Assembly: GCA_026929865.2 (NCBI GenBank)
Contig: CM049403.1
Span: 6,532,001-6,596,000, forward strand
Length of the DNA: 64,000 nucleotides
Origin: Hyperoplus lanceolatus
Lineage: Eukaryota; Chordata; Actinopteri; Uranoscopiformes; Ammodytidae
Direction: 5' to 3'
Shown: one piece after another, positions 1-64,000 of the stretch
Layout: each line of letters starts with the position of its first letter
Numbering within the stretch: position 1 is the stretch's first letter
The notes under the pieces: model-generated
Databases searched by the model: none
What the model was told of the DNA's origin: nothing
What the model saw: only the letters and a program-made list of their open reading frames with translations
Position numbers and translations under genes: made by a program

Positions 1-412
1 AAGTGCCCAACACAGGCTGAGATAAGGCAGAATATGCACATGTTCATTCTGGTCACGTAAGAGCCCAGCTGTTTAACTGCAACAGCTCCTGACTGTCATT
101 TAAATGTCATCTCTCTGTTTGCTCAGACATTAGAAACTAACTCGATGATAAACAGGCATCAAAATGCATGTACAGCAGCCACCACAGTAATGTATTAAAA
201 TTATACTGTCACATATGTGGTGCAATGTTTTGACTGTGTGTATGGGGCTAGTACATGCTGTACTCTGAGTTACACTTTGATGTCTTATCCACTCAGCCTA
301 TAACAATTTTTTGGGGAGATGAATTTTCACTCATGCTGATATTATAGGCTCAGGCACGTAACACACAAACACCTCATTATGAACATAATAAAGCGTGCGA
401 TAATTAGGCCTA

Positions 413-2096
<1,684 letters not shown>

Positions 2097-5000
2097 ATGG
2101 AGCTGGGATCAACGGTTGGTGCTGTGAGGAGTAAGAGGGTTCTGGTGGGAGACCAAGTCCGTCCAGCCGTCGTCTTGATAAAGGATGGGAAGATCCAGCA
2201 AATACTCTCCTACGGGGACTTCTCTGGGGATGTGGCCTGTCAGGTAAGCTGGCTCTCACTTGTCTCAGACTACGAACAATTCCCCAGGTGGAATGGAAAT
2301 GGATATATGGATAGTGAGAATGTCAAATGCATTGATTTAAAGCAATAGTGCGTAACTTTTTCACATAAATGAACGTCCGTTACATTCAAGCCATTGCCAA
2401 ACAAGTTGACACAAAGTTGATTAAGCATATTAGCTCCACAAAACTCTCTCTGTATTTCCCAGTATGGCAGCGTTTACAAAGTGGTGTCGCCCCCCCGACA
2501 CTGTTGCAGGAGCTCAAGAAGCGCCCGCAAAATGTTTCAGTTGTTGACTCAACTGCTAAGAAAAAAACATGGATGTACACCAGAAGGTATAACATCCATT
2601 CAAGATCACAGAAGGCTTACCTCATGTAGATGTGCTGAGAATGTTGTTGTAATTACTCAGAATTCCTCATGGGGGCGACTGAAGTTACACACTATAGCTT
2701 TAACACTGCTAATCATCTATTTGTACTTAAACAAAGCTTTTCCCCTCTTGTGGGTGACCTGTGTGTGCTGGCAGGTGTTGGATGTGGGGGACAGCGTGGT
2801 GATGCCGGGCGTGGTGGATTGCCATGTCCATGTGAATGAACCAGGCCGCACCTCCTGGGAGGGTTTCTGGACAGCCACCAGGGCTGCAGCAGCCGGGGGG
2901 GTCACAACCATAGTGGACATGCCGCTGTAAGCTGGACAATATACCTGTGTTCCGAATCGCATACTCTTTATTTTTTCTATTCTACATCTGATGATAAAAA
3001 TGATCTAGTTAGGATGCAGTACGCTACAATTGGGACATACTTTTACTTCTTTTTTGTCATCATAACATCCGCCTTGATCTTGCATCTTGCTTTTATATCC
3101 GTCGCATCCCCGATTGTTTTCATATGGAGGCTCCGTTGATGTGACGTCACTTCACGTGAGCATTATGGGTCAGAATCCCTCAAATAGGATACTGTTTACA
3201 ACACTAAAAATCTTGGCCGGATGTAGTAGACATCCGGGTACTTCTAACCATCCTAAAATCTGGCCACAAGAATCGGGACATCCTAAATCTTTTTTCTACC
3301 ATACTAAATAGTAGAAAGTATGCGATTCGGAACCCAGGGTATACCTCTCTTGAATCAAATCAACGCCCACTGTCTGCATACAGGGTGACTGGTGAAAGGT
3401 GAAGGTTGCAGAGTAAACAGATGGTCAAATAACAGGTTTTTTTTGTTACTTCAAGGGCTAAGACTACATAGGCAGTAGTTCCAGTTATTGGACCATGTAC
3501 TTTAATATTAACAAAATGGTACATATTGTGGAGGTGAGATTCAATTTATCAATTAGATGAAAAGGCCTGACATATTTTTTCTTAATTTTTTTCTTCATTA
3601 CCATGTGATGAATTTATTTTTAGGCCATTTACACTTATAGTAGTGGTTTAGAAAAAACCAAAATGTGTCTGCTTAAGCACTGAAAAAGAAACCATTGTTA
3701 ATATACAGCCTAGGCTCTGTAAACAGGCATGTTGGTAGATACGGTGGGCCACTTTGTTTACATAGCCTTTGTGTACATACTTGTTTACAGAGCTTAGGCC
3801 GTGTATTAACACGAACGCAAGAGATATTCAATGATTTTGACAAAGTGATTTTGACAACAAGCTTTCTCCAGAATCGCTGACTACACCTTTGACAGTTTGT
3901 ATGGTGGATTATGACACACAACAACTTCATTTTTATTTGAATGTCAGTTCAAGTATGTAAGCATATTATTCATCTATTGTGTAAGTATATCAGATATATG
4001 TATGTCCTTGCTTTAAATCTTGGCTTTTAATCTTGGCTTTTGTTTAGCTTGTCTGCTTCCATTTTGCAGCTGGTAATCTAAATCTTAAATAAAAAAACTG
4101 GACAAACCTTAAAAAAACCTGTTTCTAAAACGTTTTTAAAGTTAAAAGGATCTCAATATACAAATGGGGCCATGCAAAATAACATCTTGGAGACATTTGA
4201 TTACAGTGGCTTGCAAAAGTATTCATACCCCTTTCAACCACATACGTACATTTATTTTATTGGGATTTTATGTGATACACCAACACAAAGTGGTGCAACA
4301 ATGTGAAGTGAAATGAAAATTAAACCTGGTTTTAATTTTTTTTTTAAATAAACTGAAAAGTGTGTTGTGCAAACGTATTCAGCCCCCTGAGTCAATGCTT
4401 TGTCGAACCACCTATCGCTGCAATTACAGCTGCAAATCTATTGGAGTATTTCTCTACCAGCTTTGCACATCTACGGACTGATATTTATTGCCCATTCTTC
4501 TTTTCAAAATAGCTCGATCAGTTGCCATCTGATTTTCTTATGTGCCAATTCCTACAGAAATAGCATCCCTCCAACTACCACACTTGGTAACTTCCAAGAG
4601 AAGCGGCAGGAGGCGTTTGGGAAGTGTTTTGTGGACACAGCTTTCTGGGGAGGTGTGATTCCTGGCAATCAGGTAGGCTACAGTCAAACAGATATAGGTC
4701 AAAATAGGCAAATTCTCTTGGCTAATACTGTGCTCAGTGTGCTGAATTATGACCGACGCAAACACAAAGTAACTAACCGATGTCTCCCTTCCAGCTAGAA
4801 CTTCAGCCCATGATCCAGGCTGGAGTGGCTGGCTTCAAGTGTTTCCTCATCCACAGTGGGGTGGAGGAGTTCCCTCATGTGACTCACAGTGATCTACACA
4901 CGGCAATGAAGCAGCTGCAAGGCACGGGAAGTGTCCTGCTGGTAAATCCATAACTGCAGAGTCTTCCATAACATTTTATTATTTATTTTTTAAATCAACG

Positions 5001-5822
5001 TGTCTAAATAAAGCCCAGTAATATGGCTAAAATACCTTCTGCTTTGTCTGGCTTTAGTTTCATGCAGAAGTGGACGTTCAGCCGACAACAGAGGAGAAAG
5101 GCGGTAACAACAGTCTTACAGCGACTAGTAGATAATCTGTCAGTGGAGTGCCCTATTTTATGTGTTGTACTCATTGCACATGAAGAATGTGTGAAAGTAA
5201 AGTTTACATCGAGGCTGGGCGGTATAAACCAAAATCAAATATGATATTTCTAGATGCAGTATCTCAAAACCAATACAGTGACAATATTTATTCTACTACT
5301 ATGTCATTTTCTTGCATGAAGCAGATTGGTATTGGGAAAAAGATTAAATAATATCTGTATGCTGGCTGATTTCCTCAGATTGGGTTGGATTTGTTTTTCA
5401 GTTCAACCAAATCACAAAAACATATTTCACATCATTTTCATCATTAGAAATTGTTACCAATAAAAGCTTGTGATAGATTTTGTCATCGGGGGTGATCACA
5501 AAAGCAGTCTAGTAAATGTGTGAATGTTTGTGATTTAGGAGAACTGGCTCTTTAAAAATGGCACTCATTTAAGATATGTTGGACCAATAAGGAAAAAAAA
5601 AGTTACAAATGCTGATGTGTTCCATACCCCTTTCCTATGTTAGACCCATGTCAGTACTCCACCTTCCTGCAGTCCCGACCAGATGTCATGGAAATAGAGG
5701 CCATTCGAACCGTCACAGAACTCTGCCTCCAGTACCAGTGAGTACATCGGTGTGGTAACAAATAACCTTAGTATCATATAGTGGATCATTCTGGTTTAGA
5801 ATCTGTTTCATGCTGCAGTCGG

Positions 5823-5859
<37 letters not shown>

Positions 5860-8800
5860 GTCTGTGCTCCAGGGTGCGCTGCCATATAGTTCACTTGTCC
5901 TCTGCAAAGCCTCTAAAACTGATCAATGAAGCACGGCGGGCCGGTGCTCCCCTGACAGTGGAGACGACCCACCACTACCTCAGCCTGTGTGCAGAGAATA
6001 TACCTGAGGGGGCCACGCAGTTTAAGTGCTGCCCCCCCATCAGAGGATCAGTTAACCAGGTGAACAGAACGAGACGCACAGTATGAGAAAACCTGATTAT
6101 TTTCAGTCTGAGCCGCAACAACATAAAACGTGGGCTAGTATTCATTGATTACTAATAAAGGATGTTGTCCCCCACAGGAGGAGTTATGGTCAGCTCTGAA
6201 AGCAGGGCAGATAGACATGGTGGTGTCTGATCATTCCCCCTGCACCCCTGATCTGAAGAAACTGGACAGTGGAGACTTCACTCAGGCTTGGGGAGGGATT
6301 TCCTCTTTGCAATTTGGTAACAGATTGGCGACAAAAAATACATAAGGGTCACATATTATTCTCATTTTCAGGTTCAAAACTGTAATTTGGGTATCCACTA
6401 GAAACAGTTTTTATGGTGTAGTGTCCTTTCTCACAATGCCATTACTAAATCTCCTCTTTTCATCCTATGTATGGAACAGAGAGAGGGTTGTTTTATATCT
6501 GATACTGTGGGAGTCTGACCAGGGGTGTCCAAACTACGGCCCGATGGCCAACTGCGGCCTGCGGCCCGCTTTTTATTAGCCCTCGGCCGATTTTAAAAGT
6601 ACAGGTGAAACTCGAAAAATTAGAATATCGTGCAAAAGTTAAATTATTTCAATGGGTGAAACTAATATATTATATAGACTCAGTACATTCAAAGTGAGAT
6701 ATTTCAAGCCTTTATTTGTTATAATTGTGATTATTATGGCTTACAGCTTATGAAAACCCCAAATTCAAAATCTCCGAAAATTAGAATATTACATAAAATC
6801 AATCAAAAAAGGATTTTAAATACAGAAATTTCGGCCCTCTAGAAAGTATAATCATCAGCCTGTGGCACTGCTGAGGTGTTATGAAGCCCATGTTGCTTTG
6901 ATAGTGGCCTTCAGCTCATCTGTATTGTTGGGTCTGGTGTGTCTCATCTTCCTCAGGATATTTCTGTTATCCTGGCTTGAGTTAGCCTCGATCCGGTTGC
7001 ATAAAAGCGGAGGGACAGAAGTTACCATGGAGATTTATCCTTTACAGTAAAGGATAAACTTATTCTGTTGCCTGATTGGCTCAGTCAGCTGTCACTCCAA
7101 TCTGACATCACGGTGTTTAACAATTATTCCATGATCTTCTGTGTACTGCTTTATTTTCATTAGCCTGTTTTAAGGTACCACATACAAGACTGCATTGTCA
7201 TTTAGTTAAATAGTTCTTCTTTTTTATTTATTTAACCTGAACCATTTATAATTAATTTAATTATAATTAGATTAAGATGAAATGATAAAAAGTATAATAA
7301 TTTATCTGATAGTCTGTTCATATTGCAGGCTATATTTATACAATTGATTATCGATGGCAGATGACGTTGCAAATGTGGGTCAAATAAATTCACTTTGTAC
7401 TCATAACTATATCGAGGTGCATCTGAAACAAAATTAAATATCAATGAAAATTAAATTTTTTCTGTAATTTAATTAAAAAAGTGAAACTTAAATATATTCT
7501 AGATTCATTGCACATTAAGTTAAATTTATCTAGAATAAACATACTTTTCAGGAGGTCGACATTTCTGTATTATAAACCCTCTTTCTGATTTGCAATATTC
7601 TAATATTTTGATATGCTGGATTTTTTATTCCATGATCAATCAATCATCCAAAAAAAGGCCTGACATATTTCACTTTGAGTAATGAATCTATGAAAGTTTC
7701 ACTTTTTGAATGGACTTTCCATGATATTCTATTTTTTTAAATGCATCTGCAGATTGCTCACAGTCAACTATTTTATCATAAAACAATGCAGGGACATCAA
7801 GTTCAGTTGGCAGAGAATACTTCTGCTGTATGAAAAGAACTGCCCCCTGACTTACGGTTTAAACTACAAGGCATTGTGGGAAAATGGGCCATCTTTTCCA
7901 TCAGTAAATCTGTGGTTGCGTTCCGAATCGCATACTCTTTCTTTTTTCTATTCTACATACTACATCCGACGATAAAAATAATCTAGTTAGGATGCAGTAG
8001 GCATACTATTGGGACATACTTTTCTCTCTTATTTCATCATAACATTGCGCCTTGATCTTGCCTCTTGCTTTTATATCCGTCGCATCCCCGTTTGTTTTCA
8101 TATGGAGGCTTCGTCGATGGTACGTCACTTCACGTGCGCACTGGATTGTGGGTCAGAATCGCCCAAATAGGATGCACTTTTCAACACTAACAATCTTGGC
8201 CGCATGAAGTAGGACATCCGGGTACTTCTAACCATCCTAAATCTGGCCACAAGAATCGGGACATCCTAAATCTTTTTTCTACATACTATATAGTAGAAAG
8301 TATGCGATTCGGAACGCAACCTATGTTTGATCTCTGGGTCTACCTCTGAAAGCTGTGGGCTGGCACTTAACAGAATTACTCACACCTGGTTTGACAAAGC
8401 GTCCCCTTTTCATCCTGGATTGGCGTTTATGCAACTGACTAATCCAAAATGCCCAGGCTAGACTTTGTCAAGGCTGGCTTTATCAATCATCCTGGATATC
8501 TTAATTCCACTTTTATGCAATAGGCCCCAGATGGGCTTTGAGAGTAAATTTTGTACTAAAATTGCCAGAGCAATGACTCCAAATGAATACTCATGTTGGT
8601 GTGTGAATAGGAATATATTTGCTAACATGTAAGGTATCATCATACAGCAGATTCAGTAATGTAAACTGTAACAATGTTTGTCTCTGGCTGGTTTAACTTG
8701 GAAGCAGCCACATCAGTCAAAACACAATGTCAGGTTTGTTTGAGTATTTACATTCCAATGATCATTTTAATATCTGAATATAGGGGCTTTTAGCTGTGAA

Positions 8801-9657
8801 TTGGAAAATGCACCAACAACACTGTAACTGTCAGGGTCATGGCAGAGTCCACATTATTCACTCTCTAGAGCAGCTCCAGGGTTTGTCTTCACGTGACATT
8901 TACAAGTCTCTGCTATTCAGCTAAGGGAGAAACTTGCATAAACATAACCTGGCATGTGCAGTTTTACAGGGATATTTTGAGCATATTTTCTTTTAGGGTG
9001 GATTAGTCGCCCCCCCCCCCTCTTTCCACTCATAATCCTTCTGATAATCACCCCCCCCCCCCCCCCCCCCCACTGGGCAAAGTTCACCAGGAGGTAAACA
9101 AGAGCCCGGGGCCAGTTTAGAAGGCAGAACAATCATTTACTCTTCACACACAGTGAGAGGGTGGTCAAAGTCTGACAGCAGACACTCACACTGATCCCCA
9201 ATGTTTGCCTCTTCAGCTCACCCCTCTACAGGTCTGCTGTTAACCGTTCTGTCTGTTTGAACCATGATGTGCAGGTTTACCTCTGTTCTGGAGCTCAGCC
9301 AGTAAGAGAGGCTTTCAGCTGCCTGATGTGGTGAGACTGCTCAGCTGGAGAACTGCCCAGCTGTGTAGCCTAGACAACCAGAAGGGCAGCCTGGCCCCCA
9401 GCTATGATGCTGACTTGGTCATATGGGACCCGGAGAGAGAATTTGAAGTAAGCACGAGGAATGCAAAAACTGCATATCTACTTCTGGTAAATCCAATTTA
9501 CTTGCATCGTATTAAGCCTTATCATTTCCTTTTCTTTCGATCACACTTATTTACAGATTGAAGAAGCAAGCGTTTATCATAAAAACAAGGTAACTCACAT
9601 CACATTCATTGATGGATATGATGTAAGGAGCACATTCTTTAAATGACTGAGCTCATG

Positions 9658-9711
<54 letters not shown>

Positions 9712-9861
9712 CTGTCTCCTTACCTGGGCGTCACACTGCAGGGAGTGGTGTGTGCCACCATTGTCGGGGGTCGTCTGGTGTACAGAGAAGGCTCCTTCTG
9801 CCCCGAGCCTCTGGGCAAACATCTCCTCATCCCTCTGAGGAACAGACAGGCCCAACTGTGA
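2097..9861 (+). CDS. alln: Allantoinase (11 exons, complete)
   Basis: Allantoinase hydrolyses allantoin to allantoate in the uricolytic purine pathway, which fishes and amphibians keep. Coding exons: 2097-2243, 2775-2926, 4558-4672, 4795-4941, 5058-5103, 5644-5737, 5873-6059, 6178-6316, 9275-9447, 9557-9589, 9712-9861. They total 1383 nt (460 aa), all GT-AG and in phase. Amidohydrolase metal-site residues are intact: HVH in [13 protein letters not shown] (H66, H68), K153 in GFKCF (the lysine that is carboxylated in this family), H241 in VHLSS, H268 in ETTHHY, D314 in VVSDHSPC. The start is an ATG in good context (AGACATGG). No convincing mitochondrial presequence is visible. The protein ends in AQL, which is not a canonical peroxisomal signal. 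The large intron 6317-9274 is filled with transposon remnants. Two acceptors (5872, 9711) directly abut CT and TG microsatellites. Confidence 0.93.
2944..3339. mobile_element. GTTCCGAATCGCATAC MITE, copy 1 (alln intron 2)
   Basis: Ends are inverted: CCTGTGTTCCGAATCGCATAC and GTATGCGATTCGGAACCCAGGG. The flanks both read TATA (2940-2943 and 3340-3343). The interior is closely similar to copy 2 at 7914-8321, sharing for example ATATCCGTCGCATCCCCG and TTTTCATATGGAGGCT. Non-coding. Confidence 0.7.
3640..3890. repeat. GTGGAGTCAGCG inverted-repeat element, copy A (alln intron 2)
   Basis: Left end decayed. The middle has ACAGCCTAGGCTCTGTAAAC and the right end GAATCGCTGACTACACCTTT, matching the family found in dtymk, bok and farp2 introns. 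Confidence 0.55.
4204..4530. mobile_element. Tc1/mariner-like fragment next to alln exon 3
   Basis: Starts at a TA with CAGTGGCTTGCAAAAGTATT and continues TTTTATTGGGATTTTATGTG, then CAATTACAGCTGCAAATC and CTACCAGCTTTGCACATCTA. These are recognisable parts of a fish Tc1-like element. The other terminus is missing; the fragment ends about 30 bases before the exon 3 acceptor. Confidence 0.65.
5825..5855. repeat. CT microsatellite at alln exon 7 acceptor
   Basis: About 15 CT units serve as the polypyrimidine tract; the acceptor AG is at 5871-5872. Confidence 0.85.
6604..7735. mobile_element. Degraded mariner-type DNA transposon in alln intron 8
   Basis: The left part, CAGGTGAAACTCGAAAAATT, AGAATATCGTGCAAAAGTT and GCCTGTGGCACTGCTGAGGT, is a familiar fish Tc/mariner-like sequence. 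The right part near 7655-7735 has ATATTTCACTTTGAGTAATG and AAGTTTCACTTTTTGAATGG, resembling the inverted end. The region from about 6955 onward is interrupted by unrelated AT-rich or repeat DNA. No open transposase remains. Confidence 0.5.
7914..8321. mobile_element. GTTCCGAATCGCATAC MITE, copy 2 (alln intron 8)
   Basis: Ends GGTTGCGTTCCGAATCGCAT and ATGCGATTCGGAACGCAACC are perfect inverted repeats. It aligns with copy 1 along its whole length with scattered changes. No coding potential. Confidence 0.75.
9051..9071. repeat. C21 homopolymer in alln intron 8
   Basis: Uninterrupted run of 21 C, preceded at about 9010-9020 by another C-run. The G-rich strand could form a quadruplex. It may also be a length-uncertain assembly site. 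Confidence 0.8.
9659..9709. repeat. TG microsatellite at alln last acceptor
   Basis: 25 TG units directly followed by the AG (9710-9711) of the last allantoinase exon, with no other pyrimidine tract. Confidence 0.9.
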
Positions 9862-9876
9862 ACAACAACAAGCTTT

Positions 9877-9882
9877 AATAAA
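9877..9882 (+). promoter_or_regulatory. alln poly(A) signal
   Basis: AATAAA lies 16 bases after the allantoinase stop codon, implying a very short 3' UTR. The long CA repeat at 9993 lies beyond the likely cleavage site. Confidence 0.6.
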
Positions 9883-9988
9883 CTGAAACTGCTCTGAGTT
9901 ATGGTGCACTGTTTTTTTCTTTTCTTTAATCTTTCATTTCTCTCAAACATAATAAATGGTACATGGACTGCACTTATATAGCACCTTC

Positions 9989-10146
<158 letters not shown>

Positions 10147-10245
10147 GCTTCCCTTCAGTGCAGTTCACATACACTACACAAAATACTCTTGTGCTACCCC
10201 AATTCCTCTTATTATCACTGAATGTGAAAATAATCCAGAATAAAT

Positions 10246-10782
10246 CAGTGATTCTTGAAAAACGGGAAAAAGGCCGTCTTCCATATGTATCTGCTGTTAT
10301 GTTTAAAACTAAAAATATCTAAAATTGTAGATGTTATTAGGGATTAAGAATAGAATGTCTGGAGCACAATTATCCCCTTAAATTTAATTTTATCATTATT
10401 ATGTCAAATATATGACACTTGTTATCTTCTCACAACGTCGAACACAGTGTGTCCTCAGAGAAGGTTTCAATCTTTCATATGCAATTAAACCTATTAAAAA
10501 TGTAGTTTAATGATTAAAAAGAGCTTTTTTCATCAAAAACAACACTAAATAAACTCTCATATCAATAAAAACGTCAGACAGGAAATCTGACAGAGTTGAC
10601 ATCTGACGGTGGTGATAGGCCAATGACGGTAAAAAAAAAAAAAAAGCTGGGAGGTTGTGTCAAAGCTTAGCTCAGTAGCTTAGTAGATGTTGGATACATA
10701 CATACATGTCATTTACCGAAACATAGGATTTGTATTTTTTCAACATTGCACCCTGTTTTGTCCCACTTCTCAAGAATCACTG
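10246..10782. mobile_element. Short inverted-repeat element between alln and agxt
   Basis: CAGTGATTCTTGA at 10246 is mirrored by TCAAGAATCACTG ending at 10782, a 13-bp perfect inverted repeat about 540 bp apart. No coding potential and no clear target duplication. Confidence 0.5.
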
Positions 10783-11255
10783 AAATATAAATAAAACATG
10801 TGCCTACACATTCACAAGTCACACCTATGAACCTTAAATACTTTGAATAGTCAGAAGCTCTAGCGAACTTGATTGTAATAATGGACAAACAAAAGCATCT
10901 ACACTTGTAAGTTGTTGGAAAACATGTTAGACACAGCAGGTCATAGCATTAGCTGGGGCAGTAGCAGAGCTGTGGAATAGAGAGTCTGTAGTTAATCATT
11001 AACCTTTGAGAGGACATGTTAGGTGACCTCTCATATGTAAGAGTAGGAGAGTACTAAGCTGCCTGTTCACAGAGAGCAACCAGTTGTTGACAGAAGAGGA
11101 CAGAGATCAAAGTGAAAGAGAGTTTTGTGACAGAGTCCTGACCTGAGTAGCTCACTGGTCAGACAGAGGGGTGGACACAGCTGGGTCTTTTTTCTTCACC
11201 TGCTTGCCACGGCTGGTTGAGCCTTCACTACTGGGCTTGTCACAGTGTTGGGAAC

Positions 11256-14999
<3,744 letters not shown>

Positions 15000-15066
15000 C
15001 GTGTTGCTGATGGATGTTATGAAGCTAATCCTGAATCAACGCTACTCATAAGGAATGACTGTGTGT

Positions 15067-15072
15067 AATAAA
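15067..15072 (+). promoter_or_regulatory. agxt poly(A) signal
   Basis: AATAAA lies 68 bases past the agxt stop codon. It is the first such hexamer downstream. Confidence 0.55.
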
Positions 15073-15136
15073 TCAATGATTATTCTGAGGCTTGTCTTGT
15101 GCAGCTCAATCACTACTTGAATGTCTTCAAAATGCT

Positions 15137-15241
15137 GTAGATCAATAGCCTGGAAATCCAGACCCTGATATCTTGAACGATAGAACATTTAATTTGCCAG
15201 TGCCTAGTGGCAGGTCTGGAAATGTCAGGCTAGTAGATCAA
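15137..15241. mobile_element. 87-bp TIR element with 9-bp target duplications
   Basis: The element at 15146-15232 starts TAGCCTGGAAATCCAGACC and ends GGTCTGGAAATGTCAGGCTA. It is flanked by GTAGATCAA at 15137-15145 and 15233-15241. The 9-bp duplication and TAG-CT ends resemble the larger element at 28330-29408. Confidence 0.75.
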
Positions 15242-16008
15242 AACTTTAACAACTAAAAAGTGCTCTTTACAGCCCAACGCTGGGTAGTGGTAAATACCTA
15301 CTATTTGAAAAATCAAAGTACATTAGATAAGGTACAGCGGTCATCCATTTGGGAACCTGCGCCATTGGGCATTATGGGCAATGAGAGAGCGGTAGAGGAC
15401 ACAGCAAAAAGTTTAAAAGAAGACATGTACCATAGTTAAACTATCAAAAGCACAGGGAAAGGGTAGGCCTACAGCATGGAGGGAAATCAATTAAAGTGTG
15501 GCAACAGCGCTGGGCTCAGGAGATAAGATCTATAGACAACTACATGCAATAGAGATAAATGGAATGAGCTGGTAAAAACTTAATATAGGATACAGTAACT
15601 TGAATAGAACTCTTCACATTATAGAGGAGCTTTAACAGGACTGTGTGAACTTTGCCAGGTTACACCAACAGTAGAACAGACACAAAGGACACAAGGGAAT
15701 GAATGGATAGATTGGGGCTATAGTAAGCAGGTTTAAAGGATACTAAATGATTTCTAAAGAGAACAGGACTGACAAGGGGAAATCCATGGTGACTTGGGTT
15801 GAGAACCGGAGGGACTCCAGAGCCCAGGTCCAGTATGGGACCAGTCCCAGAGTGTGGACAGGAGGCTGGACAGGCTCAACTCCTGGGCACTGCCAAGACT
15901 GCCATGAGTTTATTTGGGCCTGTGTGTAGGTCAAAATAATAACAACAGGGTGAACACTGAATTTCCCCTTAGGTATTATTGAAGTATTTCTTAAATAGCT
16001 ATGAAAAA

Positions 16009-16011
<3 letters not shown>

Positions 16012-16090
<79 letters not shown>
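16012..16090. repeat. TA microsatellite (about 39 units)
   Basis: Pure AT/TA repeat, followed at 16091-16198 by a decayed inverted piece of the MITE family in alln introns (CCTCCATATGAAAACA and GAGTATGCAATTTGGAACGC). Confidence 0.9.
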
Positions 16091-16091
<1 letters not shown>

Positions 16092-16730
16092 CCTCCATAT
16101 GAAAACAACAATTAGATTAATTAGATTAATTAGATTCTTTTTATGGTCAGCTGTATTATGTAGAAAAGAAATATGAGTATGCAATTTGGAACGCAGGGTT
16201 TGATTTGAGTAGAGTTTGGGAGACAGGATGTTCCAGTCTGCCTGCCGTGCAAATCACATCCTGTGCAAAGGTTAATAAGCCTGCATAGTCTAGATTCTGG
16301 ACTATATAAAAATAGTTTTAGTTTTTTTTTGCGTTGTTTTTTATGATTGTCTCGTTTGCTGTTAGAACTCATCTAAGATCATCCTAGGAACTATTAGACG
16401 GTTTCAAAATATTTCAAAGTTCCTCATAGGAGGTGCAAATAAAAGAAATAAAATAAAATCGGATAAACTAACTGGACATTGTAGGAGTTAACCAAGTCTC
16501 CAGGAGATGGCAGTAGTGCAGCAAGGTAAATGGAAGCTGCCGTTTAGCCCCAAACGTGAAGAATAAAGAGGAAGTGCGTCATGATATTATACTTCCTTGT
16601 TGACATTGTGCATAAGTAAATGGCGGGTAAATGGTGAAAAGGACGCCTCCAGAGAGAAACCAGTTCAGCTCGCTTTTGCTTAATTTTTTTTATTCAGCGA
16701 CAGCACGGCGCTGGTAAAGAGTCTGTGTTA

Positions 16731-19018
16731 ATGGCGTGTAAAAGAGGAGCGCTCATCGTGCTGGAGGGGGTGGACAAAGCCGGGAAGACCACCCAGTGTA
16801 AGAAGCTGGTCCAGGCGCTGCAGCAGAGCGGCCGCCCCGCCGAGATGATGAGGTTCCCCGGTGAGGCGTCCTATCGTTGGTCACTATATATTTGTTACTT
16901 AGCATGCTAGTGCTTTAGGTGCAGTGTAAGTGTGTCATTAATATAACGTGCCGTGGTGTGTGTGGGGGGTTTCTTGGGCTGCAGACAGGACCACCACTAT
17001 CGGACAGCTGATCAGCACTTACCTGGAGAAGAAGAGTGAGTTGGAGGACCACACGGTGCATCTGCTGTTCTCCGCAAACCGCTGGGAGCTGGTGTAAGGC
17101 CCTTTTCTTTACTGTGTACACATACTTTATTCCTCACGGCAGACATGTTGACACGTCATAGCAGGAAAAACCCAGCTGTTTGCATAAGGTTACTAATGAT
17201 AGTTTCTGGTATTATACTGACTGGACACAATTTTAAACGCAGCATTTTTTCATTCATGAGCAGAAGCCAAAGATCTTAGACTTTTTTCTGTTTAAACAAA
17301 GGCTTATTTCTCTCAAATTCTGCTCACAAATTTGTTTAAAAATGTGTATTAGTGAGCACTTCTACTTTGTTGAGATAATCCATCCACCAAACAGGTGTGG
17401 CATTATATCAAGGTGCTGATTAGATTAGAATGATTATTGCACAGGTCTGCCTTAGGCTGGTCATCCAATTTATTCTAGTTTCAGTAACATTAGCTAAAAA
17501 CTCAAGCTTGTTTTAAATGAAGTTATTCATACTATTTACAAGATAAAACTTATTTTTGAATACAAGTCTTCAGTAGGAGACAGTGGGCTTAGACAAGTTA
17601 GGGAAGTCAGTAAAGGTGGAGTCACCGATTCTGGAGAATGCTTGTGATCGAATCAATTTGTCAAATCAGTAAATATCGTCTCGCGATCCACTACCTGTCC
17701 ATACTACTGTGCACTGAAAAAAAATCTTGTGTTAATACACAGCCTAGGCTCTATAAACTGGTACGTAAACAAAGGGGGCCCATCATGGCTAGGAACTTGC
17801 CTGTTTACAGAGCCTAGGTTGTGTAGTGGATCATGAGGACATAGTCACTGATTTTGTTAGCATTAGCATGTTTCCTCTAGCTTGTATATATTATGGCTGA
17901 CATTTTCGAACTGTGCATTATGAAATCTTACCACAGACCATTGATGAAGAAGAAGCTAGACCAAGGCATCACTCTGATTGTAGATAGGTACGCCTTCTCT
18001 GGAGTGGCTTTCACCAGTGCTAAGCCGGTGAGTCTTATTTCTCAGCCTTTTCAAGCTCGGCATCCATCAGACAGTCTTATGTTGTTGGAGGAGGGGAGTG
18101 TTTGACATGTAGCCATCCCTCCCAGGGTTTCTGTCTGGACTGGTGCATGAAACCCGACGTGGGCCTTCCAAAGCCGGACCTGGTCATGTTCCTCCAGCTG
18201 AGTCCGTCTGAGGCGGCTCTCAGAGGTCAGTTTGGAGAGGAGAGATATGAGACCAGCGTCTTCCAGAGAGCAGTACAACAGAAGTTTGAACATCTGATGA
18301 AGGATCCCTCGGTCAACTGGCAGGTAAATGGAAAACTGTAGATTTCTTCTCAGGTGTCATTTTAAAAGGGGGAGTAAGCGCTTATGGAGAATGCTTGTTC
18401 GTCATAGTCAGTGAATAGGTCAATGATCCGCTAACTGACCGTACAGTGGGTGAGCTGGGAAAAGATCTGGTGAAAACAGACGAGGCTCTGTGAACAGGTA
18501 CATTAACCAAGTGGCTCGGGCCGACCCTCCATTGCTAGCAACAATGCTATCTATATAGGCTAAGATACTGATCAGCTTATACTTTGGTGTTAAGTATTTG
18601 GCTTCAAAGCTTATTTATATATTTACAGGCTTAGTGTCACACCTGCTACAGTACTAATTAAAAACACATGCTACCTGTATTTTCATAGTAATAAATCTTG
18701 GCCTTAGCGTTTACAGAGCCTTGGCTGTGTATTCAAACAAGGTTTTTTTCCCCCTGGCTCACACAGTACGGACAGATTGTGAGGAGATATTCACTGATTT
18801 CAACAGTGATTTTGACAACAAGCCTTCTCCAGCATTGCTGACTCCACCTTTTAGTGAATAATAACCCACTTCTAATTCTAATATCAATTGTTTTGTTCTA
18901 GGTAATTGACGCTTGTAATAGTGTTGAGGACGTGCACAAAGACATCACCACCTGCAGCCTGAATGCCATCAACACAGCTCAGAACCTGCCACTTGGAGAG
19001 CTATGGAAGTCTGAGTGA
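16731..19018 (+). CDS. dtymk: Thymidylate kinase (5 exons, complete)
   Basis: dTMP kinase phosphorylates dTMP to dTDP with ATP, the step before dTTP. Coding exons: 16731-16860, 16985-17093, 17937-18027, 18126-18323, 18902-19018. They total 645 nt (214 aa; human 212). The P-loop is EGVDKAGKTTQ (residues 12-22). The DRYAFSGVAFT segment begins at D96. Dimer/substrate segments include FSANRWE and GLPKPDLV. The protein ends PLGELWKSE. The ATG at 16731 is chosen because it starts the conserved MAxxRGALIVLEG block. Introns 2 and 4 carry copies of an inverted-repeat element with ends like AGGTGGAGTCAGCGATTCT. The gene converges on atg4b, with 775 bases between the two stop codons. Confidence 0.95.
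17612..17863. repeat. GTGGAGTCAGCG inverted-repeat element, copy B (dtymk intron 2)
   Basis: Starts AAAGGTGGAGTCACCGATTC, contains CACTACCTGTCCATACTAC and ACACAGCCTAGGCTCTATAA. The right terminus is lost. Confidence 0.6.
18366..18852. repeat. GTGGAGTCAGCG inverted-repeat element, copy C (dtymk intron 4)
   Basis: Left end AAAAGGGGGAGTAAGCGCTT; right end CAGCATTGCTGACTCCACCTT. The middle shares GTTTACAGAGCC and GTGAGGAGATATTCACTG with the other copies. At 487 bp it is longer than the others because of extra internal sequence. Confidence 0.55.
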
Positions 19019-19244
19019 AGCTGCTGTTTGGAGACCAAGACAAGCTCTTTGTATAGTAACTAAAGGACTCTTGTACACTTTTAAAGCCATTTTTAACTTG
19101 TCATTGCTTTATTGAATGCGGAAGAGAAATGCTTTGACATACAATTTCATACAATTGCCCATTGTCAAATATCAGATCTGATTTATTTTTTAATCCTCTT
19201 TACATGTAATTTTTTTCCTCACCGCTCTATATAGCGTGTTGATT

Positions 19245-19265
19245 AATAAATAATCTTCAAATAAA
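19245..19265 (+). promoter_or_regulatory. dtymk poly(A) signals (two AATAAA)
   Basis: AATAAA occurs at 19245-19250 and again at 19260-19265, about 230 bases after the stop codon. On the opposite strand, candidate atg4b signals at 19182-19187 and 19108-19113 lie inside the dtymk 3' UTR. Confidence 0.5.
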
Positions 19266-19793
19266 GAAGTGTATATGATTTGGACTTGGCAAGGATACTT
19301 TGCATGAACAATTAATAAAAATTGTCTGTAGAATTGACTTAATTTGGTTTCATTACAGGCTGTTACAGACTTATCAGTGACAAACTGCGGAAGCCACGGG
19401 CATCATAAACCATTGTTCTTTTACAACATAAAACTGTTATGGCAATTTAACTTATGGAGTCAGGGAAAGGCACCATATCACTTCAGAATAAACATTTAAA
19501 GTGTTAAGACTCAAATGGAAACGCATGTATGTGAAGATGTGCATACAGAATAGATCCTGAGCTGCTGCTACGGCTTCCACCAGGGCAGTCTCAATGTTGG
19601 ATACAGAGAGCATTCAGTGGCTGTTGAGAGAAAACGCTGTGTGACACACACTGACTACACCATTGGAGCTGGACTGGCTCAAGAGCTCTCCAGTTTTAAA
19701 GTTCATCCCCTCCGGCTTCCCTTCTGATACAGAGAAGAGGACAGATTCTCTGTGCCCACTGTGGAGAACAGTGAATCATTGTTCATAGATCCC

Positions 19794-22700
19794 TCACAGG
19801 GAAAGGATCTCAAACTCTTCATCCTCCGAGTCAAAGAAGCGCTCCAACCTGTCCGAGTCTGAGAAATCTGGGAAGTAAGTGTCAACGCAGAGGAAAAAGT
19901 GAAAAAAGCATTAAAATTCATGAATGAATTTTTCGAAATCTATTTCTCGAAAGAATCTGCAATTCATTTACCAGGAGTAAGGTTGAGGGCGTCCATGCTG
20001 ACCATGTGGGAGGGCTGACTGTCTACCAGCTCGAACATGGGCAGGCCCCCTCTCTTGCAGGACAGCTAGAGGAGTAATGCAGTAAAGTGATGCTTTATTA
20101 AACAGCTACACACCAGTCCAGAGAGCAACAAAAGAGCAGTGTTCTGGGAGACGTACCCTTCTTATGCGCATACACCAGTCATCAAACTCGTCCTCTGTTC
20201 TGCAGAAGAAACCCTGGTTGACACCAGAACATCTGAGTTACTGGAATGGGTTTAGCTTTCAGCCTGCTTACATTCACATTTAGTTTGAGATACATGTAGC
20301 CGCCAATAACATAATTTGTCAGTTTTTACTATAATACATAAATGGAGTAACTTGCCATTAACGTAATTACTTTTTGCCCATAATGTAATAAGTTCTTACA
20401 TTATTGTCTGGTTGCAATATTTAGGGTGAGTGTGATTTTTTTATAGCCAATTAAAAAAACAGCGATAAGTATATTATTGCACTCTGGCTCCAGTTATTAC
20501 ATTTTGAAATAAAATTTAAAATGTATTAAACTATTGGTTGTTATTATGTTATTGGCTGCAACAAAACAAAAGCTCTGTTCTATACCAAAAAAAAGAAAGG
20601 GAAAACCTCTCCCTGGCATCCTTACCGCTGCAATAGATGGGTCCAGTTCACAGATGTGCATGCGACAGGGTGGGTGCTGACAATGGTACGTGTCATCAGG
20701 CACTTGGCCATCTTCACATGGCTCCACTGCAGGCTGAGTGGTGTGTGGGTCTAAATAGATGAGTTCCTCTCCTGAAACAGACACAAGCATGTTTAGAATT
20801 AGAATGCTGTCTCTGCTGTGGGTAGATTAATATGGTGAGCATGAGCATGTTTATTTCACAAACTCGAAAGACTAGACATACCGACATAACCAATGAAGTA
20901 ATGGGCACTGTTGGGTTTTCCCCCAATAACACCCAGGGACTGAGGCAGCATGAAGCATTGCTGTGAAAAAGAGACAAGAGGGTTTATCTCACCCCAGCTG
21001 TAACTGTCTCAGTGGTTATACAGGTACCTGTTTTAATACAATATAAAGCCAATATCTCCAACAGCAAGCACACCAGAAAGCCATTAGTTAGGTTGACATA
21101 AAACCAGGTAACTTGTGAATTCCAGAATATAAACCTTCAGTATTTTATTTTCAAATGTAGGATACATATCCTCAAAGCACAGCTGTAGCACCATTAAACT
21201 GTCATGTATGTTGATGCTGATTTTATTGTATATAACACTTTTATTAAAGTAATGTTACTATTATGAGACAGCCGTCAGCACAGACTCATTTGAAGGCTGC
21301 GCTGCATCAACACACAAAAACAATGCTACTTTGACAACACTTAATGAGAACTCAATTTATTTAAAAAAAAAATTATTCTAATTACTATTCTTATAATATA
21401 CAGTCTTTAAAAAAACATCAAATTATGTGTTTGTTTGTTTGTTTGTTTGTTTGTTAGGAATGACTGGAATGCAGATGGAGAAAGTGGCCTTGTTTCACAT
21501 AAAAGTTAGTTCACTGTTAAGTATTGAATACGAGTCATTCAAATGTTAAACCAAAAATTCAGTTTTTTCTATGTATAAATCAAGTTTCCAGTAATAATCT
21601 ATAAAAAAAAAACTTCCAACATTGAGAAATTAAATGTTATTTTATCTACACACAATTGGGAATTCGTGCTCCGAAGTACCTTACCTTGAGTGTTTCAATG
21701 TAGGCCTCGTTGATGTCACTGAGCCCCAGTCTGAGTGGGATGAGCAGGACCAGAGGCTTCCATAGAGCCGTCTCCTCCTCCGCCATAGCACACGCCCCCT
21801 CCATGCAGCCGTTCAGCTCCGCCCCTCCCTCTGCCCCACCACAGGCTCCTTCAACGTCCAGCCACGGCATACACAGACGCTCTGAAGGCACAGATATCAA
21901 CACAACATTAATGACAAAGTCTTTATGCAGAAAGAAAGACAACCTCTTCATACCTTAGAGTCACTCAGCTACTTTATATTAATTCCAAACATCATCCATC
22001 TAAAAAAGGAAACTTTCAACTTAAAAGACCTTTGAAATCTCTTGTGTATATTTGCACATGTACAAGGACCAAAATACTGTTATTGGATAAACCTGTTTTT
22101 CTGTGATAAAGGGGGAAATTTGCTGTAGTGCCCATTCTGAAAAAAATATTCCAGTTTAGCCGAAAGTACAAGAACAAGGGTGACATTTAAGCTGCATATG
22201 CTAATGATTGAGAAGAGCAAAACACTCAACAGAAAAGTTCACTCACTGATCTCCTCGATCACCACGGTGTTGTCCATCGCCACGTGTACAACTAGTCTGC
22301 TCCATGTATCAAACACTGCCAGCTTCCTGAAAGCAAGACAGCTCATTGAAGCACGTCATACTTTTCAATGTTACCATGTTAGAAAAGACATTTCTTTAAA
22401 ATGAAACCTCCTCTTGTCTTTTTTGTTCATTGTTTGACAGGGATGGATGAATACATGGTGAGTGGATAAGAAAGACATCATTGTGTAGAGGACAAAAATG
22501 CACTTTCTAAGTGTAAGACGATACACCCATTCCAGCTATAAAAAAAACAGCAATTTTGAAGCACCAGCAGTGGAAAAGAAAAGAGCAAGCAAATAAACAA
22601 ACACTGAATGTAAAAATGAATGCTGTTTACCAGAAGACTGTACCCGTGTCAACTTTTAATCTTTAACTTGTTAAGATAAAAAAGGAATTATTTAAGCCAC

Positions 22701-25028
22701 TTGTTCCTCCAGCTTCTCAAACAAAAGGATTTGTAATTTTAATATCCATGTAAATTAAATCTCTTTGGGTGTTGGACTTCAACTTGACCTAAACAAGCCA
22801 TTTGAAGATTTCACCATAGGCTCTGGGGAGCTTGTGAACACTACTTACTTAAGAACCTGGGCGACTGTGTTTGGTCCGTACCACTGGCCTATAGGCTTTC
22901 CCTCTCCAACTCCCATTTGGGCTGCGGCATTTAAGGACAAAAAAAAGGAAATTATTTTATGGAAACTCTTTTAGAAGTGTCTGAGTGAGTCCGTTATGCT
23001 CCATATAATTAGAAGGGTCTGACACTGACTACTTACCGATTTGATGGAGGGAATAATAGCTGTCTTTTTTGTCTATGAAGGCGTTGAGAATACTGATGTA
23101 CTCTTCTCTTTGTTTCTGACCTCTGGCCCATCTCCAGTCTGAGAACAACAAGTCACTTATCAAGCCTGATTAAAAGGAGCTCTGTCCGGTACAGTCAGTG
23201 CCACACAGTGACAACATCTGGTATTATATCTTTATCCATCGACAATCGAGGGAGCAATCTGTTTGTTTGATTACATATTGTTTTGAAGGAAGTATCTTAC
23301 CTCTGCCTAAATGTCTACACATCAAGGCCTCGCCCAGGATCATCTGTCCACACCGTAACATACATCCCCATCCGGTATCTGACGTTGGTCCTGTTCCACC
23401 TGTAATACATTGAAGGTTCATCATGTGTGAGATCCCCTTTTTTAGGTCGATATAATATTTAAAAGATTGAGTAAACAGTAAACACACACTTCTTCACTTA
23501 CCGATAGGCGGGAAGTTTTTTCTGTATGTGAACCATAGTCTTGAAGTGACATCTGATAAAATATCATCTTTCTCTACACGAAGACCAGAAATCAGCATAT
23601 TACAATACAGTCATAGGGGAAAGCATATACTTTAATACGATTCTTTAATATGTGCTGTAGAATCCCACTGTACCTGTGAGGGCATTGTATTCTTTCCCCA
23701 AGATCCACACAGGCTCTGAGGTCTCTGGAAAATCTTCAAACTCTCCAAAGCGAAGTGTGTCGTATGTCAAGGTAGCTGCAAAAAGAGGACCAATGTGGTC
23801 AACTGTAGGTGTGTGGGAAATGACAGGGGGACAGCCTGGTTGTGTTGTTGAACAGTAACCACTGGTTGCAGAGTATCTATTAGTTGCTTCAGTTGAATTC
23901 CAGTAACTTCCTGCAGGGATGTTCTATATACAGCCATCATTAAAGAGTAACATAGGCTTTTAAATCTTTGATCCTGTATTAACCTGGGTCCTATTTAATA
24001 TGCATGGGAGCAAGTCAATCTCCCTTTGAGATGAAAAACGGTTTACACTTGACGGGTTAATTGATAAGGAAGGCAGTGCCCCTTTAATAATGGACAATAA
24101 CATTGACGGCATCTCACATGACATAAAAAAAAAAGATCGAACAATTATATTTGTGCTACAGTGCCAGCCTTGGCTCAAAGTTAGGTGCTTAGGCACGACG
24201 GTAATGGACACCATTAAAGGATATACTTCCTCTTAAGAAAGAAAGTGCTGCCTAGTGATATACACCAGAGCCTGTTTTCACGCTTTAGATATAAACTTTT
24301 AAAACTTTTTTTTAAATGGTTTCAAGCCAACACATCACGCTGTCCATGTAATTAACAGCACAAAGGAAAAGTTGACAAGCTAACTCACTGCCTGTCAGTA
24401 AGCTAGCTCGGATACAGGAACTGAGATTGACAGGTTTATAGCTAAATAAATAAGGGTTGTATTTTGCAGTCAAAAGTTAATGAAACACATTTGGTTGTCA
24501 ACTTGTTGCCTTCCGAGTGCTTTTACTAACTACATTCCTCTCTAACCTCTCTTATAGCTGATAGCGTTGCCGATGCTAACAGTACTGTAGCCCAAACAGT
24601 GATGTGGATGGTGACAGTGCATCGACTCAGATGTGCATCTTGGGCGTAACATAAACGTTAGCATAAACTGTCGTCCCGAGCAAAAATGGCAGGTTATGGA
24701 GAATTGTGTAAAACAACAGCATCTGCCATTAAGACGGATGACACCTGGGCTCCGTATAGGAAGTTATGAATATGTACGATGAGCTGTCAACGCATATTTA
24801 GCAACAGTAGGCTAGCGTTAGTTAGCAGTTAGCTTTAGTCATCACTTTAGCAGGCTAACGTCACCGAGGCTATAAAACAACATTACTTTGTGCTGGACAG
24901 GCAGCCGAAGTTAGCAATCCTGACACGAGAGAGCAGAAGATTTGGCGATAATGATGAGACTGGAATAGCTTGCTAGGAGAAAGAAAAGCTGTCTTTTTTA
25001 CTAGGAAATCTTGCTTACCTGCATCCAT
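19794..25028 (-). CDS. atg4b: Autophagy cysteine protease ATG4B (13 exons, complete)
   Basis: Cleaves the C-termini of pro-LC3/GABARAP and delipidates them during autophagy; cytosolic. Coding exons, 5' to 3' on the minus strand: 25028-25019, 23775-23674, 23573-23502, 23399-23301, 23138-23037, 22921-22849, 22326-22247, 21881-21685, 20960-20882, 20771-20626, 20213-20157, 20065-19972, 19867-19794. They total 1185 nt (394 aa; human 393). Catalytic triad: C74 in TGWGCMLRCGQ, and D279 and H281 in LDPHTTQ. The N-terminal LIR-like TYDTL and C-terminal LIR FEIL (EDEEFEILSL) are both kept. The region before ETALWKPLVLL is glycine/alanine-rich and variable, as in other ATG4Bs. Exon 1 codes only ATG GAT GCA G, as in mammals. 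Confidence 0.95.
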
Positions 25029-25083
25029 CCCGACGGTCTTCACCCTATCTTGTTTGTTGTTCTCTGGACTCTGAACAGCTGGA

Positions 25084-25185
25084 CCAATGAGAAGAGAGTC
25101 CTGCTGCGGAATGCGGAGAGAGGCGGGACATCTCACAAGATGTCCAATGACGTTTGAGAAGGGGGGTTACTTTGCCCTAACCAAT
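25084..25185 (-). promoter_or_regulatory. Putative atg4b promoter with three CCAAT boxes
   Basis: Three CCAAT motifs lie at 25084-25088, 25144-25148 and 25181-25185, 55 to 160 bases upstream of the atg4b start codon. TGACGT, a CRE half-site, overlaps the second (25148-25153). Clustered CCAAT boxes at this spacing are typical NF-Y promoters of housekeeping genes. Motifs are seen; use is inferred. Confidence 0.45.
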
Positions 25186-27374
25186 CAGTAGCTGCTGACG
25201 TTTCCGTCCCGTTGAAAACAACTTCGTACACTCAGTCTATAAGAAAGTCAAAATACCTATATTGTAGTTAGACGAGGGGGGAAGCCTTAGAATGAAAAAA
25301 TTGTCTGGACAGCAGTGGGTGTCTTTTGAATTTGAAACTGGCAATGACATGAGATCCAATGGCAATGGTATGGCATGAAAACACTACTGAAAACCTAAGC
25401 AATCTGCTCTTGTGAAGAAGGTGAGCATATCCCATCTCTACTTATTTTGTCTTGAAAAACCCCCAACTCATTCAAATTCTTCTCATCTCATGTAGTCCAG
25501 TCTGGGTCTAGTGATGTTCACTCAACCACTAAGTGGTAACATAAGAACATCAATGTATTTATCATCTATTATTCTGGGCAGTGTGTAAAATATACTGAAT
25601 AACACCAAGATGTAGCTGACCTTAGAAGTAAACACATGTGTCTAACATCATGGTGTTGGTTCAATAAATCTGGACTGAACAAAGACTTTGCCTGACACAA
25701 TTATCCTGTTAGAGGTTTTGACCAAGCAACAGTCGGAATTTCTCTCAGTTTTGTTCTATTGCGTCAGTTTCAAAACCTCAAAACTGTCAATCATCAACTG
25801 CCAAAGCCTTGGCTTGAGCTGAAAATCAAATAAAACATGCAGCTGAAACAAATAACTACTGTATGTTCAGCAAATGCTTGCAATAAAGTTCCCGTTCAAA
25901 AATAATTATTATCAAATCAAATTATGTGAGGTTGAGACAAAACACAAATACACACGTCAGACAGTGAATGTTTTGGACATCAGCGTTTGAATTCGGTGCC
26001 AATCCCTTTTAAATCCCTCGCTCCCAAGCATCATTTACTGTAAAGCCTGCCAAAAATGTGTTTAATGATATGTGGTCCTTCAGATTGTGGAGCACTGGAA
26101 TGATCATAGTTTCAAGTGCAGTAAGGCTACGGCTGAGGCCACATTGAAATAAAGAAGTGAGGAGTTGATAGGATATGACATCTATCTACTTCTACGAAAA
26201 ACAAAGACAAAAAGGCTTTCATCTTTTCTATTAAAGAGGCTGTAGAACGGCTTCAACTTTTACATCTGTTGTTTGGTCGATGGGATGTGAATAATAGTTA
26301 CTTGACACATAAATCTAACTCCACAAAGTTGTGGTAATGCCCAGAAACATCTGTTGGAGATTGCTTTCACTCAGTTTTTATATGTATCAGTGTGCAAAAC
26401 GTTTAAAGCAAAGGTAGAGAGATGGATACTATATAGTACATTTTGAAATGTTAAAGTAACACTTAAATAGTTCAATTTAACACCATTTCCATGTGAATTG
26501 TGATCTCTTTCAACAGTGTTCAAATTTGAGAGTTAAATTAACTCTTAATAGAGTTGAAAAAACAAGATTCGGGTTGGTTTTAATTGGAGAAGGAGAGGAC
26601 AGGTCTTCATATTGAGTACTTTTTGCACCACTTCTTTTAAATACAGAAATGTTCACCAATACTTGGGGGATCTACTACCACTGTTATTGTAATAACTCAG
26701 AAAGAGCTCATGCACTTTGACACTGCATATTTCACACTGGGGAATTTACTGTGTACTTGGTGTCAAAATGTGAAACGATTTGATTGATGACTTTGACCTT
26801 TGACCTATTCATCAATAAACCCCCTCCCCCACTTCCGGCTGTTCCGGTATACACACAACCTATCCCTGTGTTCCAATACCCATACTTACCTACCATTTAG
26901 TATGCCAGAAAAAGATTTAGGATGTCCCAATACATGCACGTCAATTGTAGTATGCTGAAAATACATAAATGCCCCACTAACTCCAATAGCATTTTGGATT
27001 ATTTGCCTTTATTCTTGACATAACGAAAACAAATCTTCCTTACCTGATAGTTTTTCTCTCCTGTGGCCCTAAAACTCCTCTGTACTCTGTCAACTCATTT
27101 GTCAATGGCTTATGAAAAAGTTACGCCTCGTCCACAAGACGTACCCGATGATGCCCTTTATTATCAAGGCACCATGCAGTGTGAAAAAGACTAATGTCTA
27201 AAATGTTAGACAATGAGATGGTGAAAAAAGCCTCTGCACGTTGTTATAAATGTCAACAATAGGCCGTGTTTCAGCCCAAGATTTGACTGATAGACAAGCT
27301 GTGGAGCTTTGGAGATTTCAGAGGAGGGGTGGTGTGAGTGATCAGACAGAGATGAATTTTGAATTTTCACCAAT
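25186..27374. other. Intergenic region upstream of atg4b
   Basis: AT-rich unique-looking sequence with no recognised gene. At about 26870-27000 there is a repeat-like stretch beginning GTGTTCCAATACCCATACTT, which resembles fish short DNA transposons. Confidence 0.4.
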
Positions 27375-28180
27375 AGAATTGTATCATGTAACCTTCAGCT
27401 CTCATTGGATCGGTTTGCAGCCGAGTGTGAAGCGGTTGGGATGAGGATCAGTACCTCTAAATCTGAGGCCATGGTGCTCAGCAGGAAACCGATGGATTGT
27501 CTACTACAGGTAGGGAATGAGTCCTTACCCCAAGTGAAGGAGTTTAAGTACCTCGGGGTCTTGTTTGCGAGTGAGGGAACAATGGAGCGTGAGATTGGCC
27601 GTAGAATCGGAGCAGCAGGGGCGGTTTTGCACTCGCTTTACCGCACTGTTGTGACGAAAAGAGAGCTGAGTCGTAAGGCAAAGCTTTCGATCTACCGGGC
27701 GATCTTTGTTCCTACCCTCACCTATGGTCATGAAGGCTGGGTAATGACCGAAAGAACGAGATCGCGGGTACAAGCGGCCGAAATGGGCTTTCTCAGGAGA
27801 GTGGCTGGCGTCTCCCTTAGAGATAGGGTGAGAAGCTCAGTCATTCGTGAGGAACTCGGGGCAGAGCCGCTACTCCTTTGCGTTGAAAGGAGCCAGTTGA
27901 GGTGGTTCGGGCATCTGGTAAGGATGCCCCCAGGGCGCCTCCCTAGGGAGGTGTTCCAGGAGCGTCCAGCTGGAAGGAGGCCTCGGGGAAGACCCAGGAC
28001 TAGGTGGAGAGATTATATCTCCACACTGGCCTGGGAACGCCTCGGGATCCCCCAGTCAGAGCTGGTTGATGTGGCCCGGGAAAGAGAAGTTTGGGGTTCC
28101 CTGCTCAAGCTGCTGCCCCCGCGACCCGATTTCGGATAAGCGGTTGATGATGATGATGATGATGATGAGAATTGTATCAT
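27375..28180 (+). mobile_element. 5'-truncated RTE-type LINE with 13-bp target duplications
   Basis: Open frame from about 27405 to 28139 encodes 244 residues of the C-terminal part of a non-LTR reverse transcriptase. It includes STSKSEAMVLSRK, FKYLGVLF, RRIGAA, LTYGHEGWVMT and a basic tail WFGHLVRMPPGRLP...RPRTRWRDY. This is characteristic of RTE/Rex-like LINEs in fish. The stop is followed by a (GAT/ATG)n tail (28143-28167). The insert is flanked by identical 13-bp copies of AGAATTGTATCAT at 27375-27387 and 28168-28180, proving target-primed insertion with 5' truncation. The frame is uninterrupted, so the copy is fairly young, but it lacks the catalytic RT core and endonuclease and cannot be autonomous. 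Confidence 0.88.
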
Positions 28181-28320
28181 ATTTTGATACAAAGTATCTT
28201 CTCCAGCCAAACTGCCTTTATTCTTTCCCCTGAATACAGATATCTGGGTATTTAAAGAGGACCTATTATGCTTTTTCAACTTGTATGACCTATAAATGTT
28301 GTTATAATGATGTTTAGTCA

Positions 28321-29417
28321 TGTTTGACCTAGTCTCGCAAAGCCAGACCAAACTACAGCACGTAGTATGGTCTGGAAGCACTCTGTTTAGAGCCGTCTAT
28401 TCGGGTGGGGAAACCGGGGGAAACTGGGCTAGCCTGTTTGTATTTGTTTAAACCAATCACAATCATCTAGGGCGGGGCTAACCCCGGGAAGCAGCAGCGG
28501 TGTCCTGCAAAATAGTGCCGGGGGGGGACTTATTTTGATGGAACGTCTTCACGTCCAGAGACTGTCAGAGAAATGGCTAAACCCGCAAACGCCACACAAA
28601 AACTATTAAAGACAAAAGGAATATATATAGTGTGTTGCTTTCTAACCAGCATGTCAAGACACCATACATTTTAGCCCCCGAGGAGCTCACGGGATAACTT
28701 AACCGGAGTTAACTAGCCACGTAGTGTTATCTCTGGTAACATTATCATCGGTGGTTGAGAGGCAAGGCTACGGCGGTCGAGTAGAATTTTTAGCATTCGA
28801 GAACTTATGTCACCACCTCCTATCGCTGTAGTCAGAGCCGTAGTCCGTCTGTTTACAGGCAGAACAGGGTTTTGACGTTGTGAGCGCTACACCAACTGCA
28901 GCAAGTAGCCGTAAGAGTTGCTAGGTGATAGTGGAAGCCGTTGGAATCTTTCCCCGTCGCTAAAACACCGCTGCTTAGTCCCTAATTCACCAAAGAAAGG
29001 GAACGGGCGGATCTTAATCTAGCTGGTTATAAGGTCCGGTGCTCAATTCAAACCCCCACGCTTCATTTTCCAGAGTTTATGAGGGTATTTCTGCCCGGGG
29101 GTAGTTGTACAATGAAGTTGGACAGCTAGGCTAGGCTGTGTCCCGGACCACCGCCGCCAATATTATTAAGTATTGCCACACTTTATTTCTGTCTACAGTA
29201 ATGTGACTTCTCACACCCTGTGTGTGTGTGTGAGAGAGAGAGCGCTGCACGTAAGCACACGGGTTGACTGTGAGCGAATTGTTTCCGAATTTGAGGGGAA
29301 TCACAATAGGGTAAAGCCAGCAACCGGAAAAGGAGGGGGCTGCGTCAGGGCTGCGTAGCTTGCCGCCGCAAGCGAATAGACGCTGGCGGAAGTGGTCATG
29401 CCAGACTATGTTTGACC
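28321..29417. mobile_element. Non-autonomous TIR transposon, 9-bp target duplications
   Basis: The element spans 28330-29408 and is flanked by TGTTTGACC on both sides (28321-28329 and 29409-29417). Ends are imperfect inverted repeats: left TAGTCTCGCAAAGCC, right (reverse complement) TAGTCTGGCATGACC. A subterminal inverted pair (GTCTATTCGG near 28400 versus GCGAATAGAC near 29375) and a hairpin (CCAGACC...GGTCTGG near 28350) support a single element. No transposase was found. Nine-bp duplications are typical of MuDR/MULE-type transposases, so that class is inferred. Confidence 0.65.
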
Positions 29418-30906
29418 ATACTAAAGTGTCAAGTAATGACTTACATGCATTTAGACGTATTCCCTGCGGACCGTCTGGGGTGGCTGTGCAGAGCGCTAAA
29501 CACTAGGGCAGCTGGTCGCGATGCACTTGTTCAAATTTCCGGGATTCCTTACGTAGAGAATCCGGATTTTTTCATGTATGGTAATGCTGCAACGTGCTCA
29601 GGCACGATCCGGTCATGCACCCACCTGCCTGCTCAAATCTGCCCGTGCGCTGCTGAAAGTGTTCCGGAAGGAAGGTAACCAATCACAAAGGAGTGGGGTT
29701 TGCAGGAGGGGGCGAGGGGGCGGAGAAGCACATAGCGGAGTGTGGACAGAGAATGCTGAAATTGCTGAGATGAGAGGAAGAGCTTCCGAAAATCTACATG
29801 GTTTTTTGTGCTGTGATTCGTGTCAGGTTGCTCTATAGGAGTCATTAATGAGAAATTAAGACCAGAAAACTAGTACAATAGATCTTTAAAATACTAACTC
29901 AGCCTTTGCTCTCTGAATACAACTATAGTACATTTTCACAGTTTCAAATGCTTATTAATAAACAATGAAATCACCAACTCAGTCCAGCCAATCTCTTACA
30001 TTGTTACACCATTACTTTCTGGTAGGCAGCTGCAAATGATAAATGGACCCCACTTATATAGTACTTTTCCCTGGTTTTTCACAGACCCAAAGCTCTTTTT
30101 GTACACATTCACCCAATCACACACACATTCATACACCGATAGCAGCCACCAAGCAGGGTGCAAGCTTACTATCAGGAGCAATTTAGTTTTTTCAGTGTCT
30201 TGCCCAGGGCCACTTCGACATGTGGAGGGGAGACAGGGGATGGACCCACCGACCCTGAAAGCCAGTGGACGACCGCCCTACCTGCTTTGCCACAGCCTTG
30301 CAAAGAAAAATCTAATGTTTCAATTAACATTTAAAGCTGAAGAATTGACAGATTGCTGCAAAAAACATTTATTATTGGTCATATTTACAGACGCAGATGA
30401 CTCACAGTCAGACATTACTTTATTTTCTAGGACTCCTAGTGCTACATGCCGTATAAAGGTGAAATTATTCACAGAATAAATTCTACTCGTACAATGAAAT
30501 GTTATCAAAGTGCTCTATCTCAGAGGAAACACACTGTAAGTTGCGTTATTACTCTACCATTTCAACCACTAGGGGCAGCCAAACCTCTGCCAAACGCACA
30601 GCAAAATGGGGAGTCTTGCAGTTTGTGGAAAGATCCTTAGGCTAAAAAAACATGACAGTGGGAGATTTTATACATTCACATTAAATGTGTGTCATAATGT
30701 TACCATCGACAATCTAGCAGAGGAAAGCAGAAGAAGTGTGGAAAGTCTGTTTTTTCTGTGAAGGGAGACAGGTGTTCATCATTGAAGGCTCTGTGCAAAA
30801 AAAATTGTAAACATAATCCAAAGCAGGTGGGAGGTGCTTTAGTAGTGGATTGCTGGTGTTAGAGCGCTGGTCAGCCCGCTTCCTCACAATCCAGTGAATT
30901 TGTCTT
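29418..30906. other. Intergenic region downstream of bok
   Basis: Holds an interspersed repeat at about 30010-30300. Its segments (AAATGGACCCCACTTATATAG, the CACATTCACCCAATCACAC-like part, and TGTCTTGCCCAGGGCCAC) are familiar from fish LINE-tail/SINE-like repeats. Candidate bok poly(A) signals read on the minus strand lie at 30419-30424 and 30368-30373. The rest of the bok 3' UTR probably occupies about 30425-30906. No other gene is seen. Confidence 0.45.
30419..30424 (-). promoter_or_regulatory. Candidate bok poly(A) signal
   Basis: AATAAA on the minus strand, about 485 bases beyond the bok stop codon. A second hexamer lies at 30368-30373. Which is used cannot be told from sequence. Confidence 0.4.
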
Positions 30907-33900
30907 TCACTTCTCCCTGAGGAGATACATCACATTGGCCTTCACGTAGTGTCCGAAGGCGCAGACTGCACCAACCAGCCAGTGAGAATGGAAGCTGGGG
31001 TCATTGTTCACCACACATTTAGTCACATCCACCTGGAACAGCAGAGAGGACATTCAAATCATACAAGAGCCACAGAGCAGCTCGCAAAATGAAGTCTGAC
31101 TCTAAAATGCAACAACACACACAAAGTACATTGGAAGCAAATATGCAACAAAGAGAGCTCTTAAATCCCACATGTGTTCTTGATTTGTAAATATTCCGGG
31201 AATGCGCTGTCAGAAGATATTCAACTTGCCCACAGATATGGTATTTCAGAGCCAAAGCCCACATTGTAATCTCAGCAATGTGTATTTCAATATTAAAAAG
31301 GTGGAGTCAGCGGTTGTAGAGAATGGTCTTTGTCAATATAAACTGGTATGCAATTGTAAAGAAAGGAAATGTAAAAAAAACAGGGGCAACCATAGCTAGC
31401 AACATGCCCGTTTACAGAGCTTAGGCTGTGTATAAACACCAGGTGGATCGTGAGGAGATACTGGTTTTGTTCAAAAAGGGATTTTGTCATAAAGCATTCT
31501 TCAGAATCGCTGATCCCACCTTCGAGTTATGTAAGAAGATTCAAGATGGTTTTATTGTTAAATGCACAACAATTACAGAGCAGTCGCTGGCAATGAAATT
31601 CTTTAGTCTTGGGCTCCTCCAACAGTGCAATAAAGAAAGTGTATAAGTATAAAAGAAACACAAGTGGGAAGCTGAGACTTAAATAATAAAAAAACACAAC
31701 AACAATAATCTAACTTGTACACTAGACACAAAAATACCACTGAGAGCCCAGATGAGTGCCAGTCCCCAGACTAAAGACTTGTTCTTTTTCTGCTTCTCCT
31801 TTATGTCACAAAACGTTATTTAGTTTCCCTAGACGCTGACATCATGTCCGTGCATAGAGACATAACAGTGGAGAGTTAAAGACTCCGACTGGGGAGAACA
31901 GCTCCCTCATTTGTGCTTGTGAGGTCGGTTATACAATGCAGCGCTCTCCGTTTTGTCACACTCCACTTATCTTGAAAACAAACGGACTTGGTTAGCTGTA
32001 CGTGTCTCTGAGCACATGGGCGTTCATCTGTCCACTTGTTGTTATGCTCTTTTGCAGCAGAGCGGAGGCACGTTGCCAGGCCTCGTTTCAGCAAGTATTT
32101 TGTCAGACAGGCTTGTCCCATTAACGGGATTCTACATGGAGGATATACCTTCCGTTCTGTCTGAAGAAGGGTTTCTAGATTATGTCTAGCTGTTCACTTT
32201 TGTAAAACAAAAAGAAAATTCTAGTTAAATTCAAATAGAGTCAGTATGTTGCTTCAGTTTGAATTGCAGTATTCTTATTCCAATTTAGAGGCATATCGGA
32301 GTTATCGTTATTGCTGCCTATAGGCAGGGCCGCCCATAAGGGGTAGAACGTGTGAAAGCTTTCTAGGGCCCAGCCACTTTGGGGGCCCATGGTCTTTGGA
32401 AGCCAAGAACCTACCTAGATAACCTTTATTTTTAGATATTTATGTCAATATCTATTCAAAGTTGGGTGTTTACACAGAGCCGCGGCTCCGCTTAAGGCCT
32501 TTTAAAAAGTAGTAGAAAAGCAGAAATGTTCAAAATGTTTCAGATTGAGCACAGCGGAGTGTAACTGTTTCACACATAACCCATCCTATAAACCTTTTGT
32601 GTGCCAAATAGTGACAATATTGGGTTTGATATTAAACAGTTTTGTCTGGATTATATTTCCTGAGTCGTTCCACATGTACCTGCTACTTGTGTCTGGGTGT
32701 GGTTGTGAAAAGTATTTGGAGCCCATGAAAAAACAGGTTGGGTACCTTTTCTAGTTCTTCTACATTCTTATAAACAGGACAGGCTAGTTACTCTGTCATT
32801 GTCCTGAGTCTACAAACAGGTTTAAATGATCTCTTCCCATGAAGTACATTTTTGTGATAAAGAATTTCCCTTTGGGGACTATAACTTCTAAAGGCTTTGA
32901 CATAAGTCTTCAGGTTGACACGGCCAGCCAGGTCTGAGCAGTTTTTCACAAACCTGGCCAATCGACCAACCAGCCGGGTCCTACCACAATGAAGCTGACG
33001 AGCAGCATCATCCTGTTTTAATTATTGCCGTAACCACCAAGGTCCTGCTTTCTGTATTGTTTCTAAAAATAAAACATAGACCTAAAAAGTTCTTAATGCA
33101 AAGAAAGACACAAGGCACAAAGAAGTTGGAAATAACTGAAGGAACAGATTTGCGTTCAAAAATCAAGAACTTTTTTGTAATGATTTCAGTAATGTTTTCA
33201 GTAATTTTGCAGTGATGAGAGCAGAATGAACTGAGCCTAAATGTTGCAACCAAACAAAGGCCAACTTTATAGTTTTGAGGGTAGGTTGGTTTGGTTATTC
33301 ATGTAGAGAACCGCCTTTTTTCATTTTTGTGTGAAGAATTTGTTGTTGATGTTAATTTTTAAGCGTTATTTATTTCAGCAATACCACCAAAAGATTTCAA
33401 ATGATTTATTGTCACGTGCAGAAATACAAAAAAAAGTGCAATATTTGGTGCAGCCAATTAGTGTAAATGTATCTTATACCAGAAACTAGTAGCATAGAAA
33501 ACGTGCAAATTGAGGAAAAAAAAAGCCTTTAGTTTGCTTTAGTGGATACTAAAGAAGATCATTGTCTGTGTGAACTGATTATTTTGTAGAGATCTGCTGA
33601 TCTGTTAAACAATTGTGTGAGTGGGAATCAAAATGAATTGGTATGCTGGGCAAGTGAGAAATGTGCTACTATTGTAAAATAATAAGCCCTTGCTCCCCCA
33701 ACTGTCCCTGCAAGTCCCTTGTTGATAAGATAGTTATTCTCTTTACAAATACATGTATGTGTTTATTGAGGGATGAGCGCACTCACACGCATCGATACGA
33801 TTAAAGCATGGGTAAGGGGGGGGGGCATTGACTGGAGGTTTTCAGGGGCCCAGCCAATTGTGTGGGCAGGCCTGCCTATAGATAATAATTAGGTTTTATT

Positions 33901-36665
33901 TTATATTTTTTGGGAGTTGGCATATATCTGACCTAGCATTTAAAGGTCACCTATTATGCAAAATGCACTTTTTTATGGTTTTTCATCATTAATATGGGTC
34001 CCCAGCTACAGACTCCCAAAGTATGAGAAAACAACCCTCTCTCTTTTTCTCCACCTTCACCTTTCTGAAAACCAGATTTCTCTCTTCTGTAAATTGTCTT
34101 TTCACATGTCCCACACAGATACCACACTTTGGAGAGGGTCCTCCTCGCACAGGGTCAGCCATAGTACAATGCCCCTGGAGCAGTTTGGGGTTAAGTGTCT
34201 TGCTCAACGACACAATGGAAGAGATGGTGGGCACAGTAAAGGTATTACCAGCCACCACTAGTTTCACAAGTAACACTCTCCTGTCGATGCAGGCAATCGA
34301 ACCAGCGACCCCATGGTTACTGGTCAGCCCCTCATCCTCTTCTAGGTGATCTTACCACCCAGAAGCCACGCTGGCAGTTAGATTCAAACAGGTTGTTTTA
34401 GATCAATTTTTGTAAGGTGGGGCTTAAAGAGACAGGCTCTTAAATGGTACAGTGAATTATATTAAAGGGGTTTTGGACATTACACCATGAAAACAGTTTC
34501 ATCTTCTTATTTACTGTAATATATTATTTATCATATCAAAAATGATTCATGTAGGCGGATAACAAAAAAGTAAGGGCAGTTATAACAAATACTGAACCAT
34601 AAAAAGAAATGATCATTTCAAGCTCAATATAATATGCTGAGACTTTGTAAAACATGTGGTTGGGTTGATTGATTATACAGTGAGCTTGTCATACACACTG
34701 TCTTCAGTTTGGCGAAGGAAACTAGAGGCCGTCAGCATAAACCCACACAACAACAAATGATCAGGTAAAAAAAACTGTTTCTCTTACCCAGCCTCCTCTC
34801 CTTTTCAACCAGGAGGTCAGGCTCTTACGGACAAACTCCCCCATGCAGTCCACAATGGTGTGGACCATAGCTGGATGACCGTGGCGCACACAGTCCACTG
34901 CCAAGGCTCCAGCCACCGCGTACAGAGACACCACCTTTCCCCACGTCACACCTCACAGGAGACACACAAGATGTGGGACTGTTAGAACAAGATCAAGTAC
35001 ATCCTTAACTCAGAGTCATCAACGTCCATGCTGACTGATGTGTATGAACACATTGCCAAATCGTGCAAAAGCTAAATGTTTGGCAAACAAATGATCATGT
35101 AATGATCTCTGACAGGTTCTTGGAACGTAGTAAAGCAAAGTAGTGGAGTGACTTTTTTTTCTTGAGTTGGAGTCTGTCTGGAGTTACTCTCTTTAAAGAT
35201 GGATAAAGTATTTAGAAAAACCTCGGCAGTGGCCAGGCATTATGTCCTGCACAAAGTCCAAACCCCAAACAGAAGGATAGTCACACTGGCAGGTAGTAAT
35301 GCCTTGTGAGTAGATCATTTTTCAGACTAAATTCACACACTTTGACTTAAGCTGCACACACAGTGCGGACAGGCAGCAGATCGTGAGGAGTTATTCACTG
35401 TTTTTAACAAAAATTGATTTTGACAACAAGCGTTCTGCAGAGGAGCTGACTCCAACCCTAACTGGGAGATCTGGTATTCACACAATGGTGCTCCATATTG
35501 TTTGCACATTAACTTATGCTGAAGGTAGACGATGTCCACTGACTTTTTTTTAAAGATTCAGTTTTCCTAACTGAGGTCATACAATAAAATGTCAGTAATG
35601 GGAGTTAAATAATCTTAAATCAGTGGTTATTCTTAAGAGGCTGCTCCAGTAAACAAGATACAACAAGTCCATCTGCAAATCAGTCTGAACTAAATCTAGT
35701 TTCCTACAGCTGATAGCTTGTGAGTGACACATTATAAACACAACAGTAGTAATACAAACAAAAAATAAATTGGAGAAAAAAACTGGGAAAAAAGCATTTC
35801 ATGATCCTTCAGTGTAGCTATAGTTTATCTGTGTAGAAGCAGCTTGTCATTTTTGGCTGAGCTCATCCACTTTAAACTTGTGGTCACTATCTGCTGCTGC
35901 ACATAACTTCCTTTTAGCACAGTGACACATCTAGACGGTCTGTTTCCACATAAAAGGAGTACGTTTTTTGTAAGTTGACTACCTGAAAAACAAAACTAAA
36001 GCCTGTTGTCCTAATGTAAATCCCTCAATAAACCCAAACATTTATATTCCTAACCCTTAGAGCATGTTGGATTAAAGTTTTTATTTTTTTTTACTTGTTT
36101 ACAACAGTCAGGTATACACTGAAGAAAAGCCTAATCTGATTTAGACTGATAATTGCCTTTGCAGCAGATTGCTTTGTCACATTCCTCAGGGAATGAACCA
36201 GCTGAAGGCTGATGATAACTCCCTGGGTGGGGTCCAGACTGTCTGTAACAATAACTCGCTCTGGCAAAAAGTTCACCTAATATGGACTGAATGTTTTTCC
36301 CTACGGTTCCTTTTCCAGCAGAGGCACAATAACCCAACCAAAATGTCTGGGACTAGCAGGAGAGACCATGGGATCACCCAGCATGAATAGACTGTAGGCC
36401 TACATGAAGGGAAAAAACGGTACTCTAGTAATTTGAAGAAAAAGCAGAAGCATGACTTCTCCAAACTTTCATTGTCTTTATTGTATTTGTCTCACACCGT
36501 GAGGTTCCTCCTTCCCACTGACAACAAAAGCAACCACTTCCCTAAAAGGACAGACGCTCTGACTGTCATTCCTTCTTTATTCCCAAGTTAAACTTTGTGA
36601 AGCTCAGAGATAAACCTTGTAAAAAAGAAAAACACTCAAGTTGGTTTCAATAAGGCAGGTCTGCA

Positions 36666-36735
<70 letters not shown>

Positions 36736-39700
36736 TACCTGTGGAGAAAATGTCCGCAGCCACAGCGAGGAAAGCATCGGACACAATGCTCTCTGATGCC
36801 ACTGTGATGTTGAGCTGTCTCGCTACGTTGCGATAAAGGTTGGGCCGGAGATACTCCAATTCATCACCTGACCCAAACAGAAAGGGACTCAGTCAAAAGG
36901 ATGTTCTATTGACTGAATGTATATCTCACTTTTGAGCTATGCACTCATTCAGTTGAAGCAAGTCTGTGTGACTTTTGAAAGAAGCAATCAAGAACATAAC
37001 CAAAGTAAAAAGTAAAAGGAAGACATTTTTCAATTCTCATATGCCGTGACCTCACTTCAAAAACATACCTTTAACGTTTCACTCCAAGGATGTAGTAGCC
37101 TAATGGCAGAGACTTCATATCCTATAGCTGTCAGTCACTCCCCTAACTGGATTGGATTGACCAGAAGACTTTACTTTATTCTCGACATTTCAACTTTTTA
37201 TTATTACAAAAATCTTCCTCCTCTCAATTTCTTCTCCTTACCTTGGCCCCAATACTTTTCCTTACAATCATTTTCTTACAAATGAACAAAGACTCTGTTA
37301 CTGAGAGTCTGAGCGCACCCTTGTTCGATTGAGTATCCTCATTGTTTTTAGCTATAACATCTCACGGTGGCTACATAGAGCGGTTGAGGTATTTGGATTC
37401 AAATCTCTATCCCAACTGCTATTTTCTCCCCAAATTCTCCACCCCAGCTTTAAGTGCACTTTGATTAATAAGCTCACCTAAACTTCCTGCCGTCTCAGCT
37501 GGTTGCCTGGTAACCGGCCAAGAATCTGTCAGGTAGGCCTACATCATTGTTTTCACACTTCACCTTTTTGTAGGTATTATTAAACAAACGAGACATAGCA
37601 ATTTTATTATTGTGCACTTTAGTGGTGTTGAAAGATGGATTCTGTTCAAAGCTAGCTGCTTCCCCGTTTCCAGTATTTGCGCTAAGCTAAGCTAACTGGC
37701 CGCTGGCTCCAGGTGCTTATTTACTGTAAAGATATAGAAGTGATGTCCATCCTCTCATCCAACTGTCATCAGGGAAGCAAATATATCAACATGTCAAAGT
37801 ATTCCTTTATGATCTGACTTCACCTTTAAAAGACTAGTAGTAGAAGTAATTGACGTAGGCTAATCTCTCTGTCTGGGCTCACAGATTTGCTCTCTGGAAA
37901 GTGCTCCCTGACATTTCCATTACACCTGAGCCCAACATTTTTCTTTTTCTAAACATAGTCATTAAGTTATTTAAGTTTCCAGTGAATTGCATGGCTATCT
38001 AAGCTGGAGGTGGGCTGATAATAACCACAAATGGTGAAGTGAAAGCTCAGACTGGAGGAGCCATCTGTGGCATATCTGTTTTCATACTGGGCAAACATCC
38101 AGCCAGTCAACTATGACTTCTTTTTAACTGTGTTTCCTCATGTGCTGGGGATTCCCTGGAACCACTTCAAGGAAATAAAAGCCAATCCCACAACGCAACA
38201 CATTTCTGAATGCTGAGATGTAGCCTATTGTCAGAGAGGACTATGGCAAGGGTTATAGAGAGGTCATGAGTTTAGGCTACTAAAATTACATTCTGTTAAA
38301 AAAAAATATATATAGGGGAAGGTGGGGTGATTTGTGCGTTTTGGAAGTTGCAAAACCCCTTGTTTCTAGAAAACCGTGGAAGAAATTGGAAATGTGACCA
38401 CATATTTAAGAAGAGCCATCCATTTTACTCATCCCGTAAAGAAGGGAGACACAAGGAATAAGATATAAGCACATTTAAGCTCAAAAAACTGTGTTTTGCC
38501 TTTCAAAGTAAAATTTCCATGATCAAGGTTTTTTGATTATTGTGTCTGAACAATTATAGACACGTTTGAAAACATTTGACACATGTTTTAGTGCTTTGGT
38601 ATGCTACACTTTGAGTCTATATAGTTAGCACAATGTCAACCCTAAATTGCTGCATCATGCCTATTATCCAAAATTCTGGGGATGGGGTGATTTGTGCGCA
38701 AGGGCCTGGGTGAGTTATAAGTAAGTAAGTAAGTAAAATGTATTTATAAAAGCACATTTATGACAGTTTGCACTGTCCAAAGTGCTGTACATAGTGCATT
38801 CAGTAGGTAAACAATGAAGGTACAATAACAATAACCAAAATAAAAGACGTAAAGCCCATACATCCACATAAACACAGATAGTAGTGCAGAGGTAAGTAAG
38901 TAGTGCAGAGGTTAATGGGGAGGAAACACCAGGGTGTACATATGGGTTTTGAGCCTTGATTTAAAGGCAGAAATGTAGGGGGGAATCACATTTGTCAGGT
39001 GGCAGTTGGTTCCACAAGCACGGAGCAACTAGTGCAAAGTACATTTCTGAGAGTTGTGCCAGTGGCATGGCTGTATACGCTGGTCACCAAAAGAAAGTGA
39101 TTGTCTACAGTAGCTCAGAAGAGAGTGACATCTCAATTCCACTTAACGACACCACTGATGAGAGTTCAGATGGCCAGAAAGATGATGATGGTGACTTTGT
39201 CATTGTGACACAATGACGCACAAATCACCCCACTACGTGGGGTGATTTGTGCGACAAGACAACTTTTTTTCCGAAAGCTATATTTCTTAAACAGTTTATT
39301 CCAGATCCAAAGTTTTTATTGCCAGGGATGCACAACATCCTGAAATATATGTACATATTTGAGTTGGAGACATAACTGTCAAGGCCTCACTTTAAAATCA
39401 CTTTGAGTAAAAAGTTGCACAAATCACCCCACCTTCCCCTATATATTTTTCAATCTGTTAATTTGGACGTTTTTCAGTTTAAATTATTGCATCGTTGTGT
39501 GATGAGTAAAGATATTATACTAAAAAAACTATTGTAGGCTATGTCCCATGACTTTTCCAAATTGGGATGTAAAAGCTTATGATCCACCAGTCTTCTTTTT
39601 ATTGATAACATCTTCAGCACGCACACTTAGTCCAAAATCGGTCTGTTTATTTATTTATATTGAATTCCACAGTGTGTAACCTTAAACCATTTATTTAAAT

Positions 39701-40277
39701 CACTAAATATAAACTGCAGTTCAGGTCCTGAAAACATACCAATGACACAACCTCTGTGTCCTCCATGGGAGCTGTGCCAAATAAATAAACTCCATCCATC
39801 ATTTATTTAGGCCTACCCGGCTGTGGGAATATTATAGGAAGGCTATTTCAAGATCTAAGCCTTTGAGCATTTTGACTTTTATGCACCTATTATTCTTCAT
39901 ATGTCCATCCATGGTTTTCAAATATTCTCTCTTTTATTGATCTTTCTTTTTCTTTATCTTATAAGCCTATTTACGTTGTAAAACACCTTGAATTTGCTAG
40001 GCTATAAGCTATATACCACTAAAAAAACTTGTCTGATGGGATTGATTGCCAATAATAACTTACCCAGCCATAGAAGAACCGTCGAGATCTCCCCCAGAGT
40101 CCCACCTGACGCAGCCAGCCCGTGCTCGGGCTTGGACCAGCCGATCCCGGATCGGTTGAGCCTGGAGTGGATGTAGTCCCTGCACAGCGCCTTGGCCTGA
40201 GACACCAGCTCCTTGTCGTTGGGCGAGCGGTCAAACACTTCAGACGCGAACACAGAGGAGCGACGCAACATCTCCAT
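30907..40277 (-). CDS. bok: Bcl-2-related ovarian killer BOK (4 exons, complete)
   Basis: Pro-apoptotic multi-domain BCL-2 family protein acting at ER/mitochondrial membranes. Coding exons 5' to 3' on the minus strand: 40277-40064, 36867-36739, 34951-34788, 31032-30907. They total 633 nt (210 aa; human 212). The N-terminus MEMLRRSSVFASEVFDRSP is diagnostic. The BH3-like helix (VSQAKALCRDYIHSRL) is followed by DELEYLRPNLYRNVARQL, the BH1 segment TWGKVVSLYAVAG, the BH2 segment RRGGW/VDVTKCV and a hydrophobic C-terminal anchor WLVGAVCAFGHYVKANVMYLL ending in REK. A frame upstream of this ATG has only GTG, so M at 40275-40277 is taken as the start. Intron 1 begins GTAAGT. Intron 2 begins GTAGAC followed directly by a CA microsatellite. 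Intron 3 holds a hAT-like element. Confidence 0.95.
31297..31522. repeat. GTGGAGTCAGCG inverted-repeat element, copy D (bok intron 3)
   Basis: Starts AAGGTGGAGTCAGCGGTTGT and ends AGAATCGCTGATCCCACCTT, an inverted pair. The middle shares TTTACAGAGCTTAGGCTGTGTAT and GTGAGGAGATA with copies in dtymk and farp2 introns. It has no coding capacity and is MITE-like. Confidence 0.6.
32317..33882. mobile_element. hAT-like non-autonomous element, 8-bp target duplications
   Basis: The element runs from CAGGGCCGCCCA at 32325 to TGGGCAGGCCTG ending at 33874. The reverse complement of the right end is CAGGCCTGCCCA, so the termini match at 10 of 12 positions. Flanks are CCTATAGG (32317-32324) and CCTATAGA (33875-33882), an 8-bp duplication with one change. 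CAGGG-type ends and 8-bp duplications are hAT hallmarks. About 1.55 kb, no transposase, inside bok intron 3. Confidence 0.6.
33944..34365. repeat. Interspersed repeat block in bok intron 3
   Basis: Begins TTAAAGGTCACCTATTATGC, a common fish repeat start. It continues into a segment with GGGGTTAAGTGTCTTGCTCA, AATGGAAGAGATGG and CAATCGAACCAGCGACC, which resembles fish LINE2-tail or tRNA-derived SINE sequence. Family names cannot be fixed without a library. Confidence 0.4.
35351..35459. repeat. GTGGAGTCAGCG inverted-repeat element, copy E (partial)
   Basis: Right half only: AGATCGTGAGGAGTTATTCACTG, TTTTGACAACAAGCGTTCT and GAGCTGACTCCAACCCT match the right halves of copies A, C and F. It lies in bok intron 2. 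Confidence 0.5.
36668..36734. repeat. GT/CA microsatellite at bok exon 2 donor
   Basis: About 33 GT units on the plus strand. In bok transcript sense this is a CA repeat starting at about intron position +5, immediately after GTAGAC. Confidence 0.9.
38309..39445. mobile_element. TIR transposon with GGGGTGATTTGTGCG ends (bok intron 1)
   Basis: The left end TATATAGGGGAAGGTGGGG and the right end CCCCACCTTCCCCTATATA are perfect inverted repeats, and the match extends through GTGATTTGTGC, about 29 bp. The core GGGGTGATTTGTGCG also recurs internally at about 38684-38698, inverted at 39217-39231, and at 39239-39253. A small frame (38992-39216) encodes an acidic serine-rich tail (YSSSEESDISIPLND...DDDGDFVIVTQ), possibly the C-terminus of a decayed transposase. 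A SINE-like segment with (GTAA)n lies at about 38715-38990. The superfamily is not assigned. Confidence 0.6.
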
Positions 40278-41957
40278 GCCCCTGTCAGGACTGTCATCCG
40301 CCGACGACTGTGCACGTCTCACCTCCCCGCCTGCAGAGCCTCACACAGCGGACACTTCTCCCCTACTTACCGCCCTCTGTGCTGGATAGAAAGACCGCTG
40401 GAGATTACTCTGCATAACACACACGCGGGATTAGTGTGTGGACATCTTTTGATAGACTGGATGAAAGCTGTCCGACGCAAACTCAGCGGAGGTCCAATGG
40501 AGCAGAGAGTTATATAAACCCCCAAGCTGGAGAGAGAGAAAAGCAACATTTGAAGGCGAGGAAACGTTTGGCACTAGAACAAAAACAAGGTTATAGACTA
40601 AAGAATCCTTGAAGTTACAGTGAGCGCGCCCATGCTCGTTTATAATGAAGATATAGGACTATTAAATGACACTTACCCGTGTTTAAGAACAGGCTGCTAC
40701 GCCCCCACTACAGTGTCATTCTTAAGCGGGCTGCATTGTAACTTGCCACTGAGCAGAAAAGTGGTTTTGATGGCTGACTTTTAGAAACTGAGGACTTTCT
40801 GCCACTCCAGGCGTAAAATATGCGCTCCAGTAAATTATCTGACAGGCTCTCCTTCTAAGGGCACTTATTGTGTGCGGTCCAAAGGCGGAGATAAGCGGGC
40901 CAACACAAGTCCCACCCCTTCCCTTTCAAACGCACATGCACTCACACGCGCACGGACATTTACTCACGCGCAAGACATTACCCATTATTATCTCAACATG
41001 ACTGAATTATTTAAAGGTGTGTCTGCATGATCAAATAAGCAACTCATAACTATTATATGCAATTATCTTCCAACCATGAGGAAACCCCAGGGAAGCCTTA
41101 ATGCCTAAATAAAGCATTTATCTTTGTCTAAATCCCCCTAAAGGTGTGAGAGGTGCTTAGGGCCTAATGTTCAAGCACAGGCAGGGAAGCACACATTAGA
41201 AAATTGTAAGAAGGTGGAAATCCTTCCTGCAGTGATCGTGGACTCCCAAAAACACTGAATAGCGCTACATTGATTTCATGATTAGTTTTTTATTCCACGA
41301 TCCGAGCTGATCACCGTAATGACATAACTGGGGAAAATAGCTTGCGTAGATAAAAAAATAATAATAGCCTAATAATATGTTTACTAAGTGCTATAGTGCT
41401 GGCTCTAACTTATATGTCTCTGTCTGATGAACTTACACAGGTGTTGGTCTCATGACGCAGTATTTCTACACAGTTACTATAGAGCAGGTAGAAAACCAGG
41501 AGAAAGCTCACAGTCACATGGTATCTATCTGCCCACTCATTATGTGGTATTTTTAAAAAGGTGGAAAGTCCTTTGTTATGCAATTCTCTATTCTATCTAT
41601 AAGTGGACGTCATTGTGTCTCTGGTTGCGTGGGTTTACCCCATGTTGTTCTGAAGGTAACAGAGCGTGACAGCAGACGTTGAGCATGACAACAGACAACC
41701 TGTCCACTCCCTACCACAGAAGTGTCTCAACACATTTTCATGGGAGATGACTGAGCAATATTGTGACTCCTGGGGAAGCCACCACACCCAGTGATCATGC
41801 CGTCGGGACATGTCTGAGGAATGCCCTGCTTTGTTTACTCAACACACTGGCAGATCCTTGTTCATACTGTCGACAAGAAAGGCCTACTCTCTGAAAGTGG
41901 AAACTTGATCAGTAAAATAAGGCTTAGTGACACTTCCTTTCTCGTCATTACATTCAC
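40278..41957. other. bok upstream region
   Basis: No gene recognised. The first 700 bases upstream of bok are moderately CpG-rich and would hold its promoter and 5' UTR; no clear TATA box was identified. The remainder is AT-rich and plain. Confidence 0.4.
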
Positions 41958-43477
41958 TTAACCCTCTATGGCATGACTCTATTTTATTGGGAAAAAAATA
42001 TTTCACCCCACTTTGTGGGAGCTTGGGGGTCCCTGTTAGTTTAGCCATAGATGGATTATGGGCCCCTGGGCACAGACTCTTAAAGGGCCCCCCACTCCTC
42101 CCTATCCAGCCCGGTACACTGACTTTTCCACACAGATACAAACAATTAATGGCAAAAACATATTAAGGAAGTCAGTGTTTCCCACAGGATTTTGAGATAC
42201 TGTTGGAGGGACCCTGTACCTTGTCGGGGGTTCGGGGGCATGCCCCCCCTGAATTCTTTTTACATTTTTAAAGTAAAATGCATCAATCTGGTGCACTTTG
42301 AGAGGAAATTTTAGAGGCTATATTATTTTTCAGACTTTACTCTGCAACTGTAAAAACAGTACAGTAGATTGGTCTGCAGACCCATGTTCTATGATGGAGG
42401 GACCCATTTCAACAGATTCAGGGTGGATAGCTACTTTTTATGAACAATTTAGAATTCCCCACTCAGATTTGGGTTTGTTGCCTCAGAGCAACAATATGCT
42501 ACGAGGGTACAAAATCACCAAGGTTTGCTACAATACAAAACGCAAAATGAATGTGTGTGTGTGGGGCTGGGTGAGTCGGTGTGAGTGTGTGTGTGTTGTG
42601 TATATCTGTGTGTGAGAGTTGTGGGTGTGTTGGGTTGTGTGTGTCTGTTATTAGAGCGTGTGTGTGTCTGTGTCGTGTGAGAGTGTGTGTGTCTGTCTCG
42701 TGTGAGAATGGGTGTGTTTTGTGAGTGTGGGTGGTGTTGTGTGTGTCGTCTATATCTGTGTGTGTGAGAGTTGTGAGTGTGTTAGGTTGTGTGTGTGTGT
42801 GTGTGTGTGTGTGTTGTGAGGGAGTCATCCCTATTTTCCCACAGAAATTGGCGATTAGGTTCTGGCATCACAGCTGGGTGGTCAGGGTTAGGGTAAGGGG
42901 ACAGGGATAGGTTAGAATAGGAGTGACACACGCACACAAATACTATACTCTATTATGTAGTTAGATTACTTAGACATGTGGGACCATCAGGCTGTGGGAA
43001 CATAGTAAAGTAAAAAACATTGATTATCACAGAATTATGTATGAGAGCACATGACTTCACTTAGTGATATTGCTGAACAAAAGTTATCTAACTGCATATT
43101 GTTGCCCTCAGACAACGAACAGAAAACACACAGTTTTAGTAAATAAATAAAAATAAAATTAGTCTTTAAACAATCAAACATATGTCTTTACATACTCATG
43201 CCCATATTTTTTACTATAAAATAATTGCAATCTAAAGACATTTAGCAGTAATATTCATCATGCCAATTTGAGGCGCTGTGTCCCATGCAAGTTCGGTTCC
43301 TAGAAGACTGCTGCAACCCCAGATAAAATGCCACACCCACTTTTGCCCCTCATTTCATTGGACAGAGACATGTCAGGTGATATTATAAATATGTTTTTTT
43401 TTTCAATTAAAGGGCCTGTGTGATGCCTAAAATAGTGGTTTGTTGTCTGAGGGCAACGCCATGCCATAGAGGGTTAA
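41958..43477. mobile_element. piggyBac-like TIR element at TTAA, with nested repeats
   Basis: TTAA at 41958-41961 is followed by CCCTCTATGGCATG. The other end is CATGCCATAGAGGG followed by TTAA at 43474-43477, a perfect 14-bp inverted repeat at TTAA sites, as in piggyBac elements. No transposase is seen. Inside lie a hAT-like terminus (CAGTGTTTCCCACAGG at about 42174) and a long degenerate TG-rich stretch (about 42550-42822). The element is therefore a composite of at least two insertions or expansions. Confidence 0.6.
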
Positions 43478-43776
43478 CTATATCTTTGCCAACACCAAAC
43501 CGTCCATATTAAAAGAGACGTTACATTTTCCCGGTTCGTTACTTGAAATTCTTCAAATACTTACGACTTTATAGTTCCACTAAATCGCAGAGGCAAATAT
43601 TGTATACTTCAAATTCCACGGCAGATGTCCAACAGTTACAATTTCTCACCCTTACCGAGTCTAGTAAAAACAGATTATCCTCAAATTAGATTTTTTTTCC
43701 TCATACACTGATTGCACTGAAACAATTTTTTTGATTGTCACCACAAAAGCCAGGGGATCCGTAATTGAAATGAACT

Positions 43777-43782
43777 TTTATT
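43777..43782 (-). promoter_or_regulatory. Candidate farp2 poly(A) signal
   Basis: AATAAA on the minus strand about 1.37 kb beyond the farp2 stop codon. The interval 43783-45153 has no gene and would be the farp2 3' UTR. It includes CA microsatellites at 43987-44038 and about 44629-44646. Confidence 0.4.
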
Positions 43783-43985
43783 CGTTAGGTTTTCAATGGA
43801 ATAACATGAGGACTACATGAGCGCATTCAGGAGCGCGGCCCTGACAAAATGCTAGACAATAAATAGGAGTGACATTAGACTGCGTGTCAACTGTGCAACA
43901 GTCAGTCTCTCTCACACACACACAATGTCAGATGGTTTGGAGATGACCTCCATCGTCACCTTGTGTTACAGACCCAGTGGCTTCT

Positions 43986-44044
<59 letters not shown>

Positions 44045-45153
44045 ATTCCAGTCTTCATACAAAAAATTTAACATAATTCCATGGTAGCATGTAGCACACT
44101 AAATAAGTATGTCCACCACTGTCAGCTCCCATTTGTCTAAAACAATCTGACATCAGTGAGTACAATTACTTCAAAATTTGTTCTTCTGCTTGGTTTGTAG
44201 AGGAAAAATCAGCAACTTTTACACAGTAGACACACCGTATTATTGCCTTTAGTTATCCCTATGCAAAGAAAACAAGATACATTTGATTACATTAGATATT
44301 AAAGAGAAATTTAGCACCGAACTGGCCATAACGCTGCACAACTGATCAGGAGATTGATGCAGAACAGCTCCCTTTTTAACAGTTGAAACATCCTTCTGTC
44401 AACTAGCAAATACAGCCTTCCATAGTGTTTTAGAAACAAATACTGATTACACTAATGGTTAATGCTGGTTTATGCTTTCCTACCCCCTCCTCCCCCCCCA
44501 AAAAAGAGCAAACTCGCATGTGTCACATGTATTTCTCATAACTTCCCACGCATCTCCAACATTTTATGAGTTCAACCTCGTAAACTCCTTTCAACGTTCC
44601 ATGAACCCTCTCGCTCGCCTGTGTCTCACACACACACACACACACACGTCTCCTTTAAACCACACAACATACCTCTCTGTACCGACATTATCTCACGTAC
44701 CGTGCATCACCTGTGTCCCAGTCAGAGCACAGTGCTGTACCCAAAAGAAAACTTCAGTCGTCATGTGCTAAAGAGAAAAGTCCTTCACAAAGTCTGAATT
44801 TAATCCTCTTGTGTTGGAGTTGGTCCCATATAACAGTATTTTCTATATTAAGCAGCCCGAATGAGCGCTACACATGCAAGAAAAATAAAATAAAATCAAA
44901 ATGTACACGTCTCCCTTTCATTTGATCCTGTATAAAGAAGGAACAAATGTTATCATTTACACCATTAATCAACAAAACAAGCACGGGCCAATAAAATGAA
45001 ATCCTTTCAGCTGAGAAATGTTAATACTCAAACTGGCAGCATGTGTCAGTTGTTATTGTCCATATCTTCCCTTCACTTGAACATGACACAGTAAGACTGG
45101 ATAGTCTTTTAGAATGTCCCAGAGGCCCAGCCTCCACATCCAACATGTAGGAT

Positions 45154-48100
45154 TCAGTTTCCGTTTATCTCCATGTGACCTCCTTTAGGTATGAGCAGGC
45201 TCATCCGGCCCGTGGTGCTGGCTGCACTCTTGATCACCTCCATCCATCTGTAAAGACAGGACAGCAGGCGCAACTTTAGAGTAAGACACTGCAGGCAAAA
45301 ACATTGCTTTTTCAAACACTGGTCAGCCCTTGAGACTTGTGGCTATTTTTCTGCCATAACATGTCTTCCTTTATACTAGTTACTACTTTGAAGTGTTTAT
45401 TTGACTAAACCTGTGTGTTTGCATCTGTATAGTTCTCCTATACAACCATCTTTAACGGACAGTTTTTACAGAAGGATTTTGTTCACATGCTGAAAATGCA
45501 TTTTTAAAGACCTGTACATTAGTATTTTTTCATTTATAAAATGACAAAAGGCTGTACAGAAAACTCCGGCTTTATTCAACATCTAGATTTTGGGTTTTAA
45601 AGTGATGCAAATGTACCTATAACTAGTTAGATAATGCCAAATTTGCCCATTTATTCAAACATTTCTGAAAAAATTAGAATACAAAAAATAAGTGTTTTAA
45701 TGTCAGTAATCAACTGGCAAAGTTTCATGAGGATATCTATGAGTTAAAAAATGTTACCCTATTCTCCCACGATGTGTTCTTTTTTTGTGGGAATTACAAA
45801 AACAAGGTCATATACCTTTCGAAGGTGTACTCGCTTTCTGCCCGGAAGAAGTAAACGTGGGACTTGAACTGCAGCTTGAAGACGTACTCCTTGTGGATAG
45901 CGTCAGACTCCTCGGGCGTGCTGACTGTGTAGCCCAGCAGAGGCAGGCTGGCCAGGGGGAAGTCATCCTGAGAGCAGAGATGGAAAAAGGCTTTGTGAAT
46001 TAACACACACATCTCCTCAATGACACGTTGGAAATGTCGTAAATGGAACTCCTAAATGGCAGGATGCGTGTGCTGACCTGGTGAGTCTTGTAGAAGAACA
46101 AGCAGAAGTTGGTGAAAACGACCCAGAGCTTCTGCCAGCCGTTACTGTTCTTGAACTTCCTCAGGAGGTAACCAGAGAGCTGGTTCTACACACAGGGGAA
46201 ACAGACAGGTTAGACATTGATGGTTAAATGATTGAGAATGATACATTGAAAATAACAATGACTAGTGTGTGAGTGCTTTGTGGTGACTTATTGCACTGAT
46301 TGCTGATTTGACTATGAGCCGCAACCTGTTTTGATAAGAGATGCACTGAATGCTATGTTGGTACAATGTCTGCTGGAATGTTAGAGACTGTTCAGTGTTC
46401 AATATTTTATCTGGTAAAAAAAAAACACATTTAGGCCATTTAATTTATGCAACTGTTTCAGCGGAGAGTTTTAATGGGTGGTGCATCGCTAGTTTTGATT
46501 TGTATATCTGCTGAGATATGGAGGATACAATAAGTCAGCGAGGATAAGGTACAACACCTGGACCCGTTTCTAGTCATCTCCAATGGCCTGAGGCTCTAGT
46601 ACCTGGTTCATGCGCAGGTAATCAGTGAGAGAGAGGTTCTGGTTGCGGTACCAGCAAACGTGTGTGATGGTGTTTGGTCTTTGGCCTTGACCGAGGAGAA
46701 AGCGAGGAGGAAGCTCTGGAGAGACAGCCGGAGAGCAGAAGACTGAGAGGGACCAAGAGACACACACAGAGAAGAAGAAAGGGTGCAGAGGAAGTGTTAG
46801 CATGTTAAGAGCATGGACGAAAAGGGAAAGAAATAGTGAGCAGGCAGGAAGTCCTCCAGGTCTGTGAAGTAAGAATGTTAGTGCCGGAGGAGAAATGAAC
46901 CAAACCTTTTCCCGTTTGCACAATATGCCTCGTTTCCACTGAGCAGCACAGTTTGGTTTTGCATGGCACGGTTAGGTACTGAACGGTAACCCCAGATCTG
47001 GCTTGCGTTTCCACTGCAGACAGAACCCTTCCTTGGTAGGCGGGGTTTATGCTGGACGGTGACAGCTGCTGCCAGAGTATATACAGTCTATGGGCCACTG
47101 CCTCTGAATGGCCAGCTTTAGTGTCACCGTGACATGGTAGCTGCGGGACACAGTGTAGCCCGCTGATTAATTAAAAGAAAAACGCCACACAAACAGAGCT
47201 GCACGCCGATATTTTTCTTTAAACACAAGCTCTTTACTCTTGCCAAGGTAAATACACACGGCGGTTTATCTCTCGTGCGGAAATTATGATTATTTTAACC
47301 AATCAACGGACTACAGTGTGTAGCTCCACCCTTGGAACCCTTTGGTATGGCTTGGTAACCCAACATAAGGGTGCCAAAAATATATACGGCACGGTTAGCT
47401 TATTTTGGTACCCTTCCCAACTTTTCACAGTGGAATGTGTGCTGTATCAAACCAAACCGAACTGCACAGCTCTGTTGAAACAAGGCTTTATTAATATCCT
47501 ATCAACTGTATCAGATATCAAGAACAAAGTATCCTCAAGGACACACATCAGTCAAGCAGTAGAGACAGTGGAAACACCAGGGGAAACAGAGGGACATTAA
47601 AGGAAAAGGGTTAGAAAGAGAGGGTGAAACACCCAGATGGAGCCCACAGCTGGTTTCTCTTAAATCCACCAATGCAGAGGTAATGAAGGCCATGTGCACG
47701 CGAGTAAAGACCCGTCATGGTGTGTGCGTGTCTTTCTCAGCGTGTGTGTGGACGTGTAGTAAGTGGCTGTGTGTGCGTGTAGTTTAACAGTGGGCAGAGG
47801 AGGGGTACCTCCACAGCCAGGCTGTGATCAGACATAGACACGCTGGTGTTGCGGTGCCAGCACACATGCATGGTGGTGTTGGCGCGGTGGTGTGTCTGCT
47901 TGTCCAGTGATGTGCGGGACGAGTTCATGTCGTCCTCTGACTCCTGCTCCAGAGAAACCTCGTCAGACGATCCTGAGAGGAGTGGGGGGAGGGGAGAGGG
48001 GGGCAGGAGGTTGTTTGGAGGAAATGGATTAACTGGACATAGGAACATGTGCCATTTATCCCAAGTAAATAACACTGGTTTCTTTTTTAAAATCAGCTTT

Positions 48101-51100
48101 GGAGAGCACACCTCCCCTCTCACTACATACTGCAGCTACTGTATATAGAGTCACGTAATACTGAGGTCAACAGGAGCTCTTACGGTTGGAGTGATCGCCG
48201 AGGCCAGCGTCCAGGAAGATGCCTGGTTTCTCTTGGGACTTTTTGGACATGTTGATAGCGAGGTTGAGATCCTCAATCCACTTCCCCATCTCCATCTTAG
48301 AGCTGAGAACACAAACAGCACAGGACAACGTTGTACTTAATCACACATGCTGACAAGTTGTGTACATTTACAGAATAGATAGGGTAGGTAGAATAAGAGA
48401 TAACATAGTTAAAGTAATAACTGATTCTCTGTATACTACCCAGGGCAGTTTCACACTTGAAAGTCAGTTTCTAATCCACTTCTTTGGTTCACTCCAGATG
48501 TGAGAATGATACATCGTTTACATTTTCAACAGATAGCGTTTTTCACACCTATCGTTTCCTCTGGTCCGAATCAGTTGATGATTTGGTCAGATGTGTCTGG
48601 GGCAGCAACAATATAGTTCCCGAACTTCCTCATCCCGTAATGCATAGCGCAACTGGCTACGGGAGCTTGGAAATACTCACTGCTTCCCGAGTTCTTGATC
48701 ATGTACGATCACATTCTCACTATAAACAGGCCACACAAGTTGGATTGGAAGTGTACCGAGACCCCCTCTTCAACAAGGTTTCAGTACACTTGTTTGGTCC
48801 TCTTTTGGTTTACACCCGAATGCGATTGCTGTGCAAATTAACTGCAACAAACGCTACACGAATCAGACTTCGTTTCAAATCAAAACAAACACGGCAGGTG
48901 TGAAACCACCCTTGGAGTCACACTACTCCAACAGTTGAGGTCCAATAAAGAACTTTTCCTCTCACCTGGCAGCCACTACGATGGTCCTCTGAGCAGAGTA
49001 GATGGTGAAGCAGTGAGGCACTGACCATTCATTTTCACTTTCCTCAACCTGCCAACAAACAATAAGACAGGAACACAGGACACATCAGCATCAAATGTCA
49101 ACACATTTATTATCAACAATGAAGTATTGGAGCTTAGGAATGACGGGAGAGAGTCTGACTGAGGTCACAGGCAGACCTGCTGACATACTGGAGCATCTAT
49201 GTGCGTCTGTGAGGAAGTAAAGCACCATGACTGTCACCTCCTGGACACTGAGCCTGCTATCAGTAGAGCAAGTTTAAGACCCAAACACACCTACCACATC
49301 AACGTGTCCTGCTGCCGTTTTATTACTTCAGATGTCAGTCGTATATGTATCAGATGATATACTGTACATTAAAACCACAAGTAGCTGCGAGGAGTGACGT
49401 GATTCTGCATCATGAGAGATCTGCTAGGTGTGCTTTATTCAGGCCATTGGGTTTACACGTTGCATGGGGAAAATAAAAGGGGTAAGGTTTGGGCATTCGG
49501 AGCTGGCACAGCCCAGAGGGACTTACCGGAGCATCCAGCACTATGATCTGCAGCCAGGGAAACAGAGACATGCAGAGTTAGGAGAGCAGGGCCCCTCCCT
49601 TTCTTAACACACAGCCACACGGACCAACATCATACTGAATATTGAAATAGTCCAAACCACACCGTCTCACCCGCCGCAGGTAGGACCTACAGGGGGCTGT
49701 TAGCGGGATCTTTACAGAGGTTAACGAAGGGGGCAAAAGTTAAAAAAGAGATGAACTACAGCGTGTGTATACTCACTATCATGCCATGTAGGGGCAGCTG
49801 GCCGTGCACTTTGAACTGATTGGTGGCTGTGACACCTTTGCTTGTGTAGAGGAGCATGTCCGAGAACTGAGGAGACAACAAAACATTTATTGAAGTTATT
49901 TATAGGTCCCTCATAAGAACACGTATCTAATTTAGGCTTTAAAAAAAAAAAAAAAGGTGGAGTCAGCGATTCTAAAGTTTCTTGTCAAAATAACTTTGCC
50001 AAAAATGAGTGAATATCTCCTCATGATCTGCTACCTGTCCATACTGTATGTGCGTTAAAAACAAAAGTGATAATACACAGCGTAGGCTCTGTAAACAAAG
50101 TGGGCCAACAGTAGCTAGCAACATTTTGACACCAAATGTTCTCCAGAATCTCTGAATCCACCTTTAAATTACATTCTCAGTAGCAGGAGTAAATTTTTAC
50201 TCACCAGGAAAAACATTCTCTGCTGCAGTCCTTTCTTGGTAAGCTTGTAGAGACATCCCTCTCTTATGAACTCCTAAGAAACACAGTAAAAGGTTGTCAG
50301 ATGCTGCGTGTTGCTCCCCAGCGCCTCCTGTCCTCTGCTCCGTGTCACTGCACTCACCCTGCCTGGCCCCGTCAGGTTGTCTATGCCGATCAGGTCTCTC
50401 TGCAGCTCCGTCAGCTTCTGGAAGTTCTCCAGCCGGATCAGACTGCACTGGAGCTGAGTGGCTATGTCAGCCACCTCCTTCAGAGCCTCTGTACGGACAC
50501 AACAAAGGATGTGAAGCCAAAAAGAAAAAAACTTCTATCAGTATATTATAACCGTCTCAACAGAGCTACAGTTAAGAGTTTTCTGAAACACACTCTATCC
50601 ATTTGGGAGAGAAAAACATACCAAGACCAGGCAACATAATATCCATCTGATGATGGCCCAACTTTAACAACTTCTGTGACGTGTTCTGTGATATTCCTGC
50701 TCCTTTTCAGGCATATCAATTCAATATGTTATTTGTTTATTTTTGTTTATGCTTTTCATTTTGTTTTGTAAATTTTGATATGTCTGAAATAAATTGAATC
50801 AATCAATCAAATATTAACCAATCAGAGCACAGGAAACAATATAGGGTATGGTGTTTTATTTCATTCCAGTAACTTTTACTATAAAGCACTTCTAGGAGAA
50901 TTTTGCGTAAGAAAATTGACCTCATCAGTTATCATTGCTCATAAAGTAGAGGTTTGTGTGTGATGTACACAAGTGCCTTTCCTCGATACATCTTTATCAA
51001 GTACCACTCTGCAAATACAGAGGCTAGTTTTTCCCACTTAAAACTGAGCTACCGTCAATGAAAGGCTTGTATAGGAGTATGTGGAGCACTGACCCTTGCA

Positions 51101-54100
51101 GTCGTCGTGGTCGCGGTGGCTGGGGGAGTAATGCTTGCACAGTCTCTCCAGGATGAGCTTGTAGTGCATGAGGCGCTGGATGGGCTTGAGCAGGAACGTG
51201 TTGAGGGGCAGGTAGCACACCTTCTGCAGCTCAAACTCCTTGTATACCGTCTCCAGCTTCTTCAGCCTCTTGCTGGCCTTCTCCAGCTCCGTCAACACCT
51301 CGTCGTGTTTCTGGAGGTAGCTGGTGAATTCCTAAGGGGAAGAAGAAAAAATATACTGCATGAAAATATATTCTGCTCGTCGGTCATACATGTAAAAGGA
51401 AGAGTGATTTAAACCCCCTGTAGACCCAAGTCCACAAAAACCCTTCTGATTATGAAATTTGGGGAGGTTAGTTGCATGATAGTAAAGTTTAGTTTTAATT
51501 GAACCAATCACAGCAGTTCTCGAACGTTCTATGAAAACAATGACTGTTGCCATAGAGGGGGTTCGATACGGCCACGCCCATACAGTCCTGTCAAAACGGT
51601 CTCTTGACAGTAAAAAAGTTTTTTTTTTAAATATTTATGAACATTAATTTTAACTATTCTAGACCAGGTTTCCAGAGGCTTTAAGGGAGCTGGCAAAACA
51701 TTCTCACCTTAAGGGCACACATGTTCTTCAGCATCACATCACCGATCCTCTGGTAGTCTCCTTTGACGTGAGCGTTAGAGCGCCCCTCCCTGAGGAAACA
51801 CACACATTTTAAGATGTTGCCTTCATTACCATCTCAGAGTCTTCCACAAGTCTTATCACACAGAGGAACAGTGAAGCAGCACTAACCAGAGAGCCAGCCT
51901 CTGGTCCAGCTCTTTGAGGAAGCCTCGGTGGAACTCGTAGATGGGGTCGATGTTGGAGAAGAGCAGGGTCATCAGGCCTTCGGGCATGGCGTTTTCTTTG
52001 ATGACGGCGCTGCGAAACCACTGGGTGAAAGAAAGGAACAACTATTAGAGACTATTTTAACATATCCTCTTTATGAATAGACTTCTATGTCTACACTGTC
52101 AAAGGGGAAAATGATAAGTCAGGTTTTTGAGTTTGGAATCCAGCGTATCGCACCTTTCTTCACCAGAGGGCTGTAGAAAATAAAAACTCACCACAGTGAT
52201 GACCTCGAGGTCTTTCAGGTACGTTCGCTCTGTGGTCAGAATCTCTTTGGCAATGAAGTAGGCCTTGTCGGTGGGATATCGCTGATAGAGAGAGAAGAGG
52301 GACGTGCGTTTCAAAACTGAGAGAAAGACATCTTTCCAAACCATGGGAAAATTCAAAATTCAACAATACACAATTTCAAAAGTAAACATACTTTCCCTAA
52401 ATCATACGAACAAAAAGATTGAACACGCCAGGCCATTATAAATAAAAGGAAGATGAAGTCTGTGGGTTCTGTGATTTCTAATGGTGTACCTTCCTCCTGC
52501 CCTCATCATCCTCCTCTAGCTTGGCATTGCTGCCCACCTCACACAGGCTGGGGCTTTGCAGGGGCGACGGGGCCGGTCCCGGCCCTGGCAGGCTCAGGGT
52601 GGACATCTGGAAGGAGGGGGACAGGCAGAGCGGACCTTTGGAGTTACAGGGCGAGAGCTGAGGACTGTCCATGACCGAGTCTGAGGAAGAGGGAAAAAAA
52701 ATAAAATTTAAAAATGGCATAAAACAAGTCTAGTCAAAGAAAAAACTATAAATAACATTGTTGTAGTTAAAGGTCACATATATGTTGCTCATTTTCAAGT
52801 TCCAAATTGTAATTTATTTATTTATTTTTTAAATGGTATAAAACAAAACCCTTTATATTTCTCAGTGGCTAAATCCCCTATTTTGAGCCTCTGGATGAAA
52901 CGCTCTGTCTGTAAGCCCTGCCTTCCAAAAATCCCAGTCTGCTTCAATAGGACCAGAATCTTAGCCCATATCAGATAGAACGATTTGATTGGCAACTCCG
53001 AATTCCAGAACAACAGGCCGAGCAAATTTTAATTTGTCATGTTAGTGATAAAAGGTTAAAGGACTCAAACAGGACATACACTCCTCCGAAACAGGTGGAG
53101 TTTAAGTCAACAATCAAGCTCTCGACAACAAGTGGAACTGCACACTAAAGCACATTTGCAACTCTGCTATAACGTGTTGCATACAGTCAAACTCATAGCA
53201 GTTAGCTTCAACTTAACCTAACCTGTTTATCCACAATTATCTCATTTCCTCAGAGGAAAAAAAACCTGACCGCCGCCTTAGTGCTGCACATTCTAACAAA
53301 AACAAGGGGAACGGTTGATCACACACATAGGCCGCAAATGAAAGGGGAGACGGCAGAGTAGACCCAAGAAAAGAAATGGTTCCCACATTCCCTCTCTCTC
53401 TGCCCCCCTCCCCGCAATTGTTTTCAGAGGACAAATGATTAATTGCCAACATATACAAGCCCCAGTTCCATTTCGGAGAACTGGCTGCTTCTTGCTTTTT
53501 TTGTTTTGATCTTTTTAACTGCATGGCAAAACGAGGAGACAACACATGCAGATGAAACACTGCTAGGCCATCCTCTTTCTGTGAGTCACAGGTCACCACA
53601 GCTGTTCTTCCACTTCTAATAGTGGGAAGAAGAAGAAGAAAAAAAAAAGGAGTGGGGGAAGACAGAGAAAAAAAGGAAAAGAAAGTCACTATTCGACCCG
53701 GAAATAATTGCTCAGGCAAAGACTTATTAGGAATGTGGCGTGCCTAGAGGGAAAATAGTTGTTTATGGTTTATCTCTAAAGAAGGGCCACACAGGGAATG
53801 AAAGAAACGAGAAGGAAAGAGAGTGGACGACAGGCTCTGAAAGAAAGAGGTTTTTTTATGCTGTGGAATGGCTTGGCACAAAGCCTGTCCAAACAGGGAG
53901 AGCACACACACACACACACACTCAGCTTGAATTAGGGTTAAGGAATCTTGTTTACAAGTCCGACCCAACCCCCCAAAAGCATACCAGTTTAATGCCTCAA
54001 TAATAAAAGTGTGTGTGTGTGTGTGCTTACTGGTTGCATGTGCTTCTTTTTCTAATGGCGTTACACTGAAGAGCACTCCATACTAATAGGATGATTCACT

Positions 54101-56286
54101 TCTCTGGAAGGACGAGATCCGGCCATTCAGAAAATAAAACGACTGGCTAGAGTGAAGAGGAGGAGTCAACATAGAGACTGTTTGGAGTAATGTCACTCAA
54201 GATTTATGAAGAATTGAATTCAGTGGAGAAATGGATCAACTGGTTGGTCCTATATTACCATTGAGTTTTCAAATGATTCAGAAAATTTTTAAACAGCACA
54301 TATGTACACAATATCTAAAAAGGATAGCCACTTAAACTTCCAGGGATTATTTCCTCTCTCGCATATCTTCAACATTGCTATGAGATTTTTCTCTGAAGAC
54401 AGAGGGCGGGTTAACTTGATTCATTAAACAACACTGCTGCTAGTTTTCCATTAAAGCGCTTGAAAGAATTCCATCACCATGGCTTTCACTCTCGCATCTC
54501 CCAAAGAATTTTAAGTCTGACATTCATGGTACCCAAAAGTGATTACTTTATTCTTGAGAGTAAAACATACAAAACATTACGTACAGGTGGTTTATAATGA
54601 GTCAATATACATGTTCAGGATTAAGTGAGGATTACTTGATGCCTAAGTGCAGTTAGCTTAGCTGGTTAGAATTGTCAGCCAGTCGTTAGTTTGATCTTTC
54701 GTCGAGGTGTGGGAAGAAATCCCATGGCAGGAAGACAATATAAGCAGACAAAAAAAATGTATGAAAGCAGAGCCATCAGTCATCAACAAACCCTTGATCA
54801 GAGCAAGCAACTCTCCAAGGTCTGCTGGGTAAACGATTGCATCTAAAAAAAAAAAAAAAAAATAATAATAAAATGTTTCACGCTCTTCAAGGTGACACAG
54901 AATACAGCTGGTCCCAATTGTGAATGTAGAGAGATTGCCAAAATACTTCTGAAAATATGCACCTCAGTTTCATTGAGAGCGTTATCAAATATATGGATAT
55001 TTACCATCCTTCAAAATGGCAATGAGAAGAGGTGAGTATTTAACAACTGTCTCGCACTGATTAAGGGGACTACTCGTTATTTAGACAGCTCCTTTTCCAC
55101 ACAGATGTTCACCGGAAACATCCCAACGTAACTAATTAGTAAACATGACCGTACACTTGAGGTCCGCATTAAAGCATGTTGCTTGAAATGAGTTAAAGTA
55201 AGTGCTTTTCTGGAGGTGCAAGGCAAGAAAGAGACTCCGTATTATGTACAGAAAGCGTAACGCCACCTCAAGTCTGCTTTCAGGGAGATCAAAGTGAGTA
55301 AAAGAAAGAAGAAGGAAATCAAAAATCTCAATTGGCAAATCAAGACTTAGTTTGATCGACACACACTTAGCGTTTTGTGTTCTATGGCACAAGAACATTT
55401 GTTTAAAGAAACACTTAACAAGACCAAACACCACAGACATGACTGAGGCCTGGAGATAAAAGAGAGAGTGAGAAAAAAAGCTTTGTGCACGTTGTCCGAC
55501 CACATGACAGCATTCTACCGTTCCTATACCAATACTTAAAAAAACATTAAAAATAATCCAGCTAATATTAATGAGCAATTCATAGCTAATGTGCAAAAGA
55601 GCCCCCCCCCCACTCCCATTCCCTTCCAATAAACAGAATCTTGTTAGAACCCTGAAGTAAGAAAACCCCAGGACACGCTTAAAAGGCCACAAGCCAGAAA
55701 AGAGTCAAAGCAACATTAAGCTCTTGTCATGTACTGATGGTTCAATAAAGCCTTTGCCTACGATATACTGAGGAGTTTCTGAAGGTTACAAAACATTGGT
55801 GGTTTCTCAGACAAGTGCTGCTCCCAGATGCTCAGTGTTGTGAGTTGTTATAATTAGTAAGTACTGCTGTATTAAATACTATCATCAAGCTTCACTTACT
55901 GCTGCAGAAGCTACAGAAGCACAGAGCCTTACATACATGTAAGGTGATACATTCATTGAATTGAAAGTGGTGTTAACAGTGTACTTAATGGCTCATCGGT
56001 CTACACTGCTTACATTCTTAGTGAAATAATAACAGTTTTATCCTTCAGACACTCAGAACATATTACATGCTGTGGACTGCTCTTAGAGACGTGCAGAATG
56101 CTGAGGATTACTTCAGCCAGCAGATGTCAGTGAAGCACACAAGTGGCTCCTCAGCCTGAAACAATCACTGAACCTGGACGTATTTCATTTTTAGTTTTAC
56201 CCTGAGTTAGGGGACGTAAGATTAGAATTTTAATGTACCACCTAAGAAATGAGAATTAAAAGCCAGATGATGGTTATATGATGATG

Positions 56287-56358
<72 letters not shown>

Positions 56359-59300
56359 GTATCTTGTAAATTAGGATATTGCATTGCTTAAGCTTGCTTA
56401 TTGGTCAAGTTATAGTTAAAATAAGTCCTAAAAAATATATTTCCTCTAATTAATTTCCTTAAATTAAAACTACAAAGCGATCATATTGGAAGGTAAAATG
56501 CATAACAGTTTTTCTGACATCCTGAGTCAAATTAATAATGCATTTGGTAATGTCAGGCAAATCTAACATAATAGTCCTATGTTAATGTGTAAATTAGTGT
56601 CTAAATGATTTGAAGCATTTATTAAATAGATACACAGCTTCCATAGTACAAAATGTTTTGCATTTGAGGGATTAACCTCAGATTGCATAATGAAAATCTT
56701 CGCTAAATAGCCTAATGCTGTAGGTAAGATCTCATGAAAATGAAGGCAAAAACCTGATTGACCAAGTTTCATTTGAAGAAAGCACCAGCACAGTGTAACA
56801 ATGGCAGCGGCCCACAACAGGGACACCAGGTGGTCAAATCACTGATGCAAACAAATCATGGTGCTGCTTTAGAAAGGCAACATACGGAACAGGTAGATGT
56901 GTTCCTCCTCTTCTCAGTAGAGGAGAATGAAAACGTGTGACGGTTAAGTAGTGTACACTACAAAGATGAGCATCAACACGAGGAGAGTGCAGACTGTTAA
57001 TTAACTCCAATTACAAACAAAGAGCCAGACACCAGCAGAAAATGTGTCAGCTTTAGGCAGAGAAGCCATCTTTGTTATGATCAGTATTGGGATCAAAATG
57101 TTGTGAAAATAAAGTGAAATCTTACTGTTAAAAGAGTGAACCATACTATTGCTGCTTAATATCACTATACATTACGTCACAAAAGTGTTTCCTTAAATCG
57201 TTTGGAAAGGCCAGGACTTAAGATGTGCTCTTTACATTCAAATGTGAGGGGATCCAGAGGGGTCTGCCAGTGCCAGAGCCTGCAGGTTATGGCACTGCAG
57301 GAGGAAGCCCTCTATCCCACCGCTCCCCGTCAGAGGGTTACTGTAAAACAGGTTCTGCTCCGGGGGCAGCACGCTGTCAGAGCCCCAGTCAGAGTCTGAG
57401 TCTGAGCTGCCGTTCCCTGAGCCCTCTGTGGCTGTGGGCGGGTAGCTGAGCTGCTCCAGCTGCTCCACCAGGTCAGTGAACTGCACAGCAGAGCTGCTCT
57501 CAGAGCGCACAGAGTAGGCAGGGAAGTTAACCATGGAGCTGGCCTCTGACTGGACATCAGAGCCTGGCAGGCGCAGAGAGGACGAGTCAGGGCAACCGTA
57601 ACCCGACATGCACTCACCTGCAGAGCTCAGCCCCAGGTTGTCCAGGGAGCTGCACTCAGACCGGTTATTAACCAAAGAGCTGGTTTCAGAATGACCAACA
57701 ATGCTATTAGGGAAGGAATTTGGATTCTCGTTCAGGTCCTCAATGCCCACACTAAAGATACGGTGTTTGCCGAGGTCAGATTCCTCCAGATAATCAAAGT
57801 GATCTACTTTATCATTGAGGCCAAAAGAGAAGGCCTCGGCCCCCCCGCCATAGAAGGAAATCTGTGTGGGATCGTCATCTATGAACTCCTCTGAGACGTG
57901 AAGCGGTGCGGTGGACATTGAGAACATGGGATTCTGTTTTGTACGTAGAAGCTCTGCCTCAAAGGCCTCTGGTGTGAGAACGCCCTTCCTCTTCCCTCCA
58001 CCCCTTCCCACAGAGCAACCTGTTCCCCTCCTCCCACCATAATCATTATCCTCATTGCCATTTTTGGACAGCAGAGATTGGGACGTGCCACTCTCTACAC
58101 ACATAAACATGGGGCTGCAGTGATTGCTGGGGGCACCTTGAAATGCGAAGTGGGACGGGGAAGCGGCCTTGACAGGTTCTTCCATCGGAGGGCTGGGGGG
58201 TCTGGCTGCTTGCAGCGGGGACTGAAGCTGCTGCTGAGGAGAGGCTGGAGGCTGGCTCAGTGAGGCCAAAGGCTGGGGCTGAGACTGGAGCTCCGTTCTT
58301 GAGAGAATGCTAGAGATGTGTGCTGGGTGGAAGGACACGCTAGAAGGGGAGCCTTGGGTCCTGAGACTCTCATTGAATGACAAGCTCTGAAACAATTTAA
58401 GATAGATAGGACAGGGAGACAAGAGGGAGGGAGGGAGGGAGAAGAGAGCAGAAAGTAACAAACAAAGAGGAAAATATTAATAGTTTATTAAGCATTGTAC
58501 AATGTTTGATTTGTTGCATGAATGCATTAACTTTGCAGCACCACTGACCTGTTTTGGCACATCTGTTGCTAGGGAGCGAGCAGACATTCGTATTTTACTG
58601 TTCCTCCTGTTCAAGAAACAATTGTTATTGCAGAATTGTTATCATGCATGCAGTGAGGAAATATTTCTTAGTCAATACTAACAAGTAGGCTGGGCAATTC
58701 ATCCAAAATGAACCAAAGCCAATATTAAGAGCCAATATTGATGACTTATATAGAGTGCACGCTTCATAACACAGGTCTCTCAGTCCCTCAACCTGATATT
58801 CAATCAGAGGAGAGAATGCTACAAACGGGTAAGTCGCTCTGCCGGTGCATGTGCAATGAGCGACAGATGGGTGAATGTTTTTTAGCAGGTAAAAATCCTT
58901 CCCAATGTCTGTTTTGATGGTTTTTAATCATGTTTTATCGCTATTACGGATCTGAGGGAGGGGACTGCTAACTGCGGTCACTGACAGGAAGTTAGCTAAA
59001 AGTAACATTTTGCTTACTGAACAAGAAATAGTGTGTTTTCTTAATTTTTTTTAAACCCAAAAGATTTCTGAAGGCCCCGATTCATTTGAAAAACATTAAA
59101 AAAAAAAAGAATCAAGGTAAAACGTTACATTTTTCGTACTATTAATTTGAGGTCATATCACCCAGACCTATAAGAGGATGAGTAACTTGTCTTTCAAATA
59201 AACAGTGTACTATATATGAAAGCACACAGACCTCTGGTATGGGGTTCTCTTTGCTCCATTTTCCCTGGCATACTCCACAAGCTGCTTCTGGGTCCTTCCA

Positions 59301-62300
59301 CTGACACAAAGAGTTTGGAATTAAAACACTGAATAATGAAAAGACTGAAACACTTGTTTTGTTTCATTGTATAAGAAAAGTCTTGGTTCCTATAGAGGAA
59401 CAATACATATGACAGATGCCCTGGTTTGTAATAATAAATACCTGTATCTAAAGGAAGAGCCTCTGGTGAACAGGATAGCTTTGGATTTGGGTTGGGGTTG
59501 GTCAAACAAACGGAAGAACGCGTGGTATTCCACACAGATCTTCCAAAAGATTTTACACTGGTCTCGGCTGGCCATCATAAACTCCAGCGTGTCCTGATGG
59601 GGGCCCTGAAAACAAACAGAGAAAAACCGTGGAATCAGACTGACGTTGGTCACCTTCACAGTGGATGTGGATTTATTTGAAGACGTAGAACTTTGGAATT
59701 TCCTGTATAAAAACATATATAACTTCAATGATACATACATGAACTTCTGGGTGGAGCTTGATGAGGAACCGTTTTCTCTTGAAGCTCAGTTTCCGAATCT
59801 TGGACCAATTGAAGGTGTTTATTTTTGTGTTGCCCTGGGAGCAGAAGGAGTAAAAGGAATGTTGAAAGGAAGAAAGGGCCTAAGGCAACATCGTTAGGGA
59901 CAGAGGGTCGCATCTACAAAAGACAACTAGTATGAGAGAAGCAGTCACCTGAAAAACCTGGAGGCCCATGTGAGAAATAGCCAGGTTGATTTTGGTGCCT
60001 TCGCGGTCGGCAGCTGGGTGGAAGCGCACGCCGTACATCTCCAGCTTACGGGCGATCTCCAGGATTTGGAAATCTGATTCAGCCGGAGTCTGGCCCCTGA
60101 AGGAGACAATAAAAATAATGCATCAACACATGGGGGTTACATTGGTTGTTTTCTGTAGTTAAAAAAGGAACATTCACAATTCACAACCTGTTTATTAAAA
60201 TACCCTTTATGATTTTGCAGGCAAACCACTAAAAACTCCAGTATATTGAAAGATTTTGGTTTGATTTTGTTTCTTCCATTTATATAATTCCAGAAATGCA
60301 GTTAAACAATTGTGTTCCTCAAATATATATGGATAATAAATCACCATTAAAGTATAGCCTGGTGTGTTCTACAAGCTTTCCTTTTAGATTTACTGCTTGA
60401 AATTTAAACAATCGTATCATGACTGGTTTGCAGGGTAGTGTGTCCTTAAATCCCTTACAACTTTGAGGATTTCTGAGGCGTTATCTACAACCATGTGATT
60501 ACAACCAAACAGCATGTTTGGAAGACATATCCATCCAATCATCACCACCACCACATTCTAATTTTGTTCATCCGTTAATCGGGGAGATCTCCTTAGGCCC
60601 CTCCCCTGCCCCACTGGCCTTCTGGCTAATAGACCGGCCAGAGCAGAGCAGGGGATTAGGCCAGGGAACTTGCCGCTTCTGCTTCCACACTGGCAACCAG
60701 AGGACGAGATTAGCAGAGGTCTTTAGAGGCGCCTAATGCTCCCAGTTGAAAGGAGCCCCTATTGGCCACAGGATAGTACTGTGCTAACAAAGAGGCTGCT
60801 GGTGGAAAAAGGGCAGTTTTTTTTGTGAGACTTTGGACTTTAAAAGGGGGCAAACACTCTCATTGTGGTTGTTTAACAAGAAAACACAGTGGTCTCAGTT
60901 AAATTACCTTATCATAGTTAACACTAAACATTTGTGTTCTGAGCCAAATAAAAAGGGGCAAAGACAGTGAGCCACTGTTTACAAATAACAAATTGGGACT
61001 CATGATACCCTCCATGAGATAAGAATTACAGACGGTCTAAAAGGCTGGCAGCAGCAATTTGTAAGACTCAATTTGAGGTATGTTCCACAGTCAAACTTCA
61101 AACTTTTCTTGCATAAACCTAAAAGTGAAAACAACATATTCCCCCTCAGTGAGTTTATGTCAACTCAACATTCCAAGGAGGTGAGCCTGCAAATTATTCT
61201 CCATTCCTTACACCAGCTAGTGTTGCATCCACTTTTACTACTAATACAGTTGCTATTTGTGCAACATTGTGTACATAGAAAAAATAATATTAATGTAAAT
61301 GTATGCATATAATGTTTTAGTTTTACATTGGATTTTGCTATATCAAATCTGTTAAAGAGTTTTAAAGAAAACCATGAAGAAAACAAAGAGCTGTGCAGAA
61401 GGGAGTTGAGTCAGCAGCTGTGACAGAACAATGCGCTGTCCGCCTGGCACTCAGCTGCTCTGTCTTGTGGTAGGTAGGAATGCAACAATAACTGTGGACT
61501 GGATGGCATTTGCATAAGCGTTTGAAGCAGCTGGAAGAGGTGGGGACTGTTACTGAGGTCACGGAGAGACAACGATAACCCGTGGCTCAAATTAACCCTG
61601 GTTTGCATCCCGACCTCATGCTCTTTTAAATGCAGGGTTTTAAGAGTGTAATGAAAGACATGACACAGCTTAAGCTCAGCTGGAAACAAGGTGTGGGACA
61701 GGTCAGCAGCAGTCACTCACAGGTGTCTGCGGTGGAGCTCCATGATCCTCTCCTGAACCTTCTCTTGGTAAGGCAACATCTTGTTGGCCCTTAGAAAGTC
61801 CCCGTCTGCTACGGCATCATAGTCACCAATCTCCGCTGAGGTTTAAAGAAGAACAAGAAATGTTTTATTTTTATTTTTTTTCACAGAAGCATAGCTCTCT
61901 ATAAAGCCATGATTTATTTTGAGTTGATAGGGGTCTAGGTCAATACAAATGACTTATAATAAAAGAACAGAACAGATCAAAACATACACTGGACCAGATG
62001 AGAAGCCAACAGGGCTCCGGTATTTTCCGTGCAGATCAACCTGCCCTCCATCAGATCTCTCTTCATCTGCAGCGAGAATAAATACCTACAAGAAAAACAC
62101 AAAGGCACAGAGTCCATCTATATTAATGAAAAGTACATACCGGTAACACAGCCATTTTATGTATCTTAATCCAAGTGCAATGTCATGCAACAGTCCTTAA
62201 CAAAATCACTCCTCAAATTTTAATAATAAAAAAACATGTCATTTCTTTATTTGTTTTTATTAACAACCTTTCAATTGGAATCTTAGTTGATAATGTTTTA

Positions 62301-62761
62301 ACAAAAAACTCAAATTAAAATCGGCCCATGCATCGACAAAATGTCTTACTTTCTGCATGACAGCATTACAAGAATTTCTTGGTCATGTTTGGGAGGACAG
62401 ATATTACAAAGCCCGGAAAACCATAATGGTGAGCTTCTTAAAAAAAAAAGAAGAAGAAGAAAAAATAAACTTCAGTTTGTTTCTATAGCCCCTCCACACA
62501 GGCATGAGATAAAGTAATATCCAGTAGGAAATGACAGTCACTGACCTTGTGAACTCTTCCTGCAGCTGACCGGGGTCTGGAGGGAAGAACTTCACTGACA
62601 GTCTAAACAGCGTATTTGCTGGTCCTGAAAAACAAAGACAACAGATGGTTAGCGCACAAACAAACACAGCTTCATGGGAGGTGGAATCTGGGCTAATATT
62701 TAAAAAGCTAATACTTACTTCTGGTTTGTCTAACAATGAGTTTTGTGGGTTCTAGCCACAC
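45154..62761 (-). CDS. farp2: FARP2: FERM, RhoGEF and two PH domains (5' end outside window)
   Basis: Rho-family exchange factor linking membrane receptors to Rac/Rho signalling. Exons 5' to 3' (minus): 62761-62719, 62624-62546, 62085-61988, 61835-61721, 60096-59949, 59834-59739, 59605-59442, 59300-59232, 58606-58549, 58386-57618, 52680-52490, 52281-52192, 52020-51887, 51789-51708, 51331-51094, 50488-50358, 50273-50205, 49866-49777, (49547-49527), 49048-48966, 48302-48184, 47972-47809 or 46715-46603, 46185-46078, 45967-45816, 45247-45154. The main form gives 3384 nt in frame (1127 aa). [33 protein letters not shown], the FA segment [20 protein letters not shown]. Serine/proline-rich linker; [39 protein letters not shown]1: [27 protein letters not shown]2: [23 protein letters not shown]2 rather than FARP1 is inferred from synteny with bok. 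Confidence 0.92.
46603..46715 (-). CDS. farp2: farp2 alternative exon A before PH2
   Basis: 113 nt with a pyrimidine-rich acceptor (GTCTCTCCAG) and donor CAG|GTACTA. Spliced after the exon ending at 48184 it reads [12 protein letters not shown], then [17 protein letters not shown] and TDYLRMNQ, and joins in frame to NQLSGYLL. The core NTxxHVCWxRNxxxS is shared with exon B (47809-47972) and with the known FARP pre-PH2 segment. It enters in phase 1 and leaves in phase 0, as exon B does. Expression is inferred, not seen. Confidence 0.7.
46927..47486. mobile_element. TIR element between farp2 alternative exons
   Basis: Left end GCCTCGTTTCCACTGAGCAG, with CAGTTTGGTTTTG. The right end reverse complement is GCCTTGTTTCAACAGAGCTG, with CAGTTCGGTTTGG. 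The ends are clearly inverted copies over about 35 bp. Length about 560 bp, non-coding, MITE-like. No clean target duplication was found. Confidence 0.5.
47809..47972 (-). CDS. farp2: farp2 exon B before PH2 (canonical)
   Basis: 164 nt, acceptor CTCTCAG and donor GAG|GTACCC. Reads (R)[37 protein letters not shown], then [17 protein letters not shown], the segment expected in FARP proteins immediately before PH2. It has the same phases as exon A. Joining B to A would shift the frame and reach a stop within A, so they appear mutually exclusive. Confidence 0.85.
48439..48915. mobile_element. Short TIR element in farp2 intron
   Basis: Left end CCCAGGGCAGTTTCACACTT; right end AGGTGTGAAACCACCCTTGG, inverted to CCAAGGGTGGTTTCACACCT. 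About 477 bp. A 139-codon open frame inside matches nothing known to me and is taken as chance. Confidence 0.45.
49527..49547 (-). CDS. farp2: farp2 21-nt microexon in PH1
   Basis: Seven codons, IIVLDAP, bounded by CTGCAG and GTAAGT. The upstream exon ends LHGMI in phase 0 and the downstream exon starts VEESENEW in phase 0. Skipping restores [11 protein letters not shown], the form I expect for FARP PH1, and inclusion adds seven residues without a shift. TGC motifs lie just upstream of the acceptor, as described for SRRM4-dependent neural microexons. Usage is inferred. Confidence 0.6.
49954..50165. repeat. GTGGAGTCAGCG inverted-repeat element, copy F (farp2 intron)
   Basis: Near-complete copy: AAGGTGGAGTCAGCGATTCT at the left and AGAATCTCTGAATCCACCTT at the right. 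It contains GATCTGCTACCTGTCCATAC and CACAGCGTAGGCTCTGTAAA, shared with dtymk intron copies. Confidence 0.65.
56286..56358. repeat. AAT microsatellite in farp2 intron
   Basis: About 24 AAT units. Unit number is likely polymorphic. Confidence 0.9.
56618..56623 (-). promoter_or_regulatory. Candidate poly(A) signal of short farp2 form
   Basis: AATAAA on the minus strand about 615 bases beyond the read-through stop at 57238. Its position fits an intronic polyadenylation event but there is no transcript evidence here. Confidence 0.3.
57238..58386 (-). CDS. farp2: farp2 composite exon: read-through terminal form
   Basis: Starting at [12 protein letters not shown], the exon stays open for 382 codons to a stop at 57238-57240. 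For the long protein it is spliced at an ideal donor (GCTCTGCAG|GTGAGT, exon end 57618) into [10 protein letters not shown] at 52680. If that donor is ignored, 126 further residues follow. They hold QSEASSMVN and RSESSSAVQ, echoing HSETSSLVN and RSECSSLDN before the donor, then an acidic DSDSDWGSD stretch and the C-terminus [10 protein letters not shown]. The product would be a FERM-only protein (672 aa within the window) without DH or PH domains. A minus-strand AATAAA at 56618-56623 could end it. Confidence 0.65.
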   Translation of the reverse strand, partial: SLSFNESLRTQGSPSSVSFHPAHISSILSRTELQSQPQPLASLSQPPASPQQQLQSPLQAARPPSPPMEEPVKAASPSHFAFQGAPSNHCSPMFMCVESGTSQSLLSKNGNEDNDYGGRRGTGCSVGRGGGKRKGVLTPEAFEAELLRTKQNPMFSMSTAPLHVSEEFIDDDPTQISFYGGGAEAFSFGLNDKVDHFDYLEESDLGKHRIFSVGIEDLNENPNSFPNSIVGHSETSSLVNNRSECSSLDNLGLSSAGECMSGYGCPDSSSLRLPGSDVQSEASSMVNFPAYSVRSESSSAVQFTDLVEQLEQLSYPPTATEGSGNGSSDSDSDWGSDSVLPPEQNLFYSNPLTGSGGIEGFLLQCHNLQALALADPSGSPHI

Positions 62762-64000
62762 CTGAAGAGAGAGAAAAAAATAGCATCATATTCCCAATAT
62801 TATAAGAACACTATGTGACAGGTGATGACAGCTGATTGTACCAATTGGGTCATTGCTGGATGATAGCAGAGGGATGTTGCGATGTTGTGGGCAAAAAATT
62901 GGCTTCACTGGCTCACTGTAGGAGCCCGCTTCCCCCCAGTTACATCTGGGCCTGATTGAGGAAGGAATGTGCTAGATCTAGACAGATAAATTGAGAAATT
63001 GTTATTGACTGATATTTGCTTGAACCTCTCTCTCAGTTTATAGTTTCATGGAGGCAAAGAGAAAGAGGAAAAGTAAAGATAATGCTGCCTCTGAAACAGT
63101 TACAGCCGGCAAGATTAGTTGACGAGTACGACAGATTCGGATATCATTTTGATTATCAATTAATTGTTAAAGTAATTTTACAGAGAAAGAACTTTTAACT
63201 TATAAAAAATTATATGTTTCCATCTATGTTTATGGTCTAGAGAGCAGTCCCATCATTTCCGGCTTCTGTATTTTTTTGGGCCACAATACAGATAAGCGCC
63301 GCCTGCTGTTATGGAGACATTACGTCCAGCGCAAGCGTAGAGGGTACGGAAAGTCAGTAATCGGCTCGGTGTGTTCTTGGCACTTTTTTGGCTGCGACGG
63401 GCAGACCAGAGCTGCATGAAACGGCAGACTCCATTTTCGGGCGACGGTCGGTAGTCGGACCGGTGTGTCCTGTAGCCTTCAGCATTAAGCTGATCTGTTG
63501 TTTCCAGACACCAATGCCTGCTACTGGTGATGATGGATTAAAGGCTAAACCTAGAGCTTCAAACTGGACTCCACTCTCATTAGGTAGCATAGAAAATTGG
63601 CATTGAAGAAAAAAAAGAGACCTGCCAAAGTTGAAATCATTTGCACTTTGACCTTGTCATTGACTGTTTTGGATAGAGGCATTTGGTTCTTTATATTTGC
63701 GGCTGCTGCCGGCCTTTAAACACAGTGCTTGACCGTCAATGCAACTAATATGTTGTCTTCTTTTGTGAGATGCTTTATCTCTATTCTATTTGAAGACATC
63801 TACCATGTTTCAAATGTCTTCTGTTGCTTTACTAAGAACTTGTCGGTGGTCCTGTATTGAGCTTGTTTTTCTTGATAAAAGGATAAAACAATGAAAAGTA
63901 TGACATTGTAGGCGCTTGTGCCAGAAAAGAATGTTCATTGATTATATACTGCTAAAGTCCAGCAAAAACAGGACCTCAATTCTGAGAATTGACTAAGAAG
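62762..64000. other. farp2 intron at window edge
   Basis: No FERM exon was recognised on the minus strand. The stretch at about 63255-63600 is GC-richer than its surroundings and looks repeat-derived, but I cannot name it. Confidence 0.4.

Follow-up and report, generated by a model that had tools for sequence, protein, structure and literature searches.

A putative composite terminal exon of fish farp2, predicted to offer a choice between a Rho GEF and a short FERM-FA protein

The window, i.e. the whole stretch of 64,000 nucleotides that was analysed, comes from contig C9 of an 807-Mb fish genome (Hyperoplus lanceolatus) and carries the farp2 gene on its minus strand. Pfam FERM_C and FERM_M matches lie above cut-off upstream of the exon studied here. 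The exon for the FERM F3 (FERM_C) part, also supported by paralog exon matches, occupies 59442..59605. It is followed by a FERM-adjacent (FA) exon ending in phase 2 (59232..59300), whose Pfam FA match remains below the curated cut-off (26.3 versus 30.6 bits), and then by a small one (58549..58606) that ends in phase 0 and has counterparts in both farp1 copies and in frmd7; splice sites of these two exons were placed by eye. RhoGEF matches come after the studied exon. The exon directly ahead of the RhoGEF domain (52490..52680) is entered in phase 1 according to phase reading, and those DH exons that were matched, by RhoGEF and by the FARP2 structure 4gzu, lie within 51095..52254. All these features are on the minus strand. 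Over the DH-PH-PH part, 4gzu outscores the FARP1 structure 4h6y in three of three frames.

Gene neighbours were searched for with a typed piece of kinase sequence. STK25, which we take to be the neighbour of FARP2 in human, has no counterpart close by: among the 25 matches listed, drawn from 150 scored out of 420 candidates, the sole kinase match on C9 (53%) lies 2.6 Mb away. A fourth GCKIII-like gene, again among the matches listed, sits on contig C12 and not with farp2. Open frames at 40005-40340 (minus strand) and 12197-14843 (plus strand) look like bok and agxt; both genes are presumably close to FARP2 in human. Likewise by its look, a 258-residue open frame at 27363-28136 (plus strand) resembles the end of a non-LTR retrotransposon reverse transcriptase.

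The studied exon starts in phase 0 at 58386 and its frame is open until a stop codon at 57240-57238. Read to this stop, it encodes 382 residues. It contains the donor CAG|GTGAGT (57612..57620, minus strand), which cuts between 57618 and 57617 in phase 1, inside a Gly codon. The share of the long (GEF) form is thereby 769 nt (57618..58386), and it joins exon 52680-52490 in frame, phase 1 to phase 1. Beyond the donor, the split Gly codon, 125 whole codons and the stop constitute the predicted tail of a short form (57238..57617). The donor reaches 8.5 bits, the strongest among donors scored, and a weight-matrix scan of the exon and its tail found no second donor above the 2.5-bit cut-off; the matrix is approximate. 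These readings agree with the original prediction, which gave no strand and described a near-perfect donor, an in-frame junction with the RhoGEF part and 126 further open codons. With an internal donor, a frame running to a stop and no other good donor, the exon has the sequence features expected of a composite terminal exon. With FERM-FA ahead and the GEF part behind a donor in a potentially last exon, the gene has the anatomy of nematode frm-3.

A candidate polyadenylation signal AATAAA (56618..56623, minus strand) is located 614 bases beyond the short-form stop. Two TGTA motifs precede it; the hexamer is common in such an AT-rich intron, and a clear GT-rich element was not found downstream. 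The same intron holds a perfect run of 24 ATA units at 56287-56358, about 900 bases past the stop.

Codon use of the tail was scored with a table trained on 1807 codons from other exons of these genes (three of 47 pieces, with stops within the coordinates used, were left out). The tail's own reading frame reaches 0.563 bits per codon, versus 0.044 and -0.413 for the other sense frames. This value was matched neither by any of 479 intron windows, which overlap one another (maximum -0.228) and come from the same introns that trained the non-coding side of the table, nor by any of 5000 simulations in a composition-matched version. GC3 of the tail is 0.71, and GC content drops from 0.61 to 0.33 within the kilobase beyond the stop. 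An equally long open frame arises by chance in 0.045% of simulations with intron composition and in 1.7% with the tail's own composition; since the latter is not negligible, length alone is not decisive. When the four genes considered here are read through 51 other donors, which were picked automatically and are hence approximate (one of 52 exons was left out), the frame continues for a median of 11 codons and a maximum of 104.

Each of the serine-rich motifs pointed out originally was found, with a pair on either side of the donor (SETSSLVN and SECSSLDN before, SEASSMVN and SESSSAVQ after). Four copies of SExSS are reached in 2e-5 of residue shuffles, a post hoc figure, as the motif was chosen after being seen. 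The repeat is absent from both farp1 tails. The original prediction took this run of motifs as a sign of translation both before and after the donor. The repeat is genuine and is the weaker evidence; the conclusion itself appears likely, since it is backed by codon use, by the exon plan shared with two farp1 genes and frmd7, and by farp1 tails that are related and look selected.

Related genes occur elsewhere in the same genome. Search with the farp2 FERM exon gave three loci with 80, 83 and 62% identity and a distant fourth with 46%. Two loci, on C11 (14.72 Mb) and C24 (6.70 Mb), are farp1-like and possess DH and PH exons. The third, on C23 at 3.31 Mb, has the 62% identical FERM exon; no RhoGEF match was found near it in the part of the interval that was read. 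Among the matches listed, one GCKIII-like kinase is some 15 kb away from the final exon of the C23 gene, another roughly 100 kb past the last C11 exon that was matched and a third on C24, 1.7 Mb from the farp1 locus, so that the C23 gene and the C11 farp1 share this type of neighbour. In human, the corresponding neighbour pairs are, as we assume, FARP1-STK24 and FRMD7-STK26. Because the kinase neighbours fit these pairs, the C23 gene is taken as frmd7, and its FARP-like FERM exon with no GEF match after it and its STK26-type neighbour agree with this assignment.

All four loci display the same order, as far as splice sites placed by eye can tell: an FA exon, then a small exon with a phase-0 end, then a single large exon whose frame runs to a stop. 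The large exon encodes 382 residues in farp2, 406 in C11 farp1, 529 in C24 farp1 and 403 in frmd7. Nothing was found after the large exon of C23 frmd7, which is taken as the last one. In human FRMD7 the last exon is exon 12, which also begins in phase 0, as indicated by position c.1050+1 in intron 11 (PMC3163398), and c.1492 corresponds to exon 12 +442 (PMC10811807).

In three of three GEF genes, the exon preceding the DH part is entered in phase 1. Both farp1 genes have candidate phase-1 donors that split a Gly codon at nearly the same aligned position; these were picked for mutual alignment from phase-1 candidates above 2.5 bits (two in C11, four in C24). Their scores are low (3.3 and 4.1 bits), though many further donors in these genes reach no more. 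Beyond them, 272 (C11) and 363 (C24) open codons follow. C24 has a rival phase-1 donor of 4.5 bits about 70 bases ahead of the stop. Since the chosen donors are weak and hand-picked and C24 has this rival, it is uncertain what share of the farp1 tails would belong to a short form alone. The farp1 final residues and stop are alike beyond every candidate donor above 2.5 bits. Both farp1 read-through frames (L009:1015-2235, plus strand, C11; L012:7199-8788, minus strand, C24) end in ...VFSC and frmd7 (L015:2074-3285, plus strand) ends in ...EVTL. These hydrophobic ends might be PDZ ligands, which is only a guess. CASK contains a PDZ domain.

Tail sequences were compared between the loci. Genome search with the farp2 tail returned itself and one place at chance level (E 0.4), with no relatives, and search with the whole composite exon returned itself alone. 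The two farp1 tails are related and selected-looking. The farp2 tail shares with that of C24 farp1 an acidic/serine block and, after it, an NP block, and their similarity exceeds that of shuffles (p 0.004 for this one of six pairs, not corrected; with local composition kept, 8 of 500 shuffles). The score of farp2 against a farp1 profile was equalled or exceeded by 23 of 2000 shuffles. Comparison of the farp2 tail with C11 farp1 (p 0.24) and C23 frmd7 (p 0.76) remained at chance level, and sequence homology with frmd7 was not detected in this comparison. An SLQL block is common to both farp1 tails and frmd7. Under stricter shuffles, whole tails of frmd7 and farp1 are not significantly similar; for the last 80 residues of frmd7, the score was reached by 0 of 500 shuffles against C11 and by 21 of 500 against C24. 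Exon place and phase thus connect the farp2 and frmd7 tails, and on these grounds shared ancestry is plausible. Since the stricter shuffles weaken the link between frmd7 and C24, they slightly lower the confidence in both the reading of the farp2 exon and that of FRMD7 origin.

The closest known system is frm-3, the C. elegans ortholog of FARP1/2. It has three isoforms, two of which contain FERM (PMC9632837). As predicted for farp2, GEF-less and GEF-containing forms share FERM-FA, and the long form is spliced within the last exon of the short one (PMC7260190, PMC9632837). The GEF-less FRM-3A and the full FRM-3B both rescue GABA-A receptor clustering, and FERM-FA suffices for clustering and is pulled down by LIN-2/CASK (PMC7260190). 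Unlike the fish gene, frm-3 is a nematode gene whose isoforms and function have been studied, and the likeness concerns anatomy, not tail sequence. FRMD7 resembles farp2 in having FERM-FA ahead of a single large exon that begins in phase 0, which in FRMD7 is the terminal one, and no GEF domain was found in it; it differs in being a separate gene with only the GEF-less ending. Interaction of FRMD7 with CASK, a partner of FRM-3 too, has been reported (PMC7958879, PMC10811807), and the full-length protein is reported to bind RhoGDI-alpha and activate Rac1 (PMC3742540).

In mouse brain, a retained Farp1 intron may yield an 800-residue isoform (PMC12294458, PMC10121712, citing Li et al. 2021). This is a fitting lead only, and statements of the review on the chromosome of the gene conflict. 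Apart from it, we found no description of such a vertebrate FARP short form in open-licence literature. Human FARP2 presumably has a shorter isoform in UniProt.

Composite terminal exons arise by intronic polyadenylation, when a 5' splice site competes with an intronic poly(A) site. We consider it probable that the farp2 exon 58386-57238 is of this kind, and it may represent an inherited switch between a short FERM-FA scaffold and the full GEF. When the donor at 57618/57617 is used, the exon would be internal and a full FERM-FA-RhoGEF-PH-PH protein would result. If splicing skips this donor instead and the transcript is cleaved and polyadenylated within the next intron, the exon would become the last one. 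The predicted short protein would consist of FERM-FA and a serine- and acid-rich, probably disordered tail of 126 residues, with no GEF. Transcripts with the stop in the last exon escape nonsense-mediated decay; the putative short transcript should therefore do so as well. From the nearly perfect donor one would expect the long form by default and a short form that is regulated or rare. The exon plan, phases, open frames, coding-like codon use and relatedness of farp1 tails are seen directly; expression of the short form and its polyadenylation site are proposed from them. The arrangement may date back to the common ancestor of farp1, farp2 and frmd7, with both farp1 copies retaining it and frmd7 keeping only the short ending. 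Unlike composite terminal exons generally, the farp ending seems to be kept at several paralogs.

What the short protein would do is suggested by analogy. FRM-3A rescue, partnership with CASK and the FRMD7 reports speak for a membrane- and receptor-bound scaffold, like FRM-3A and seemingly FRMD7, in which GEF activity would be omitted and not opposed. The original prediction instead held that the short form could be a natural antagonist of the long one, binding membrane and receptor partners and not activating Rho-family GTPases. In that role it would compete with full FARP2 for plexin/neuropilin or lipids and lower Rac/Cdc42 activation. This would suit a protein that retains FERM-FA and lacks DH-PH-PH, given that FARP1 uses its FERM domain for phospholipid binding and membrane targeting (PMC6041286). 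It is an unlikely chief function, though, as the GEF-less worm protein rescues just like FRM-3B, FERM-FA alone being enough (PMC7260190), and the naturally GEF-less FRMD7 is reported to bind RhoGDI-alpha and to activate Rac1, not to block it (PMC3742540). Translation on both sides of the donor, the other half of the original interpretation, is well supported.

Still less probable is that the farp2 tail is a fossil or by-product, a formerly coding or chance-open GC-rich stretch that has lost its translation. The very strong donor, the weak or chance-level similarity to relatives and the above-mentioned 1.7% of equally open sequences would fit this, but the in-frame codon use would not, nor would 126 codons free of stops and frameshifts, the corresponding exon being open to a stop in three relatives, or the short median frame past other donors. 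It is very improbable that the tail belongs to the long form as an extended linker, spliced from a further donor near the stop, for although the 4.5-bit C24 donor offers a precedent, farp2 has no other donor above 2.5 bits, the farp1 ends are alike past every candidate and frmd7 terminates in the corresponding exon.

Reading the farp2 exon as a composite terminal exon has a bearing on FRMD7, whose C-terminal part was described as having no significant homology to other proteins (PMC3163398). We lean slightly towards the view that FRMD7 is a FARP gene minus its GEF half, in which the ancestral short form has come to make up the entire protein; the C-terminus of FRMD7 would then be homologous to the read-through tails of FARP1 and FARP2, and vertebrate FARP genes would make FRMD7-like scaffolds along with GEFs, as worm frm-3 does. 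No proposal that FRMD7 derived from a FARP short form was found in open-licence literature. In FRMD7, exon 12 carries 25 of 140 reviewed mutations (PMC10811807); only truncations in it are stated to cause disease, and the exon may matter less than FERM and FA (PMC7958879).

The farp2 case would add to the frm-3-like composite exon already known in worm. If our reading is true, a single family would have kept, from worms to vertebrates, an inbuilt option to make either a Rho activator or a bare scaffold, and FARP knockouts targeting GEF exons would presumably spare the short forms. FRMD7, the gene of idiopathic infantile nystagmus, would gain an origin and relatives for comparison.
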